Both the position numbers and the translations under genes were made by a program. Below, in pieces: positions 1 to 64,000 of a DNA stretch of 64,000 nucleotides (positions are counted from its first letter, which is position 1; each line of letters starts with the position of its first letter). The stretch comes from Evansella sp. LMS18 (GTDB taxonomy: Bacteria; Bacillota; Bacilli; Bacillales; Salisediminibacteriaceae), in the NCBI RefSeq assembly GCF_024362785.1, contig NZ_CP093301.1, positions 558,001-622,000 on the forward strand. The letters run 5' to 3'. The notes beneath the pieces are model-generated. The model was given only the letters and a program-made list of their open reading frames with translations, made no database searches and was not told where the DNA came from.

Positions 1-1569
1 GCAGTTCAGCAAAGCGGAATACTGACTAAAATGATAACGAAAGTAATTGGAACAGGAAAGTCTCCAAGATTTTCAATTTTGAAGATGATGCTTCCTGTCT
101 CTGGCATGTCGGCATTTTTAAATAATACACCAATCGTAGTTATGTTCACCCCGGTTATCCGGAACTGGTGCAAGGAGAGGAATATTTCCCCTTCCAAGTT
201 TTTGATTCCTCTCTCTTACGCAACCATTTTTGGAGGTACGATTACGCTGATCGGTACCTCCACCAATCTGATTGTCCACGGGCTGATGCTTGAGAACGGC
301 CTTAAAGGATACTCCATGTTCCAGCTGGCGGTGATTGGCGTGCCGGCAGCTTTGATAGGTGTCCTTTATATGTGTACGATAGGTTATAAACTGCTCCCTG
401 TAAGAACTTCCTCAGACGTATTATTTGAAAATACAAGAGAATATTTATCGGAATTAATTGTGGAAAAAAACTCATCTATTTCCGGAAAAACGATTGAAAA
501 AGCAGGGCTGCGGCATTTGAACGGCTTATACCTCATTGAAATTATCCGGAGTGATGGAGAACGAATAGCCCCTGTTACTTCCCATCATAAGATTAAAGAT
601 GGCGACAGGCTTATATTTACAGGGCTGATATCGACTATTGTGGAGCTTCAGAATATGCGCGGTGTCAGGGTCGATCCAGGCTCTACTATTCAGCTCGATG
701 ACCTGAAGAACGGAAACCAGGTTCTCCTCGAAGCAGTCGTCTCCCACCAGTCAGGTTTAATAAATAAAACAATCAGGCAAAACAGATTTCGCTCCCGCTA
801 CGGTGGCGGAGTCATCGCTGTGCACAGAAATGAAAAGCGAATTAACAATAAAGTTGGAGATATTTTCCTGGAACCGGGGGATACTCTGCTTGTTCTTGCA
901 GGAAAAGACTTCATAAAGCGCTGGTCCAGCTCAAAGGATTTTTACATTATTAATCCTGTGGATGGCCCTGAAGTAACCGATTCATTCAAAACGTCTGTTG
1001 CAGTGATTGTCCTTGCCGGAATGGTACTGCTTGCCGCCCTTGAAATAATGTCCATGTTAAAGGCAGCAACACTAGCAGTTCTTATTTTGTTTCTTACAAG
1101 AACCATTGGCCTTGATTCAGCAGGGAAATATATGCAGTTTAATGTGCTTCTGCTTATTGCCAGCTCTATTGGGATAGGGGCCGCAATGGAATCTTCCGGT
1201 ACAGCCTCTTTTATAGCAGGATATATCGTCTCTGCCACAGAAATATTCGGTGTAGTTGGCATTTTAATCCTTCTGTATTTAGTAACCAACCTCTTTACTG
1301 AAGTAATTACAAACAATGCTGCTGTAGTTATCATGTTTCCCATAGCCCTTGCTGCTGCATCAATAACAGGGGCAGATCCCCTTCCCTTTCTCGTAACTAT
1401 TACAATTGCAGCCTCCGCCAGCTTTTCCACTCCGATTGGGTACCAGACTAACCTTATCGTCTATGGCCCTGGAGGCTACAGGTTTACCGATTATATGAAA
1501 ACCGGAATCGCACTGAATATTATCTATCTGCTTGTAACAATTTTTATGTGTTATTTTTTATGGTTGTAA
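1..1569 (+). CDS. SLC13/DASS-type permease with RCK_C (TrkA-C) domains, 5' end outside window
   Basis: The reading frame is open to the first base of the window, so the N-terminus is missing; the first ATG at 31 is internal. The visible part has membrane segments with the transporter motif SAFLNNTPIVV, then a cytosolic insert with two TrkA-C (RCK_C) domains (roughly residues 145-210 and 230-300), then further membrane helices ending with a second pseudo-symmetric motif ending in NNAAVVIMFP. This is the SLC13 (divalent anion/Na+ symporter) architecture with regulatory ligand-binding domains, an inner-membrane protein. Substrate cannot be told from sequence; sulfate or dicarboxylates are usual for the family. 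It is convergent with clpX and followed by a degenerate repeat array. Confidence 0.85.
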   Translation, partial: AVQQSGILTKMITKVIGTGKSPRFSILKMMLPVSGMSAFLNNTPIVVMFTPVIRNWCKERNISPSKFLIPLSYATIFGGTITLIGTSTNLIVHGLMLENGLKGYSMFQLAVIGVPAALIGVLYMCTIGYKLLPVRTSSDVLFENTREYLSELIVEKNSSISGKTIEKAGLRHLNGLYLIEIIRSDGERIAPVTSHHKIKDGDRLIFTGLISTIVELQNMRGVRVDPGSTIQLDDLKNGNQVLLEAVVSHQSGLINKTIRQNRFRSRYGGGVIAVHRNEKRINNKVGDIFLEPGDTLLVLAGKDFIKRWSSSKDFYIINPVDGPEVTDSFKTSVAVIVLAGMVLLAALEIMSMLKAATLAVLILFLTRTIGLDSAGKYMQFNVLLLIASSIGIGAAMESSGTASFIAGYIVSATEIFGVVGILILLYLVTNLFTEVITNNAAVVIMFPIALAAASITGADPLPFLVTITIAASASFSTPIGYQTNLIVYGPGGYRFTDYMKTGIALNIIYLLVTIFMCYFLWL

Positions 1570-1632
1570 GTGTCTTTTTACATCTATATCAGGTTAATTA
1601 TTGCTTTAATTATCCTATTCATCCTTTCGGGA

Positions 1633-1820
1633 ATTCAGATGGGGCAATTCCTGCGCTCATAGGATGAATCGCACCCTATCAGGTATTCAGGTGATGCATT
1701 TACCAATCTCAATACATGAATCGGTCTCTTTCAGGTATTCATTTGAAATGCTTGATTCGCACTCTTTCATACATCCAGATGATGCAATCCCAGCGCTCAA
1801 GGGATGCAGCGCACTCACTA
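1633..1820. repeat. four degenerate tandem units of about 37-52 bp
   Basis: Between the permease stop and the clpX terminator four related units can be aligned, starting near 1633, 1681, 1733 and 1770. Shared pieces are ATTCAGATGATGCA, GCGCTCA, GGATGAATCGCAC and CTCTTTCAGGT. No coding function is apparent; open frames across it are short and lack ribosome-binding sites. Confidence 0.5.
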
Positions 1821-1824
1821 CAGA

Positions 1825-1855
1825 GAAAAAACCTCCGGCAAGCCGCCGGAGGTTT
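1825..1855 (-). terminator. rho-independent terminator of clpX
   Basis: An 11-bp perfect stem (AAACCTCCGGC with GCCGGAGGTTT, 5-nt loop) is followed on the minus strand by a T run. It lies 13 bp past the clpX stop. Confidence 0.9.
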
Positions 1856-1867
1856 CTGTTTTACTGT

Positions 1868-3136
1868 TTATGCACTTTCTCTGTCTGTGATAACTTCGCC
1901 ATCTTTTGACTCAAGAATTGGCTTCTTGCCTTTGCTGACCGCTTCATCCGTGATAATACATTTTGCAATGTCTTCTCTGGATGGCAGGTCATACATAACG
2001 TCCAGCATAATGGATTCAATGATGGATCGCAGTCCACGTGCACCAGTTTTTCGCTCAATAGCCTGTTTCGCCACTTCGCGGAGTGCTTCCTCCGTGAATT
2101 CAAGTTCTACATCATCAAGTTCAAGAAGCTTCACATATTGTTTTACAAGCGCATTTTTTGGCTTTGTAAGGATTTCAATAAGCGCCTCTTCATCAAGTGG
2201 CTGCAGGCTTGAAATTACTGGAAGACGGCCGATAAACTCCGGAATCAGTCCGTAACGCAGCAGGTCTTCCGGAAGTATTTTTGCAAGGTACTGGCCTTCT
2301 TTCAGGTCTTCCTGTGTTGTTTCTGACCCAAAACCAATAACTTTTTTACCAAGACGGCGTTTAATGATCTGCTCGATTCCATCAAAAGCACCGCCAACGA
2401 TAAACAGAACATTAGTAGTATCGATCTGGATAAATTCCTGGTGCGGATGCTTCCGTCCACCCTGAGGAGGCACACTTGCGGTAGTTCCTTCAAGGATTTT
2501 CAGAAGGGCCTGCTGCACACCTTCCCCGGATACGTCACGGGTAATAGAAGGATTTTCTGATTTACGGGCAACTTTATCAATTTCATCAATATAAATGATA
2601 CCGCGCTCTGCTTTTTCCACATCGTAATCCGCTGCCTGGATAAGCTTGAGGAGGATATTTTCCACGTCTTCCCCTACGTATCCCGCTTCAGTCAGTGAAG
2701 TAGCGTCAGCAATTGCGAACGGTACATTCAGAATGCGGGCAAGCGTCTGAGCGAGAAGTGTTTTACCGCTTCCTGTCGGTCCGATAAGGCAGATATTACT
2801 TTTCGCAAGCTCAACCTCATCATTTTTCTGTGAGGAATTCACCCGCTTATAGTGGTTATAAACAGCCACAGATAAAGTTTTCTTCGCCTGGTCCTGGCCG
2901 ATAACATAATCGTTCAGGATCTCACGGATTTCCTGTGGTTTTGGAATATCTTCCATCTCAACTTCTTCTTCAGTACCCAGCTCTTCTTCCACAATCTCAG
3001 TGCAGAGCTCGATACATTCGTCACATATATATACGCCTGGTCCGGCAACTAATTTCCTGACCTGATCCTGTGTTTTACCGCAAAAAGAACATTTAAGCTG
3101 TCCTTTTTCCTCGTTGAATTTAAACATTCTGTTCAC
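1868..3136 (-). CDS. clpX: ATP-dependent Clp protease ATP-binding subunit ClpX
   Basis: ClpX is the cytosolic AAA+ unfoldase that feeds substrates to the ClpP peptidase. The 422-residue length is normal. The N-terminal zinc-binding domain has four cysteines (C16, C19, C38, C41). The Walker A motif GPTGSGKT is near residue 118, Walker B is IIYIDEID, the pore loop is GYVG, and the IGF-type ClpP-docking loop (VIGFGS) is present. The start ATG is preceded by AAGGGGTG. It lies downstream of tig as in B. subtilis, but a 500-bp gap holding a family L repeat and a tig terminator separates them, so it probably has its own promoter. Confidence 0.98.
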
Positions 3137-3639
3137 CCCTTATACGAAATTGAGAACGCAACATCAAATATATTTATTAAATACTCCTGATTATATAGGT
3201 ACTGTTATATGTTTACATTGTACGTTGCTGTCCTGTTTTTTAATCAGCTGTATACCATGTTTTTCAGGAAGCTGATAATTATTTTTGAAAAAAGTCCGGC
3301 TGGCAAAATCAGTTTTATAATTAAATCATAGTTATTTTACTGAAATAAGACCTGGAAGGACCTCCTTTACCTGCTTATAAAAATTGTATCATATTTGTTC
3401 TTTATTCTATAACAGAAACACTTATGATAAGTTAACGCTCAGCCACGTCCCGTTAAAATGGTTTCATCAGAGTATACCACAAAAGGAGACATGTCAAACA
3501 GTACGAGACTTTTTATGTATTTTCTGATTCGCACAGCTTTATGGACAAGTTTCTTATTTACTAACTTTACCACATTGAGTTAGGAAATACCTTTTTTATT
3601 GATAAAGAAATTTCTTCAAAATTCGTTATTCTTTTCTAT
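3137..3639. other. AT-rich gap upstream of clpX, nothing recognised
   Basis: About 500 bp without a credible gene, RNA or strong hairpin. It must hold the clpX promoter, but I could not choose a convincing -35/-10 pair. Confidence 0.4.
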
Positions 3640-4044
3640 ATGAATCAATTTCATAATTCAAGATTTTCAACTATAATACGAACATTATCTTAAAAGGTTA
3701 CTTTGTTGTTCGATTTACGCTTCAGACGGACGCGTTCTGCGGGCTCGGCTTCAACTAATTTTTGACGGATGAACGCCGTCAAAAATGGATTTTCAGCTTT
3801 TCATGCTTTTCCCGCCAGAACGAGCATCTTCTTCACCGCAAATGTGCCGAGTTGTCTCGACGGATACTCTACGGAGCTAAGCTGGCAAAACTCTTTTTGC
3901 GACGAGTAACCGCAGGAGCAGGTCTCTTTTTTGCGACGAGTAACCGCAGGAGCAGAGGAAGAGACAGTCACCGCCGTCTTACGCTGCAATCGAAAAGAAA
4001 CAATCGTCTTTTTTATACAAAGTCTATATATGAAATACATTCAA
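3640..4044 (+). repeat. family L repeat, copy A (about 405 bp), with nested family S module
   Basis: The ends are imperfect inverted repeats (TGAATCAATTTCATA at the left; TGAATGTATTTCATA read inward from the right), and similarity continues inward for about 80 bp through a CGAAC...GTTACTTT...TTCGATT...ACG block. Copies B (34194-34530) and C (62231-62487, opposite orientation) align along their length. Compared with C, copy A carries an extra block from 3820 to 3966, which is the family S module. There is no transposase, so it resembles a MITE or other non-autonomous element. Open frames across it are by-products. Confidence 0.8.
3820..3966 (+). repeat. family S module nested in L copy A, enlarged by an internal duplication
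   Basis: It begins ACGAGC, contains the core CGAGTTGTCTCGACGGAT and ends GCAGAGGAAGAGACA, like the S modules elsewhere. L copy C has no S here (empty site CCAGAGTCGCCG), which fixes both borders. This copy is longer than the usual 80 bp because a 31-33 bp segment ending GACGAGTAACCGCAGGAGCA is tandemly duplicated (about 3892-3922 and 3925-3955). Confidence 0.75.
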
Positions 4045-4047
4045 ATA

Positions 4048-4081
4048 TGTAAAAGCAAGGCATGAATATTCATGCCTTGCT
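4048..4081 (-). terminator. rho-independent terminator of tig
   Basis: A 28-bp perfect palindrome, AGCAAGGCATGAAT and its complement, is followed on the minus strand by TTTT. It lies just past the tig stop and abuts the right end of L copy A. Confidence 0.85.
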
Positions 4082-4095
4082 CATATTACTCTGTA

Positions 4096-5391
4096 TTATT
4101 CAGCAGTTTTACTGTTTTCCACAAGGAAATCGATTGCTTTACGGACTTTCAGATCACCTTTAAGTGTGTCTGCTCCGCCCTGCATAGCAAGGATTTGCTT
4201 GATTTCATCTGCAGAACGCTGATACATTTCAGCCATTTTTTCAATTTCCTGATCAACTTCTTCATCAGACACTTCAAGGTTCTCAGCTTCAGAGATAGCT
4301 TCCAGAGTCAGGTTCATGCGAACACGCTTTTCTGCATCATCATGGAACTGAGCTTTCATTCCTTCTGCATCTGTCTGAGCAAACTGGTAATACATATCAA
4401 GAGTCATGCCCTGTGCCTGAAGGCGCTGTTCAAACTCCTGAAGCATGCGGTCAGCTTCAGTGTTTACCATTGCTTCAGGGATTTCCACAGAAGCATTTTC
4501 AGCTGCTTTCTCCACTAATGCATCACGCTTCTCAGCATCAGCCTGCTGCTCTTTAGAAGTTTGAAGCTTTTCACGGAGATCTTTCTTGAGCTCGTCAAGA
4601 GTCTCCACTTCTTCGTTAACATCTTTTGCGAATTCGTCATCCAGTTCAGGAAGCTCTTTGCGCTTAATGTCGTGGACTTTCACTTTGAACATTGCAGGCT
4701 TTCCTGCAAGCTCTTCAGAATGATACTCTTCAGGGAATTCAACATTAACTTCTGTTTCTTCTCCTGTTTTTGCTCCTACAAGCTGCTCTTCAAAGCCTGG
4801 AATGAACTGGCCTGAACCAATTTCAAGAGAATAATTCTCTGCCTGGCCGCCTTCAAAAGCTTCTCCGTCAACGAAACCTTCGAAATCCATAACTACTGTG
4901 TCGCCGTTTTGAACTTCGCCCTCTTCTACAGCAACGAGTTCTGCATGACGCTCCTGAAGCTGCTTAAGTTCTTCTTCTACATCCTCATCTGATACAGTAA
5001 CGTCCTGCTGATCTACTTCAAGGCCTTTATATTCGCCAAGTTCAACTTCAGGCTTCACTGTTACAGTAGCTTTGAAAATAAGGTTTTCGCCTTTTTCCAT
5101 TTGCTCAATATCAATGTCCGGACGATCCACAGGCTCGATTCCAGCTTCGTCGATAGCCTCTGCGTATGCCTGAGGCAGGATGATATCAAGTGCATCCTGG
5201 TATAGGGACTCTACTCCAAAACGCTGTTCGAACATTTTACGAGGTACCTTCCCTTTACGGAAACCAGGTACATTCACCTTTTGTACTACCTTTTTGAAAG
5301 CTTCATCTAATGCTGTATCCACTCGTGCACTGTCTACTTCGACAGTAAGTACGCCGGAATTACCTTCTAATTTTTCCCATTTAGCTGTCAT
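4096..5391 (-). CDS. tig: trigger factor (ribosome-associated chaperone, peptidyl-prolyl isomerase)
   Basis: Trigger factor binds the ribosome exit tunnel and shields nascent chains. The 431-residue length is typical. The N-terminal domain has the ribosome-docking signature GFRKGKVPR near residue 43, a FKBP-type isomerase domain spans about 160-245 ([20 protein letters not shown]), and a long helical C-terminal chaperone domain follows. The start has GGAGGG upstream. It is followed by its own terminator and preceded by the TPR gene, the same order as ysoA-tig-clpX in B. subtilis. Confidence 0.97.
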
Positions 5392-5517
5392 GTATCTTTC
5401 CCTCCAACATCAAAAAAATAAGTCTTTTTCGCTTCTGTTTTTTACAGCCCTTCCATTATAACACACGATACTTTCATTTCAATGTAGAAAGTATCGAATG
5501 TTTGAAAGATATGTAGT

Positions 5518-6564
5518 TTACTGCTTTGTTTTGAAAAGATGTGCTTCGATTTTCCTCATATGTATTACTGCGTTATTAACTTCCTCTGTTTGCGCCCTGT
5601 ATCTCTGTGAGATCTGTTTTACTCTGTTTTTTTCATTATCCATCAGCGACAGGCCAAGCACATGAAGCGCCGCTGCCCAGACACGGGTATCCAGAGGTAC
5701 CGGAGACTTGGGATACAAAGCAAATAAAAAGTGCCACCATACCTGCTGCACCATTTCAAAGAGGGATGGACTTTCCTGGCCTAGTTCCTTTTCCAGTTCG
5801 TTTATTACTTGCGTACCGAATTTTTCGTGGAATACATCTTCCAGGTCTTCAATTTTCACTTCATATGTATTGCCAAACTTATGTACTTCAAAGGTTCCTT
5901 TTACGTCCAGTTCCTTTAACGTCTGCAGCAGATAACTTTTAATGACAGGGTTTTTATCTCTTTCTTTCAGGAAAGTCCGATAAGCATTCTGAACCTCTTT
6001 TGTGTTAAGCTGACTGAGCTTTTGAATAGCTCCCCACTGCTGATCTGTTTCTCCTTTTTCAAGAAGGTCGATCCATTCCTTTGTTGTACTCAGCCCTTCA
6101 ATACTTTCTTCATCAATCTCATCCTCAAAGTCGGCAATTTCCGGTGAAGTCATCTGCCGGGCAAATTCCAGCAGCTGATAAAACGATTCCGCCATGTCGG
6201 CCGGAAGCCTTTCCTCCGATATAACAGATTCCAGGATTGTTTCCACTTCCTGATAGTCTCCAAGCTGTACGAGCAGGGACACGTATACCTGAAGAACTTC
6301 ATAGTAGTTTCCAATGCCTTCCCGCAGCATTGATTCGCAATGACTCTTCGCTTCATTCAGTCTGTTCAGCTCTATGTTAGTAATCACAAGGCCATAGCGT
6401 GCCTGAGGGTGAGACGGCTCAAGTTCCGCAGATTGCTGAAAGTACCGCAAGGCGTCATAATACTTTTTCTCTTTTAAAGAGGACATGCCCTTTTCCACCA
6501 GCTTGGCTACAAGCCCTGGAAAGAGTATAACATTATCCTCTTGTCCATCTCCTTGCTTCCCCAT
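5518..6564 (-). CDS. tetratricopeptide-repeat protein (YsoA-like)
   Basis: A 348-residue soluble protein. The first 120 residues hold TPR-like helical pairs (for example KKYYDALRYFQQSAELEPSH), which mediate protein-protein contacts; the rest is helical and less distinctive. The position directly upstream of tig matches ysoA of B. subtilis. The start is preceded by AAGGTGG. No catalytic motif is seen and the function is unknown; the location suggests only a possible link with protein quality control. Confidence 0.8.
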   Translation of the reverse strand: MGKQGDGQEDNVILFPGLVAKLVEKGMSSLKEKKYYDALRYFQQSAELEPSHPQARYGLVITNIELNRLNEAKSHCESMLREGIGNYYEVLQVYVSLLVQLGDYQEVETILESVISEERLPADMAESFYQLLEFARQMTSPEIADFEDEIDEESIEGLSTTKEWIDLLEKGETDQQWGAIQKLSQLNTKEVQNAYRTFLKERDKNPVIKSYLLQTLKELDVKGTFEVHKFGNTYEVKIEDLEDVFHEKFGTQVINELEKELGQESPSLFEMVQQVWWHFLFALYPKSPVPLDTRVWAAALHVLGLSLMDNEKNRVKQISQRYRAQTEEVNNAVIHMRKIEAHLFKTKQ

Positions 6565-6814
6565 ATTGAGCGACCACCTTTACTAAACAATATACTCTTC
6601 CTATCAGTGTACCAATACCACCTTTGAAAAACAAATAGTATAAAACTAACGTGAATATATTTTTTATAAGTTACTATATACCCTATTACTGAATTTATTA
6701 AATGTATTTTATGGAATTTTGTATATTACGAAAAGTTTTGCGGATGTATGGTGAAAACTGGGAGGTGTTCATCATGCTGAGATTTACTGCTTTCAATACC
6801 AAAATTTAAAAGAA

Positions 6815-6840
6815 GGCAAAAAGAAACCTTCCTTTTTGCC
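6815..6840 (-). terminator. hairpin downstream of the 45-residue gene
   Basis: A 9-bp stem (GGCAAAAAG / CTTTTTGCC) ends 20 bp past the stop of the small gene at 6860 and is followed on the minus strand by a T-rich but interrupted tract, so termination may be weak. Confidence 0.6.
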
Positions 6841-6859
6841 CCCGGTTATCATTTTCATT

Positions 6860-6997
6860 TTACTCTGATGGCCTGTTTGGTCCTTCCAGTTTCTTATCGC
6901 CATACCCCGGAGCCTTTTCTTCTTCGTGCCTTTTCTTCTGATTCCCGCCTCGCTGCATAGCTTTATTTTGTGTGTTTTTGTTGTGCATATCGCTCAT
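6860..6997 (-). CDS. small hydrophilic protein, 45 residues
   Basis: A 45-codon frame starts with MSDMHNKNTQNKAM and ends KLEGPNRPSE. It has a strong ribosome-binding site (AAGGAGG, 7 bp before the ATG) and a hairpin terminator after it. The product is rich in K, N, E, Q and G and has no hydrophobic segment, a composition reminiscent of minor small acid-soluble spore proteins, but I do not recognise the family with certainty. It lies between the TPR gene and the tRNA-associated endonuclease, on the same strand as both. Confidence 0.65.
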   Translation of the reverse strand: MSDMHNKNTQNKAMQRGGNQKKRHEEEKAPGYGDKKLEGPNRPSE

Positions 6998-7117
6998 TAT
7001 TAAGCCTCCTTATTTCATTAACCCTTTCTGTCCTTAATATTAGTTAATATTATGTTTTTATGTACTTAAATTAGAGAAGGAGCAAAGAAATTAATTATTT
7101 ATTAATGAGCGCATAAC

Positions 7118-7531
7118 TCACGGAAGGTTTCGGTAATCTGAAGCCATATGAATATTTTCTTTCTGACTATTTTTAGGTAGGTTTATTCTTAGAGTTAATG
7201 AATTATTATACTTTTTTGGGTTGAAGTAATAACATTCATCTGTCTGAGGACAATAAACACAGTATACATCTACATGGTCTTTGTTTACTGGTTTGTTAAT
7301 GTTTCCCGAACTATTTATATATGAAGAACGGAATCTTATCTCAATATTACCTCTAGCGTTTACCTCTCTGTATTTAACCTGAACTCTTTTAAAAGAAAAA
7401 TCCTTATATGTCACAATATCAAAAGGAGCATGTTCGGTTTGAGGAGTTAAAATCATATATCCTTTTTGATATAAATCCACTTGTGCCTTCAATACGCCTA
7501 AATCACCTTTATTTTTAGTTTGATGATACAT
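7118..7531 (-). CDS. free-standing PD-(D/E)XK homing-type endonuclease (PDDEXK_5 / I-Ssp6803I-like)
   Basis: The protein (137 residues) matches the group I intron-associated PD-(D/E)XK nuclease family. It has the N-terminal KNKGDLGVLKAQVDL segment, the catalytic FDIV...VQVKY core (Asp, then Gln-x-Lys), and the family's C-terminal DVYCVYCPQTDECYYFNP block with LRI...P...Q...I at the end. Known relatives such as I-Ssp6803I cut intron-less tRNA genes. Here the gene is outside the intron, about 165 bp past the 3' end of an intron-bearing tRNA-Arg gene on the same strand. I chose the ATG at 7531 (GAGGTG 7-8 bp upstream) over an in-frame GTG at 7546. The gene is more AT-rich than its neighbours. 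Its promoter region carries a LexA-like palindrome. Confidence 0.88.
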   Translation of the reverse strand: MYHQTKNKGDLGVLKAQVDLYQKGYMILTPQTEHAPFDIVTYKDFSFKRVQVKYREVNARGNIEIRFRSSYINSSGNINKPVNKDHVDVYCVYCPQTDECYYFNPKKYNNSLTLRINLPKNSQKENIHMASDYRNLP

Positions 7532-7581
7532 TGCAGCACACCTCACCCTTATAAAATTTTATGTTATATAGCACAAACATA

Positions 7582-7597
7582 AAGAACACCTGTTCTT
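7582..7597. promoter_or_regulatory. LexA-like palindrome in the endonuclease promoter
   Basis: AAGAACACCTGTTCTT is a perfect 6+6 inverted repeat whose core GAAC-N4-GTTC fits the Firmicute SOS box. It lies 51 bp upstream of the start codon, and a possible extended -10 (TGCTATATA on the minus strand) follows it, so a bound repressor would cover the -35 region. LexA control is inferred. Confidence 0.5.
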
Positions 7598-7649
7598 ATT
7601 ATATTGCAAAGGAAAACATTCTGGCTAGCACAAGCTACTATGAGATGAA

Positions 7650-7683
7650 TAAAAAAACCTATTACAATATTTTGTAATAGGTT
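7650..7683 (-). terminator. terminator of the tRNA operon
   Basis: A 12-bp perfect stem (AACCTATTACAA / TTGTAATAGGTT, 4-nt loop) is followed by seven Ts on the minus strand. It begins 12 bp past the CCA end of tRNA-Arg and separates that gene from the endonuclease. Confidence 0.88.
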
Positions 7684-7694
7684 GCTTTTATGTA

Positions 7695-8066
7695 TGGCGT
7701 CCCAGGAGAGATTCGAACTCCCGACCGACGGCTTAGCTTACCACTATGGCTTTCGCCACCAACAAACATTGTTTGTGGTCTGGACTATATCTTCACCATT
7801 TCAGGTGCGACACGTATAGTCTCTACGGATCCTCACGATAACCATATGATTATCCTTTAGTGTTTCTACCCTCAAGTATAGTACTTGATCCTTTGAAACA
7901 CCTTGTTCTCCACGAAGGAGAGCGTAAGTTTCCTCGGTATTACCATCAGCGTTATCTGTTAAGGCTTCACCGATATAGTGTCGTCCACTCTGCAAGTTTC
8001 TGTTTCCCTGCAGAGGCTCCTAGTTTTCTTGAAGGCCGTTGCTCTATCCAGCTGAGCTACTGGGAC
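7695..8066 (-). tRNA. tRNA-Arg (anticodon UCU) interrupted by a group I intron
   Basis: The 5' exon (8066-8032, 35 nt) runs from acceptor GTCCCAG through the D arm to U34. The 3' exon (7736-7695) supplies C35, U36, the rest of the anticodon arm, the T arm (GTTCGAATC), acceptor CTGGGAC, discriminator G and an encoded CCA. Joining them gives stem ACGGC/GCCGT with loop CTTCTAA, a normal tRNA-Arg(UCU). The gene cannot work unless the 295-nt insert at 7737-8031 is removed. It is the last gene of a tRNA-Gly/tRNA-Arg transcript. Confidence 0.93.
7737..8031 (-). ncRNA. group I self-splicing intron in the anticodon of tRNA-Arg
   Basis: The 5' exon ends in U and the intron ends in G, both group I rules. 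Elements I can pair on the minus strand are: a candidate guide GGAGCC for the exon end GGCCUU (P1, with U-G at the splice site and one C-A mismatch); P2 CUCUGCA/UGCAGAG; P3 CGACAC/GUGUCG; a long peripheral hairpin GUGUUUC...GAAACAC; P7 from GACUAU with AUAGUC inside GAAGAUAUAGUCC; P8 ACC...GGU; and a terminal GGCGAAAGCC hairpin like that of the cyanobacterial tRNA-Leu intron. It is small and encodes no endonuclease. Subgroup IC3 is likely by analogy with other bacterial tRNA introns. The split is between anticodon bases 34 and 35. Confidence 0.92.
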
Positions 8067-8115
8067 ATTGTACAATAATGATATTTAGTTGTTTGATCTG
8101 AAAACAGATCCTATC

Positions 8116-8195
8116 CTGTCTCTTCCTCTGCTCGAGTCGCTCCGAAGTCTATCCGTCGAGACAACTCGATGGGTTTCGGAGAAGTAAACGCTCGT
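8116..8195 (-). repeat. family S module, solo copy 1 (inside the tRNA operon)
   Basis: Read on the minus strand it starts ACGAGC, has core CGAGTTGTCTCGACGGAT and ends GCAGAGGAAGAGACA. Flanking arms CTCCGAA and TTCGGAG can pair outside the core hairpin. It sits between a duplicated 5' piece of tRNA-Arg and the true tRNA-Arg gene, within the predicted precursor transcript. Confidence 0.8.
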
Positions 8196-8216
8196 AGCTG
8201 AGCTACTGGGACATGT
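8196..8216 (-). pseudogene. duplicated 5' fragment of tRNA-Arg
   Basis: The minus strand repeats the first 17-18 nt of tRNA-Arg (GTCCCAGTAGCTCAGCT) plus a few upstream bases and then passes directly into the S module. It cannot form a tRNA. Confidence 0.75.
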
Positions 8217-8233
8217 TATGAATATTAAGTTAA

Positions 8234-8307
8234 TGGAGCGGGTGATGAGAATCGAACTCACGACATCAGCTTGGAAGGCTGAGGTTTTACCACTAAACTA
8301 CACCCGC
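8234..8307 (-). tRNA. tRNA-Gly (anticodon UCC)
   Basis: A complete 74-nt tRNA with acceptor GCGGGTG/CACCCGC, D arm, anticodon loop CTTCCAA, T loop GTTCGATTC, discriminator U and encoded CCA. It lies upstream of tRNA-Arg in the same transcript, separated from it by the duplicated tRNA-Arg fragment and an S module. Confidence 0.95.
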
Positions 8308-8350
8308 ATGTTATTAATTTTAGACTTCATCTGCTTCTCCCGACCGGACA

Positions 8351-8429
8351 TGTCTCTTCCTCTGCAAGCATTGCTTTGGAGTGTATCCGTCGAGACAACT
8401 CGCTGCTGTTTCATGGATGCTTTGCTCGT
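8351..8429 (-). repeat. family S module, solo copy 2 (inside the tRNA operon)
   Basis: It has the same borders (ACGAGC...GAGACA) and core as solo copy 1, but the outer arms differ and remain complementary (GCAAAGCAT with ATGCTTGC). The stem appears preserved while its sequence changes. Confidence 0.8.
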
Positions 8430-8463
8430 GGCTGAGGTTTTACCACTAAACTACACCCGCATG
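8430..8463 (-). pseudogene. duplicated 5' half of tRNA-Gly
   Basis: An exact copy of the first 31 nt of tRNA-Gly (acceptor strand, D arm and start of the anticodon stem) plus a 3-nt CAT upstream, joined directly to the S module. The next about 40 bp upstream also resemble the sequence upstream of the intact gene. Confidence 0.85.
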
Positions 8464-8520
8464 CTTTTTTAAAGACTTCTACTGTTTCTCTCGGGTAACC
8501 AACCGAGCGAGCAGGTTTTT

Positions 8521-8549
8521 ATTATATCACAATTGTTTTTGGTCCGCAA
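8521..8549 (-). promoter_or_regulatory. SigA-type promoter of the tRNA operon
   Basis: On the minus strand: -35 TTGCGG, 17-bp spacer, -10 TATAAT. Transcription would start near 8513 and read the tRNA-Gly fragment, S2, tRNA-Gly, the tRNA-Arg fragment, S1 and tRNA-Arg to the terminator at 7683. Confidence 0.75.
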
Positions 8550-8564
8550 CATTTTTTTAAAAGA

Positions 8565-8616
8565 AGCGGGGACTGTTTCTCAACAGCGACATTTATTACT
8601 ATAAACAATCCCCGCT
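8565..8616 (-). terminator. terminator of the ysnB operon
   Basis: A 14-bp stem with one mismatch (AGCGGGGACTGTTT / AAACAATCCCCGCT) is followed on the minus strand by TCTTTTAAAAAAA, 16 bp past the ysnB stop. Confidence 0.7.
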
Positions 8617-8631
8617 CAAAAGTCAACACTT

Positions 8632-9138
8632 TCAGGTAAAAGTTTTTGAGAGAAATTCCTGTTTTTCCCCATCAGGAGAATAAAACGTTACCTGCTTCCT
8701 GTTCTCTTCAGCTTCCAGAATGACATAAGTGCCCACACTTACCTGTCTTGGCAGACGAACGCTCCCTGGATTGATCAATATCCTGCCGTCTCTTTCAACA
8801 GCAACAGGAACATGCGTATGGCCGAAGCAAATGAAATCCGCTTCGTTTTCCTCACCTTTATACACCAGGTTCATTTCTGACATTTTCACATTTAACAGAT
8901 GGCCATGTGATACATAGAAGCGATATCCCTTCGCTTCTTTTACCATTTCTTCAGGAAAATCATTTCCAAAGTCACAGTTGCCTCTGACAGTGTAGACACC
9001 AGCAAGATTTTCGTCGTCTGCACTTAGTTCAGAATCCCCACAGTGCAGAATTACATCTACCTCATTCTGATGTCGTTCCACTATTTCTTTCACCTGGCTT
9101 GTCCAGCCATGTGTATCACTCATAATAAGGGCTTTCAT
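8632..9138 (-). CDS. ysnB: YfcE/YsnB-family metallophosphoesterase
   Basis: A 168-residue calcineurin-like phosphoesterase. The metal-binding motifs are in order: MSDTHG at the N-terminus, GDSE, GNCD, HGH and GHTH near the C-terminus, followed by NPGSV. Relatives hydrolyse phosphodiesters in vitro; the natural substrate is unresolved. The start is preceded by GGAGGG. It follows rdgB and rph in the same direction, as ysnB does in B. subtilis. Confidence 0.92.
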   Translation of the reverse strand: MKALIMSDTHGWTSQVKEIVERHQNEVDVILHCGDSELSADDENLAGVYTVRGNCDFGNDFPEEMVKEAKGYRFYVSHGHLLNVKMSEMNLVYKGEENEADFICFGHTHVPVAVERDGRILINPGSVRLPRQVSVGTYVILEAEENRKQVTFYSPDGEKQEFLSKTFT

Positions 9139-9196
9139 CCTGATCCCTCCCCAGAATATTTAGCCTGCTGCCCCGGTTACCCGAGGACTTTCCTGA

Positions 9197-9790
9197 TTAG
9201 AAATCCCCTTTTTCTTCTAATACCTTTAATGCATTTGCCCTGTGGCTCAGTTCATTCTTCTCTGATTTATCAAGCTCGGCCATTGTTTTATCCAACGATG
9301 GCAAGTAGAAAAGGGGATCATAGCCAAACCCATTGGAGCCACGAGGTTCTTCAGCAATTATGCCTTCACACGTCCCGCGGTAAGTTGAAGTATTTCCGCC
9401 AGGTACATATACTGCGAGTACACAGACAAATCGCGCGGTACGCTTTTCGGCTGGAAGCCCCTTAAGCTCCTGTAAAAGCTTTTCATTATTTTTCTCATCG
9501 CTTTTTTCTGGTCCTGCAAACCTGGCAGAATAAATTCCTGGCCTGCCTTCCAGAGCGTCCACTTCCAGGCCTGAATCATCGGCAAGTACCGGAGATCCTA
9601 TCCGCTTGCCAATCACTTCTGCTTTTTTCACCGCATTTTCTTCGAATGTCTGGCCATCCTCCAGGACGTCAATATCTTCTTCTAAATCAAGCAGGGACTT
9701 GACCTCAATCCCTTTCTTTTGAAAAAACAGTTCAAATTCCCTTACTTTTCCTTTATTTTTCGTGGCGATAAAAATATGGTCTACCTTCAT
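9197..9790 (-). CDS. rdgB: non-canonical purine NTP pyrophosphatase (dITP/XTP), RdgB/HAM1 family
   Basis: This enzyme removes ITP, dITP and XTP from the nucleotide pool by converting them to monophosphates. The 197 residues start with substrate motif [12 protein letters not shown], followed by [16 protein letters not shown] and [10 protein letters not shown], all diagnostic. Its start overlaps the end of rph by 4 bp (ATGA), so the two are translationally coupled. Bacillus name ysnA. Confidence 0.95.
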
Positions 9791-10590
9791 TCAGAGCCTT
9801 CCTCCCCGTTTCCTGCGCCATTTACAGAATTCGGAGTCCCGTCGCCGGACTTTTGTTCAAGATACTCTGCAGCAGACCCGATAGCTTCCTTCTGCATGGC
9901 AAATAATTCGTTAATCCCCTTTTCAGCAAGATCCAACATTTCATTCAGCTGGGACCGTGAGAAAGTAGCTTCTTCCCCTGTACCCTGAACTTCAACGAAT
10001 TCTCCTTCACCGGTCATGATAATATTCATATCTACGTTAGCACTTGAATCTTCAATATAATTCAGATCGAGAATAGCGCCCTCTTTTTCATCAATTCCCA
10101 CAGAAATAGCAGCAAGATAGCTTTTTACCGGCATTTTTGCCAGTGTTTCCGCTTTAATAAGTTTGTTAAATGCTAACACCATAGCAACAAATGCACCTGT
10201 GACGGAAGCTGTTCTTGTTCCACCATCTGCCTGAATGACATCGCAGTCGATCCAGACTGTACGCTCGCCAATCGACTCAAGATCAACAACTGAACGTAAC
10301 GCCCGTCCGATTAAACGCTGAATTTCCATTGTTCTCCCTGTAAGCTTCCCTTTTGCTGATTCACGGATATTCCTCTGCTCCGTTGCTCTTGGCAGCATAG
10401 AATATTCCGCCGTCACCCAGCCTTTTCCCTGGCCTCTCATAAACGGGGGAACCCGGTCTTCAATACTTGCGGAACAAATCACTTTAGTGTCTCCGAAGGA
10501 TACGAGAACCGAACCTTCAGGATGTTTTATATAGTCAGGAATAAACTCTACTTTTCTCATTTCATTTGCAGCCCTGCCATCATGGCGCAT
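9787..10590 (-). CDS. rph: ribonuclease PH
   Basis: A phosphorolytic 3'-5' exoribonuclease that trims tRNA 3' ends. The RNase PH fold starts with [13 protein letters not shown], and the phosphate-binding region is [19 protein letters not shown]. At 267 residues it is slightly longer than usual because of a 20-residue low-complexity acidic tail (GNGEEGSE at the end). The ribosome-binding site is GGGAGTGG. It is the first gene of an rph-rdgB-ysnB group. Confidence 0.96.
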
Positions 10591-10714
10591 AATACCACTC
10601 CCTATGATTTTTCATTATGTGATGTTTAATTCCGCCTTTATGGAAAAAGGTGTTACTGTTTTTTATAGCAGTAATATGTATTTCCCTATTTCAGAAAAAA
10701 ATGTCCCTCTGAAG

Positions 10715-10744
10715 GCAAAAAGAGGCAGCTCTATAAGCTACCTC
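10715..10744 (-). terminator. terminator of gerM
   Basis: Stem GAGGCAGCT/AGCTACCTC with one mismatch, followed on the minus strand by TTTTTG. It lies between gerM and rph. Confidence 0.6.
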
Positions 10745-10799
10745 CCTAATCATATTACTTTAAATGTGTAATTTCAAATTGTCATTAATGATTTTTTAG

Positions 10800-11990
10800 T
10801 TAATACTCTCCCGCGTTAACTGCGTCGGGACGGGAAACAGGTTCTGTGAGCATTTCGCCGCTGCTGACGAGCAGATCGCTCTCATCATTCACTAGCACAG
10901 AGACTTTTTCCACACCTTCCTGCTCAGTTAGTGACAGAACAAGCATATTCAGGACATCCGGCGACACAGCACTTCCATCAAGCTGGCCCAACAGGGCTTC
11001 ATTAAAGTTCACAGTTAATGTCCCATTCTTAAGCTCTGGCTCTTCGACCAACGCCGCCTCTCTTCTTATATCCGTAAGTAACTGAGTCATCATATCCGGA
11101 CCTTTCAAAAGTTCGTCCACGACTGCTTCGTATTCATTCATACTCTCGGGCACACGCCGTGTAACTGGCACATAATAAGTATCCTGGCTGTCTGTCTGGG
11201 AAAGGAAATATAGAACGACAGGCTTGGTCGCAGATATATCTGCCTGGCCGCTGATTTCCAGGTTAATCCCATGCCCGCGGGTATATCCATTCCCCACCGG
11301 AGTACCATTTTGCGGCATTACGTCCAGGTCTTCTCCATCAACTTTCAGCTTAAGCCTGTTCACATCTTCCAGCTGGGTCACCGTCCAGGTCAGGGACTGA
11401 AGAATCTGGAGTTCACTGTCCGGATGATAGTCATTAAACTGCCTGGAAAAATCGATGGTTGCTGTTCCATCAGCAGATACTTCCGTATCGAGTATTTCCG
11501 TCCCAGGCGGCAGGACTGCTTTAAATCCATTCGGAAGCTTTTCCGTAACAGGACCTTCCTGCACGAGATGGCTCACTGCTTGCTTCAGCTCATTATCTTC
11601 CTTAGGTACATTGAGGCTTTGCGGTGCTACCAGCCCATTTTTATCTACAAGATACAATTCAAGCATCGCCGTTTCCATTACCGGTCCGCCTTTTTCTTCC
11701 GCTTCTCCTTCCTCTGTCTCCCCATCTCCCTCGCCGTCTCCATCAAGATCCGTCACACTGTCCCCGATCATTCCATCATCATCTTCCGCTTCCCCTGTCA
11801 CATCATTTCCTTCATCTGCTGCTTCCATTTCCATTTCGAGCTCGAGCTCTTCATCATTGTCAATATAGTTTATTTGCGGCGGATCCACTTCATCGAGGAC
11901 TTCCTCAACAGGGTCGGATCCACAGGCGCTTAGTGTAAAGGCCGCAACAAAGACGAGCCACCACACAGATTTCAGCTTAAAGCGACGCAT
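10800..11990 (-). CDS. gerM: GerM spore germination/sporulation lipoprotein
   Basis: GerM is a lipoprotein that helps assemble the engulfment apparatus during sporulation. The ATG at 11990 is chosen because AAGGAGGG precedes it; it gives 396 residues with a signal peptide and lipobox LSAC (Cys23). A very acidic linker follows (about residues 24-105, mostly D, E and G), then two GerMN domains (roughly 110-225 and 250-385). The linker is more acidic than I expect in B. subtilis, which fits an alkaliphilic or salt-adapted host. It lies between racE and rph as in B. subtilis. Confidence 0.9.
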   Translation of the reverse strand: MRRFKLKSVWWLVFVAAFTLSACGSDPVEEVLDEVDPPQINYIDNDEELELEMEMEAADEGNDVTGEAEDDDGMIGDSVTDLDGDGEGDGETEEGEAEEKGGPVMETAMLELYLVDKNGLVAPQSLNVPKEDNELKQAVSHLVQEGPVTEKLPNGFKAVLPPGTEILDTEVSADGTATIDFSRQFNDYHPDSELQILQSLTWTVTQLEDVNRLKLKVDGEDLDVMPQNGTPVGNGYTRGHGINLEISGQADISATKPVVLYFLSQTDSQDTYYVPVTRRVPESMNEYEAVVDELLKGPDMMTQLLTDIRREAALVEEPELKNGTLTVNFNEALLGQLDGSAVSPDVLNMLVLSLTEQEGVEKVSVLVNDESDLLVSSGEMLTEPVSRPDAVNAGEY

Positions 11991-12070
11991 CGTATTCCCT
12001 CCTTGGCAGTTTGTACTACCATATATACGAGCCGTCATCTGTTTTAGACCAGCTGTTTAATTTTTTGGAT

Positions 12071-12117
12071 AAAAAAAAAGAAGGCCTCTCCAAAAGAATC
12101 AGCCCCTTTTGGAGAGG
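12071..12117 (-). terminator. terminator of racE
   Basis: Stem CCTCTCCAAAAG / CTTTTGGAGAGG followed on the minus strand by a nine-T run. It ends 11 bp from the racE stop. Confidence 0.85.
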
Positions 12118-12127
12118 TCCTCTTACA

Positions 12128-12955
12128 TTATCTGTAATTCCTCACATTGCTGTGGTAACCTGACAAATTAAGTTCCTTTACTTTCATATCAGGCATGGAC
12201 AGCCACTTCGCCGCTACCTTTTTGAACCTGTCACTTGGCCCGGTGGAATAGAACAAGTAAGAAGGTGGCCGTTTCCCGCTGTTTAGCGTATTGCGGTAAT
12301 ACAGCCGGGAGCTGACTTCTCTTGCTGTTTCTTCCCCGGAACTGATCACTTCAATTTTCTCCCCTGCCACTTCCTCAATCACAGGAGCCAGCAGCGGATA
12401 ATGAGTGCATCCAAGTATTAAACTATCAATATCTGTTTCCAGTATTGGTTTTAACGTTTCCCTGACAGTTTCAACAGCAATCGGCCCTTCCAGTATTCCC
12501 TGCTCAACCATAGGCACGAATGCAGGGCAGGCAAGGCTCTCTACTTTAATATCCGAGTTTATTTTAGCGATTTCCGTTGGGTAGGCAGAACTGTTAATCG
12601 TTCCTTCTGTCCCTATGACACCGACATGGTCGTTTTTAGTAGCCTTTAAAGCAGCTACCGCTCCTGGGTGAATTACTCCTATTACAGGAATGGAAAGCCT
12701 TTTTCTCGCCTCGTCGAGCACTACAGCCGTAGCGGTATTACAGGCAATCACAAGCATTTTAATTTTGTGGAAAAGAAGGCACTCTATCATTTCCCACGTA
12801 TATTCCCTCACCTCTTCAACCGGCCTCGGTCCATATGGACATCTGGCGGTATCACCAATATAGATGATTTCTTCTTTTGGCAGCTGTCGTATCAATTCAG
12901 AAACCACGGTTAGTCCGCCGACTCCTGAATCAATAACTCCTATTGGTTTATCCAC
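12128..12955 (-). CDS. racE: glutamate racemase
   Basis: Makes D-glutamate for peptidoglycan from L-glutamate with two catalytic cysteines. The 275 residues show the N-terminal [13 protein letters not shown] with the catalytic Asp-Ser pair, CNTAT (first Cys, about residue 72) and GCTHYPLL (second Cys, about residue 184). The start codon is GTG with GAGG upstream. The gene follows the MarR gene and precedes gerM, as in B. subtilis. Also called murI. Confidence 0.95.
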
Positions 12956-13025
12956 TGATTTATTTTCCTCTCTCTGAATATCCAGTTTTAATAAAAAGGA
13001 GAGATTTCACGAGGTGCTGCAGGAT

Positions 13026-13499
13026 TTAAAAAGATTTCCATGTTTTCGCATCCCGTTTCATTTCCTCGTTCAGGAAACGTAAGTTCTTTTCCAGAAAATC
13101 TACATCCTCCTGGGAGAAGTTTTCCAGAACTCCCTGCAAATACGCCTGGCGCTGATGAATTACTTCTCTGATAATTACAGCCCCTTTATCGAGTAAGTGA
13201 ATTCTTACTACCCGGCGGTCATTAGTATCTTTTACTCTTTCAACTAATTCATTCTTTTCCATCCGGTCAATTAGATCTGTCGTAGTACTGCAGGCAAGGT
13301 ACATCTTGGATGATAATTCACCAATGGTCATATCACCATATTCATGCAGCCATTGCAGTGCCACAAATTGCGGAGGGGTAATCGGGAATTCATTTAAAAT
13401 TTCTCTTCCTTTTTGTTTTACAATATCGGAGATCATTCGTAAAGACTTTTCTATCTTCGCTACCTGGTCTATCTTGACTGTTTGTTTTTGATCGGACAT
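13026..13499 (-). CDS. MarR-family transcriptional regulator (YsmB-like)
   Basis: A 157-residue winged-helix protein: the recognition region MTIGELSSKMYLACSTTTDL is followed by the wing (VKDTNDRRVVRIHLLDKG), then dimerisation helices. The ribosome-binding site is AAGGAGGG. It lies directly upstream of racE, like ysmB of B. subtilis. Target genes and ligand are unknown. Confidence 0.9.
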   Translation of the reverse strand: MSDQKQTVKIDQVAKIEKSLRMISDIVKQKGREILNEFPITPPQFVALQWLHEYGDMTIGELSSKMYLACSTTTDLIDRMEKNELVERVKDTNDRRVVRIHLLDKGAVIIREVIHQRQAYLQGVLENFSQEDVDFLEKNLRFLNEEMKRDAKTWKSF

Positions 13500-13742
13500 G
13501 TTGTGTCCCTCCTTTCGATAAGCGAAATACCTAATACTTTTATTTTCCTAGTTTTTTGATAGAAATTCAAGTATTACTCCAATATTCTTCTCTTTGTTCA
13601 AAAATATTTAACATTTCCAGCATACCATTCATTTTCCTGATAAGCTGCTTTACTAAACAAAATAACCAACAGCACTTATCGATGAGAGCCTTTTAAAAGG
13701 AAAAAACATCATAGCCAAGGCAAATACAGGGAGGAGAAAATG

Positions 13743-13780
13743 CAAAAAAAGCAGGGGCGACTGAATGTCAGAACCCCTGC
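13743..13780 (-). terminator. terminator of ptsHI
   Basis: Stem GCAGGGG / CCCCTGC with a 16-nt loop and a T run on the minus strand, 11 bp after the ptsI stop. Confidence 0.8.
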
Positions 13781-13790
13781 AGCAAAATTA

Positions 13791-15506
13791 TTATAAAAAT
13801 TTCTTTTCGACGAAATCCTTTACTTCTTCAGCAGTATTCATTTCATTGGCCTCAAGGGCGGCAGCTTCTGCTTCCTCTTTTGTGATGGAAGCCAGCTGGC
13901 TTCTTGCAGGCAATACAGAGGTCGCACTCATGCTGAATTCATCGAGCCCAAGCCCTAACAGCAATGGAATCGCAACAGGATCCCCTGCCATCTCACCGCA
14001 CATGCCAGTCCACTTCCCTTCCTTGTGGGAAGCTTCAATTACCATCTTCACAAGGCTGAGTATCGCCGGGTTATAAGGCTGATACAAATAGGAAACCTGT
14101 TCATTCATGCGGTCCGCAGCCATTGTGTACTGAATAAGGTCATTCGTTCCGATACTGAAAAAGTCCACTTCTTTCGCAAACTGTGCTGCCATAACAGCAG
14201 TAGACGGAATCTCCACCATTATTCCAATCTCTATACTATCGCTTACAGTGACGCCTTTATCGATTAAAACTTGCTTTTCTTCCTCAAGCATTTGTTTCGC
14301 CTGGCGGAATTCATCCAGTGTAGCGATCATTGGGAACATGATCTTCAGGTTCCCGTATGAGCTTGCCCGCAGCAATGCTCTAAGCTGTGTGCGGAAAATA
14401 TCGTCCCGCTCAAGGCAAAGGCGGATAGCGCGGAAGCCAAGGAAAGGATTGAGTTCTTTCGGAAGATCCAGATAAGGCAGTTCTTTGTCCCCGCCTATAT
14501 CTAAAGTACGAATAACTACCGGCTTGCCATCCATCTGCTCAAGTACTGTTTTGTATGCGTCATATTGTTCATCTTCTGTTGGCAATTCGTTACGGCCCAT
14601 ATAAAGAAATTCGGTTCTGTACAGCCCGATTCCTTCGGCACCATTGTTTTTGACTCCTTCAAGATCATCTGGAGTCCCGATATTTGCGGCGAGTTCCACA
14701 TGATGGCCGTCCTTTGTGAGAGTTTTCTCATTAACAAGTTTAGCCCATTCACGTTTTTGCTCTTCGTAGTCTGCCTGTTTCTGTGTATATTCCTGGATTT
14801 CTTCCTCTGAAGGATCCAGAATAACCTTGCCTTCAAGCCCGTCTACAATGACATTCATGCCGTTTGTTCCTTCATCTGTAATTGTTTTCGTTCCAACTAC
14901 TGACGGGATTTCCAGGGAACGTGCCATGATTGCCGAATGGGAGGTTCTTCCTCCGATATCTGTAACAAAACCTTTTACAAACTTTTTGTTCAGCTGAGCC
15001 GTGTCAGACGGTGTCAAATCCTCAGCGACAATAACTACTTCTTCGTCAATTTCAGCGAGTGACACGATCGGAGTGCCAAGGATATGAGCTAGCACCCTTT
15101 TGGAGACATCCCGGATATCAGCTGCTCTTTCTTTCATATATTCATTATCCATCGCTTCAAACATAGCGATAAACTGATCAGACACTTCCTTCAGCGCAAA
15201 AGCGGCGTTAACATTTTCTTCTTTCACTTTGTTGCGAATAGTGTCTACCAGTTCAGGATCACTAAGGACAAGGAGATGCGCAGAAAAAATTTCTGCATGT
15301 TCATCCCCCATCTGCTCCCTCGTTTTTTCCTTAATGACTTCAAGCTCCTGTTTGGATGTTTCCAGTGCCTGATTGAAGTTTTCCAGTTCTGCTTCTAAAT
15401 CTTCTGCTTGTTTTTTCTCTACTGTCAGATCAGGGTTCTCTAGCCGGAATGCTTTCGCAATCGCAATACCTGCTGACGCGCCAATCCCTGTAAGCAACTT
15501 AGACAT
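13791..15506 (-). CDS. ptsI: phosphoenolpyruvate-protein phosphotransferase (PTS enzyme I)
   Basis: Enzyme I takes phosphate from PEP and passes it to HPr, the first step of all PTS sugar uptake. The 571-residue length is typical. The phospho-accepting histidine lies in [13 protein letters not shown] near residue 190, and the PEP-binding signature is [13 protein letters not shown]. Its start codon overlaps the ptsH stop by one base (TAATG). It forms a two-gene unit with ptsH, located here between gerE and the MarR gene, a position where B. subtilis has no PTS genes. Confidence 0.98.
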
Positions 15507-15769
15507 TACTCACCAAGACCTTCCTTAATCACTTCTTCAATTCCATTAATAGCTTCTTCTTCATCTGGACCTTCTGCTTTTATTGTAACTTCAGCACCCT
15601 GGCCAACACCAAGTGACATTACACCCATAATCGATTTAAGGTTAACTGCTTTTCCTTTGTGCTCCAATGTGATTTCTGATTCAAACTGAGATGCTTTGTT
15701 CACAAGCTGCGTAGCCGGACGCGCGTGAATTCCTGTTTCTGCTGTAATTGTAAAGTTTCTTTCTGCCAT
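15506..15769 (-). CDS. ptsH: phosphocarrier protein HPr
   Basis: HPr (87 residues) relays phosphate from enzyme I to sugar permeases through His15 (motif GIHARPA). In Firmicutes it is also phosphorylated at Ser46 (motif [10 protein letters not shown]) to act as CcpA co-repressor. Both residues are in place. It lies downstream of glcT, separated by a GlcT-type antiterminator site and terminator. Confidence 0.98.
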
Positions 15770-15945
15770 GTTAAAACACTCCTTATTAAAAATTAGTAAG
15801 CTGCGAATGCAATTAATCCAGCCCTCATGGTATCGTCTTCAATATGGCCCTGTTCCATTTATATTATTACCCAATTTCCCAGGGCTTCACGCTGAAAAAT
15901 CTTTTATTATGACAGCGATGACGCTGAACAGTGACTGTAAACAAC

Positions 15946-16035
15946 AAAAAAGGCATGAGCAAAAAAAGTGCAGCAGGAAAAACCTGCATCCCGGAAAGGC
16001 GACCTTCCGGATAAGCACCTATTTTCACTCATGCC
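15946..16035 (-). terminator. conditional terminator in the ptsHI leader
   Basis: On the minus strand GGCATGAG pairs with CTCATGCC across a 68-nt loop that itself contains two hairpins (CCGGAA...TTCCGG and GCAGG...CCTGC); a T run follows. The 5' arm is shared with the RAT element, so forming one should prevent the other. Confidence 0.75.
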
Positions 16036-16056
16036 TGATCGTATCAGTTACACGTA
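16023..16056 (-). promoter_or_regulatory. RAT (ribonucleic antiterminator) for GlcT
   Basis: The minus strand reads ACGTGTAACTGATACGATCA followed by GGCATGAGTGAA. This closely resembles the ptsG RAT of B. subtilis as I remember it. It overlaps the 5' arm of the following terminator, the hallmark of BglG/SacY/GlcT-type control. It lies 9 bp past the glcT stop. Confidence 0.85.
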
Positions 16057-16064
16057 AAAGATGG

Positions 16065-16904
16065 TTATTTATTTTCTATGAGCCGCTGAAGGTGGATTAT
16101 GAGATAAATCGTTTCCGCGTCAGCTAAAGAGTGGCCAACGACTTTCTCCACCATTCGCACGATGTTTCGAGAAAGATTATAACATACCGGACTTTCTTTC
16201 TTCAACATTTGTAGAACTTTTTTTTCCGTTGGAGTATCATTTGTCATACTTCTTTCAAACATTTGTTTTAAATGCTGAACAAACCTGTGAAAGGAAGTAC
16301 TTTCTTTACTCAGTTCACGTTCTGTTTTCTCTTCGATATAAGAAACACAGCGGGATATGAACTCTTCTGTCTGATCCAATAATAAAGGCCGTTCATCCGT
16401 CAGGGCGCTTTGTATGTGGAGAGTTATGAAACCTGCTTCCGCATCAGGCAGCCTGACTCCTGATTTTTCAAATATATAATCGATGACTGTTTCTGAAATT
16501 CTGAATGTATCGTAATACATCCATTTTGTTTCGGTCAGGAATGGATTTTTAATATCTGTATGAGCTTTTGTTCTTTCTATAGCCAGGACAAGATGCTGCG
16601 TCAGAGCGTAATGGATACGTTCATGAAGTTCGATGCCCAGCATGTCCCTTATTTTCGCGATTGCATCGTGAATGATCAGGATTATCTCTTCCTCTTCTTT
16701 TGAAACAAGCTGCTTATATTTTTCCTGTTCCTCTGCATCGGCAAGTTTAAAGACTTTTTCGTATGTCTGCTCTTCCAGCTGATCCCCTGTTTTTTTGCCA
16801 AAGGCTATCCCTTTACCTATAAAAACCACTTCTTCATCCAGATTCGATTTAGCTATAAGTACATTATTATTAAGTATTTTTTCTACAGTAAACAGACCTT
16901 GCAT
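16065..16904 (-). CDS. glcT: GlcT/BglG-family PRD transcription antiterminator
   Basis: An RNA-binding antiterminator controlled by PTS phosphorylation. The N-terminal CAT RNA-binding domain spans about 1-60 (FTVEKILNNNVLIAK), and two PRD domains follow, with conserved histidines in HERIHYALTQHLVLAIER (first PRD) and GFITLHIQSAL and YLIIHLQRLI (second PRD). The ATG at 16904 fits the ribosome-binding site GAGAGGA better than an upstream GTG. Its cognate RAT lies immediately downstream, ahead of ptsHI. No ptsG lies between them, unlike glcT-ptsG-ptsHI in B. subtilis. Confidence 0.9.
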   Translation of the reverse strand: MQGLFTVEKILNNNVLIAKSNLDEEVVFIGKGIAFGKKTGDQLEEQTYEKVFKLADAEEQEKYKQLVSKEEEEIILIIHDAIAKIRDMLGIELHERIHYALTQHLVLAIERTKAHTDIKNPFLTETKWMYYDTFRISETVIDYIFEKSGVRLPDAEAGFITLHIQSALTDERPLLLDQTEEFISRCVSYIEEKTERELSKESTSFHRFVQHLKQMFERSMTNDTPTEKKVLQMLKKESPVCYNLSRNIVRMVEKVVGHSLADAETIYLIIHLQRLIENK

Positions 16905-17007
16905 GTTCACTAGTCCTCTCCAATTATCGTTACTACCATCTTAAATAGAAAAGAATATTTAAGTCAATTAATCAGGACAAGCAGTTTTTGTAAGTTTCCG
17001 GGAAAAG

Positions 17008-17037
17008 TAAAACCGGCTCCACTGACATGAAGCCGGC
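17008..17037 (-). terminator. terminator of gerE
   Basis: A GC-rich stem (CCGGCT / AGCCGG plus flanking pairs) followed by TTTTACTTTT on the minus strand, just past the gerE stop. Confidence 0.75.
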
Positions 17038-17042
17038 CTACG

Positions 17043-17267
17043 TTAAATTTTCAGTTCCCCTAACCGGACCAGTTCGATGACTGCCTGGGAGCGCCCCTTT
17101 ACTCCCAGCTTCTGCATCGTATTGGAAATATGATTTCGTACAGTTTTTTCGCTGATAAAAAGTTCTGCAGCTATTTCCTTCGTGGTTTTGTCCTGCACAA
17201 GCAGTTCAAAAACTTCACGTTCCCGTTTGGTTAATAGCGGCTTAGGTCGGAACTCATGTTCTTTCAA
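17043..17267 (-). CDS. gerE: GerE, LuxR-type regulator of late spore-coat genes
   Basis: A 74-residue protein that is almost only a LuxR/GerE helix-turn-helix domain ([20 protein letters not shown], then [10 protein letters not shown] and [10 protein letters not shown]). It is very close to B. subtilis GerE, which acts in the mother cell with SigK. The start codon is TTG with AAAGGGTG upstream. It lies between the thioesterase gene and glcT; the sdhB-ysmA-gerE order is conserved. Confidence 0.97.
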
Positions 17268-17447
17268 ATATTTTCACCCTTTCCTGCCTGGGCTGCCTCC
17301 TCATCAATGGGGTATCAAGCTAGCATTTAGTCATCATTATAGTATGTAGATGAGGGAAAGCCCGTGACTTGAAAAGGGATTTGTGTCATGGAATTATTTT
17401 CAGAATTGTGGCTTTTACTCAAACGGCAAAAGAAAGACCACTGGGTA

Positions 17448-17900
17448 TTACATTCCTTTTTCCAGGAATTGTCTGCCACTTTCACTCCATGGCTTAGGTT
17501 TTCCTGAATCACGGGATACTTGTACGATTTTTCCTCTGCCAGTCATACAAATATCATCGTTCTTATTCACAATCATATAATGCAAATCTACTGAAGTAGT
17601 GCCTATTTCAGCCACCTTTACACAAACATCCAGCTCTTCATCGAAGAAAACTTGTTTAAAATAATCGCAATGCAGGTCTCCTGTTACCGGTATTGTTTTT
17701 CCATCAGAAGAAAACCATTCGCCGGTCATTCCTGAATCTTTAAAGAAGTTGATCCTTCCAAGTTCAAAATACACGAAAGACACTGTGTTATTTAAATGTC
17801 CAAAGGCATCTGTTTCCGAAAACCTCACTCTTATTGGGTAGCGGTATTTAAAGCCTTCTTTCCATTCGTTCAAGTCTTCTATGTAATACGGTTTTGCCAT
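17448..17900 (-). CDS. hotdog-fold acyl-CoA thioesterase (YsmA-like)
   Basis: A 150-residue 4-hydroxybenzoyl-CoA/acyl-CoA thioesterase-like protein. The motif RVRFSETDAFGHLNNTVSFVYFE contains the catalytic Asp region typical of hotdog thioesterases. The ATG at 17900 is supported by GAGGTG; a longer frame begins upstream but would run through the operator. A near-perfect FadR operator lies 33 bp upstream of the start, so it may hydrolyse fatty acyl-CoA. It sits downstream of sdhB, as ysmA does. Confidence 0.85.
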   Translation of the reverse strand: MAKPYYIEDLNEWKEGFKYRYPIRVRFSETDAFGHLNNTVSFVYFELGRINFFKDSGMTGEWFSSDGKTIPVTGDLHCDYFKQVFFDEELDVCVKVAEIGTTSVDLHYMIVNKNDDICMTGRGKIVQVSRDSGKPKPWSESGRQFLEKGM

Positions 17901-17932
17901 TTTTTTCACCTCGGTCTCATTTTTTTGTGAAA

Positions 17933-17950
17933 CGAATGAATACTCATTCA
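17933..17950. promoter_or_regulatory. FadR operator upstream of the thioesterase gene
   Basis: CGAATGAATACTCATTCA matches the B. subtilis FadR consensus TGAATGAMTANTCATTCA at 17 of 18 positions. FadR is encoded in this window (31559-32146) with its own box. Confidence 0.8.
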
Positions 17951-17960
17951 TTAATGCTGT

Positions 17961-17992
17961 AAAAAGAAAAGGGGCTGTTTAAAGCCCCTTTT
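17961..17992 (-). terminator. terminator of the sdhCAB operon
   Basis: A perfect 10-bp stem AAAAGGGGCT / AGCCCCTTTT with a 6-nt loop and a T-rich tail on the minus strand, 9 bp past the sdhB stop. Confidence 0.9.
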
Positions 17993-18000
17993 CCATTTAA

Positions 18001-18762
18001 TTATACTCTGTCACTTCCGAAGAAGTTCCTGAATGACTGGACAGAAGTCTCACGGTTTAACGCAGCGATGGAAGTTGTTAATGGAATTCCTTTAGGACAA
18101 GCTTCCACACAGTTTTGTGAGTTACCACAGTTAGACAGGCCGCCTGATCCTTCCATTAATGCATCCAGACGTTCTGCGCGATGATATTCACCTGTTGGGT
18201 GAGCATTATGCAGTCGTACCTGGGATAATGCAGCCGGTCCGATGAAATCTGATTTATCATTAACATTCGGGCAGGCCTGCAGGCATACACCACATGTCAT
18301 ACATTTCGATAATTCGTACGCCCACTGTCTTTTAACTTCAGGCATACGCGGTCCAGGGCCAAGGTCGTATGTTCCGTCGATTGGCACCCATGCCTTCACA
18401 CGCTTCAGGGAATCAAACATGCGGCTTCTGTCTACTACAAGGTCCCTCACGACAGGGAAAGTAGCCATTGGTTCCAGACGGATTGGCTGTTCCAGCTGGT
18501 CAATAAGAGCTGTACATGACTGGCGAGGCCTTCCGTTAATTACCATGGAACATGCTCCACAAACTTCCTCAAGACAGCTTGCTTCCCATGCCACAGCAGT
18601 AGTATCCTGCCCGTTGGCATTTACTGGGTTTCTGCGGATTTCCATTAATGCGGAAATTACGTTCATGTTTTCCCGATAAGGAATTTCAAATTTTTCTACA
18701 TAAGAATCGCCTTCAGAGTCTTTCTTTCGGGTTATTTCAAGAACTATTGTTTTTTCGCTCAT
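18001..18762 (-). CDS. sdhB: succinate dehydrogenase iron-sulfur subunit
   Basis: It carries electrons from the flavoprotein to cytochrome b and menaquinone in complex II. The 253 residues contain a [2Fe-2S] domain (CLEEVCGACSMVINGRPRQSC) and two C-terminal cluster motifs (CMTCGVCLQACPN and CGNSQNCVEACPKG) for the 4Fe-4S and 3Fe-4S centres. The start overlaps the sdhA stop by 4 bp. Last gene of sdhCAB. Confidence 0.97.
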   Translation of the reverse strand: MSEKTIVLEITRKKDSEGDSYVEKFEIPYRENMNVISALMEIRRNPVNANGQDTTAVAWEASCLEEVCGACSMVINGRPRQSCTALIDQLEQPIRLEPMATFPVVRDLVVDRSRMFDSLKRVKAWVPIDGTYDLGPGPRMPEVKRQWAYELSKCMTCGVCLQACPNVNDKSDFIGPAALSQVRLHNAHPTGEYHRAERLDALMEGSGGLSNCGNSQNCVEACPKGIPLTTSIAALNRETSVQSFRNFFGSDRV

Positions 18763-20528
18763 GCTTTTTCACCCGCTTTCTTCTTGGATGTATAGTCACG
18801 TTTACGAGGTGGGATAAGTGATACGTCTACTTCCTCGTATTCAAAATCAGGTCCCTGGCTTGCAGGGTTAAATTTGGCCTTTGTTGTTTTCAGCCATTCA
18901 TCGTCGTTTCGGTCCGGGAATTCCGGCTTGAAATGAGCGCCCCGGCTTTCGTTTCTGTTATATGCACCTAAAGTGATAACTCTCGCCAGATTAAGCATTC
19001 CTCCAAGCTGGCGGACAAACGCTGCACTCTGGTTGCTCCATCTTGAAGTGTCATCAATATTGATTTTCTTATATCTCTCCATGAGTTCCTGGAGTTTCTC
19101 ATCCGTCTCAAGCAGCCTCTTATTCTCACGGACTACTGTTACGTTATCAGTCATCCACTGGCCAAGTTCCTGGTGGAGTTTAAATGCGTTTTCCTCACCT
19201 TGCATATTCAGGATTTCCTCATACTGGTCCTGGTCTTCTTTTAGTTGTCTGTCATAAATATCAGAAGACATGTCTTCTGAGGACTTTTCGAGGCCTTCAA
19301 TATACTCGATTGCTTTTGGCCCTGCTACCATTCCGCCGTAGATCGCAGACAGAAGGGAGTTAGCACCAAGCCTGTTTGCGCCGTGCTGGGAATAATCGCA
19401 TTCCCCTGCTGCAAATAAACCAGGTATATTAGTCATCTGATCATAATCTACCCAGAGACCACCCATTGAATAGTGAACGGCAGGGAAGATTTTCATAGGC
19501 ACTTTACGAGGATCGTCACCCATGAATTTCTCATAGATTTCCATGATTCCTCCAAGCTTAATATCAAGCTCTTTCGGATCTTTATGTGAGAGGTCAAGGT
19601 AAACCATGTTTTCCCCGTTAATACCTAGTTTCAGGTCAACACAGACGTGGAAGATCTCACGTGTTGCGATATCCCTTGGCACGAGGTTCCCGTACGCTGG
19701 ATATTTCTCTTCAAGGAAATACCAAGGCTTCCCGTCTTTATAAGTCCAGACTCGTCCACCTTCTCCGCGGGCAGATTCACTCATGAGACGAAGCTTATCG
19801 TCTCCTGGAATAGCTGTCGGGTGGATCTGAATGAATTCACCGTTGGCATAATAAGCACCCTGCTCATAAACAGCAGCAGCTGCATAACCAGTATTTATCA
19901 TGGAGTTTGTTGACTTACCGAAGATGATTCCTGGTCCGCCTGTCGCAAGGATTACTGCGTCTGCACGGAAGGATTTCATTTCGGAAGTTGCAAGGTCCTG
20001 GGCAGTGATTCCACGGCAGACACCGTCATCATCAAGCACTGCATGGAGGAACTCCCATGATTCATATTTATTTACAAGCCCCGCAACCTCATGGCGGCGA
20101 ACCTGCTCGTCTAAAGCGTATAATAACTGCTGCCCTGTCGTTGCACCTGCGAAAGCTGTACGGTGATGCTGTGTTCCGCCGAATCGGCGCAATGCAAGAA
20201 GACCTTCTCCCGTACGGTTAAACATAACTCCCATACGGTCCATTAAATGGATGATACCAGGTGCCGCATCACACATTGCTTTTACTGGAGGCTGGTTAGC
20301 GAGGAAGTCCCCACCGTATACAGAATCATCAAAATGCTCCCACGTGGAGTCTCCTTCCCCCATTGTATTTAACGCACCGTTTATTCCGCCCTGCGCACAT
20401 ACAGAGTGTGAACGTTTTACCGGTACGACTGAAAATAAATCTACAGAAACTCCCGCTTCCGCTGCTTTAATCGTTGCCATTAAACCGGCTAAGCCGCCTC
20501 CGACAACGATAATTTTCCCTTTGCTCAT
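18759..20528 (-). CDS. sdhA: succinate dehydrogenase flavoprotein subunit
   Basis: Oxidises succinate to fumarate with covalently bound FAD. The 589 residues start with a dinucleotide fold (IIVVGGGLAGLMATIKAAEAG), and the flavinylation histidine lies in RSHSVCAQGGINGAL. The catalytic regions HRTAFAG and SARGEGGRVW are present. The ATG at 20528 fits AAGGAG; an in-frame ATG 3 codons upstream overlaps that site. Middle gene of sdhCAB. Confidence 0.98.
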   Translation of the reverse strand: MSKGKIIVVGGGLAGLMATIKAAEAGVSVDLFSVVPVKRSHSVCAQGGINGALNTMGEGDSTWEHFDDSVYGGDFLANQPPVKAMCDAAPGIIHLMDRMGVMFNRTGEGLLALRRFGGTQHHRTAFAGATTGQQLLYALDEQVRRHEVAGLVNKYESWEFLHAVLDDDGVCRGITAQDLATSEMKSFRADAVILATGGPGIIFGKSTNSMINTGYAAAAVYEQGAYYANGEFIQIHPTAIPGDDKLRLMSESARGEGGRVWTYKDGKPWYFLEEKYPAYGNLVPRDIATREIFHVCVDLKLGINGENMVYLDLSHKDPKELDIKLGGIMEIYEKFMGDDPRKVPMKIFPAVHYSMGGLWVDYDQMTNIPGLFAAGECDYSQHGANRLGANSLLSAIYGGMVAGPKAIEYIEGLEKSSEDMSSDIYDRQLKEDQDQYEEILNMQGEENAFKLHQELGQWMTDNVTVVRENKRLLETDEKLQELMERYKKINIDDTSRWSNQSAAFVRQLGGMLNLARVITLGAYNRNESRGAHFKPEFPDRNDDEWLKTTKAKFNPASQGPDFEYEEVDVSLIPPRKRDYTSKKKAGEKA

Positions 20529-20556
20529 CAGAAACACTCCTTCATTTATACTACGA

Positions 20557-21165
20557 CTACACGAATGCTAATATTGCGGCTACGCCGACATAAGACATTC
20601 CTAAGAATACTGCTAATGTTACATAAGTAGCGATACGCTGGGAACGATGGGAGACAGTTATTCCCCATGTCACAGCAAATGACCATAAACCATTCGCAAA
20701 GTGGAATGTAGCGGCGATGATAGAAATGATATACAAAGTCAATGCGATAGGATTTGCGACTATATCAGCCATCATATCGAAATTAACTTCAGCGCCAAAC
20801 GCTTTTTGAATACGAGTATCCCACACATGCCATGCAATGAAAATTATCGTAATGACACCGGTAATTCTTTGCAGACGGAACATCCAGTTCCTGAAATAAC
20901 TGTATGTAGATGTGTTATGCCTCGCCTGAAATGCGATATATAACCCATAAATTCCATGAAATAAGATCGGAATATAAATCAAAACAAACTCCATTAATAA
21001 CAAAAACGGCATATTGCCCATAAAACCAGCAGCCTGATTATAAGCTTCCGGCCCCCGCGTGGCTGTATAGTTTATCATAAAATGAACAATTAAATAGGCC
21101 CCTAAAGGAACAACTCCTAATAAAGAATGCAGCCTGCGGTAGAAAAACTCACGATTCGTGGACAT
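20557..21165 (-). CDS. sdhC: succinate dehydrogenase cytochrome b558 subunit
   Basis: The diheme membrane anchor of Bacillus-type complex II. The 202 residues form five predicted membrane helices with heme-ligand histidines (for example HSLLGVVPLGAYLIVHF, FHGIYGLY and FIAWHVWD). The ATG at 21165 is used; the codon before it is TTG. First gene of sdhCAB, with a putative promoter about 110-150 bp upstream. Confidence 0.95.
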   Translation of the reverse strand: MSTNREFFYRRLHSLLGVVPLGAYLIVHFMINYTATRGPEAYNQAAGFMGNMPFLLLMEFVLIYIPILFHGIYGLYIAFQARHNTSTYSYFRNWMFRLQRITGVITIIFIAWHVWDTRIQKAFGAEVNFDMMADIVANPIALTLYIISIIAATFHFANGLWSFAVTWGITVSHRSQRIATYVTLAVFLGMSYVGVAAILAFV

Positions 21166-21273
21166 CAAACTTTCCCCCTGTAATCAAATTTTGCGTATTA
21201 ACATGGTAAAGAAAACAGAAAAAAGTTACCCTCCTTTTACTATTAAACTCTCATTTCATTATTCTACTATTGC

Positions 21274-21312
21274 TTGTATAAATTTTACACAAGTTTGTAT
21301 AAATTGTGACAA
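21274..21312 (-). promoter_or_regulatory. putative sdhCAB promoter with overlapping direct repeats
   Basis: Minus strand -35 TTGTCA (21312-21307), 17-bp spacer, -10 TGTAAA (21289-21284). TTGTATAAATT occurs twice exactly 21 bp apart (21274-21284 and 21295-21305), overlapping the promoter on one face of the helix, so a repressor or activator site is possible. Confidence 0.45.
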
Positions 21313-21451
21313 TACCATTTTACCCCTCTCGCCGGCCCTCGTCAAGAAAGCGGATACAGGTTTATATTTTTACACAAAAGCGTTTACTTCAGCACAATCT
21401 TAGCTTTCACACCCTTCAGAAACCGATTATATCACAGAAAATAAAAAGAAA

Positions 21452-21478
21452 AGTCCTCTTTGCTTAACAAAGAGGACT
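21452..21478 (-). terminator. terminator of the KtrB/TrkH gene
   Basis: A perfect 11-bp stem AGTCCTCTTTG / CAAAGAGGACT with a 5-nt loop; the minus strand continues with a T-rich tract. Confidence 0.85.
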
Positions 21479-21554
21479 AAATAGAAAATACCATTATTTT
21501 TCATTTTAAAGAGAGCAGCATATAAAGGTATTTTATTACAATACTGTTTTAGTT

Positions 21555-22904
21555 TTAGCCAATGATGATTCGCTCTGTAGGGTATTTGTACTTCGTTTTC
21601 TTCTCTTCCCCCCTGATGGAGAAAAGGAAAGCTACTAAACCTACCCTCCCGACCAGCATTAACATCATGAGGGTCAGCTGGCTTGGAAGGGACAGATCGG
21701 AAGTGATACCCATAGAAAGGCCGCAAGTTCCGAAAGCGGAGCTAACCTCAAATATAATTGCCATTAGCGCTATATCATTGCCATGCTCAAAAGCGCTCAC
21801 CATCAAAATCGCCATAAACAGGCCAACCACAAAAACAGAGAGGACAATAAATGCTTTCTGTCTGTCTTCCACATGAATTTCTCTTCCAAATGCTTTTACA
21901 TCTGTCCGCCCCATCGCAAAACTTCGTATCGTCAGAAACATGACCGCGAGAGTTGTGGTCCGGATACCTCCTCCTACACTGGAAGGGCTGGCGCCAATGA
22001 TCATAAGTCCGGACAGGAAGAGCAGACTGGCAAGCGTCAGTTCCGAGACATCCATAGTTGCCAATCCCCCGCTTCGGGCTGTCGCCGAATTAAATAATGA
22101 ATAAAACAATTGCTGATGCCAGGCAAGCCCTTCATAAAAAGCATTTCTCTCAAGCAGCCATAAAACAGCTACACCCACTGCAAAAACAATAAAATACGTG
22201 GACGCAGCAATTTTCGTAAACAAGCTGAACCTGAAATTCGGATTCTTTCCAGAGAAATATTCTTTCAGTTCAATTAAGACTGGAAAACCGATTGCACCTG
22301 CAAAAATAAGCAGGATTGTCACGAGCTGCACAAAATAATCGTCGGCAAAGGGAATGAGAGACTCCCCTGTTATATCAAAGCCTGCATTTGTAAAGGCTGA
22401 CAGTGCTCCGAAAGCACCCTGGTAATATGCCTCAAGGGGGGTATCGAAATAATTAAGATAATAAGTACCAAGGACCAGTGCGCCTGCAAGCTCAATTCCA
22501 ACGGCAACGATCAGGATTCCCCTCATCAGATTAACAATCCCTGCATAAGACACCTGATTATGGTCGACCATGATCAGCATCCGCTGGGACAAGACAATTT
22601 TCCTTCCAAAGACCATCCAGACGAACGTACCAATTGTCATAACTCCAATGCCGCCAAGCTGTATGGCAAGAGCAAGAAAGATTACACCTATGGCGCTGTA
22701 TGTTTCAGAAACGTTCACAACGGTTAAACCTGTAACACTGACAGCACTCACAGCTGTGAACAGTGCTTCAGAGTAACTGAGGCTGACCCCCTCCTGGGTG
22801 GAAAATGGCAGGAAAAGAAGCACACTGAATACGAACATTGCTATTATGTATGAAATTAATACTATCCTGAATGGACTGAGAAACTTACTTAACCCTAGCT
22901 TCAT
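21555..22904 (-). CDS. TrkH/KtrB-family potassium transport membrane subunit
   Basis: A 449-residue K+ uptake subunit. Four pore-loop segments with the filter glycine are seen: SVTGLTV, NAGFDITG, ARSGGLAT and FGTCGLSMG. The ATG at 22904 (GGAGGTATT upstream) gives the normal Ktr length; the frame extends further upstream without a ribosome-binding site. The partner KtrA/KtrC RCK subunit is not in the window. It lies between yslB and sdhC, where B. subtilis has none, so this is a lineage-specific insertion. Na+ or K+ homeostasis is the likely role. Confidence 0.92.
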   Translation of the reverse strand: MKLGLSKFLSPFRIVLISYIIAMFVFSVLLFLPFSTQEGVSLSYSEALFTAVSAVSVTGLTVVNVSETYSAIGVIFLALAIQLGGIGVMTIGTFVWMVFGRKIVLSQRMLIMVDHNQVSYAGIVNLMRGILIVAVGIELAGALVLGTYYLNYFDTPLEAYYQGAFGALSAFTNAGFDITGESLIPFADDYFVQLVTILLIFAGAIGFPVLIELKEYFSGKNPNFRFSLFTKIAASTYFIVFAVGVAVLWLLERNAFYEGLAWHQQLFYSLFNSATARSGGLATMDVSELTLASLLFLSGLMIIGASPSSVGGGIRTTTLAVMFLTIRSFAMGRTDVKAFGREIHVEDRQKAFIVLSVFVVGLFMAILMVSAFEHGNDIALMAIIFEVSSAFGTCGLSMGITSDLSLPSQLTLMMLMLVGRVGLVAFLFSIRGEEKKTKYKYPTERIIIG

Positions 22905-23069
22905 GGTAAAATACCTCCGCATATAATACGGGCTTAAGTATACCACTTCCTCAATGTCCTTACCATAAGCGATTGTTTTTTTAAGATTATTTATCCGGCT
23001 GGGCAGCTGCTGTGGTAAGATTGTAAAAGAATTATACTTGATTATCAGTCTTATAAAGGAATGATTCAT

Positions 23070-23519
23070 ATGAAAAAGAAATCACAGATGATTCGTGAAA
23101 TAGAGGATGTAAATGACACTGTCCCTGCTTTTAGCAATCACATTTTAAGGCACGTCCTTCTTCCTGAACTTCTTGGGAAGGAAGAAGAAATGATTCTGTA
23201 CTGGGCAGGGAAAGCTTTGTACAGAAAACTCGCCTCTTCACAGGCGCTCCTGGAAGATAAAGCAAGCTTCTTTTCCGCTGCCGCATGGGGAGAGCTTGAA
23301 CTTATTAAAGAAAAACGGACAGAGCTTCATTACGAGCTCCTATCCCCAAAGATGGAAAAGGGCCGCCCCTTCACTCTGGAAGCAGGCTTCCTCTCTGAAT
23401 GGACTGAAGTTGAAACCGGCTGTACGACAGAAGCCACATATGAAGTTGTCAAAAAGGATCCTTGCACCTGCAGAATTACCGTCAAATGGGATCCGAAAGA
23501 TCAAGTCAACTTAGACTAA
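23070..23519 (+). CDS. yslB: YslB family protein (DUF2507)
   Basis: A 149-residue protein of the DUF2507 family, distantly related to V4R-type ligand domains. The N-terminal part contains FSNHILRHVLLPELLGKEE and YWAGKALYRKL, typical of YslB. The function is unknown. The ATG at 23070 is preferred because AAAGGA is adjacent to the upstream ATG. It is one of the few plus-strand genes here, divergent from the KtrB gene and followed by its own terminator. Confidence 0.9.
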   Translation: MKKKSQMIREIEDVNDTVPAFSNHILRHVLLPELLGKEEEMILYWAGKALYRKLASSQALLEDKASFFSAAAWGELELIKEKRTELHYELLSPKMEKGRPFTLEAGFLSEWTEVETGCTTEATYEVVKKDPCTCRITVKWDPKDQVNLD

Positions 23520-23596
23520 ATAAAGCCTAAACTTCTTCCTAAATAAGCTTTCCTGGTGAATTTAGCATACTGTCCTTTCTGGAATATAAGTGAGCT

Positions 23597-23628
23597 GGCC
23601 GCATGAAGATGCGGCCATGTTTTTTTAT
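23597..23628 (+). terminator. terminator of yslB
   Basis: Stem GGCCGCAT / ATGCGGCC with a GAAG loop followed by a T run. Confidence 0.88.
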
Positions 23629-23719
23629 GGCTCTGTTAAAGGCGGATGTTGGTTTTTTGAAAATATTGTTAATTTGAGTGGAAGTTGCGAGGTTGGAAAG
23701 ACGATTAAGTAACCGATTT

Positions 23720-23912
23720 AATAAATAGCCGGAGAGATTCCTCTTAATTCATAAACATTGTTAAAAGACATTAAAATAAACGGAGAGATTCCGCTTATTA
23801 GTTCGATAAAGCTGAAAATGAGCGGTTTTGTTTCGCTAACCGGAAAATCTCCCCTTATATTCCCCCGAAACAACTCTAATTTGCATATACCCGGATAACC
23901 TCCGCTTATTTA
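23720..23912. repeat. CGGAGA-type motif array, locus 1
   Basis: Four units spaced about 45-60 bp share ATAAACGGAGAGATTCCGCTTAT (best copy 23776-23798, first part AAACGGAGAGATTCCGC). Others lie near 23725, 23838 and 23888. The same motif recurs at 44140-44335. Each unit is partly self-complementary. No gene is seen in this gap. Confidence 0.6.
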
Positions 23913-24002
23913 CTATTACTGATTACCATTACCCGATTACGGACAAAACAGTTCATTTAAAAGAGCAAAATTAATCAACAATAAGTTTAACAGAACTTTT
24001 TT

Positions 24003-24045
24003 TTAAAAGGAAAAGGAACACCCGCTGGATGCTCCTTCTCCCCTT
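24003..24045 (-). terminator. terminator of lysC
   Basis: An imperfect GGAGC/GTTCC-type stem, AAAGGAAAAGGAAC paired with GCTCCTTCTCCCCTTTT, followed by a T run on the minus strand. Confidence 0.65.
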
Positions 24046-24063
24046 TTTATTATGCCCAAATAA

Positions 24064-25299
24064 TTAAACTTTCGCTGCCTGGCGGCTATCCAGCTTAAAT
24101 GCTGTATGGAGTGCTTCTACTCCTTTTACCATTTCTTCTTCAGGTACTACTGCAGATACTTTAATTTCCGATGTACTTACCATTTTCACAGCAATCTGTT
24201 GATCAGAGAGTACAGTAAACATCTCGGCTGCTACACCTGGATTGGAAATCATGCCGGAGCCCACAATGGAAACCTTGGCAAGGCGGTCTTCATGCCTTAT
24301 GTTCGCATAGCCAAGCACTTCCTTTTTATTTTCCAGAACCTGAAGCGCTTCTGTTAATGCCTGAGTATGGATGGAGAATGAAACATTCATTTCATTTTCC
24401 CCTGTCATCTGCTGGATGATAATGTCAACGTTAATTCCGGCTTCAGCCAGAGAAGCAAATACATTAGACATAGTGTCATATCGGTTTGGCAGACGTTCTA
24501 CTGTTATTTTTGTAACTGCTCCTTCAAAAGCAAGTCCTCTTACCACTAAATTTTGTTCCACTGATGCTTCCTCCTCTACAATGGTTCCATCCTCGTCAGT
24601 AATGCTTGATCGTACAATAAGCGGTACATCATAATTTTTTGCGAATTCCACGGCACGGGGGTGAAGCACGCCCGCTCCCAGGTTCGCTAATTCCAGCATC
24701 TCATCATAGGAGATACTTTGCAGTTTCCGCGCACTCTTCGCTACTCGCGGATCACAAGTGTAAACGCCGTCTACGTCTGTATATATGGAGCATGAATCTG
24801 CTTTTAATGCTGCGGCTAGGGCTACTGCCGTTGTATCTGAACCACCGCGTCCAAGCGTAGTAATTTCACCATCTTCAGACATTCCCTGGAAGCCGGCTAC
24901 TATGACTACCTTGCCTGAGTTGAGCTGCTCCTCAATTCTTTCCGTATCAATATGTGTAATCCTTGCATTCTGGTGTACAGCTTCTGTTCTGATACCTGCC
25001 TGCCAGCCTGTGAAGGAAATAGCTTCGATGCCCATTTCTTTCAAAGCCATTACCATCAGGGAACTTGTTACCTGTTCCCCTGTGCTGAGAAGCATATCCA
25101 TTTCCCGTTTGTTTGGGGAATCAGTTATATCCTGTGCAAGCTGCACCAGGGCGTCTGTGGACTTCCCCATTGCAGACACTACAGTGACAACGCGGGAACC
25201 GGATTCTTTGGCACGCTTAATTTTAGCAGCTGCCTTTTTAATTTTCTCTACATCTCCTACAGAAGTTCCTCCAAACTTCTGAACAACAGTTGACAACAT
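24064..25299 (-). CDS. lysC: aspartokinase (lysine-sensitive, LysC type)
   Basis: Phosphorylates aspartate, the first step to lysine, threonine, methionine and diaminopimelate. The 411 residues have kinase motif VVQKFGGTSVGDVEKI at the N-terminus and two C-terminal ACT domains (about 265-330 and 345-405). The ATG at 25299 has GGAGG 6 bp upstream. B. subtilis lysC also makes a beta subunit from an internal start; that is possible here but not shown by sequence. It is controlled by the lysine riboswitch just upstream. Confidence 0.97.
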   Translation of the reverse strand: MLSTVVQKFGGTSVGDVEKIKKAAAKIKRAKESGSRVVTVVSAMGKSTDALVQLAQDITDSPNKREMDMLLSTGEQVTSSLMVMALKEMGIEAISFTGWQAGIRTEAVHQNARITHIDTERIEEQLNSGKVVIVAGFQGMSEDGEITTLGRGGSDTTAVALAAALKADSCSIYTDVDGVYTCDPRVAKSARKLQSISYDEMLELANLGAGVLHPRAVEFAKNYDVPLIVRSSITDEDGTIVEEEASVEQNLVVRGLAFEGAVTKITVERLPNRYDTMSNVFASLAEAGINVDIIIQQMTGENEMNVSFSIHTQALTEALQVLENKKEVLGYANIRHEDRLAKVSIVGSGMISNPGVAAEMFTVLSDQQIAVKMVSTSEIKVSAVVPEEEMVKGVEALHTAFKLDSRQAAKV

Positions 25300-25473
25300 G
25301 AACGCCTCCTCGATTTTTCCCATTATTAAAAATTTTCATGATGTGTGCTTCCATAGAGACTTAAGCTCTTTAATGAAGACTGAACTCACGGAGATACCTT
25401 TTTGTTAGCATTCCAAAGCGAAGGCAAAACGAGCCCTGTTAAAATAAAAGCCCATATTATTCCGCTTCAACAG

Positions 25474-25502
25474 AAAAAGGCAGCGGGTAAGGACCCACTG
25501 CC
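25474..25502 (-). terminator. terminator of the lysine riboswitch
   Basis: Stem GGCAGCGGGT / ACCCACTGCC (one mismatch) with a 4-nt loop and five Ts on the minus strand, between aptamer and lysC. It is the expression platform. Confidence 0.88.
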
Positions 25503-25720
25503 GATACGACTTTCAACATAGTTAACAACTTAAAAGCCGCTCCGTGAGATAGTCCTCCATACAGATTTCCTGTATGACAGCACTGTATTTGTTCAATACA
25601 GTTCCAGAAAATTAAGTTTTGAGGCTTAATTTCCTTCGGCGGATTTCCCTTTCGGCTGCAGTCAATGAAGCTCAAACTTCTCATGCAGTTTACTGATGAT
25701 CTCCGCACCTCTATCAATCT
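25503..25720 (-). ncRNA. lysine riboswitch (L box) controlling lysC
   Basis: The minus strand carries the conserved L-box segments in order: GATAGAGGTGCGGAGATCATC, AGTAAACTGCATGAGAAG, CCGAAAGGGAAATCCGCCGAAG and GGACTATCTCACGGAGCGGC. GATAG at the start pairs with CTATC at the end (P1). The terminator follows directly and lysC starts about 175 bp downstream of it. High lysine is expected to stabilise P1 and allow termination. An open frame across this segment is not a gene. Confidence 0.95.
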
Positions 25721-25801
25721 ATAGAGCTTAATTATGGAATAGAAATCAATATTCAACCTGTATAGAAGTGTATCAAAGTATCCTTTAATTTGCAAATAAA
25801 T

Positions 25802-27586
25802 TCAGGAGGTTTCTTTCTCTTTTTGGATTCTTTCATATAATGCTAAGGCAGCCGGTTCTGGTATTCCGGCGTTTTGGATTTCCTCTACGCTGGCTTCCTT
25901 AAGGCGTTTTAAAGACCCAAAATGTTTTAGCAACGCCCGCTTCCGCTTTTCCCCAATTCCGCTCACTTCATCAAGTATGGAAGAGAACATCGTTTTTTTC
26001 CTTGTGTTTCTATGAAAGGAAATAGCGAAACGGTGGACTTCATCCTGAATCCTTTGCAGAAGGTAAAACTCCTGGCTTGTTTTTGAAAGATGGACCACTG
26101 CCGGAGGGTCCCCTTTCATAAGCTGGGATGTGCGGTGTTTCTCATCCTTTACAAGACCGCAGACAGGAATCGAAAGGCCCAGTTCGTCTTCAATGACACT
26201 CTGGGCAGCCGATATCTGCCCTTTACCGCCATCAATAACGATAAGGTCCGGAAGCGGCTGCTCCTCTCTCAACAGCCTTGTGTACCGTCTCCTGACCACT
26301 TCTCTCATGGATTCGTAATCATCAGGGCCTTTTACCGTTTTAATTTTATATTTCCTGTAGTGATTTTTATCTGGTTTCCCATCAAGGAAAGAAACCATCG
26401 CTGATACTGGGTCGACACCTTGTATATTGGAATTATCGAAAGCCTCTATCCTGTGTGGAGTGTCAATTTGAAGCGCCTCTCCAAGCCTTTCAACTGCGAT
26501 AACTGTTTTCTGTTCATCTCTCTCAATCAAGGCAAACTTTTCTTTCAGCGCAAGTCTGGCATTTTTGCAGGCAAGATCCACCAGGGACTTTTTCTGACCT
26601 CTTTTAGGCTGAAGTGCTTTTGTACCTAAAAACTCGGATACGATTTTTTCATCCACGGATGAAGGAACTAAAATCTCTTTTGGCTTCTTGTGCTGATCAT
26701 TGAGATAAAATTGCCCGATAAAAGTATAGAAGTCATCTTCGGCATCCTGGTACATCGGAAAGAGGGACACGTCTCTTTCTATCAGATTTCCCTGCCTTAT
26801 AAAGAAAACCTGGACGCACATCCATCCTTTATCGTAAGCACAACCGAAGATATCCTTGTCCGTTAAATCTGAGAGAGCCATCTTCTGTTTTTCCATCACT
26901 GTTTCAATGTGCTGCACCTGGTCCCTCAGTTCTTTGGCCCTTTCAAACTCGAGGTTTTCAGCAGCCTGGTGCATTTTTTCCGTAATTTCCTGTTTTATAT
27001 CTTTATGCTCACCATTTAAGAATCTTGAAATTTCACCTGCGATTTTCTGATTTTCATTTTTCGTCACCTCAAATTCACAGGGAGCAAGACACTGGCCGAT
27101 ATGATAATACAAGCAGACCCGATTAGGCATTGTCTCGCACTTTCTTAGAGGATAGAGCCTGTCGAGCAATTTTTTCGTTTCATTTGCCGCATAGGCGTTA
27201 GGATACGGACCAAAGTATTTTGCCCCGTCCTTTTTAATCTTTCTCGTAGTAATCAGCCGAGGATGCCTTTCGTTAGTGATTTTTAAATATGGATAACTCT
27301 TATCATCCTTGAGGAGGATATTGTAGCGAGGTTTATATTTTCTGATTAAAGTTCTTTCAAGGATTAAGGCCTCCATATCAGAAGAGGTGACAATCCATTC
27401 AAAATCCTCAATCTCACTGACTAAACGCTGCGTTTTTATATCATGCGCAGCCCGAAAGTAGGATCTGACCCTGTTTCTCAATACTTTCGCTTTTCCCACA
27501 TATATGACTGTTCCATGTTTATTCTTCATCAGGTAGCAGCCCGGCTGGTCAGGGACAATTGCTACTTTTTCTTTTAAAAGTGACAT
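25802..27586 (-). CDS. uvrC: excinuclease ABC subunit C
   Basis: Makes the two incisions of nucleotide excision repair together with UvrB. The 594 residues begin with a GIY-YIG nuclease domain ([20 protein letters not shown]), then a UvrB-binding UVR motif near residue 205, the RNase H-like C-terminal nuclease ([20 protein letters not shown]) and terminal helix-hairpin-helix motifs ([18 protein letters not shown] region). It lies between trxA and lysC as in B. subtilis. Confidence 0.97.
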
Positions 27587-27687
27587 GTATTTGTCGCTCC
27601 TTTATCCTGATGTAACCATCCGTATAACTCCCGTCTCTAAACATAAGTGGAAGCAAAGAGGTTTAGCTGGAGATAACGGACGCTAAC

Positions 27688-27757
27688 ATCCCGATTGGTT
27701 CACCTAACAATCAGCGGGGGATGAATAACCCTCCCACTGATTGTTAGTTCAATTTAT
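27688..27757 (+). repeat. hairpin repeat family H, copy 1
   Basis: ATCCCGAT...GGTTCAC then CTAACAATCAG...CTGATTGTTAG, an 11-bp perfect stem with a G/C-rich inner part, ending TTCAATTTATA. Related copies lie at 47189-47256 and 50059-50113. It may also terminate transcription. Confidence 0.7.
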
Positions 27758-27954
27758 AAACAGCTGAAAAGTTGATAGTGCACCTTTATGATGTTTAGTA
27801 TATCACCAGAGTGTCTTCTGTTCATCCCCGAGATGTCTGGATAATTCAATAGGGCAATCTTGAGTGGTAAGATAATAACGGATGGATTCGGATAGTTAGG
27901 GAAAATGGACAAGGGTATTAAGGCAGGCTGGGGATTGACCCGCAAGTATGGAAT

Positions 27955-28045
27955 GCGGGACAAGTTTGCCTGTATTCCCCACGATTTGTCCTGCAAAATA
28001 AAAATGCAGGACAAATTCACCTTTCAACCCAAAAATTTGTCCTGC
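27955..28045. repeat. array of GCAGGACAAATT in alternating orientation
   Basis: Four copies at about 27955, 27983, 28006 and 28034 read plus, minus, plus, minus, so the array could fold into two hairpins. It fills much of the 580-bp gap between uvrC and trxA. No gene is credible there. Confidence 0.6.
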
Positions 28046-28118
28046 TAATCATCTGCAAAGCAAATCGCTCTGCTCTGCCCTACCCTCATCACAACCGGAT
28101 TTTCCCTGGATTTGCCCC

Positions 28119-28156
28119 GAAAAAAGAAAAAAACTGAACGGCAGCCGTTCAGTTTT
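28119..28156 (-). terminator. terminator of trxA
   Basis: A perfect 12-bp stem AAAACTGAACGG / CCGTTCAGTTTT with a 3-nt loop and a long T-rich tract on the minus strand. Confidence 0.92.
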
Positions 28157-28167
28157 AATTATTACTA

Positions 28168-28482
28168 TTATACGTGTTTGTTTAATAAGCTTGCTAATTG
28201 TTCTTTTGGCTGGAAGCCTACAACCTGGTCTACAACTTCGCCATCTTTAAAAACAAGAAGTGTCGGGATGCTCATCACACCGTATTTGCTTGCTGTTTCC
28301 TGGTTTTCATCCACATCAAGCTTAACAATTTTCACTTTGTCTCCCATTTCACCGTCAAGTTCTTCCAGTACAGGAGCAATCATTTTACAAGGTCCGCACC
28401 ACGGTGCCCAAAAGTCAGCAAGTACTACACCTTCAGAAGTTTCCGTTGAAAAGTTTTGATCAGTCGCATTTACGATAGCCAT
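28168..28482 (-). CDS. trxA: thioredoxin
   Basis: A small disulfide reductase (104 residues) with active site WCGPCK (Cys29 and Cys32) and the cis-proline loop in SIPTLLVF. It is cytosolic and general for ribonucleotide reductase and stress responses. It lies downstream of etfA, as in B. subtilis, and has its own terminator. GAGG precedes the start. Confidence 0.98.
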
Positions 28483-28700
28483 TTAAAATCCTCCCTCATA
28501 TTACATACCATTTTTATCCCCGTGCAAAGACAGGCCTGCCTATGCAAAACACCGACAGGTATTCTTTAATTTTCATTACAATTCCTATATTAACTAACAT
28601 ACCCTTTCATAGCAAAAATATTGCTCAAAGTGATTCTGAAGTCTTTGAATACATTGTCATTGATTTTCGCTGCAGGAATTTTCCATATACACAGATGAGT

Positions 28701-28730
28701 AAAAGAGAGCCGGAAGCCGGCTCTCTTTTT
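28701..28730. terminator. terminator of etfA
   Basis: A perfect 13-bp stem AAAAGAGAGCCGG / CCGGCTCTCTTTT with loop AAG. It could act in both directions; the gene concerned is on the minus strand. Confidence 0.9.
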
Positions 28731-28744
28731 ATCTGAACTTTAAA

Positions 28745-29716
28745 TTACACGAGTACTTTCTTGAACTCTTCTGTCAGTTTAGGCACTATATCAAACAGGT
28801 CCCCTACAATTCCGTAGTCTGCAATCTGGAAGATCTCCGCTTCAGGATCTTTGTTGATTGCAACAATGATTTTCGAGTTGGACATACCTGCCACGTGCTG
28901 GATAGCACCACTGATACCAACAGCGATGTAAAGGTCAGGTGTAACTACTTTACCAGTCTGCCCGATCTGCAGAGCGTAGTCACAGTATTCTGCGTCACAA
29001 GCTCCGCGGGATGCACCCACCGCAGCACCGAGAACGTCAGCCAGTTCCTGAAGAATATCGAAATTCTCTTCACTCTTCAAACCACGGCCGCCAGCCACGA
29101 TGACTGAAGCCTCTGAAAGGTCAACACCTGATGTTGTATTTCTTACAACGTCCTTGATGATAGTATTCAGATCTTTAATATCTACGTCCACACTTTGCAC
29201 ATCGCCGCTTCTTGATTCGTCCTTCTCAAGTGCCGGGATATTGTTTGGACGGATAGTTGCAAAAACAATGCCGTCTTTAACAACTACTTTTTCGAATGCT
29301 TTACCGGAATAAATAGGCCTTGTGAAAATAACTTCCTCACCAGCCGCTTCGATTCCCACAGCATCAGATACGAGACCAGAGCCGATTCGTGCAGCGATTT
29401 TCGGGGAAACATCTTTACCGATTGCCGTATGGCCGAGAATGATTCCTTCAGGATCTTCCTGCTCAATTACAGTTTGCAGAGCCTGGCTGTATCCTTCAGG
29501 TGTATAATCAGCAAGCTTGTCACTTTCAACTGTAAGTACCTTGTCGGCACCATAGTGGATCATTTCATTTGCTAAACCGCTTACATTTTCGCCAAGAACA
29601 ACGCCGACAATCTCTCCGTCTGCAGAGATTTCTTTCGCAGCTGCAATTGCTTCAAACGATACGTTACGGAATGCTCCGTCACGAACTTCACCGATGACTA
29701 GTACTTTTTTAGACAT
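28745..29716 (-). CDS. etfA: electron transfer flavoprotein alpha subunit
   Basis: With EtfB it accepts electrons from acyl-CoA dehydrogenase. The 323 residues contain the C-terminal FAD-binding region ([17 protein letters not shown] and [10 protein letters not shown]... [19 protein letters not shown]). The ATG at 29716 fits the site AGGAGGG better than the ATG 9 bp upstream. It follows etfB by about 20 bp in the FadR gene cluster. Confidence 0.97.
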
Positions 29717-29735
29717 ATTGACCATTCCCTCCTGT

Positions 29736-30506
29736 TTATATCACTTTCGCTTCGTTTTTCAATAAAGAAACAAGTTCTTTCACCTGATCGTCCAGTTCAC
29801 CTTCGAGAATCTTGCCAGCCTCTTTTTCTGGCGGGAGATAACGGTCGACTGTTTTGGTTTTGCCTTCCACATCATCTTCATCCAGATCAAGATCGTCAAG
29901 ATCCAGTGTTTCAAGTGGCTTTTTCTTAGCTTTCATAATTCCCGGAAGTGAAGGGTAGCGCGGCTCGTTAAGTCCCTGCTGAGCTGTTACAACAACCGGC
30001 AGACTCACTTCAACGATTTGCTGGTCACCTTCCACGTCTTTTTCGATCGTAGCTTTTCCGTCAGCGATATCAATTTTCACTATAGAAGTTACATGGTTGA
30101 AGCCAAGTTGTTCTGCCAGCCTTGGACCTACCTGCCCGGATCCTCCATCAACAGCTACGTTTCCTCCAAGGATAATATCAGCATCTTTATCCTGCAGGTA
30201 AGCAGCAAGGATAGCCTGAGTAGAGAACTGGTCTCCATCTTCTACATCTTCGTCTTCGATAAGTACCGCTTTATCGGCACCCATCGCAAGACCTGTACGG
30301 AGCTGCTTTTCTGCTTCTTCGTCACCAACTGTTACAAGAGTGACCTCTCCGCCATGCTCATCTCTGATCTGGATTGCCTCTTCAATTGCATACTCGTCGT
30401 AAGGGTTGATGATGAATTCTGCTCCATCTTCAACGATCTCTCCATTTTCGATTTGAATCTTTTCCTCTGTATCAAAGGTGCGCTTCAAAATAACATAGAT
30501 GTTCAT
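29736..30506 (-). CDS. etfB: electron transfer flavoprotein beta subunit
   Basis: A 256-residue AMP-binding subunit of the ETF dimer. The ETF beta signature is seen as VSLPVVVTAQQGLNEPRYPS, and the N-terminus is MNIYVILKRTFDTEE. The ATG at 30506 has GGGAGGG upstream. It lies in the lcfA-fadR-fadB-etfB-etfA order known from B. subtilis, so FadR control is likely, though no separate box is seen directly upstream. Confidence 0.97.
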   Translation of the reverse strand: MNIYVILKRTFDTEEKIQIENGEIVEDGAEFIINPYDEYAIEEAIQIRDEHGGEVTLVTVGDEEAEKQLRTGLAMGADKAVLIEDEDVEDGDQFSTQAILAAYLQDKDADIILGGNVAVDGGSGQVGPRLAEQLGFNHVTSIVKIDIADGKATIEKDVEGDQQIVEVSLPVVVTAQQGLNEPRYPSLPGIMKAKKKPLETLDLDDLDLDEDDVEGKTKTVDRYLPPEKEAGKILEGELDDQVKELVSLLKNEAKVI

Positions 30507-30629
30507 GAATTTCCCTCCCAATATTTTAGAAAGATTAATAATTACTCTTAAAAATCAAGACTGTTACCGTTCTTTGGAATGTTCCGATTATTTAAAACAA
30601 AAATAAAAGGGTTATTTTCCGAACGGGGA

Positions 30630-31418
30630 TCAGCGGTCTTTGAATTCAGGCTTTCTTTTTTCGAGAAACGCCTGGATCCCTTCTTTTGCATCTTCTGATT
30701 CAAAAACTTCTCCAAAAGCATCAGCTTCCTTCACTTGACCTACATCAGTCCCAAGGTTTTCACTTGTATTAAAATGCAGAAGCTGAAGGGCATGACGCAC
30801 AGATACAGCACCTTTTCCGGCTATTTTACTTGCTAGTTTCCCAGCTTCAGCCAGAACATCTTCCTCAGGTACAGCATAATTCACCAGTCCGAGGGACGCT
30901 GCTTCAGTTCCAGTAACCGGGTCTGAAGTCAACAGCATTTCAGCTGCTTTAGCTTTTCCTACAAGAGCCGGCAGCCTGAGCGTTCCTGCAAAGCCGGGGA
31001 TCAGGCCGAGTTGCAGTTCAGGCAGTCCAAGCTTCGCATTTTCCGCTGCGATCCTGATATGGCAGGCCATTGCAAGTTCAAGCCCGCCTCCCAGAGCAGC
31101 ACCATGGATTGCCGCGATAACTGGTTTTGGAAAGGCCTCGATCTCGTTAAAAACAAGCTGTCCCTGCCTTGCCAGTTTAGAAAATGCTTTTCCATCTTCT
31201 ACTCTGGTAAACTCTTTAATATCTGCTCCGGCTGCAAAAAAACGTCCTTCGCCATGGAGCAGCACAACTTTTACAGAGCTGTCCTCTTTTAAGTCTTTAA
31301 AAATTCCGCCAATTTCCTGAATGAGATGTTGTGATAATGCGTTTGCTGGCGGAGAGGTTAAAGTCACATAAGCGATTGAGCCCTCTTTTTTTAACTGTAC
31401 CAACTTATTTTCAGACAA
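30630..31418 (-). CDS. enoyl-CoA hydratase/isomerase (FadB-like, crotonase family)
   Basis: Hydrates trans-2-enoyl-CoA in beta-oxidation. Crotonase motifs are present: AGADIKEF (oxyanion hole region) and HGAALGGGLELAMACHIRIA with the catalytic glutamates nearby (LPELQLGLIPGFAGTLRLP). A TTG start at 31418 is chosen because AAAGGAG lies 8 bp upstream; an in-frame ATG at 31436 has no ribosome-binding site. That gives 262 residues. Position matches fadB (ysiB) of B. subtilis. Confidence 0.92.
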   Translation of the reverse strand: MSENKLVQLKKEGSIAYVTLTSPPANALSQHLIQEIGGIFKDLKEDSSVKVVLLHGEGRFFAAGADIKEFTRVEDGKAFSKLARQGQLVFNEIEAFPKPVIAAIHGAALGGGLELAMACHIRIAAENAKLGLPELQLGLIPGFAGTLRLPALVGKAKAAEMLLTSDPVTGTEAASLGLVNYAVPEEDVLAEAGKLASKIAGKGAVSVRHALQLLHFNTSENLGTDVGQVKEADAFGEVFESEDAKEGIQAFLEKRKPEFKDR

Positions 31419-31558
31419 AGCATTCACTCCTTTCATTTGGCCGAGAGTTTAAAAAACTGTCCTGGTTATTTCCGGCCATAACCGTCTCCCTGTTGGAGGA
31501 AAAAGCATGGCCGGCGGCTTTATTTACTTTGATTCATCTGCCACTTTATTTTACTGCT

Positions 31559-32146
31559 TTAATTCGTCTTAAGTCCATTAAGCAGCATTTTATGTACCGG
31601 GACAGCCAGCGAAACGAGGTCATATTTATGGTCTTTCATCACCCAGTTTGTGACCACTTCATCAATAGCGCCAAAAATCACCTGGCGGGCGATACGGCGG
31701 TCGAGGTCCTGATGAAAGTATCCAGCCTCCACACCTTCAGCTAATATGGAGTCGATCAAATCTAAGTACCCTTTTAATATCTCGTTAATTCTGTAGCGAA
31801 GGACAATATTCGATTGCCGAAGTTCAAGCTGAGTGACAATGGCCAGGTCGTAATCAGCTACAAATTGCTTAAGATGCATCTCGATTAACAGCAAAAGCTT
31901 TTTTTCTATAGATGTTTCTTCAGAAAGGCGCTCCTTGCTATTCTGGACGAAATGCCCCATCTTCTTCTCAAATAAAGAGATAAGGATATCTTCTTTATTT
32001 TTGAAGTATAAATATATGGTTCCGTCAGCAACTCCCGCTTCTCTGGCAATCTTGGATACCTGTGAATTATGGTATCCGTTTTCGGCAATCACTTTTACAG
32101 CTGCCTCAATTATCTGATCGTATTTTTGCCCTCTTTTTTTTGCCAT
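31559..32146 (-). CDS. fadR: TetR-family fatty acid degradation regulator FadR
   Basis: A 195-residue repressor. The N-terminal TetR helix-turn-helix is YDQIIEAAVKVIAENGYHNS...GVADGTIYLYFKNKEDIL, and the C-terminal domain should bind long-chain acyl-CoA. A symmetric FadR box lies 31 bp upstream of the start, indicating autoregulation. The gene lies between lcfA and fadB as in B. subtilis (ysiA). Confidence 0.93.
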   Translation of the reverse strand: MAKKRGQKYDQIIEAAVKVIAENGYHNSQVSKIAREAGVADGTIYLYFKNKEDILISLFEKKMGHFVQNSKERLSEETSIEKKLLLLIEMHLKQFVADYDLAIVTQLELRQSNIVLRYRINEILKGYLDLIDSILAEGVEAGYFHQDLDRRIARQVIFGAIDEVVTNWVMKDHKYDLVSLAVPVHKMLLNGLKTN

Positions 32147-32176
32147 TTCATCACTTCCTCAACACTTCCATAAAAA

Positions 32177-32194
32177 TGAATGACCGTTCATTCA
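32177..32194. promoter_or_regulatory. FadR operator upstream of fadR
   Basis: TGAATGACCGTTCATTCA: perfect 7-bp arms with a 4-bp centre that differs from the B. subtilis consensus at two positions. Confidence 0.8.
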
Positions 32195-32325
32195 TGTTTT
32201 AATTTTAGATGATGTTTTCTTTCCTGTCAAACAGGAAATTTTCTCACCTTAAACAGGTTAATATTTATTTTCCCCTCAGGCAACTAATATAGTCACCAGT
32301 ACAGTATTTCCCGTCTGCATTTCAG

Positions 32326-32355
32326 AAAAAATCATTCTAGCAGTGCTAGAATGAT
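32326..32355 (-). terminator. terminator overlapping the end of the downstream lcfA copy
   Basis: A perfect 11-bp stem ATCATTCTAGC / GCTAGAATGAT with a 3-nt loop and T run. It touches the stop codon and separates lcfA from fadR. Confidence 0.85.
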
Positions 32356-34070
32356 CAGCTTGATTTTTCTTTCGCCTTGTTCTCCTGTTGTTTCTGTTTT
32401 TCTTCTTCCAGAAGTGCGCGCCGGAGAACCTTTCCTACCATTGTTTTTGGCAGCTCATCCCGGAATTCAAAGAGCCGTGGCGCTTTATATGCCGATAAAT
32501 GTTTACGGCAGTACTTGTTCAGCTCTTCTTCTGTTGCCTTAGCTCCGTCTTTCAGGACAATAAAGGCTTTGACAGTTTCACCGCGGTAAGGGTCGGGCAC
32601 GCCGACTGCTACAGCTTCCTGAACCGCTTCATGCTCGTACAGAACTTCTTCAATTTCACGAGGGTAAATATTGAATCCCCCTGCAATTATCATATCTTTC
32701 TTACGGTCAACGATATAGAAGAAGCCTTCTTCATCCATATAGCCCATATCGCCTGTCAGTAGCCATTCCCCGTCATGAAAGACAGCGTCTGTTTCCTCAG
32801 GCCTGTTCCAGTAGCCTTTCATTACCTGCGGTCCGCGGATTATTAATTCCCCTACCTCCCCTGGCTTGGCTGGTTCACCGGTTTCCGCCGAAAGAATGGC
32901 CACATCTGTGTCAGGCCATGGAAGTCCGATGCTTCCGGAAGGGCGCTTACCCCACATCAAATTGAAGTGTGTTACCGGAGATGCCTCTGTCAGGCCGAAT
33001 CCTTCTGACAGCTTTCCCCCTGTCAAGGTTTCAAACCTTTGCTGCACTTCCACCGGCAACGGTGCGGAACCACTAATACAAACTTCGATAGAGGTAAGAT
33101 TGTATTTTTTCACATCGGGATCATTAATCAGCCCAATATACATCGTTGGTGCTCCAGGAAAAATGGTTGCTTTTTGTTTCTCGATGGTTTTTAGCGTCTG
33201 TTTCGTATCAAATTTAGGCAGAATTACCATTTTTGACCTGTCCATGACAGCGAAATTCATGCCTACCGTCATTCCGTAAACGTGGAAAAATGGAAGGGCA
33301 CATAAAATAACTTCGTTTCCATGGTCAATTTTATGCATCCACTTAATACACTGGGTAGTGTTTGCCACCAGGTTATAGTGCGTCAGTTTAACACCTTTCG
33401 CCACACCTGTTGTTCCACCGGTATATTGGAGCAGAGCTAAGTCTTCCTTAGTGTTTACTTCAAGCGGTATTTCTGCAGGCTCGGATGACTTCAGCAGTTC
33501 TGTGAAGGAATGAACCTTAGAGCTGTATGTAACTTCAACCTTGACGCCTGTGTTTTTCTTTTGGATGAACGGATAAATCAGGTTCTTCGGAAAAGGAAGA
33601 TAATCCTTTATTCCAGTAACAATAACATGCTCAAGCTTTGTTTTACTAATGACATTCATGACTCGAGGATAGACCAGGTCTAAACAGACAATTACCTTAG
33701 CACCTGAATCAACCATTTGATGCTCCAGTTCCCTTTCCACATACAAAGGGTTTGTCTGGACGACAACCGCTCCTGCCAGCAGCGCACCATAATAGGATAT
33801 TACTGATTGCGGAGTGTTTGCGAGCATAATGGCGACTCGATCCCCTTGTTCAATTCCCAGTTCTCTGAGGCTGTTTGCGAAACGAAGTGCTGAATCATAG
33901 ACTTCTCTGAACGTCATTTCTTTCCCCATGAAATGAAGCAATGTCTTCTCCGGCTCTTCTTTTGCACCTGCTGCCAGATAGTGCTGCAGAGGTTTTTCCT
34001 CATAATTTATAGTTGTCGGGATATCTTCAGGGTAGTGAGCAAGCCAAGGTCTTTGTAATTTCTCCTCCAT
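32355..34070 (-). CDS. lcfA: long-chain fatty acid-CoA ligase (paralogue 1)
   Basis: Activates fatty acids to acyl-CoA with ATP. The 571 residues contain the AMP-binding signature YTGGTTGVAKGVKLTH, the GFGLTEASP motif and the C-terminal hinge and lysine region (DRKKDMIIAGGFNIYPREIE, LPKTMVGKVLRRAL). The ATG at 34070 has AAGGAGG upstream; the frame extends further upstream without support. It is the lcfA next to fadR, the arrangement of B. subtilis. A close paralogue lies just upstream. Confidence 0.95.
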   Translation of the reverse strand: MEEKLQRPWLAHYPEDIPTTINYEEKPLQHYLAAGAKEEPEKTLLHFMGKEMTFREVYDSALRFANSLRELGIEQGDRVAIMLANTPQSVISYYGALLAGAVVVQTNPLYVERELEHQMVDSGAKVIVCLDLVYPRVMNVISKTKLEHVIVTGIKDYLPFPKNLIYPFIQKKNTGVKVEVTYSSKVHSFTELLKSSEPAEIPLEVNTKEDLALLQYTGGTTGVAKGVKLTHYNLVANTTQCIKWMHKIDHGNEVILCALPFFHVYGMTVGMNFAVMDRSKMVILPKFDTKQTLKTIEKQKATIFPGAPTMYIGLINDPDVKKYNLTSIEVCISGSAPLPVEVQQRFETLTGGKLSEGFGLTEASPVTHFNLMWGKRPSGSIGLPWPDTDVAILSAETGEPAKPGEVGELIIRGPQVMKGYWNRPEETDAVFHDGEWLLTGDMGYMDEEGFFYIVDRKKDMIIAGGFNIYPREIEEVLYEHEAVQEAVAVGVPDPYRGETVKAFIVLKDGAKATEEELNKYCRKHLSAYKAPRLFEFRDELPKTMVGKVLRRALLEEEKQKQQENKAKEKSS

Positions 34071-34193
34071 GAAACGTCCTCCTTTGCTTCTCCTTTCAGG
34101 TGAAGCATTCAACCCTCTCTCATTTCCATTGTAATGAAACCGATTACAAAAATAAATGGTTTAGTGACAATTTTTTTAATTTTTTTATTTTTA

Positions 34194-34530
34194 CATATAA
34201 CTTCATAATTCAAAGTTTTCAAATCTAATACGAATATTATCTCAAAAAAATTGCTTTGTTGTTCGATTTTACGCTTCAGACGGACGCTTTCTGCGGGCAC
34301 GGCTTCAACTAATTTTTTCCGGCTGAACGCCGTCAAAAATGGATTTTCAGCTTGCGCTATTCCCGCAAGAACGAGCATCTTCTTCACCGCAAATGCGTCG
34401 AGTTGTCTCGACGGATATTCTACGGAGCTAAGCTGGCAGAGGAAGAGACAGTCACCGCCGTATTACGCTACAATCGAATAGTAACGTTCGTCCTTTTTAA
34501 ATTCAGAACTTATATATATGAAATTCAATC
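34194..34530 (+). repeat. family L repeat, copy B (about 337 bp), with nested S module
   Basis: The same layout and orientation as copy A: left end CTTCATAATTCAAAG, block CGCTTCAGACGGACG, right end TATATGAAATTCAATC. It is more diverged at the ends than A and C. It lies between the two lcfA paralogues. Confidence 0.8.
34371..34450 (+). repeat. family S module nested in L copy B
   Basis: ACGAGC at the left, a perfect 6-bp hairpin GTCGAG-TTGT-CTCGAC in the core and GCAGAGGAAGAGACA at the right; 80 bp, without the internal duplication seen in copy A. Confidence 0.8.
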
Positions 34531-34600
34531 TTACAGAAAAACTTTTGGATTAAAACATCTAATCTGCGCTGGGTTGACAGAAAAGAGGCAGCAGTTTTAA

Positions 34601-34705
34601 TATATTGGCGAAAAAGTCATTTTATTGGCTAAATCGAGATTTTATTGGCGAAACTCAGCAGTTTATTGGCGAAATTTTATTTATATTGGCGAGCCGCCAA
34701 TATAA
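34601..34705. repeat. five-unit TTATTGGCGAAA array with a 20-bp period
   Basis: ATTGGC occurs at 34604, 34624, 34644, 34665 and 34685, a spacing of 20, 20, 21 and 20 bp. The last unit is followed by its inverted copy (TATTGGCG...CGCCAATA), which makes a hairpin. Sequences between cores are not conserved. Confidence 0.7.
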
Positions 34706-34747
34706 GGCCCTGCACTCAAAGTTTATCTGCTGCGCACTAAACAACTA

Positions 34748-34775
34748 AAAGAAGGCACCCGAGGATGCCTTCTTT
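34748..34775 (-). terminator. terminator of the upstream lcfA copy
   Basis: A perfect 10-bp stem AAAGAAGGCA / TGCCTTCTTT, 8-nt loop, T-rich on both sides. Confidence 0.8.
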
Positions 34776-34786
34776 CCCGTAAACCT

Positions 34787-36502
34787 TTACTCGTCTTTAG
34801 GTATTGCTGAATCTTTAATTTTCTTCTTTTCTTCTTCAACTAATACACGGCGAAGGATTTTCCCTACCATCGTTTTCGGAAGCTCATTCCTGAACTCATA
34901 AATTCTCGGAATTTTATACGAGGCCAGGTGTTCACGTGAAAACTCCTCAAGGTCCTTCTCATCGATTTTTCGCCCTTCTTTTGGAACAATAAATGCTTTT
35001 ACCGTCTCCCCACGGTAAGGATCAGGAACTCCGATTACACAGACTTCCTGTACATCTTCATGTTCATAAAAGACTTCTTCGATTTCCCTCGGGTAAATAT
35101 TAAACCCGCCGGCAATAATCATGTCCTTCTTACGGTCCACGATATAGAAAAAGCCATCCTCATCCATATAGCCCATATCTCCTGAAAGGAACCAGTCATC
35201 TTTAAAGACAGCCTGTGTTTCCTCAGGGCGGTTCCAGTAGCCTTTCATCACTTGTGGTCCTTTAATCATAATCTCACCGATTTCATTAGGACCAGCCGGC
35301 TCCCCTGTTTCCGCAGAAAGAATTGCCACATCTGTATCCGGCCATGGGAGTCCGATACTTCCTGTTTTTCTGTGCTCCCAAAGCAGGTTAGCCACTGCTA
35401 CTGGCGATGTTTCCGTCAATCCATAACCTTCCACAAGCCGGCCGTTGGTAACTTCCTCAAATTTCGTCTGCACCTCAACTGGAAGCGGGGCTGATCCGCT
35501 CATACAAGCCTTAATGGAGGAGAGGTCGTGATTTTTAATATTCGGGTGGTTGAGAAGGCCGATATACATAGTAGGCGCGCCAGGGTATAATGTTGCTTTA
35601 TGTTTCTCGATAGCTTTTAAAATATCTTTAGGCTCAAACTTCGGCATAATAATCATTTTAAAGCCCATCCTGATAGACAGGTTCATTACTGTAGTCATCC
35701 CGTACACATGGAAAAAGGGAAGTGCTGCAAGAATTACTTCTTCACCTGGTTTCAATTTATACATCCACTGTTCACACTGCTGTGTGTTAACGACCAGGTT
35801 ATAATGGGTAAGCATAACCCCTTTTGCCGGACCTGTTGTTCCTCCTGTGTATTGCAGGAGTGCGAGATCTTCTTTTGGATCAATTTCATGCTTGAGAGCA
35901 ATTTCCTCCGCCTTGCCCTTCTGAAGCAATTCAACAAAAGAATGAAGCTTTGCTCCGTACTGAAGATTTACCGAAATTCCTGTATTTTTCTTCTGGATAA
36001 AAGGATAGATCAGATTTTTAGGGAAAGGTAAAAAGTCTTTAATACCTGTTACGATGATGTGCTCAAGCGGTGTTTTTTCCTTAACTTTAGCCACCCGTGG
36101 ATAAACCAGGTCAAGACAGATCATTACTTTCGCCCCGGAATCATTCATCTGATGTTCAATTTCCCTTTCGACATACAAGGGATTCGTCTGCACTACAATA
36201 GCGCCGGCAAACAGGGCTGCGTAATAGGACACTACGGACTGGGGTGAGTTTGCAAGCATAATCGCTACTCTGTCCCCTTCTTCTATCCCGAGTGAACGAA
36301 GCTGATTAGCAAGCTTTAAAGAAGCTTCGTATACTTCACTATAAGTCATTTCTTTCCCCATGAAATTTAGCGCGGATTTATCCGGAAATCTTTCCGCCGC
36401 CCTCTTCAGGTAATATTGCAGTGTTTCTGTTTCATACTCCACAGACTTCGGAATTTCCTCGGGATAATGTTTGAACCACGGTTTCGCTGTTACTGTTTCC
36501 AT
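34787..36502 (-). CDS. long-chain fatty acid-CoA ligase (paralogue 2)
   Basis: A second acyl-CoA ligase, 571 residues, clearly more than half identical by eye to paralogue 1 along the whole length. The motifs are YTGGTTGPAKGVMLTH, GYGLTETSP, DRKKDMIIAGGFNIYPREIE and LPKTMVGKILRRVL. The site GGAGGAG lies before the ATG. It has its own terminator. It looks like a tandem duplication of lcfA in which both copies stay intact; different chain-length preference is possible but not shown. Confidence 0.93.
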   Translation of the reverse strand: METVTAKPWFKHYPEEIPKSVEYETETLQYYLKRAAERFPDKSALNFMGKEMTYSEVYEASLKLANQLRSLGIEEGDRVAIMLANSPQSVVSYYAALFAGAIVVQTNPLYVEREIEHQMNDSGAKVMICLDLVYPRVAKVKEKTPLEHIIVTGIKDFLPFPKNLIYPFIQKKNTGISVNLQYGAKLHSFVELLQKGKAEEIALKHEIDPKEDLALLQYTGGTTGPAKGVMLTHYNLVVNTQQCEQWMYKLKPGEEVILAALPFFHVYGMTTVMNLSIRMGFKMIIMPKFEPKDILKAIEKHKATLYPGAPTMYIGLLNHPNIKNHDLSSIKACMSGSAPLPVEVQTKFEEVTNGRLVEGYGLTETSPVAVANLLWEHRKTGSIGLPWPDTDVAILSAETGEPAGPNEIGEIMIKGPQVMKGYWNRPEETQAVFKDDWFLSGDMGYMDEDGFFYIVDRKKDMIIAGGFNIYPREIEEVFYEHEDVQEVCVIGVPDPYRGETVKAFIVPKEGRKIDEKDLEEFSREHLASYKIPRIYEFRNELPKTMVGKILRRVLVEEEKKKIKDSAIPKDE

Positions 36503-36757
36503 ACTTTCTCCTCCCTTTTAAAATGATCTCTCCTTTTTAAAAGATTCTTCGATGAAAAGTGTACCCAGTCATGAACGCTTGTTCAGAATGAGTGCCCTTT
36601 GCATCGATAGGCATTCCCCTCTCTATATTCTATTGTATTGAAAACGCATACAAAATAAAAGTAATTTGTTTTAATTTTTAGAATTTTTTACTATAATCTC
36701 AGTTATTTTTTCTCTTGTTTTCCCATCCTTAGTCCCGGAAACATAATCGTGTGGTGT

Positions 36758-36983
36758 GGGTAACTCGCTGAACGTGGGTAAAATCATTGATTGTTTGGGT
36801 GATGTGACTGCTAATGTGGGTAAAGCCGTCTTTACTTTGGGCAAGTTTCTGCTTCGAGATTGGGACAACTGATTTCGAGAATGGAAACCTCCTTTTCGAG
36901 AATGAAATCGCTGTTTTCGAGAATAAGATGCTGCTTCGAGATTGGGACAACTGATTTCGAGAACGGAAACTTCCTTTTCGAGA
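36758..36983. repeat. two adjoining motif arrays with a 21-bp period
   Basis: GGG of GTGGGTAAA recurs at 36758, 36776, 36797, 36818 and 36839. Then TTCGAG recurs at 36853, 36874, 36895, 36916, 36935, 36956 and 36977. Spacing is 21 bp in most steps (18-21). Between cores the sequence is mostly free, except for a 40-bp stretch present twice (TTCGAGATTGGGACAACTGA and the next bases). Confidence 0.75.
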
Positions 36984-37121
36984 ATAAGAACAGCTCCATA
37001 TAAAGAAAAACCGCCGATTGGCGAGCCTTAAAGGTGAAGACAGTGGCGTAGTTTGCACTTATACTGTAGCCCTGAAAATCTCCATTACGCCGAATTCTCA
37101 TCTTGGTTAAATACCTCGTAG

Positions 37122-37200
37122 CTGTCTCTTCCTCTTCCAGCAGCACTTCGAGACGTAGCCGTCGAGACAACTCGAAGACTATTCGTGAGGTAAACGCTCG
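37122..37200 (-). repeat. family S module, solo copy 3
   Basis: The minus strand reads GCGAGCGTTTAC, core TTCGAGTTGTCTCGACGGC and end GAGGAAGAGACA. No L element surrounds it. It lies in the gap between lcfA paralogue 2 and the DUF350 region. Confidence 0.75.
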
Positions 37201-37283
37201 CCGTTGGAACTGGAAAATTATCTTGGAAATCTATAAAATATAAAACCCCCCGGAATATTTAACCAGGGGATAATTCATATTAT

Positions 37284-37364
37284 TTAAGCAAAAAACCAAT
37301 ATAACAGCCCGCCAATAATAAACACAGCACAAAAAACTATAAGAACTTTAGCCAGAGTTTCCAT
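37284..37364 (-). CDS. 26-residue single-pass membrane microprotein
   Basis: The frame METLAKVLIVFCAVFIIGGL ends in LYWFFA and is almost wholly one membrane helix. AGGTGA lies 8 bp upstream of the ATG. The gene sits 80 bp downstream of a membrane-protein gene (DUF350) on the same strand and may be cotranscribed. I do not recognise a family; expression is not proven. Confidence 0.5.
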   Translation of the reverse strand: METLAKVLIVFCAVFIIGGLLYWFFA

Positions 37365-37445
37365 ACATCGTATCACCTTTTAATCATTTTTATATGCAGG
37401 CAGACACCTTTAGCTAAACACTGCCGCATGATGAATTACACATCG

Positions 37446-37853
37446 TTAAATTATGCTTGCACCGATAATATAAGAAAGAGAAACGGATAGTATAAACGAA
37501 ATTAAACCAACCGCCCGATTGTCCTTGCTTAGTTCTTCATCCACTTTAAAACCAGGAGTTAAAAACTCAAAGATAAAATAAACAAAGATTAGCAGAACAA
37601 AGCCATAGATTCCCCAGCCGAGCATACTTATTACAGAATGGTTTTCCAGAATAGAAAAACGGAAAATATTCGCCACCCCAAAAATCTTACCCCCGGTAGC
37701 AAGTGCTACTGCCAGGTTTCCTTTTTTTATTTCTGTCCAGGTACTGTATTTAGTGACGAGTTCGAAAACGGCCAGAGACACTACAATAGCAACTACCACT
37801 ATACTGTATAGCCCTGCCGTATAAATATACTCGTGCTGGAAAAAGCCATCCAT
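37446..37853 (-). CDS. DUF350 membrane protein (YshE-like)
   Basis: A 135-residue protein with four predicted membrane helices. The pattern (EIKKGNLAVALATGGKIFGVANI after helix 1) is that of the DUF350 family. Function is unknown. It lies 12 bp downstream of mutS2, as yshE does in B. subtilis. Confidence 0.85.
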   Translation of the reverse strand: MDGFFQHEYIYTAGLYSIVVVAIVVSLAVFELVTKYSTWTEIKKGNLAVALATGGKIFGVANIFRFSILENHSVISMLGWGIYGFVLLIFVYFIFEFLTPGFKVDEELSKDNRAVGLISFILSVSLSYIIGASII

Positions 37854-37865
37854 CAGCTTGTCCTC

Positions 37866-40229
37866 CTATTTTAAAGAAACTACTGTAACTCCTGATCCGC
37901 CCTCATTCATACCGCCCATCCTCACACCTTTTACGTTCCTGTGAGTCTTCAACAATTCCTGAACACCTTTTCTCAAAGCCCCGGTGCCTTTCCCATGGAT
38001 AATGGAGACTTGATTATATCCTGCAAGGACAGCGTCATCTAGATATTTTTCCACTTCCAGCATGGCATTTTCAAAGCGTTCGCCACGAAGATCCAGCTCT
38101 GTTTTAACGTGGGAATCTTTTCCACGGACAGTAGAAAGAGGACTTTTTTCCACTTGCTTCGGACGGTCAATATAAAGAAGGTCGCCGGATTTCACCTTCA
38201 TCTTCATCATCCCAAGCTGCACAAAATATTCTTTATCGTTTACTTGTTCCACTATATGGCCTTTTTGATTAAAACTGATGACTTTCACTTCATCTCCAGG
38301 CAGCAGCTTCTGCTTTTTAATATTGGATTTTTCCGTTTGTTTATCTTTACGTTTATCCACCAGCTCAGGTTCCGCCTGTTCAAGGCGCTTTCTTGCATCA
38401 ATGAGCTCATGATCCTTTATATTTGGGTTGTTTTTCTGGACTTCTCTTAGTTCAGCGATAATTTTCTCAGCTTCTTTTCTCGCTTTGCTGAGGGCGGCCG
38501 CTGCTTTATCTTCCGCCTCTTTCAAAATCTTTTCTTTTTCATTTTCAAGGGTGCTGAATTCACTCTCCAGTTCCCTGTGCAGGCGCTGGGCTTCCTGACG
38601 CAGCTCTTCAGCTGCATCCATCTCCCTTTCCGCCTGTTTTCTGCTGTCTTCCAGAGATGCAATCATATTTTCAATTTTATTCGTATCAGCGCCGATCTGG
38701 CTTTTCGCATCGTTGATAATCGATTCATCCAGGCCTAATCTGCTGCTGATGGCGAAAGCATTACTGCGCCCTGGCACCCCTATTAATAACCGGTAGGTGG
38801 GTCTTAATGTCTCTACATCGAATTCCACACTAGCATTCATTACATCATCTCTGTTGTATGCATAGCCTTTCAGTTCGCTGTAGTGAGTCGTGGCAATGAC
38901 TTTAGCTCCTGCGTTATAAACATAGTCCAGAATGGCTATCGCGAGAGCCGCCCCTTCCGTAGGGTCAGTCCCTGCGCCAAGTTCATCGAACAGCACAAGG
39001 GACTGGTGGTCAACCTTGTCCAGTATATCAACTATATTAGTCATATGGGAGGAGAATGTACTTAGCGATTGCTCGATAGACTGTTCATCACCAATATCGG
39101 CGAAAATATTCTGGAAGACAGCAGCATGGGATCCTTCCTCACAAGGTATCTGCAGGCCGGACTGTACCATAAGCGTAAGCAGACCAACCGTCTTCAAAGT
39201 TACTGTTTTTCCTCCTGTATTCGGCCCGGTAATCACAAGGGAAGAATACTCTCTGCCAATCTCAATATCGATAGGCACTACCTCGTCCTCATTAATCAGC
39301 GGATGTCTCGCTTTAGCCATTTCTATAAAGCCTTCTTCGTTAAGCTTCGGCTGTGTCCCTTTGAGTTCTCCGCTGTACAAGGCTTTTGCAAAAATAAAAT
39401 CGGCCTCTGCCATCACTTCAACCACGGTTAAAAGTTCATCTGCATCTTCCACAGTCCGGGCAGATAACTCCTGAAGGATTCTGTTGATTTCCTGTTTTTC
39501 TTTCATCCTTGCTTCCCGAAGCTGGTTGTTAATCTGAACGACAGAGCCTGGCTCGATAAATAATGTTGCTCCTGACGCTGACTGGTCATGGACCATTCCG
39601 CCAAAATGCCCTCTGTATTCCTGCTTTACCGGGATAACATACCGGTCATTCCTTATCGTGATAATAGCATCTGAAAGCATTTTCCTTCCGCTTGAAGATC
39701 TGGTAATGCTCTCGAGTTTAGATCTAATCCCTGATTCATGGGAACGAATCTGCTGGCGGACAGAACGGAGAGCAGGGCTTGCTGAATCAAGGACATCACC
39801 GTTTTCATCAATCGCCTGTTTAATCTCTCTCTCCAGATCTGTGAGAGGGACCATTCTTCCAGCAAGTTCAGGGAGAATAGTAAGTTCAACCTCGTCTTCC
39901 ACCATTCCTTCTATGAAGCTTTTAAACCGGCGGCTCCCGTAAATAGTGGATGAAATATCAAGCAGCTCCATCTCATTCAGCATGCCGCCAATCGCTGCAC
40001 GTTTAACTGCTGCGCGAATATCCCTGATCCCTCCAAGGGGAGCCTGTCCCTTCAGCCTTATAACTTTAGCGCCCTCAAAGGTACTGTCCTGATTCCTTTG
40101 AATTTCATTTATGTCGAAAGAAGGAGTAAGCTCTTCCACACGCTGTTTACCTAAAGAACTGCTGGCATGCTTTATCAGCTGCTCCTTCATCTTGTCATAC
40201 TCTAATATGCGACTAACCCTGTCTGACAC
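37866..40229 (-). CDS. mutS2: MutS2 (Smr-domain DNA/ribosome-associated ATPase)
   Basis: MutS2 suppresses recombination and, in Firmicutes, helps split collided ribosomes. The GTG start at 40229 (GGAGGTGG 5 bp upstream) gives 787 residues, the usual length; a longer frame overlaps polX. The ATPase motifs are [13 protein letters not shown] and [13 protein letters not shown], a long coiled coil spans about 510-630, and a C-terminal Smr domain contains [11 protein letters not shown] and [11 protein letters not shown]. Cotranscribed with polX upstream. Confidence 0.96.
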
Positions 40230-40249
40230 AAGGGCCACCTCCATGTAAT

Positions 40250-41974
40250 TTACCTGTTCCTGTTTAGGTACTTTGTAACTTCTTCTGCTGACCACGTATT
40301 GACAACTGTCTCTTTCTTAAGCCAGCCTCTTCTCGCTGTCTTGACACCCACAAGCATGTGATCCAGCATTTCCCAACGGTGGGCATCTGTATTCACAGCT
40401 ATTTTCGCCCCTGCTTCCTGGGCTTTCCGTACCCATTCTGCAGAAAGATCAAGACGGTTCGGATTTGCATTTAACTCCAGAATCGTTCCTGTTTCCACGG
40501 CCATTTCTATCAATTTTTCGAAATCGACAGGATAGCCATCCCGTCTGCCGATAACTCTTCCGGTAGGGTGCGCAATCATATTGACATGCGGGTTTTCCAT
40601 TGCCGTCTTCAGCCGCTTCATAATAGTTTCTTCATCCTGGCTGAAGGCTGAGTGGATCGACGCGATGACGAAATCCACGTTTTCAAGTACGTCATCTTCA
40701 AAGTCGAGGGATCCGTCCGGAAGTATATCCATTTCTGTTCCTGTAAAAATAGTAAAATCCTTATACTTCTCATTTAATGTACGTACTTCCTCATGCTGGC
40801 GTTTCAGCCTCTCCACAGTTAACCCGTTTGCAACACGGAGAAACTTTGAATGGTCCGTTATTGCCATGAAGCTGTATCCCCGCTCACGGCATGCCTCCAC
40901 CATCTCTTCAAGGGAATGAGCCCCATCGCTCCAGGTGGTGTGCATATGGAGATCCCCTTTTACATCATCATACCTTATCAGAGGATACTCATTTTTGTAT
41001 ACTTCCAGTTCCTTTTTGCCTTCTCTCACTTCCGGAGGAATATAGGAAAAACCGAAGTGGGCGAAAAATTCTTCTTCGGATTCAAATGTTTTTATTTCGC
41101 CTGTTTCTTCATTTTCAATACCATACTCACTAATTTTTTCCCCGTTTTCCTTCGCAAGCTGCCTCATCATGACATTATGGTCTTTAGACCCGGTAAAGTG
41201 ATGAAGAGTCGAAGCAAAAGCCTCGTCTTTAATCATTCTGAAATCCACAGGGACGATTAAATCTCCGAACTCGAGCTCAAGGCTTATCTTCGTTTCGCCA
41301 TGGGCAACGATTTCTGTAATATTTTTCAAAGAAACTATTTGATCCCCTACTTTAACAGGGTCGTCAGTGGAAATAATAAAATCCAGGTCCTTGATCGTTT
41401 CCCGGCCTCTTCTGTAGCTTCCGGCCAGTTCAAAACGATTTACACCTTCCATTTCCTCCAGCTGCTCTTTTATTAATTCCGCTGCAGGCATCACTTCCGC
41501 AATCGTAAGCCTTTCAGGGCGCTTCCCGAAGTCTTTAAGCGCATCAAGAATTTTCTCTTCCGTTTTCTCCCCAAACCCTGGAAGCTTCTGAACTTTCTTG
41601 TCTTCACAGGCCTTTCTGAGAGAATCCACGTCAATGACGTTCAGCTCCTGATAAAGCTTACCAATTTTTTTACCGCCCAGTCCAGGAAGCTTCAGCAGGG
41701 GTATTAACCCTGACGGCAGTTCCTCTAAAAGTTCATTGAGGAGGGAGGATTCCCCCGTCTCCATCAGCTCTGTAATGACGGAGGCTGTCCCTTTGCCAAT
41801 CCCCTGAAGGCTCGCGGGGTCATTTATTTCCTCCATCGTCCGTTCGTCCCGCTCAAGTGCACCGGCTGCTTTTCGGTAGGCAGATACTTTAAAGGTATTC
41901 TCCCCTTTGATTTCCAAATACACGGCTATCGTTTCAAGAGTTTTTATTACATCTTTTTTGTTCACTTCTGACAT
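40250..41974 (-). CDS. polX: DNA polymerase/3'-5' exonuclease PolX
   Basis: A family X polymerase fused to a PHP exonuclease domain, acting in base excision repair. The 574 residues have N-terminal helix-hairpin-helix motifs ([24 protein letters not shown]), a polymerase palm with [15 protein letters not shown], and a C-terminal PHP domain starting [12 protein letters not shown] and including AHPTGRVIG. The ribosome-binding site is GGGGTG. Lies between cvpA and mutS2 as yshC does. Confidence 0.96.
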
Positions 41975-42006
41975 GTTATCACCCCATAAGGTAATTTTGT
42001 ATAAAA

Positions 42007-42034
42007 ATAGCTTCCCGCTTTTAACGGAAAGCTA
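42007..42034 (-). terminator. terminator of zapA-cvpA
   Basis: Stem ATAGCTTCCCG / CGGAAAGCTAT with one mismatch, followed on the minus strand by TTTTTAT. Confidence 0.7.
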
Positions 42035-42079
42035 TCCTGGCTGGAACAGGCCCTTTCATTTGCCGGAGAGCAGTGAATA

Positions 42080-42610
42080 TCACTGCGTATCAAGCCACCA
42101 TTCTTTAATCTGGTTTGACAATAACGGAGTATAATCAAAAATCATCTGTGCAAATGAAGAACCTTGAAGAATCTCCTGTACAAGTGCAATCTGAATGAGC
42201 GCGGCTAAATGAAGGAACACCACGATTACTATCAATGCTTCGAGAAAACCCAGGATGCCGCCAAGCCAGCGGTTTATAATATTCAATATTGGCAGATGGG
42301 CAAGGAAATCAAACATCGAGCCAATGATCTGCATCAGTATTTTCACAGCAAAAAAGAGGATGGCGAATGCGATACCATTATAGTAAACATTCTCCAGACG
42401 GAATGCATCAACCAGCAGAGAAAAATCAGAGGAAAGCTGTGGAAATGGAATCCATAACCTTATGTAATGAGCTACATCCTGATAATATAAATAAGCAACT
42501 ATAAAAGCGGCCGCGAGACCAAGCAAATGGATGACCTGAAGGACTAATCCACGCCTGAATCCTACGAAAAAACTAATGATTAATACTAAAAACAATATAA
42601 AACTCAGCAT
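42080..42610 (-). CDS. CvpA family membrane protein (YshB-like)
   Basis: A 176-residue protein with four predicted membrane helices and the family N-terminus (IISFFVGFRRGLVLQVIHLLGL). The CvpA family is linked to colicin V production and purine genes in E. coli; the role in Bacillus is unclear. It follows zapA with only 2 bp between them. Confidence 0.88.
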   Translation of the reverse strand: MLSFILFLVLIISFFVGFRRGLVLQVIHLLGLAAAFIVAYLYYQDVAHYIRLWIPFPQLSSDFSLLVDAFRLENVYYNGIAFAILFFAVKILMQIIGSMFDFLAHLPILNIINRWLGGILGFLEALIVIVVFLHLAALIQIALVQEILQGSSFAQMIFDYTPLLSNQIKEWWLDTQ

Positions 42611-42612
42611 CT

Positions 42613-42867
42613 TTACGAATCCCCATCTTTCTGATCATTATCCAGTTTTTTTATCAGGCTTAAGTAATCATTCCCTATATTTACAGCTGTTAAAACAGCT
42701 AGCTGACTGGAATCTAAATAAGGGTTCTTCCCTTTTATTTCCCTCATTTTTTTATCAACTAACGAGGCTACCTGTTTGATATGGTCCGGATTTTCCGAGC
42801 CGACGATCTTGTATTGCTGCCCATAAATACTAACATTAGTTCGACGCTTTTCGTGTCCCTGTTCCAC
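42613..42867 (-). CDS. zapA: cell division protein ZapA
   Basis: An 84-residue FtsZ-bundling protein. The ZapA core VSIYGQQYKIVGSENPDHIK is followed by a helix with LAVLTAVNIGNDYL. The start is GTG with GGAGG 7 bp upstream; the ATG nearer the ribosome-binding site is in another frame. Located with cvpA and polX as yshA is in B. subtilis. Confidence 0.93.
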   Translation of the reverse strand: MEQGHEKRRTNVSIYGQQYKIVGSENPDHIKQVASLVDKKMREIKGKNPYLDSSQLAVLTAVNIGNDYLSLIKKLDNDQKDGDS

Positions 42868-43091
42868 TCATAAGCCTCCATTCGTCAATAGAAATCCTAG
42901 TTTATATCATAACATGTTGATATGTTGATGAAAATATAAAGTATTTATTACCCAAAAAAATGGTGACGTTAAACAAAAGGTTGACTATACTTAGGAAAGC
43001 TTAGGTATAAAGAAAAGAGGCAGTAAGGTTACCTGCAGGGGTAGAGAAGTGCCACAGGAAGCAAAACTTATCAGAAAGGAATGATGCGACA

Positions 43092-44042
43092 TTGAGTTAT
43101 GAAGTCATTCAGGTAAATAAAGGAACTCTTGAAAAAATAAAGTACCATTATATATCCTCTTTAAAAGAAAATCCGCCGCAGGGAGCTGTGTTCTCTGCCA
43201 AAACGAGCGGCTGTACGATTACAGCTTATAAATCCGGTAAAATTCTGTTCCAGGGAAAAGATGCCGCCGCAGAAGCAGGGAAATGGCAGAAGGACGCAGG
43301 CCCGTCTGCAAAAAAGACCGCCAAGCCATCTTCCAGGAAGCCGGTTGACAACCATTCATATCAGCCCCCGGCAAACCTCCCCTCCCTCGTTCTTCTTGGC
43401 AGTGATGAAACAGGGACAGGTGATTATTTCGGACCGATGACAGTTGTTTGTACTCATCTAAGTAAAGAGCAGCTGAAGACCGTGGAAAGCTGGGGCATTC
43501 GTGATTCAAAGATGATAAATGATACAACGATCCGGGAAATTGCCCCCAAGCTTTCGAAAGAATGTACATACAGCCTGCTTGTACTGCATAACGAAAAATA
43601 CAACGATCTTCAGAAAAAAGGGATGAATCAAGGACAGATGAAAGCACTCCTCCATCATCAGGCGATTACAAATGTGATGAAAAAATGTGCCGCTGAAGGT
43701 CTGGATTACGATGGGGTTTTAATTGATCAGTTCGTTCAGCCGGCACGGTATTTTGACTATTTAAAATCAAGAAACCAAACGTGGTCTTCTGAAAAGCCGC
43801 TTTATTTTGCAACAAAAGCCGAAAATCTGCATCCTGCTGTAGCTGCGGCCTCCGTTCTTGCCCGTTATTCCTTTCTGAAGCAAATGGCTGAACTGGAGAA
43901 GAAAATCGGGCTTCCATTACCAAAGGGCGCTGGCCCGGCAGTTGACGCAGCTGCCCGAAGAATACTTAAAGAAAAAGGAAAAGACACTCTTTACAGCTGC
44001 ACAAAATGGCACTTCGCAAACACAGGTAAAGCGTTTAGATAA
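43092..44042 (+). CDS. rnhC: ribonuclease HIII
   Basis: Removes RNA from RNA-DNA hybrids. The 316 residues have an N-terminal TBP-like substrate-binding domain and the RNase HII/HIII active site GSDETGTGDYFGPM (Asp-Glu), with later acidic residues in GVLIDQF. The start codon is TTG with AAAGGA upstream. It is divergent from zapA, as in B. subtilis, and is followed by its own terminator. Confidence 0.95.
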   Translation: MSYEVIQVNKGTLEKIKYHYISSLKENPPQGAVFSAKTSGCTITAYKSGKILFQGKDAAAEAGKWQKDAGPSAKKTAKPSSRKPVDNHSYQPPANLPSLVLLGSDETGTGDYFGPMTVVCTHLSKEQLKTVESWGIRDSKMINDTTIREIAPKLSKECTYSLLVLHNEKYNDLQKKGMNQGQMKALLHHQAITNVMKKCAAEGLDYDGVLIDQFVQPARYFDYLKSRNQTWSSEKPLYFATKAENLHPAVAAASVLARYSFLKQMAELEKKIGLPLPKGAGPAVDAAARRILKEKGKDTLYSCTKWHFANTGKAFR

Positions 44043-44052
44043 TATTGTCTCA

Positions 44053-44080
44053 AACCTCGCCAGAGTGATTGGCGAGGTTC
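44053..44080 (+). terminator. terminator of rnhC
   Basis: Stem AACCTCGCC / GGCGAGGTT with an 8-nt loop; the T run is short. Confidence 0.75.
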
Positions 44081-44139
44081 TTCATTAGGAGTTTAATATA
44101 TAGAAGATGTCTTGCCTTCAATGGGTAATCAGCGAAAGA

Positions 44140-44335
44140 AAAATAAACGGAGATTCTCCGTTTATTTCCAGATTGGAGCTCATTTTAGTGGATATAAGGG
44201 GAGGTTCTCCGGTTACGAGAAGAAAAATCAACTATTTTTGAACTTTTCCAGTTAATAGTCGGAATCTCTCCGTGTATTCCAGTGTTATTTAATAATAATT
44301 ACGAATGAAGAGAAATTTTTCCGCCTATTTATGTT
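44140..44335. repeat. CGGAGA-type motif array, locus 2
   Basis: Four units near 44145, 44190, 44253 and 44305. The first is a near-perfect palindrome (AATAAACGGAGATTCTCCGTTTATT); others read ATAAGGGGAGGTTCTCCGG, TAGTCGGAATCTCTCCGTG and AAGAGAAATTTTTCCGCC. Same family as 23720-23912, 20 kb away. Confidence 0.6.
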
Positions 44336-44360
44336 ATCGGCTGCTTAACCTGAATCGAAG

Positions 44361-44423
44361 GCTGAAGCGTTGCCCGGGGAACGCGTCCGCCGAGAGCGAT
44401 TCGAGCGAACTAATTACATTTAC
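44361..44423 (-). repeat. degenerate terminal fragment of family L (copy D)
   Basis: GCTGAAGCGTTGCCCG and GAACGCGTCCGCC...GATTCGAGCGAAC line up with the end of copy C (GTTGAAGCCGTGCCCG, GAACGCGTCCGTC...CAATCGAACAA), followed by ATTACATTTAC. Only about 60 bp are recognisable. Confidence 0.5.
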
Positions 44424-44448
44424 TTCAATTAATTGGTTATAAAGAGAG

Positions 44449-44485
44449 AGGGTGTCACCAAAAGCTAGGCTTTTGGTGACACCCT
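44449..44485. other. perfect 17-bp hairpin
   Basis: AGGGTGTCACCAAAAGC pairs exactly with GCTTTTGGTGACACCCT across a 3-nt loop. A T-rich stretch follows 12 bp later on the plus strand. It may be a terminator or a separate palindromic repeat; it lies 130 bp past the proA stop. Confidence 0.6.
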
Positions 44486-44617
44486 CAATTCTTATATTTT
44501 TTAATTAAGGGTGCACCCATAATGGTACCCACTAAAAAATGCAGAATGCCCTTCATTAATGCGTCAGGCTAACTAAGTTTGTTGTAATTTCCGTTCTGAC
44601 AATTTGCTGCTGCCTTG

Positions 44618-45886
44618 TTATTCTTTAATCTGCCCATTCCCCTTGATAATGTATTTTTCAGAAGTCAGGGCATCCAGCCCCATAGGGCCGCGGGCATGTA
44701 GTTTTTGGGTGCTTATCCCTATTTCAGCCCCGAAGCCGAATTCAAAACCATCTGTGAAACGGGTGGAAGCATTATGGTATAAAGCTGAAGCATCAACAAA
44801 AGTGAAGAATTTCTGAACCTGGCTCTCATCTTCCGAGATTATTGCTTCAGAATGCCTGGAACCATATGATTGAATATGTTCAATAGCTTCATCAGTACTT
44901 TCAGTCATTTTTACTGAAACAACTAAATCCAGGTATTCTTCCCCCCAATCCTCCTCTGTGGCCGGAACAACAGATGGAACTGCAGCGGAAACTTTTTCAT
45001 CTCCTCTTACTTCCACCCCTTTGTTTTGCAGGGTGTCTATAAGTCGGACCACCTGCTCTTTTGGAAACTCCGAATGGATTAATATCGATTCAGCTGCATT
45101 ACAGACGGAGGGACGCTGAGTCTTTGCATTAACAGCAATCTTAACCGCCGTATCAGGATCAGCAGATTTATCGATATATATATGGCAGTTCCCGGCGCCG
45201 GTTTCCAGAACAGGCACGGTAGCTTTTTCTACTACAGTCTTAATGAGCTGTTTTCCTCCCCGGGGTATTAATACGTCTATATATTCTTTCATTTTGAAGA
45301 GTTCTTCCGCGGCTTCATAACTTGTGTCTTCAATCAGCTGGACAGATTTTTCAGGTAACCCGGAGTTCTTTAGTGCCTTCTGGATAACTTTCACAAGAGC
45401 TATATTAGAATGCAGCGCTGAAGAGCTCCCTCGTAAAATAACGGCATTCCCCGTTTTAAGGCACAGTGTGGAAGCATCCACAGTAACATTCGGCCTTGCT
45501 TCATATATCAAGCCAATAACTCCAAGGGGAACCTTTATTTTCTTGATAACAAGCCCATTTGGCCGCTCCCATTTCTCCGTTATTTTCCCGACGGGATCAT
45601 CCATTTCCGTTAGTTGACTGATTCCTTCAGCCATCCCCTGTATTCTTTCTTCAGTCAAAATTATTCTGTCCAGTACAGCCTTCGAAAGACCTTTTTCTTC
45701 CCCCTTGCTGATATCCTTCTTATTTTCCTCCAACAGGTAATCACAGTTCTCTAACAGCTCGTTTTTTATCTGGTGCAGCGCATTATTTTTCTCGTTTGCT
45801 GATAAACCTCCAAGGTAAGCCGATATTTCCCTGGCAATCGCCGCCTTTTCACTTACTTCCGATGCCTTTACTCTAACTTCACCCAT
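44618..45886 (-). CDS. proA: gamma-glutamyl phosphate reductase
   Basis: Second step of proline synthesis: NADPH reduction of gamma-glutamyl phosphate to the semialdehyde. The 422 residues belong to the aldehyde dehydrogenase superfamily, with catalytic Cys in [14 protein letters not shown] and the binding motif [23 protein letters not shown] lies before the ATG. Located 18 bp downstream of proB. Confidence 0.97.
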
Positions 45887-45904
45887 TTGCCTTCACCCCT
45901 CTGA

Positions 45905-46990
45905 TTACTTTTTTGCAAGAGCCACCCAGTTGTCCCGGTGTATTACTGTTAAAGAATGCTGCGGTGAAACTGAAAGGGACGTTAATTCAGAGTGGCTGTA
46001 GTTTACCTGGCCTTTTCCTAAATGCTCTCCTGACAGGTCATGTACTTCCACAACTTCCTTTGCAGAGAATGTTCCTTCTATCTTCGTAATGCCGGCTGCC
46101 AGGAGGCTCCTCCCTTTGTCCAGGAGGGCTTCTTTTGCCCCTTCGTCAATGGTAATAACTCCCGCACAACTGGAATGGAGATTAATCCATTGTTTTTTAC
46201 ACTTCATGACCGGCGGTTTGTCTGTGCCGATATATGTGCCATCCCCATATCCATCGATAATTTTTATTAATTTATCCCTTCCGCTCCCATTCCCCACAAA
46301 AACACGTACACCCAGAGATAACGCAGTTTTTGCGGCCTGGAGCTTCGAATGCATCCCCCCGGTGCCAAACTTTGAGGTGGAGGCAGGAACAGTTGATAAA
46401 AGCTCATCATCTATGTCACTGAGCAGATCATACTTTTTCGCAAGGGGATCAAGTACCGGATTAGTTGCATATAAACCGTTAATGTCCGTGAGCATAATCA
46501 GAAGATCTGCATGTACCATACCGCTTACAAGAGCAGACAGCATATCATTATCACCAAACGTCAGCCCCTTAACAGAAACAGAATCATTTTCATTGATAAT
46601 CGGAAGAACTTGTCTTTTAAGCAGTTCCTCTAAAACCGCATGAACATTTTTATAATCTTCATGGGCTGAGAAATTCTGCCTTGTAAGCAGCATCTGGCCA
46701 GTCTTAATGCTGTGGAACCGGAATGCTTCTGCATAAGCCTGCATCAGCATTCCCTGCCCTACTGCGGCGGAAGCCTGCCTTCCTTCCAGTGTATTGGGCC
46801 TTACTGGATACCCCATTTCTTTAAACCCTGCTGCTACAGCACCAGAGGAAATAAAAATTACTTCGTGCCCTTGATGAACTAATTCCGAAATAGCCTGCAC
46901 ATGATCGATTAACTTTTCAAAACTTAAACTTCCGTCTTCTTTCGTAAGTGAACTGCTGCCGATTTTAATTACCAGCCTTTGTTTCTTCAC
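45905..46990 (-). CDS. proB: glutamate 5-kinase
   Basis: First step of proline synthesis. The 361 residues have the amino acid kinase domain (LVIKIGSSSLTKEDG, FISSGAVAAGF, NENDSV, FGDNDMLSALV) and a C-terminal PUA domain. A GTG start at 46990 fits AAGGAGG 8 bp upstream; the frame extends further without support. No T-box precedes the operon; instead the promoter overlaps a perfect palindrome. Confidence 0.96.
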   Translation of the reverse strand: MKKQRLVIKIGSSSLTKEDGSLSFEKLIDHVQAISELVHQGHEVIFISSGAVAAGFKEMGYPVRPNTLEGRQASAAVGQGMLMQAYAEAFRFHSIKTGQMLLTRQNFSAHEDYKNVHAVLEELLKRQVLPIINENDSVSVKGLTFGDNDMLSALVSGMVHADLLIMLTDINGLYATNPVLDPLAKKYDLLSDIDDELLSTVPASTSKFGTGGMHSKLQAAKTALSLGVRVFVGNGSGRDKLIKIIDGYGDGTYIGTDKPPVMKCKKQWINLHSSCAGVITIDEGAKEALLDKGRSLLAAGITKIEGTFSAKEVVEVHDLSGEHLGKGQVNYSHSELTSLSVSPQHSLTVIHRDNWVALAKK

Positions 46991-47062
46991 ACGTACAGCC
47001 TCCTTCTCTTGTAATGCCAGCATATCCCCCGGATAACATCCAGCCTATTCCATTACAGTTAT

Positions 47063-47101
47063 AGTATATTTATTATTATACATGAATAAATATACTGTCA
47101 A
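47063..47101 (-). promoter_or_regulatory. proBA promoter overlapped by a 12-bp inverted repeat
   Basis: On the minus strand, -35 TTGACA (47101-47096) and -10 TATAAT (spacer 15) or TAATAA (spacer 17). AGTATATTTATT and AATAAATATACT form a perfect inverted repeat with a 10-bp centre (47063-47096), covering spacer and -10. This is operator-like; the regulator is unknown. Confidence 0.6.
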
Positions 47102-47137
47102 CAGGATTTTTAATCATTTATTTTCAAACCGAGAGAA

Positions 47138-47170
47138 AAAACCTGCCGGTTATTATTTCCGACAGGTTCT
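47138..47170 (-). terminator. terminator of the symporter operon
   Basis: AACCTGCCGG / CCGACAGGTT stem with one mismatch and flanking A and T tracts. Confidence 0.65.
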
Positions 47171-47188
47171 CTTCTTGGTCATTTATTT

Positions 47189-47256
47189 TTATCCCGATGG
47201 GTTCAACTAACAATCAGTGGGGGATCAACCCCAACTGATTGGAGGTTCACTTTATA
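47189..47256 (+). repeat. hairpin repeat family H, copy 2
   Basis: TTATCCCGATGGGTTCAACT, then CAATCAGTGGGG...CCCCAACTGATTG, then GAGGTTCACTTTATA. It overlaps the last codons of the Yip1 gene on the minus strand. Confidence 0.7.
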
Positions 47257-47797
47257 GTCCAGGGGGGACAAGAATATAATAGATGCTGGCAAAAAAGACA
47301 AACACAGCAAATACTGACGTGTATGCTTTCCATCCTTGGAATCCCTGGGTCGTCTCATGTATTTTAACACAGATAAAATACATCCAGATTAACGCCACTA
47401 TTACACCGGCCCACGTGAGCAGCCCTCCACCGGCACCTGTCAGCCCCGGTATAGCCAGGAGTCCGGGTATCAGGGCCACCGCAGCCCCCCGGTTAAGGTC
47501 GCCGATATTCCCTGGCCCCCCAAAGCCTCTTGCTCCTGCCCAGAGCAGTACTGCCAGGCCAAGCCTTGTAAGCCAGACTGAAAATAAACCAAATAAGATA
47601 AATATAAACGGTACTGCAACATTGCGCAGCAACTCCGATTCAAAACTTGCAATAAAACCTGCATTTGCATAAATCCCCATTATTCCATAAATTACTCCCG
47701 CCATAATCACAATCATCCGGCTGTAAATTGGCGCCTTTTTTTCAGTTAGAAACTCCCTGTACGAGGAAGATTGAAGACAAATCATTTTTCCAATCAA
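47252..47797 (-). CDS. Yip1-domain membrane protein
   Basis: A membrane protein of about 181 residues with five predicted helices and the Yip1-like pattern (helix, GPGNIGDLNRGAAVALIPGLLAIPG, helices). I chose a TTG start at 47797 because AAGGAGG lies 8 bp upstream; longer starts overlap the symporter gene. Third gene of the symporter operon. Function is unknown; Yip1 proteins in bacteria are often accessory membrane proteins. Confidence 0.65.
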   Translation of the reverse strand: MIGKMICLQSSSYREFLTEKKAPIYSRMIVIMAGVIYGIMGIYANAGFIASFESELLRNVAVPFIFILFGLFSVWLTRLGLAVLLWAGARGFGGPGNIGDLNRGAAVALIPGLLAIPGLTGAGGGLLTWAGVIVALIWMYFICVKIHETTQGFQGWKAYTSVFAVFVFFASIYYILVPPGL

Positions 47798-47817
47798 CAG
47801 TAAAACCTCCTTCATGC

Positions 47818-49464
47818 CTACATATTCCAGGGCATCATCGCCCATATTGCAATGACAGCAAAGAAGATCACTGTGATAGCTGCGCCCGCTGTACTGTTGT
47901 ACCGTTTAGGATGAATATCTTTCCAGCCATGAATCCTTTCAATAAGTGCATGGTCTTCTTTGGTTGTCAGCTTTGGAGAAAGCCGCGGAACTCTGTTCGT
48001 TATATAAGAAACCATAATTAGCAATATGAAGCTCAGCGGAATGGCAAGCATTGCACCGGAGAGGCCCATTCCATCCGTCACACTATGGCCCGTAAGCACT
48101 ATATTCGGGAATACAAACGGGGATACAATAATATATACTGCTCCGCCAATGACAGAAGCTGCAATTGCGCCAAATTTATTGGCTTCCTTCCACCATACCC
48201 CCACGATAATCAGAGGAGCATTTGTTACCCCTGCAAGGCCGAATGCCCATAGTATACTGACTACCAGGAAGGCTGGAGGATTAATCGCAAGCAGGATACT
48301 AATAACACCTCCTGCAAAGATAGCAGCATATCCAAGCTTCATTTTGGTTTTCTGCTTTAATCCCGGCTTTAATGTTGTAACGATATCCTGGGAAAGGAGA
48401 GCACCGATAGCGAGCAGATTTCCACTTAGTGTGGAAAGACCTGCCGAAATGGCCCCTGCAATCACAAGAGCGGTTACCCATTCAGGGTTATAAACAAGGT
48501 TCAGAATTAAAGTGAGCTTATCAGCATCTTCCGGTGAGATTGCCACACCTTGTGTTTCTGTAGCATAGACACCAACAAAGCCCATGGCATACGTCGCAGA
48601 AAATACAAGACCGATAATAAAAGCAAACCAGACCATTGCCGAGCGGGCACTCTTTAAGCTTGATGCTGTATATATCCGCATGGCAAGATGGGGCAGACCA
48701 AGCGACCCAATAGTTAATCCAATAAGCGATACATACCACTTCGGTGAGAACTGATAATCAAAGAAATTTGGCATTGCCTCAAGCATAGCCGGAACCATAT
48801 CCGCATAAAGCAGAGGAGGAAAAAACCAGCCGCTGCCGCCTACGGCTTTCATGATCGCGCCTAAAGGCACAATAAACATTAAAGCTATGATAACCATTTG
48901 AATAGCCGCGTTATTTGATGCCCCAGCCATTCCCCCGATAGTAATATATCCTACTATTATCAACCCTCCCGCTATAAGGCCGGTCAGGTACGGAATTCCC
49001 AGAACAGTTTCAAAAGCAAGAGCAATCCCGATCATCTGCCCGAGGGAATACATGATAGAAACGAGAATCATAAACAGCGCAGCAATAATCGAAGCACTTA
49101 TTCCGTATCTTTCCCTTATAAAATGAGTCGGAGAGAATGCCCCCATACGCCTTAAGCTTGTACCGTAAATAATTGTGATGAGAGGAATAGATAAGATAAG
49201 CTGTATCCAGAGCATAATAAACGGAACCTGGAGCTGTAAAATCAATGCCGTGATACCAAGAAACGTTGCAAGACTCATATAAGTAGCCGCCATAGCCAGA
49301 CCGTTTGTCAATGGACCGATACTTGCCCCTGCTACATACAGATCAGTTACAGAGGTAGTTTTCCGGTTGGATATGTAACCTACTACGTAAAATAACAGAA
49401 AGGTAACTACTATTGCCGCAATCCCTAACAGGGGATTCGATAACTGCCATGCTTCTTCTCCCAT
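47818..49464 (-). CDS. sodium:solute symporter (SSS family, ActP-like)
   Basis: A 548-residue transporter with about 13 membrane helices. SSS features include YVAGASIGPLTNGLAMAATYMSLATFLGI near the N-terminus and AGAISAGLSTLSGNLLAIGALLSQDI in the second half (sodium-site region). It resembles cation/acetate symporters that pair with a small membrane subunit, which is encoded just upstream. A cre site at the operon promoter also fits a carboxylate substrate, but the substrate is not proven. Confidence 0.88.
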   Translation of the reverse strand: MGEEAWQLSNPLLGIAAIVVTFLLFYVVGYISNRKTTSVTDLYVAGASIGPLTNGLAMAATYMSLATFLGITALILQLQVPFIMLWIQLILSIPLITIIYGTSLRRMGAFSPTHFIRERYGISASIIAALFMILVSIMYSLGQMIGIALAFETVLGIPYLTGLIAGGLIIVGYITIGGMAGASNNAAIQMVIIALMFIVPLGAIMKAVGGSGWFFPPLLYADMVPAMLEAMPNFFDYQFSPKWYVSLIGLTIGSLGLPHLAMRIYTASSLKSARSAMVWFAFIIGLVFSATYAMGFVGVYATETQGVAISPEDADKLTLILNLVYNPEWVTALVIAGAISAGLSTLSGNLLAIGALLSQDIVTTLKPGLKQKTKMKLGYAAIFAGGVISILLAINPPAFLVVSILWAFGLAGVTNAPLIIVGVWWKEANKFGAIAASVIGGAVYIIVSPFVFPNIVLTGHSVTDGMGLSGAMLAIPLSFILLIMVSYITNRVPRLSPKLTTKEDHALIERIHGWKDIHPKRYNSTAGAAITVIFFAVIAIWAMMPWNM

Positions 49465-49469
49465 TTTCC

Positions 49470-49751
49470 TTACGCCCCTTCCTCGCTGTTTCTCTCTTTT
49501 CCGAGAGTTTTCTGGTAGTTGTTCTCTCTCTCAATTTCCTCGTCGATCCGGTTACCGAGCCTGCTTGCAACAATGGTCAGAATAAATATCCCGAACCAGC
49601 CGGAAAGAATAGGAACGATGTACATAATCGGGAAACCAAACAGATATCCTTCTACAGGAAAAATAGAAAATATTAATGCGACATTTCCGGCAAGCAAAAA
49701 TAAAACTGTTAATAAAATGGTGATCCGCACTTCAAGCTTGTAAGCTTTCAT
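49470..49751 (-). CDS. small two-helix membrane subunit of the symporter
   Basis: A 93-residue protein with two predicted helices (ITILLTVLFLLAGNVALIF and a second one near residues 40-62) and a charged C-terminal tail. The pairing with an SSS symporter 5 bp downstream resembles the YjcH-ActP arrangement. GAGGAGGGA precedes the ATG at 49751. A longer frame extends upstream through the regulatory region and is not used. Confidence 0.75.
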   Translation of the reverse strand: MKAYKLEVRITILLTVLFLLAGNVALIFSIFPVEGYLFGFPIMYIVPILSGWFGIFILTIVASRLGNRIDEEIERENNYQKTLGKERNSEEGA

Positions 49752-49783
49752 AATCTCCCTCCTCTTTGCTGAATGTTTTTTTC

Positions 49784-49801
49784 TGACTGATCGCTCAGTC
49801 G
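49784..49801. promoter_or_regulatory. TetR-type palindrome in the symporter leader
   Basis: TGACTGATCGCTCAGTCG has 6-bp arms GACTGA/TCAGTC, a pattern typical of TetR/AcrR operators. It lies 33 bp upstream of the small-subunit start and downstream of the predicted promoter, so it would act as a roadblock. No TetR gene adjoins it. Confidence 0.5.
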
Positions 49802-49892
49802 ATGATCCTTTCAGAGAAGTCACCATATTTTTTAGAAATAGAGGGCCTTTATCTCCCGGTTTTTCACCTGAAAGAATCTCTGATATTCCAAG

Positions 49893-49922
49893 ATTGTAAC
49901 CGCTTCCAACAAAAAGTGTCAA
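49893..49922 (-). promoter_or_regulatory. symporter operon promoter with a cre site
   Basis: Minus strand -35 TTGACA, 18-bp spacer, -10 TACAAT. TGGAAGCGGTTACA (49908-49895) matches the CcpA consensus TGWNANCGNTNWCA except for one base and overlaps the -10, predicting carbon catabolite repression. Confidence 0.7.
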
Positions 49923-50058
49923 TATAGTTTTTAAAAAATTACGAATATTTATAAAACTTTAGTTTATTAGCCCTATATTGATTCATGAACATCTTATTTT
50001 AAGGGTCTCTGGAACTATGTCCCTTCCTTAGATAACGGGAAATTTGCAAGGGCAAAAA

Positions 50059-50113
50059 TAAAGTGAACCTTCAATCAGTGAGGGTTTTACAGACGGTTAC
50101 CTCGGGATAAAAA
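50059..50113 (-). repeat. hairpin repeat family H, copy 3
   Basis: Read on the minus strand: TTTTATCCCGAGG, an altered centre, CCCTCACTGATTGAAGG and TTCACTTTATT. The outer blocks match copy 2 in order and orientation, but the left hairpin arm has been replaced. Confidence 0.6.
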
Positions 50114-50152
50114 TTTAACACGAATTCCAACTCTTCGTTTTTCAGAACAGTA

Positions 50153-50182
50153 AAAAACCGGCCAAATTTGACCGGTTTTCTC
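50153..50182 (-). terminator. terminator of pheST
   Basis: AAAACCGGCCAAA / TTTGACCGGTTTT stem with one mismatch, T-rich on both sides. Confidence 0.85.
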
Positions 50183-50226
50183 TCATCTTAGCTTTCCATT
50201 CCTGCTGTATTCTTTTATTCCTGTCA

Positions 50227-52647
50227 TTACACTCGAAGTGAAGCGCCTATTCTCTCTTCCAGCCCGGATACAACCCTGTCATGGACTTTAGAAACTTCTT
50301 CATCTGTCAGTGTCTTTTCCGGATCCTGGTAACGGATGGAAAACGCAAGGGATTTCTTGCCTTCTTCCAGATGTTCACCCTGGTAAACATCAAACAATCC
50401 CGTTTGTTTCAGCAGTTCCCCGCCAAGTTCCCGTATTGCCTTTTCCACTTCTCCAGCCTGAACAGACTCGTCCACAACAAGTGCTATATCACGGTCGACA
50501 GCTGGATAACGAGGAATCGGAGTATATCGAAGCTCTTCTGTCTCAAGCTCCATCAGCTTTTGCAAATCTGCCTCCAGTAAGTATGTTTCAGGAAGGGACC
50601 ATTCTTTTGCCGTAGCAGGATGAAGCTGTCCAAGGACAGCAGCCTCTTCTCCATTAACTTTCAGTATTGCCGTTCTGCCAGGGTGGAAGCCTGGTTTTTC
50701 TGTCTGGACAAACTCAATTTCCCCGGTAACATTTAATTCTTCAAGAAGACCTTCCAATACACCTTTTACAACAAAGAAGTCCACTGGCTTCTTTTCCCCC
50801 TGCCAGAGATTCTCCTGCCAAAGACCCATAAATGCTGCTGCAAGGAATGTTGTTTCCTCAGGCTGTTTTGTTACTACTTCTTCCTCCGTACGGAAAACAG
50901 AGCCCATTTCATACAGATGCACATTCAGGCTGCTTCTGTTTTTATTATGGCTGACCGCATCCAGGAGATGTGGAAGGAGGGTGGTACGTAAAGTACTTCT
51001 TTCTTCACTCATAGGCAGGGCAACTTTTACACGGAGCCGGTCCTCTTCTGTAAAATGAGATTCTTTCTGGGCAGTTGTTAAAGAATAACTGATTGCCTCG
51101 TTGATACCTGCATTTTCAAGAAATCTCCTGACCTTCCGCTTTTTCTTCTGAGTTGCAGTTAAGCCTCCTGGTGTTGCGGGAGTGCTTGGAAGTGTAACAG
51201 GAATATTATCATACCCGTACAGTCTCGCAACCTCTTCAACAATATCCGCTTCGATCTGGATATCCTGCCTTCTCGTAGGAGCACTGATAATAAATGTGCC
51301 GCCGTCTTCTTCAGATGGGAATTTCAGCCGGCCAAAAATACCCTTAACTTCTTCAACATCGATGGCAGTCCCCAGGACCTTATTTATTTTTTCCAATGTG
51401 ATAGTAACTTTTTTCGGCTCTCTGTCCAGCTGGTCGAATTCCTGCACGCCTGCCAGGACAGTTCCATCTGCAAGTTCTGCAATGAGCTTTGCAGCACGCT
51501 CACCGGCTTCTCTTACACGATTTGGGTCCACACCTTTTTCGTAACGAGCACTGGCATCACTTCTGAGCCCGTGGTCACGGGAAGCTTTTCTCACAGTAGC
51601 TGGAGTAAAGTAAGCTGCTTCAAGAAGAATATTTGTCGTGTCGTTCTCAACTTCTGAAGTGGCTCCTCCCATTACACCAGCAAGCGCCACTGGTTCAGAT
51701 CCGTTGGTTATCACAAGGTGGTCTGCTGTTAGTGTTCGCTCCGTGTTATCGAGCGTAACTATTTTTTCCCCTTCCTGCGCTTTTCTTACAAGCACTTCTT
51801 TCGAACCGAACCGGTCATAATCAAAGGCATGAAGTGGCTGTCCATACTCCAAAAGAACATAGTTCGTTACATCAACCACATTGTTGACAGGACGAATTCC
51901 AGAAGCCATTAACGTGTTTTGCAGCCAGAGCGGAGACGGGCCAATTTTGACGTCCTTAATAATAAACGCTCCGTAATATGGGTTATCTTCCTTTGCATCT
52001 ACGTTTACTGCTATGTAGTCAGATGCATTTTCAGCGCCTGTTTCCAGCGCTGTATCCGGAAGCTTTACGTCCCTTCCAAGGATAGCTCCAACTTCATAAG
52101 CAACTCCAAGCATGCTAAGGCAGTCGGCACGGTTTGGTGTTAAATCAAGCTCGAGCACTTCATCATTTAAACCTAATTGCTCTGCAGCATCTTCCCCAGG
52201 AGCCACTTCAACAGGAAAGTTATAAATTCCTTCAGCGTACTCTTTGGAAACCAGCTTTCCTTCGAACCCAAGTTCCTGCAGTGAGCAAATCATCCCCTCG
52301 GAAACCTGGCCTCTCAGTTTAGCACGTTTTATTTTCATTCCTCCCGGCAGCCTTGCACCTACCTTCGCAACAGCTACATACTGGCCTTTTCCTACGTTTG
52401 CGGCTCCACAGACAATTTGCACAGGCTCCTCTTCCCCGATATCAACCTGGCACAAATTTAGTTTATCCGCTTCAGGGTGTTTCTCACACTCCAGAACCTT
52501 TCCTGTTACAAGGTTTTTAACACCTTTATTCATAGAGTGGACAATATCCACCTCCACACCGCTTCGTGTAAGCTTTTCAGCTATTTCCTGCGGCGTAAGA
52601 TCATCTATGTCAATATATTGTTTTAACCATTGATATGATACAAGCAC
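50227..52647 (-). CDS. pheT: phenylalanine-tRNA ligase beta subunit
   Basis: Part of the alpha2-beta2 enzyme charging tRNA-Phe. The 806 residues have an N-terminal EMAP/OB tRNA-binding domain (CEKHPEADKLNLCQVDIGEE), B3/B4 editing domain, B5, a catalytic-like core and a C-terminal ferredoxin-fold anticodon-binding domain (RYPAVDRDIALVVDESV). The GTG start has AAGGAGG upstream. Cotranscribed with pheS 38 bp upstream. Confidence 0.98.
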   Translation of the reverse strand: MLVSYQWLKQYIDIDDLTPQEIAEKLTRSGVEVDIVHSMNKGVKNLVTGKVLECEKHPEADKLNLCQVDIGEEEPVQIVCGAANVGKGQYVAVAKVGARLPGGMKIKRAKLRGQVSEGMICSLQELGFEGKLVSKEYAEGIYNFPVEVAPGEDAAEQLGLNDEVLELDLTPNRADCLSMLGVAYEVGAILGRDVKLPDTALETGAENASDYIAVNVDAKEDNPYYGAFIIKDVKIGPSPLWLQNTLMASGIRPVNNVVDVTNYVLLEYGQPLHAFDYDRFGSKEVLVRKAQEGEKIVTLDNTERTLTADHLVITNGSEPVALAGVMGGATSEVENDTTNILLEAAYFTPATVRKASRDHGLRSDASARYEKGVDPNRVREAGERAAKLIAELADGTVLAGVQEFDQLDREPKKVTITLEKINKVLGTAIDVEEVKGIFGRLKFPSEEDGGTFIISAPTRRQDIQIEADIVEEVARLYGYDNIPVTLPSTPATPGGLTATQKKKRKVRRFLENAGINEAISYSLTTAQKESHFTEEDRLRVKVALPMSEERSTLRTTLLPHLLDAVSHNKNRSSLNVHLYEMGSVFRTEEEVVTKQPEETTFLAAAFMGLWQENLWQGEKKPVDFFVVKGVLEGLLEELNVTGEIEFVQTEKPGFHPGRTAILKVNGEEAAVLGQLHPATAKEWSLPETYLLEADLQKLMELETEELRYTPIPRYPAVDRDIALVVDESVQAGEVEKAIRELGGELLKQTGLFDVYQGEHLEEGKKSLAFSIRYQDPEKTLTDEEVSKVHDRVVSGLEERIGASLRV

Positions 52648-52685
52648 AGTGATTCCTCCTTTATATATTTAACAGTAGCTTTCAA

Positions 52686-53720
52686 TTACACTCGATTGAA
52701 CTGGGACAGAAAACGAACGTCATTGGCATAGAAATGGCGGATGTCATCAATACCGTATTTCAGCATGGCAAAGCGCTCCACACCCATACCGAAAGCAAAT
52801 CCGGAATATTTCTCAGGATCGAATCCACCCATACGAAGAACGTTTGGATGTACCATTCCGGAACCGAGAACCTCTATCCAGCCTGTATGCTTACAGGTTC
52901 GGCAGCCTTTCCCTTCACATAATGCACAGGAAATGTCCAGCTCTGCGGAAGGTTCAGTGAACGGGAAAAAGCTTGGGCGGAGCCTGATTTCTCTGTCTTC
53001 GCCGAAATACTGTTTTACAAAGACTTCAAAAATCCCTTTCAAATCACTCATTCGGATTCCTTCGTCTACCATCAATCCCTCAATTTGCATGAATTGGTGT
53101 GAATGAGTAGCGTCATCTTCATCCCGTCTGTAAACTTTTCCGGGAACAATTATTTTCACCGGGCCTTTTCCTTCGTGCTTTTCCATAGTCCTTGTCTGAA
53201 CAGGAGAAGTTTGCGTACGAAGGAGCAAGTCCTGTGTGACAAAGAATGTATCCTGCATGTCACGGGCCGGGTGATGCTTCGGCAGGTTCAGAGACTCAAA
53301 GTTATAATAGTCCGTTTCTACTTCAGGACCCTCGGCGACTGAGAAACCCATGCCGATGAATACATCTTCGATTGTTTCTATCACCGAAGTCAGCGGGTGG
53401 CGGCTCCCTTTATTGATTGCCCGTCCCGGGAGCGTAACATCAATGCTCTCTTCTTTCAGCTTAGTTTCCATAGCTTCGGCTTCGAGTCTGCCCTCTTTTT
53501 CCTCAATTTTCGTGCTTACTGCCTCACGGACTTCGTTTGCCATCTGGCCTACCTTAGGGCGCTCTTCCTTGGAGACTTTCCCCATACCCTTAAGCACTTC
53601 TGTTATTGGCCCTTTTTTACCTAAGTAAGCCACCTTCAGTTCTCTCAGTTCTTTAAGAGAAGATGCTTCCTCTGCTTTTTTCAGTGCTTCTTCTTTCAAT
53701 TCCTGCAGACGATCCAACAT
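52686..53720 (-). CDS. pheS: phenylalanine-tRNA ligase alpha subunit
   Basis: The catalytic subunit: 344 residues with the N-terminal coiled coil, then class II motifs 2 ([20 protein letters not shown]) and 3 ([18 protein letters not shown]). The ATG at 53720 has AAAGGAGG; the frame extends upstream but without a ribosome-binding site. It is controlled by a tRNA-Phe T-box leader. Confidence 0.98.
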
Positions 53721-53925
53721 AAATTTTTCCTCCTTTGAATTCCTGTTCGTTTCCTGACCTCTATCTTTTGTATACACCTATTTGCCCCAGAGCCTGATCC
53801 ACTACCATTCGATGAGCTGGGCAGCACTTTATTTAAACCGGTACCTTACACTCTTGATTTCAGCATCACCGTTTGGATGGGGAAAACGCTGTATCAAAAG
53901 TATCGCAACGAAAAAAAGAGACAAA

Positions 53926-53960
53926 CAAAAAAAGCCTTCTTCCCGGTAAGGGACGAAAGC
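53926..53960 (-). terminator. T-box terminator of pheST
   Basis: Minus strand GCTTTCGTCCC pairs with GGGAAGAAGGC (one mismatch, one wobble) across TTACC, then seven Ts. Confidence 0.85.
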
Positions 53961-53961
53961 T

Positions 53962-54195
53962 CGCGGTACCACCCTTGTTAATGCCTGGAAAAAAATACAG
54001 ACATTCACTCATCAAAAGGTAACGGCCTTTTCGCCGGAGCACCTTCACAAGCCGGTTTAAATATGTATACTTGTGGTCCGGTGTCGACTCCGGAGTGAAT
54101 TCGGCTGCGTTCTGCATAGAAATGCTTCCAGTCTGCGGCATTTCCTCCCTGCATGAGAACTTCCCAGCGTACTACTCTCCTTCACAGTCTTTAAA
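53962..54195 (-). ncRNA. T-box leader (tRNA-Phe) of pheST
   Basis: The minus strand ends with the T-box sequence AAGGGTGGTACCGCG just before the terminator. Upstream lies stem I, including AGTA near the start, a GGAGGAAATGCC segment and the specifier-loop sequence GAATTCACTCC, whose TTC codon specifies phenylalanine. Uncharged tRNA-Phe is expected to stabilise the antiterminator and switch on pheST. Confidence 0.93.
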
Positions 54196-54225
54196 ATTAT
54201 TTCATTGCTTGTTATTATCTACATT

Positions 54226-54254
54226 ATTATATAAGTAATTGATTTTTTTCGCAA
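54226..54254 (-). promoter_or_regulatory. SigA promoter of the pheST leader
   Basis: Minus strand -35 TTGCGA, 17-bp spacer, -10 TATAAT, followed by the T-box leader. Confidence 0.8.
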
Positions 54255-54307
54255 ATGCATTATTTGTTTTTCCACGAAAAAACTTAAAGGGGTCAATCGA
54301 ACACGCG

Positions 54308-55060
54308 CTAACCACGCAGGTGATACATCAAAATGCCCGATGCAATACTTACATTCAAAGACTCCGCTTTTCCGTATATAGGGATGTAAAGGTTCTGATC
54401 ACATTTATTCAACAGGGATTCCTTTACACCGTTCCCTTCATTTCCTGCAATCAGCGCAAAATTATCCTGCGGCTCAATAGCTGTATAAGTGCTTCCATTT
54501 AGCGATGTTCCAAAGACGGGCACACCGTTTTCCTGGCAGATTTCCATCGCTTCCTCAAGGTCCATCTTCTGGACGGGAATATGGAATAAAGACCCCTGTG
54601 CCGAACGTATCACTTTCCCATTATAAGGGTCCACAGTACCTTCGCCGATGATTACTCCCGTCATACCCGCTGCGTCCGCTGTCCGGATCATAGCACCCAG
54701 GTTTCCAGGGTCCTGAACTTCATCTATAAATAGAAATTTCCCTTCCTCCAGTGGAAGATTTTCATTATCAGGAAGTCTGCAAACCGCGGCAAAACCCTGG
54801 GGAGTTTCAGTTTCGCATATTTCATTCATTACTTTGCTTGTTACATGAACAGTCGATACGTCCGTTACTTTCCATTCTGCAGGTATTTCTCTGTCTTCCT
54901 GAGCAATAATTTCATTAATCGTCAGTTCGCCCTTGAGAGCTTCTTCGATTAAATGAATTCCCTCGATAAAAAACAGGCCGGATTTTTCCCTGCCTTTTCT
55001 GGAATGAAGTTTTTTCCATGCCTTTACTTTAGGATTATTAACGGATTCAATTATTTCCAT
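54308..55060 (-). CDS. TrmH/SpoU-family RNA 2'-O-methyltransferase (YsgA-like)
   Basis: A 250-residue SPOUT methyltransferase with an N-terminal substrate-binding domain (VNNPKVKAWKKLHSRKGREK) and the three SpoU motifs DPGNLGAMIRTADAAG, GNEGNGV and IPIYGKAESLNVSIASGI that form the knotted SAM site. It acts on rRNA or tRNA; the target is not known from sequence. It lies upstream of pheS as ysgA does in B. subtilis. Confidence 0.93.
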   Translation of the reverse strand: MEIIESVNNPKVKAWKKLHSRKGREKSGLFFIEGIHLIEEALKGELTINEIIAQEDREIPAEWKVTDVSTVHVTSKVMNEICETETPQGFAAVCRLPDNENLPLEEGKFLFIDEVQDPGNLGAMIRTADAAGMTGVIIGEGTVDPYNGKVIRSAQGSLFHIPVQKMDLEEAMEICQENGVPVFGTSLNGSTYTAIEPQDNFALIAGNEGNGVKESLLNKCDQNLYIPIYGKAESLNVSIASGILMYHLRG

Positions 55061-55238
55061 ACGTTTTCCCTTCTTCCGAATGTTTATCTGCTTGTCTTTT
55101 TTAATATTATAGTAAGTTTTTTTTTCCTTTTCACATATTCATACCCTGTCTCACTCATACTATAACAGAATCAATTGCCAGACAAACCTGGAGACTGGCT
55201 CTTTCTTAATAATAACAATGAAGAAGGGATGGATCAGC

Positions 55239-55445
55239 ATGAGTTTTAATCTTCGTGGAGCTATTATGGACAATATCTCCGGCAGCAGCGCTGAAGACGT
55301 GGAAGCAACTATTACAGATGCTATGCAGAGCGGCGAGGAAAAAATGCTGCCTGGATTAGGTGTTTTATTTGAAGTCTACTGGCAAAATGCAAGCGAACAG
55401 GACAAAAAGGAAATGATTAACCAAATTTCCCAAGGCCTGCAATAA
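55239..55445 (+). CDS. sspI: small acid-soluble spore protein I
   Basis: A 68-residue minor SASP made in the forespore. It is close to B. subtilis SspI, especially [20 protein letters not shown]. The ATG at 55239 matches the family start; the frame extends 7 codons upstream without support. Divergent from the methyltransferase gene, with its own terminator. Confidence 0.95.
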
Positions 55446-55465
55446 AATGATTCTCTCCCCCGAAA

Positions 55466-55500
55466 GCTTCGAAAAGAATTTTCTTTTCGGAGCTTTTCTT
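55466..55500 (+). terminator. terminator of sspI
   Basis: Stem GCTTCGAAAAG / CTTTTCGGAGC (one mismatch), 6-nt loop, then TTTTCTTG. Confidence 0.8.
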
Positions 55501-55501
55501 G

Positions 55502-55642
55502 TTGTTGCGTCATAGTGACAGTTGCGTTAGGGCAACACTCCATAAAGCCTTTCGGGCCAACACCTTCCGTCTTCTTTTCTTATAAATTCATCTGATGTCA
55601 CTATGACAAGTGTCATAGTGACAGTTGGGTTAACGCAACTCT
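55502..55642. repeat. TCATAGTGACAGTTGCGTTA repeats with a 28-bp palindrome
   Basis: TCATAGTGACAGTTGCGTTA and a nearby GCAAC occur at about 55509-55535, and a near copy at 55613-55639. In front of the second copy TGTCACTATGACA, AG, TGTCATAGTGACA forms a near-perfect palindrome (55596-55623). No gene is evident in this gap. Confidence 0.6.
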
Positions 55643-55732
55643 ATTCCCTACAGAAACTTAGAAGAGAAGGACTCAGAAAGCATAAAGTGGAGGAAGAAAA
55701 GGACTGGTAAAAACACCTCGCTGCAAGGGCAA

Positions 55733-55799
55733 AAAAGCCTCCTTGAGGGATCCACAATCTGCCGGTTATACCGGAAAATGGTTTCCTCAGGGAGGCTTT
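55733..55799 (-). terminator. terminator of the M42 peptidase gene
   Basis: AAAGCCTCCTTGAGG pairs with CCTCAGGGAGGCTTT; the loop holds an inner hairpin CCGGTTATACCGG; a T run follows on the minus strand. Confidence 0.8.
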
Positions 55800-55806
55800 C
55801 ATTAGC

Positions 55807-56883
55807 TTAACGGTAAGTAATGTCCTCTACCGTTTTGCTGTCTAATTTCTTTATAACTTCAACAATCAGTTTTACCGCATTTTCAAAATCATCACGGTGA
55901 AGGATTGCAGCATGTGTGTGGATATAGCGTGTCGCAATTGTAATTGACAGCGCCGGAACCCCGTTTGCAGTCAGGTGGATTGCACCGGAATCTGTTCCTC
56001 CCGCAGCTACGGAATCAAACTGATAAGGGATTTCCTTTTCATCAGCAGTGTCCGTTACGAAATCACGGAGTCCTTTATGTGAGATCATAGACGCATCATA
56101 TACAAGAATTTGCGGGCCTTCCCCCATTTTTGCCAGGGCATCTTTAGGAGTGACTCCCGGAGTATCCCCTGCGATTCCCACATCCACACCAAAACCAATA
56201 TCAGGCTGGATATGGTGGGCAGAAGTCCTCGCTCCTCTCAGCCCAACCTCTTCCTGGACAGTCCCAACACCATAAACGATATTCGGATGCTTCTCGTCTT
56301 TCAGGCGTCGGAGAACCTCGATAGCGATAGCACAGCCAATACGGTTGTCCCATGCTTTAGCCATGAGCATCTTTTCATTTTTCATAACTGTGAATTCACA
56401 TACAGGAACAATGGAGTCTCCAGGACGGACGCCAAACTCCTCTGCTTCTTCCCTGCTTGAGGCTCCAATATCAATAAACATATCTTTTTTATCAACAGGC
56501 TTTTTCCTTGCTTCAGGAGGAAGAATATGCGGCGGTTTGGAACCAATTACTCCCGGGATGTCTCCCTTTCTTGTCATAATGGTCACCCGCTGTGCCAGCA
56601 TTACCTGCTCCCACCAGCCCCCTACAGGCTGAAATTTAATAAAACCCCGCTCATCAATATGAGTAACCATAAAGCCGATCTCGTCCAGATGGCCGGCGAC
56701 CATAATTTTTGGTCCGTTTTCCTCACCAACCTTCTTTGCGATCAAGCTGCCAAGGTTGTCTGTTTCAATCTCATCAGCGAAAGGTTCAATATGCTTCTTC
56801 ATAACCTCTCTTGCTTCACGTTCGTTTCCAGGGATGCCGTTTGCATCCGTAAGCTCTTTGAGCATACGTAACATATCATCCAT
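55807..56883 (-). CDS. ysdC: M42-family metallo-aminopeptidase/endoglucanase-like (YsdC)
   Basis: A 358-residue di-metal aminopeptidase of the M42 family, usually a large tetrahedral oligomer acting on peptides. Metal ligands and catalytic residues lie in [37 protein letters not shown] and [16 protein letters not shown] lies 11 bp before the ATG. Position relative to ysdB fits B. subtilis ysdC. Confidence 0.93.
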
Positions 56884-57000
56884 AAAAATATGTACCTCCT
56901 TGGTTTATAGAAAAGTAAAAAAATTATGTCACTTCATCTATTATACCTAAAAATTTGTTCTTACTCAAAGAATAGGCTAATTTCTGCCAACGCCGCTATG

Positions 57001-57501
57001 TTAATATCCCTGATTCTGGCGCTCGTGATTCACTTCATTTTTATTATAATAAGCAGCAAGGATCTGCTCCTCTGTAAAGCCAAGCGCAGCACCTGTTTGC
57101 AGGTAAGCACCAAACAAACCGCGGAAACTCAGCCGTGTTGCTTCTTTCTGATGGCGGGATACCGCATCAATTACCTGGTAAAAATAAGGAACAAGTTCAG
57201 GACCCTCTTTCCGTTCTATAACAGGAAAGTCGTAATCGTTCTCTCCTTGAAACCCTTGTTCCAGACCGACAGATAAAATAAAATGTATGCCGTCCACATA
57301 TTCCTCAAGGATTACTTCTTCAGGAGAAGGGCCTTTTTCACTCCAGAATTTAAAACAGCGTGTTTCATTCGCCAGTTCAGCAAGCTCCACATGGAAAGCC
57401 AGGAGTTTTCTCTCCAGCAGCTGTTCGTTTTTAAGTCCATGTTTTGTTTCAATATAATTATCCAGTTTTTTCTGCATTGTAAAAAGCTCTGAAAAATCCA
57501 C
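57001..57501 (-). CDS. dimeric all-alpha dUTP diphosphatase (dUTPase_2)
   Basis: Hydrolyses dUTP (and dUDP) to dUMP. The 166 residues show the all-alpha NTP-pyrophosphatase pattern: FHVELAELANETRCFKFWS followed by EEYVDGIHFILSVGLEQGF, giving the E-x-x-E and E-x-x-x-D metal ligands. The start is GTG with AAGGTG 8 bp upstream. It is a monocistronic gene between ysdC and ysdB. Confidence 0.88.
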   Translation of the reverse strand: MDFSELFTMQKKLDNYIETKHGLKNEQLLERKLLAFHVELAELANETRCFKFWSEKGPSPEEVILEEYVDGIHFILSVGLEQGFQGENDYDFPVIERKEGPELVPYFYQVIDAVSRHQKEATRLSFRGLFGAYLQTGAALGFTEEQILAAYYNKNEVNHERQNQGY

Positions 57502-57668
57502 TTAACAACACCTTCTCCGTAATTTCTTTTTTTTTTGCTTCCAGTCTTACAGCTCACTATTTTTTTGCCAAAAAATAGCTGTTGGCGCATTACTCTTCCA
57601 GATCAGCTATATAAAAACATCAAAATTAACGTTCCAACAAATATTATAACAAAGGATTATGTTTGTTT

Positions 57669-57696
57669 TGAAACCTTCTTTATTTTCACTCGTATA
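57669..57696 (+). promoter_or_regulatory. SigW-type promoter of ysdB
   Basis: TGAAAC, exactly 16 bp, CGTATA: a full match to the SigW consensus. ysdB belongs to the SigW regulon in B. subtilis, so the control is conserved. Confidence 0.85.
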
Positions 57697-57799
57697 CTTA
57701 AGTAAATACTAAAGTAAACAGCCATTTTCCGCTTAACGCTTAAATGACATAGATCTGGGGAAAAGTGTAGCAGAATGGCATTGAAGGAGAGATTGGATC

Positions 57800-58195
57800 A
57801 TGACAGTGATCGTATTTCGTTTGTTCCTCCTATTAGCTGTAGGAATCATCATTTACAGTATTATAAAATATTTGCTGGATCCCCGACGTAAGCTGGAGCG
57901 TGCCCATAATCAGGGGGAATTCTTCCTTTTAGATGAACCGGAAAACGTTCGTAAAAACCTATTGTTTACTTATCGGAATGTGATGTTTGAAGGAGAAAAA
58001 TTCCTGGGGCCTGCTGAGGATTCATTTGAGGTTACTTCTATTATGGTGTGGACGGAAGAAACAGACGGCCTGAAAGGATTAAGTAAAAAAGACTTCCACT
58101 TCATAGAAAAAGAAATCTTAATCAACTACCCTAAGGCTGTTATTGAATGGAAAAGCCCGATTAAAGAACTTTTGAGAAAAATGAATAAAAGCTAA
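57800..58195 (+). CDS. ysdB: YsdB, SigW-controlled membrane-anchored protein
   Basis: A 131-residue protein with one N-terminal membrane helix (VFRLFLLLAVGIIIYSII) and a cytosolic domain (GEFFLLDEPENVRKNLLFTYRNVMFEGEKFLG). GGAGAGA precedes the ATG. The SigW promoter implies cell-envelope stress control; molecular function is unknown. Confidence 0.9.
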   Translation: MTVIVFRLFLLLAVGIIIYSIIKYLLDPRRKLERAHNQGEFFLLDEPENVRKNLLFTYRNVMFEGEKFLGPAEDSFEVTSIMVWTEETDGLKGLSKKDFHFIEKEILINYPKAVIEWKSPIKELLRKMNKS

Positions 58196-58197
58196 TG

Positions 58198-58228
58198 AAC
58201 CAGCAAAGCATCCGCTTGCTGGTTTTTC
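58198..58228 (+). terminator. terminator of ysdB
   Basis: AACCAGCAA / TTGCTGGTT stem, 9-nt loop, then TTTCTTTT. Confidence 0.85.
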
Positions 58229-58331
58229 TTTTGCTCTCACTTGCCTCGAATTGCTGAAAATGTTTTCTTATTTTCCAGCTCTCCCGGGGCATACTAACTG
58301 AAAACTGACAAGGAAAAAAGGAGAGCCAATT

Positions 58332-59213
58332 ATGCATACAATCTGGAAAGGGACCATATCTTTCGGCCTTGTTAACATCCCGATAAAACTTCATGCTGCT
58401 ACGGAAAATAAGGATGTAAAGCTCCGTAACCTTCATAAAGACTGCCATGCCCCGATAAAATACGAGCGTACCTGTTCCGAATGCGGTGCAGAAGTTACCG
58501 GAGATGATATTGTTAAGGCCTATGAGTACACCGAAGGTAAATACGTGGTGCTTGATGAAGACGAACTTGAAAAGCTGAAAAAAGAGCAGGAGGACAAGTC
58601 TGTCGAGATCATCGATTTTGTTCAGCTTGAAGAAATCGATCCCATCTATTTCGACCGGACGTATTATATGAGCCCTAATGAAGGTGGCTCCAAGGCATAC
58701 GCCCTGCTCAGGAAAGCCTTAAAGGACACGGACAAAATCGGACTTGCCAAGATAACGATCAGAGCTAAGGAAAGTCTTGCAGCTATAAGAGTTTATGGGG
58801 ACACAATCGTTATGGAAACACTTCATTTTCCTGATGAGGTAAGAGATGCTAAAGGCGTTCCTAATGTACCTGACGAAACGAAAATTCAGGAGAAAGAGCT
58901 TGCGACAGCTAAAACATTAATTGAGCACCTGACAGCAGAATTTGATCCTGAAAAGTACACGGATGATTACAGACTCGAACTACTGGAACTGATTCGTGGA
59001 AAAGTAGAAGAAGATAAAGGTGTGACAAGACAGGAACAGACAAATGTTATCGACTTAATGGAAGCACTTGAAAAAAGTATCGAAAAAGCGAAACCGAAGA
59101 AAACAAAACGGACGGCGAGAAGCAAAGAAACCGCAGCTAAGAAAACCGGAAAGGCTGCAGGAGAAAAAGGGAAAACACCTAAGAAAACGAAGAAAACTGC
59201 GAAAGAAGCCTGA
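58332..59213 (+). CDS. ku: Ku protein (bacterial non-homologous end joining)
   Basis: Ku dimerises, threads onto DNA ends and recruits LigD. The 293 residues start MHTIWKGTISFGLVNIPIKL and contain the Ku core (HKDCHAPIKYERTCSECGAE, then IDFVQLEEIDPIYFDRTYYM), with a lysine-rich tail (about residues 255-293) that usually contacts DNA. AAAAAAGGAG precedes the ATG. It starts a ku-ligase-polymerase operon. In B. subtilis the pair ykoVU lies elsewhere. Confidence 0.97.
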   Translation: MHTIWKGTISFGLVNIPIKLHAATENKDVKLRNLHKDCHAPIKYERTCSECGAEVTGDDIVKAYEYTEGKYVVLDEDELEKLKKEQEDKSVEIIDFVQLEEIDPIYFDRTYYMSPNEGGSKAYALLRKALKDTDKIGLAKITIRAKESLAAIRVYGDTIVMETLHFPDEVRDAKGVPNVPDETKIQEKELATAKTLIEHLTAEFDPEKYTDDYRLELLELIRGKVEEDKGVTRQEQTNVIDLMEALEKSIEKAKPKKTKRTARSKETAAKKTGKAAGEKGKTPKKTKKTAKEA

Positions 59214-59225
59214 GGTGGCATGGAT

Positions 59226-60197
59226 ATGACCCTGAAGCCAATTAAACCCTTTGAACCAGTCAGCACAGAGTCCATCCCCGAAGGAGAGGAATGGATTTCC
59301 CAGATAAAATGGGACGGCGTACGTATTCTTGTTTATTATGACGGAAAGGAAACAAAGCTGTATAACCGCCGGAAAAACGAACGGACGAATCATTTCCCTG
59401 AAATAGCAGATGTCTCTTCCTATTGCAAAGCAGAATCTGTCATTCTTGATGGAGAAGTCATTGCCCTCGGTGAGAACGGACAGCCATCTTTTCGCCAGGT
59501 CATGCGCAGGGATGCGCTGCGCCGTCTGGACAGGGTGGAGCATATGAAAACATCTGTCCCGGTATATTATATGATTTTTGACATTGTGTACTGTAATGGC
59601 AAATGGGTAAACGAACTCCCGTTAAAGGAAAGGCTCTCTTTATTAGAAGAGATCATCATTCCCAGTAAACAAATACAGCTGACAACGTCAAAAACTGATG
59701 GTGAAACATTATTTGAAGTGACAAAAGACCAGGGGATGGAAGGCATAGTGGTCAAAAATTTACACAGCAAATATAAAATCGAAGGGAAAGACGACAGCTG
59801 GCAGAAAGTAAAAAATATGCAGGACACTATAGCAGCTGTCGGAGGGGTTACTTACAGGAACAATATAGTTAATTCTTTGCTTCTCGGCATGTATGACAAA
59901 GATGGGAATTTCATCTATATCGGCCACGCCGGAACAGGAAAATTAAAACGGGCAGAGTGGGTCTCATTAACTAAACTCGTTGAGCCGCTAAAAAGAGCAG
60001 CTTCCCCTTTTTCCAACAAGCCGGAAAGAATTAAACAGACACAGTGGCTTAAACCAGAACTCACCGTCAAAATACAGTATATTGAGTGGCCTCAAGGAAG
60101 ATCCGTCCGGCAGCCAAGCATTCAGAGCTTCATGAATATTCCTCCGGAAGAATGCATTTTGCCTGACGAGCAAATCCTGGAAAAACAGAAACTGTGA
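59226..60197 (+). CDS. ATP-dependent DNA ligase, stand-alone LigD ligase module
   Basis: Seals ends in NHEJ. The 323 residues have the nucleotidyl lysine motif KWDGVR (Lys28), YNRRKNERT, LDGEV, FDIVY, EGIVVKN and WQKVK, followed by an OB-fold with VGGVTYRNN and WPQGRSVRQPS. This matches the ligase domain of Bacillus LigD (YkoU), but the protein stops here instead of continuing into the polymerase domain. The ATG at 59226 fits GAGGTGG; it follows ku by 12 bp. The next gene overlaps or abuts it. Confidence 0.92.
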   Translation: MTLKPIKPFEPVSTESIPEGEEWISQIKWDGVRILVYYDGKETKLYNRRKNERTNHFPEIADVSSYCKAESVILDGEVIALGENGQPSFRQVMRRDALRRLDRVEHMKTSVPVYYMIFDIVYCNGKWVNELPLKERLSLLEEIIIPSKQIQLTTSKTDGETLFEVTKDQGMEGIVVKNLHSKYKIEGKDDSWQKVKNMQDTIAAVGGVTYRNNIVNSLLLGMYDKDGNFIYIGHAGTGKLKRAEWVSLTKLVEPLKRAASPFSNKPERIKQTQWLKPELTVKIQYIEWPQGRSVRQPSIQSFMNIPPEECILPDEQILEKQKL

Positions 60198-60211
60198 AGG
60201 ATGTTCAGCTA

Positions 60212-61468
60212 ATGACATCGACTATTAAGGATATTTCATTTTTTAAACAAAGACAAAATAACTTTAGCGGAATCTTCTTTATTACAGGAGCAGATCTGAA
60301 GAAAAAAACATTTTCTGCCGGGCTGATCAGAAACAATGAGGCCATCAGTGTCGGGGCATTTTCTCATGGGATGGCTCCGGAAGAAAAAACAGCTCTGCTT
60401 GAGACTTTAAAAAAGAAAGCAGAACCTGGGGACAATATGTTCTTAGCCGTTGAACCAGGAATTTGTGTTGAACTGGAATTCAGCAGCATTAAAAACGGTA
60501 TGCTTGTTAAGCCTGTTTTCCGGCAATTCCAGTTTAAATACAACTGGAAAGACTGCACTCTGGCTAACTTAATGCTCTATAACAGTAAGGTGGAAGATGG
60601 AGTAAATATTACTAACCCTGATAAAATCCTGTGGGACGAGCCCCCGGTCTCGAAGGATGAATATGTTGCATACCTTTTTGAGGCTGCACCACATCTACTC
60701 CCATTTCTCGAGAAAAGAACGGTTACCGTAATCCGCTATCCGGATGGCATTAAAAAGGAAGCATTTTACCAGAAAAACCGGCCGGATTACACTCCGGACT
60801 TTATCAATTCTTATTTTCATGATGATATTAACTATATCGTCTGTGAAAATCTGTCCTCGCTTCTCTGGCTTGGAAACCAGGCTGCCCTGGAGATCCACGT
60901 TCCATTTAATTTTATCGGGGAAACCAACCCATCAGAAATAGTGTTCGACCTGGATCCTCCAGGTACTGATTATTTTCCGCTTGCAATAAAGGCCGCCAGG
61001 GAGATGAAAACACTGTTTGATAAATTCTCAGTCAAAAGTTTTCCTAAACTTTCCGGCGGGAAAGGATTGCAAATTCATATACCTGTGGCCGGATCGCCTT
61101 ACACGTATGAAGAAGCACGTCTCTTTACTGAATTTATTGCTAAATATCTCACGCAATTATTTCCAGACGATTTCACAGTCGAAAGGATGAAAAAAAAGCG
61201 CGGGAATAAACTCTACATTGATTATTTACAGCACTGGAGAGGGAAAACCATTATCGCCCCTTACTCATCAAGAGGGAGAAAGGGAGCCACCGTGGCTGCC
61301 CCTCTTCACTGGGAAGAAGTTAACGACGGGCTCCTGCCAGAAAACTATTCTATTTTCACAGTGAGGGAGCGTCTGAAAAAGCAATCCTGCCCTTTCAAAA
61401 AGTACTTTGGAGAGGAGAATGCCCCGTTAAAAACTGTCATTGAATCCCTGAAAAACCAAGGCTCATGA
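60212..61468 (+). CDS. LigD-type primase-polymerase with an N-terminal OB-like domain
   Basis: The polymerase module of LigD (archaeo-eukaryotic primase fold) as a separate 418-residue protein. The core starts at ITNPDKILWDEPPVSKDEY (about residue 130), with catalytic FDLDPPGTDYF and SGGKGLQIHIP. The first 115 residues are not part of a normal polymerase domain; they resemble a second ligase OB-fold (FSGIFFITGADLKKKTFSAG, then VEPGICVELEFSSIKNGMLV). The ATG at 60212 is preferred (AAGGA upstream); an in-frame GTG at 60194 would overlap the ligase stop. Confidence 0.88.
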   Translation: MTSTIKDISFFKQRQNNFSGIFFITGADLKKKTFSAGLIRNNEAISVGAFSHGMAPEEKTALLETLKKKAEPGDNMFLAVEPGICVELEFSSIKNGMLVKPVFRQFQFKYNWKDCTLANLMLYNSKVEDGVNITNPDKILWDEPPVSKDEYVAYLFEAAPHLLPFLEKRTVTVIRYPDGIKKEAFYQKNRPDYTPDFINSYFHDDINYIVCENLSSLLWLGNQAALEIHVPFNFIGETNPSEIVFDLDPPGTDYFPLAIKAAREMKTLFDKFSVKSFPKLSGGKGLQIHIPVAGSPYTYEEARLFTEFIAKYLTQLFPDDFTVERMKKKRGNKLYIDYLQHWRGKTIIAPYSSRGRKGATVAAPLHWEEVNDGLLPENYSIFTVRERLKKQSCPFKKYFGEENAPLKTVIESLKNQGS

Positions 61469-61497
61469 TTTATCGATCGTTTTCTTATAGTACAAAA

Positions 61498-61522
61498 AAG
61501 CATGCTTATGACAAGCATGCTT
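61498..61522. terminator. bidirectional terminator between the NHEJ operon and the TVP38 gene
   Basis: AAGCATGCTT repeated as an inverted pair around ATGAC; A run on the left, convergent genes on both sides. Confidence 0.75.
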
Positions 61523-61529
61523 CAATCAT

Positions 61530-62111
61530 CTATTCAGAAGGCAGCTTTCTCGGGAAAAACCGGTCCCATTTGTAAGTAGCTGTACCTTTTTTGCCAAGAT
61601 AAGAAAAAAGTGCAGTTGACATAGCGATAAACAGGAGGGAAATGTAGAGTGGCATTTCCGTAATTGCCTGGCCAAATGCTGTGTAGATAGCAGAAGGAAG
61701 TATAACTCCCATTACTGAATATCGCATATATTCCTTAAATGAATTTGTCATTTCCATCAAGTATAGCGATAACAAGTGAAAATGGACAAAGGGCATCATC
61801 CTTAAAATCATTACTTGCCCAAGGGTTAATATTCTGTCTTTAAATATTTTCTCTTTCAGTTTCGTGATTCTGTTCCTCAGCGAAGGAAAAATATCAACGA
61901 CCTTGTAAAAGAAAAAACTCATCAGGGAAAGGCCAATTACAGAATAGAGAGTACCATGAAGAAACCCAAATAAATAGCCGCCTGCAATACATATAACAAT
62001 TACAGGAAGAAATAGAAACGGCCTTATTAAATGAATAAAAATGAATATGACCGGTGCCAGCCAGCCGGATTCTTCAATGACACGAGGGATTGTTTCGCTG
62101 AATGCATCCAT
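61530..62111 (-). CDS. TVP38/TMEM64-family (DedA-like) membrane protein
   Basis: A 193-residue protein with about five predicted membrane segments and the SNARE-associated/VTT pattern: FLPVIVICIAGGYLFGFLHG early and LRMMPFVHFHLLSLYLME later. Such proteins act in lipid or undecaprenyl-phosphate flipping and membrane homeostasis; the exact role here is unknown. GAGGAGG precedes the ATG. Confidence 0.85.
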   Translation of the reverse strand: MDAFSETIPRVIEESGWLAPVIFIFIHLIRPFLFLPVIVICIAGGYLFGFLHGTLYSVIGLSLMSFFFYKVVDIFPSLRNRITKLKEKIFKDRILTLGQVMILRMMPFVHFHLLSLYLMEMTNSFKEYMRYSVMGVILPSAIYTAFGQAITEMPLYISLLFIAMSTALFSYLGKKGTATYKWDRFFPRKLPSE

Positions 62112-62230
62112 GGTGCTGAATCCTCCTCTCTCCTATCATGTCTATGTGAATTTAAACAATCTATTCTTAACGTAACGTTGCATTGTGTTTGCTAACCATC
62201 TTTAAACCTGCAGTATTAATTTTTTCCTAT

Positions 62231-62487
62231 GTGAATGAATTTCATATATAGGCTTTGAATAAAAAAAGACGAACGTTACTTTTCGATTGCAGCGTAAGAC
62301 GGCGACTCTGGCGGGAAAAGCATGAAAAGCTGAAAATCCATTTTTGAAGGCGATCAGCCGGCAAAAATTAGTTGAAGCCGTGCCCGCAGAACGCGTCCGT
62401 CTGAAGCGTCAATCGAACAATAAAGTAACATTTTAAAATAGTGTTCGTATAAAGATGAAAATCTTGAATTATGAAATTGATTCATGT
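62231..62487 (-). repeat. family L repeat, copy C (257 bp), without S module
   Basis: In reverse orientation relative to A and B, it aligns end to end with copy A except that the S module is absent. Ends GTGAATGAATTTCATA and ATGAATCAATTTCATA are inverted repeats. It provides the empty site for S (CCAGAGTCGCCG). It fills most of the gap between the TVP38 and DUF1294 genes. Confidence 0.82.
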
Positions 62488-62498
62488 ATTAAAGTTCT

Positions 62499-62771
62499 TT
62501 ACAAGTAAATAAGGGCAGCTGAAATGACTGCTATTTGCAAAAAAATAATAGCCGGCAGTCCGGCACTGAACAACCTTTTCTTGGTTTTATGCCTGAAAAC
62601 CCTTGAGGAAACCAGCATCCCGGCAGCCCCTCCGAACAGAGCCCATTTCATTAATGTTTTTTCCGGGATTCGCCTATTGCCCTTAACCGCTCTTTTTTTA
62701 TCCGCAGCCATTATTATATAAGCAATTATGTTGATGATTAATAAATAATATATCAGAAAATCAGGTCGCAT
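62499..62771 (-). CDS. DUF1294 membrane protein (YsdA-like)
   Basis: A 90-residue protein with three predicted helices and the DUF1294 pattern MAADKKRAVKGNRRIPEKTL followed by GGAAGMLVSSRVFRHKTKK. Function is unknown. AGGAAGGA precedes the ATG. It sits next to rplT as ysdA does in B. subtilis. Confidence 0.88.
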   Translation of the reverse strand: MRPDFLIYYLLIINIIAYIIMAADKKRAVKGNRRIPEKTLMKWALFGGAAGMLVSSRVFRHKTKKRLFSAGLPAIIFLQIAVISAALIYL

Positions 62772-62893
62772 ACTCTGTCCTTCCTAAATTATATTCAGTG
62801 TTTTTGAATTAGTGTTCAATAACATTTTTAGTATTACATATCAGGACAGTACAGATAGCCGCCGGAAGCGGCCCATACATGTTTTTTCATATA

Positions 62894-62928
62894 AAGAAAA
62901 GCCACTCCCGGAAGAGAGCGGCCTTTTC
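62894..62928 (-). terminator. terminator of infC-rpmI-rplT
   Basis: GAAAAGCCACTC paired with GAGCGGCCTTTTC (one bulge) in a long hairpin; a second hairpin (GCCGC/GCGGC) lies just beyond near 62853-62867. Confidence 0.75.
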
Positions 62929-62935
62929 AGTTTGA

Positions 62936-63292
62936 TTATTTTAAGTTCTCTTTTGCTTTTGAAGCAAGATCAGAGAATGCTTTTTCGTCATGGATAGCGA
63001 TATCTGCAAGCATTTTACGGTTCATTTCAACGCCAGCCTGCTTAAGACCGAACATGAAACGGTTGTAAGAAAGGCCGTTCATACGTGCTGCAGCGTTAAT
63101 ACGTGCGATCCAGAGTTTACGGAAATCACGCTTTTTCTGTCTGCGGTCACGGTATGCGTACAGGTGAGATTTCATTACCTGTCCCTGGGCTGTTTTAAAT
63201 AATCTATGCTTTGAACCTACATAACCTTTTGCAAGCTTTAATACTTTTTTACGACGACGACGGGAAACAAATCCGCCCTTTACTCTAGCCAT
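62936..63292 (-). CDS. rplT: 50S ribosomal protein L20
   Basis: An early-assembly 23S rRNA-binding protein, 118 residues, starting [20 protein letters not shown] with [15 protein letters not shown] and [11 protein letters not shown]. In Bacillus, L20 also represses its own operon through the infC leader, which lies outside the window. GGGAGGGA precedes the ATG. Last gene of infC-rpmI-rplT. Confidence 0.98.
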
Positions 63293-63392
63293 CGTAATCC
63301 CTCCTTCTCAATCAATTCTGTGTAGTATAGATACCGTGCTGTCCGACAGGGAATATCCCTCATTCTTCAGCCGATGTTAAGTCAATCTGAAA

Positions 63393-63581
63393 TTAGATCA
63401 TTTCTCCAATGCGCTTCTGGTCGCTCTTGCTTACCAGTGCACCTTTACGAAGCTTTCTTTTCTGCTTTTGTGATTTATTAGCAGCTAAGTGGCTAGTGTA
63501 AGCATGGGAACGCTTCAATTTGCCGCTTCCTGTCTTTTTAAAACGCTTTGCAGCGCCGCTGTGAGTTTTCATTTTTGGCAT
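63393..63581 (-). CDS. rpmI: 50S ribosomal protein L35
   Basis: A 62-residue basic protein, [20 protein letters not shown], a few residues shorter at the C-terminus than B. subtilis L35. The ATG at 63581 follows GGGAGG; the frame extends a few codons upstream. A 100-bp gap separates it from rplT. Confidence 0.97.
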
Positions 63582-63694
63582 CTTGGGTTTCCTCCCTATC
63601 TGCATATTCGTTGTCTGTTATGGTGAATCTTTGAACAAATGCCTGAGCATCTGCAATTTATGGCCGGTTGTTGTTGTCTTATAGAAAAAAGGTC

Positions 63695-64000
63695 TTATTT
63701 TTCAGCTTGTGGCGCAAGGACGAGGAACATGCTGCGTCCTTCCATTTTAGGCTTTTGTTCTACAGTAGCGATATCCTCGCATTCTTTTGCCAGGCGCTCG
63801 AGAACATCTTTACCTATTTGAGAGTGAGTGATGGCGCGTCCGCGGAAACGGATTGCGGCTTTCACTTTGTCACCCTTAGTTAAGAACTTTCTTGCATTGC
63901 GAAGTTTTGTGTTAAAGTCATGCTCTTCAATATTCGGACTTAAACGGACTTCTTTAACGTTAATAACCTTCTGCTTTTTACGAGCTTCTTTATCTTTCTT
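63695..64000 (-). CDS. infC: translation initiation factor IF-3, C-terminal part
   Basis: The frame is open to the window edge; 101 residues are visible, corresponding to the C-terminal domain that binds the 30S platform ([37 protein letters not shown]). The 5' half and the leader with the L20 control site lie beyond the window. First gene of infC-rpmI-rplT. Confidence 0.97.

Follow-up and report, generated by a model that had tools for sequence, protein, structure and literature searches.

A free-standing PDDEXK_5 nuclease gene beside an ORF-less group I intron in a bacterial tRNA-Arg(UCU) gene

The homing endonuclease I-Ssp6803I cuts a tRNA anticodon region, and its gene lies inside the intron of a tRNA-fMet gene. 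A locus of Evansella sp. LMS18 raises the question of what a nuclease of this type does, and how it came to its place, when its gene stands outside the intron of a different tRNA gene. The locus lies in the window analysed here, a stretch of 64,000 nucleotides (NZ_CP093301.1, positions 558,001 to 622,000 of the forward strand), and all coordinates below are window positions. The original prediction had the nuclease gene about 165 bp past tRNA-Arg and outside an intron with no nuclease of its own, and proposed collaborative homing, in which the separate nuclease would cut the intronless tRNA allele and be inherited with the intron in one conversion tract.

The locus and its two parts

The minus-strand order is tRNA-Gly, the 5′ exon of tRNA-Arg(UCU), an intron, the 3′ exon, a hairpin and the nuclease gene (Table 1). 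With its intron option ARAGORN calls a tRNA-Arg(tct) with an intron at 7695-8066; without that option tRNA-Gly is its sole call and tRNA-Arg is missed. The limits of the intron (8031-7737, 295 nt) were set by an intronless sister allele. The distance from the 3′ end of tRNA-Arg to the nuclease gene is 163 nt, close to the spacing predicted, and the gene product has the expected family match, to PF11645. The intron was also rightly described as lacking a nuclease, since it has no nuclease ORF, only a frame of 64 aa. A free-standing nuclease gene adjoining an ORF-less intron is present at the locus, and the I-Ssp6803I arrangement with the gene inside the intron is absent in the window.

Table 1. 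Features of the tRNA-Arg(UCU) locus, in window positions
Feature	Position	Strand	Remark
tRNA-Gly	8307-8234	(-)	
tRNA-Arg(UCU) 5′ exon	8032-8066	(-)	ends ...GGCCTT within the anticodon loop
Group I intron, putative, ORF-less, 295 nt	7737-8031	(-)	exactly missing from the G017 sister allele
tRNA-Arg(UCU) 3′ exon	7695-7736	(-)	CTAAGCC... through the encoded CCA
Terminator-like hairpin in the gap between tRNA and nuclease gene	7651-7683	(-)	by eye; also in the empty G017 allele
Free-standing PDDEXK_5 (I-Ssp6803I-like) nuclease gene	7118-7531	(-)	137 aa and stop
Alternative GTG start of the nuclease	7546	(-)	ORF 7118-7546
Short intron frame with GVSKDQV and LRVETLKDN	7801-7995	(-)	gene remnant or structural stem
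Nuclease-holding segment missing from G017	7042-7648	(-)	~607 nt replacing ~41 nt

The likely start of the nuclease gene is the ATG at 7531, which by eye has a Shine-Dalgarno-like AGGGTGAGG ahead of it. The product matches Pfam PF11645 (PDDEXK_5) with E 7.1e-35 and 120.5 bits against a cut-off of 26.1, and it is the sole match to that family (E <= 0.001) in the 4.9-Mb genome. An AlphaFold2 model built from 25 homologues has a mean pLDDT of 89 and supersedes an earlier one from 10 sequences, whose pLDDT was 48. The best PDB match of the predicted model is I-Ssp6803I (2ost; E 8.7e-11, TM 0.71), the chains of which take ranks 1-4 among the PDB matches, and the nuclease is accordingly predicted, on the model, to have the I-Ssp6803I fold. 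The sequence-only match to 2ost is marginal (E 0.03-0.085); the QVK of the nuclease aligns to 2ost, and D38, Q51 and K53 are invariant in 25 of 25 aligned homologues. The D and QxK positions are those that we take to be the catalytic residues of I-Ssp6803I. Predicted fold, PDDEXK_5-type sequence and these positions are thus common to the two, whereas in the window the intron belongs to tRNA-Arg(UCU) and the nuclease gene stands outside it.

The nuclease gene is very unlikely to be a relic without function that is being lost. Broken copies do exist, in G112, G073, L036, L042 and G277, together with one frameshifted near its C-terminus in L035, but the window reading frame is intact with its catalytic residues invariant. 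In four pairs of free-standing relatives, of which three have members in common, omega is 0.06-0.11 at dS 1.07-1.75, and genes outside the intron have therefore stayed under constraint; these figures come from relatives, dS for the window nuclease being saturated. Carriage of the nuclease on plasmids was also considered and rejected, there being zero matches at E 1e-3 in 72,556 plasmid records.

The window intron matches Rfam Intron_gpI with E 8.7e-6 and 30.8 bits, under the gathering score of 50. Seventeen ORF-less introns, 14 from the order sample and 3 from the genome-contig scan described below, fold alike, with 1350 of 1392 cells paired and double-sided changes in 28 of 84 pairs, both counts being without a shuffle control. 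Of 28 introns extracted, the 11 of at least 330 nt, mostly ORF-bearing, were left out of the fold by design, and G175 was left out because the extraction pattern failed on it. By this comparison the window intron appears to be of group I, with a conserved fold and compensatory changes. It shares group I fold and insertion in the anticodon loop with other ORF-less tRNA group I introns and differs from them in adjoining a nuclease gene whose kin are intron-encoded at this site.

The 64-aa intron frame reads GVSKDQV...LRVETLKDN, resembling the beginning and the end of the intron-encoded nuclease of G404 (GVLKDQV...LRVETPKNN). ORF-like remnants of this kind sit within a covarying hairpin of the 17-intron fold, and because that hairpin shows compensatory changes, the remnants in several introns may be ribozyme structure and not gene relic. 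The proposition that every ORF-less intron contains a gene relic was toned down for this reason. Clear internal ORF deletions are present in G201 (by eye) and G277, with a likely one in G112.

Alleles with both parts, one or neither

The sister species G017 is co-linear with the window apart from two separate absences, exactly the 295-nt intron and ~607 nt with the nuclease. The 89 nt that separate the intron from the nuclease are identical to G017 at 87 positions, which gives a tract of distant origin no support in the window and leaves room for two separate insertions or for double loss in G017. A single tract from a near donor and two events would both give the same 87/89 pattern. Within the genus of the window, alleles carry both parts or neither. 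The nuclease is present in one of nine genomes (G000), where the intron is found too; seven of the other eight have an intronless tRNA-Arg(UCU) with all 77 exon bases identical to those of the window, and the eighth, 76% complete, has no tRNA-Arg(UCU) match.

For the order, 397 genomes were taken by even sampling. The nuclease profile at E 1e-8 found 8 genomes, and a strict pattern for the intron, namely intron end plus tRNA exon with zero mismatches, found 18, which is a lower bound. The nuclease is held by 7 of the 18 intron-bearing genomes versus 1 of the 379 others (Fisher p 8.5e-10 for any nuclease against intron, kinship ignored). The original prediction had named independent distribution in relatives as the outcome that would count against it; the survey was run and no such independence was found. 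Among the seven genomes with both parts, the nuclease gene is free-standing and intact in G000, G395 and G278, free-standing but broken in G112 and G073, and intron-encoded in G404, where it is intact, and in G277, where it has an internal deletion. The only nuclease match without an intron match, in G084, is a distant homologue (E 2.9e-16) near tRNA-Ala. For free-standing copies Fisher p is 1.1e-7 without G084 and 6.2e-7 with it as a sixth, again with kinship ignored, and four of the five adjoin the intron-bearing tRNA, the broken copy of G073 being 11.6 kb off. A nuclease match is missing in 11 of the 18 intron-bearing genomes of the sample, and the intron therefore persists without the nuclease.

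Two other genera were also surveyed. Among the nine genomes of genus g83, G395 and G278 have both parts, G319 has the intron only, G358, G414, G416 and G377 are empty, and G158 and G256 have neither a tRNA pattern match nor the nuclease; nuclease-only genomes number zero. In genus g47, G112 and G073 have the intron and a broken nuclease, G169 is empty, and G218 and G808 are without a pattern match. A phylum-wide sample gave the nuclease only in G000, one of 398 genomes at E 1e-20, a cut-off that would miss fragments like that of G073.

The tRNA-Arg(UCU) anticodon loop as the probable target

A scan of genome contigs gave 11 nuclease loci. In seven of these (L034 and L037-L042, that of L042 being frameshifted) the nuclease is encoded within an intron of tRNA-Arg(UCU), in three (L032, L033 and L035) it stands on its own next to a tRNA-Arg(UCU) with an ORF-less intron, and the remaining one, L036, ends at the contig end. 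Intron-encoded nucleases also occur in L044 and L071. ARAGORN gives other amino acids for L034, L037, L041, L044 and L071, but their exons are those of tRNA-Arg(UCU). Exon identity with the window around the insertion point extends 35 nt to the left and 38 nt to the right in L034, and 29 and 17 nt, respectively, in G404; the exons of L040, from Bacteroidota, match only 5 nt to the left and 6 nt to the right. Because close homologues are intron-encoded there, the intronless tRNA-Arg(UCU) site is the likely target of the nuclease.

Viruses supply a further set of homologues. A profile scan of IMG/VR found the nuclease in 20 loci with 15 distinct neighbourhoods, and in 18 of the 20 it follows an intronless tRNA-Arg(UCU), 17 of these being called by ARAGORN and the other, L070, which was labelled Pyl, being recognized by eye. 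Of the two others, L071 has the nuclease inside a tRNA-Arg intron and in L088 (34% identity) the nuclease adjoins other tRNAs. Synechococcus phage Sf-FR1 and Acinetobacter phage Herod likewise have the nuclease after tRNA-Arg(UCU).

These associations bear on the proposal that the window nuclease is an independent free-standing homing gene with another target site, merely near the intron. The native character of the intervening 89 nt, the distant homologue of G084 near tRNA-Ala without an intron match and the occurrence of distant phage relatives near other tRNAs are in its favor. Yet all five free-standing copies in the 397 genomes, G084 aside, are in intron-bearing genomes, close homologues are intron-encoded at the same site, and the viral genes stand just behind tRNA-Arg(UCU) with only two exceptions, all of which makes another target very unlikely. 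The window quite probably holds, instead, a two-part homing element at the tRNA-Arg(UCU) anticodon loop, with the nuclease outside and the intron ORF-less.

The way in which such an element would work can be set out from the genomics, which collaborative homing fits, with cleavage a prediction from sequence. The nuclease would cut an intronless tRNA-Arg(UCU), most likely on CTT^CTAAG or no more than a few bases from it. In the window genome this presumed site is interrupted by the intron, which would so protect it from the nuclease, while splicing would keep the tRNA-Arg working; the strict pattern finds one tRNA-Arg(UCU) 3′ half in G000, that of the intron-bearing copy. Repair of a cut allele from the window locus would copy the intron, and a repair tract reaching ~600 nt further would copy the nuclease too, so that both parts might be passed on in one tract. 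The collaborative homing originally proposed is supported in part, by its accord with co-occurrence and same-site homologues; the match of 87/89 nt to G017 gives no sign of a distant donor.

In eight viral contigs a 567-nt block of tRNA-Arg plus nuclease interrupts another tRNA-Arg(UCU) at one position of its anticodon loop. The neighbourhoods of this cassette are of four kinds (L076/L077/L079; L082; L083/L084/L085; L086), and its upstream flanks also form four groups (L076/L077/L079; L082/L086; L083/L084; L085), between which alignment is poor, with scores of 15-37 where identity would give 510. When the two halves of the interrupted tRNA are rejoined with a one-base overlap, a tRNA-Arg(tct) results in five of the eight contigs; in L083-L085 the 3′ half is non-matching and rejoining yields none. 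Used as a query, the rejoined tRNA matched 985 phage records, including tRNA-Lys and other genes, and one that was read, S-SM2, has an intact tRNA-Arg(tct). The cassette suggests that a homing nuclease can dispense with an intron by bringing a replacement tRNA.

Distant relatives of the nuclease are also present within split tRNAs of Enterococcus phage EFP01 (L124) and the viral contig L113. These rejoin as tRNA-Asn under some of many joins, a label that is tentative, and the space seems too small to accommodate a group I intron. In Salmonella phage SM5 (L125) the tRNA ahead of a distant relative is annotated as tRNA-Met and is tRNA-Asn(gtt) according to ARAGORN.

A possible route from inside the intron to beside it

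How such a gene can come to stand outside is seen in G112, where a tandem duplication includes the free-standing gene as one of its copies. The gene is followed by the intron 3′ half, then by a tRNA-Arg 3′ exon in decay and by the flank that the first tRNA also has. Self-alignment of G112 yields two matching stretches, one of 344 nt (83%) and one of 46 nt (89%), with a local score of 347 where 300 shuffles reached 35 at most. An intronic gene can therefore turn free-standing. In this relative at least, the free-standing gene was made when the downstream portion of a nuclease-carrying intron was duplicated in tandem; the upstream copy then lost its reading frame, and the downstream copy decayed outside the frame. 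The free-standing genes of G112 and G073 (L047, L048) are each interrupted, in different places, by what by eye is a similar-looking insert of ~150 bp.

Duplication scars were sought beside eight free-standing genes with 300 shuffles each. L036 has a trace of the tRNA 3′ exon behind its nuclease (40 vs 26, 0/300 shuffles), which itself has lost the QxK stretch. Moderate traces are a register-matched piece of intron core in L033 (score 25, 4/300) and a 14-nt tRNA-flank repeat in L045 (1/300), and a weak one is the 13-nt tRNA-flank repeat of L046 (9/300). No convincing scar was found in L035 (139/300), L032 has only a T-run (3/300), and in the window itself the scar is not significant, 21 of 300 shuffles reaching its score. 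That the window arrangement arose by duplication of the G112 type may be supposed from the relatives.

The competing explanation is turnover of the homing endonuclease gene (HEG), in which a free-standing nuclease newly arrived next to the tRNA and the earlier intronic gene was eliminated. KDQV in the window intron remnant corresponds to KAQV in the free-standing gene, so that neither is a recent copy of the other. The nuclease segment of G395 and G278 separates the tRNA from the tRNA flank native to the genus, which stands behind the nuclease. Flank scores for G395 and G278 are 166 (best shuffle 32) and 109 (42) against the intronless G414, and 99 (35) and 160 (33) against the intron-only G319, with 0/300 shuffles in each case; in G319 the native flank is directly behind the tRNA. 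These features favor turnover, but the downstream gene of G112, with intron 3′ half and tRNA 3′ exon, is a duplicate of an intronic gene, and turnover is on balance a somewhat unlikely account. G112 shows a route other than HEG turnover.

A further possibility for the downstream copies of the tRNA 3′ exon is that they are attachment-site duplications of a tRNA-integrating element. G073 has ~11.4 kb between 67-bp repeats that combine the intron 3′ end with the tRNA 3′ exon, as that explanation would have it, but the repeat of G112 takes in the intron 3′ half together with the start of the nuclease, far beyond an attachment core, and the explanation is improbable. Separately, in G073 itself (L048, L064, L136, L138) the 67-bp direct repeats suggest an integrative element that uses the intron-bearing tRNA as attachment site.

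The nuclease tree does not unite the free-standing genes. The AU test, run after the first tree had been seen, gives p 0.026 for eight rows and 0.169 for five, and a single origin of the free-standing genes is weakly rejected on these values. Two intron-encoded Bacillota rows forced into one clade give p 0.052.

The duplication reading and the phage cassettes can be combined, tentatively, in a single scheme that is possible without being the expected outcome. One nuclease lineage dedicated to the tRNA-Arg(UCU) anticodon loop would survive its own cut in three ways: in an intron, beside an ORF-less intron or, in phages, beside an intronless replacement tRNA-Arg inserted into the anticodon loop of another tRNA-Arg. 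The passage from inside to beside would be by tandem duplication and reciprocal decay, and the tRNA 3′ exon left over behind the nuclease would be a second right-hand homology arm. If so, one donor allele could deliver the intron alone or intron plus nuclease, and because the leftover 3′ exon would act as a second arm, intron-only alleles such as that of G319 would be explained.

PMC6083498, PMC10448857 and PMC3984707 describe phage collaborative homing as a free-standing nuclease beside an intron-bearing gene whose intron is without a nuclease, and as so described the window pairs its parts likewise. The differences are that the window is of a bacterial chromosome, the gene a tRNA gene, the nuclease of the PD-(D/E)XK type with close same-site intron-encoded kin, and the cutting predicted. 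New relative to the phage systems are the setting in a bacterial tRNA gene, close kin that are intron-encoded at this very site, and visible intermediates of the origin. PMC10448857 describes the origin of such arrangements as not clear and offers HEG turnover for phage loci. One tRNA site here shows intron-encoded, duplicated, decayed, free-standing, intron-only and empty states, and the question of origin is therefore directly testable. T4 SegB is, according to PMC2988022, another free-standing homing endonuclease within a tRNA gene region, its target being a tRNA intergenic region; it is of the GIY-YIG family, and the table in that paper mentions no intron for it. In the open-access literature, covered as titles and abstract openings, neither collaborative homing in a bacterial chromosomal tRNA gene nor a cassette of tRNA plus nuclease in a tRNA anticodon loop is named.

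The surroundings of the locus have features of their own. A repeat with a core of ~80 nt (ACGAGC...CGAGTTGTCTCGACGGATA...GAGGAAGAGACA) occurs in the window at ~8105-8214 and 8340-8462 and near 3848, 34399 and 37156, and has no Rfam match in the window; its 19-nt center matches the genome 93 times when up to 3 mismatches are allowed, against once for the backward control. Beside tRNA-Arg and tRNA-Gly the repeat stands after a partial copy of the 5′ end of that same tRNA, and G016 has two such units in tandem ahead of tRNA-Gly. Behind tRNA-Arg there is a similar leader-like stretch with a T-run at its end in L117 (G016), L136 (G073), L047 (G112) and, more weakly, L045 (G395), which are of different families; scores against G112 are 140 for G073, 102 for G016 and 41 for G395. 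The best match in the leader comparison is instead the nuclease start for G278, G000 and L032, and in G016 and G073 the stretch precedes a frame that starts TKRKG. Elsewhere in the window there is a lysine riboswitch at 25542-25721(-), with 118.4 bits.
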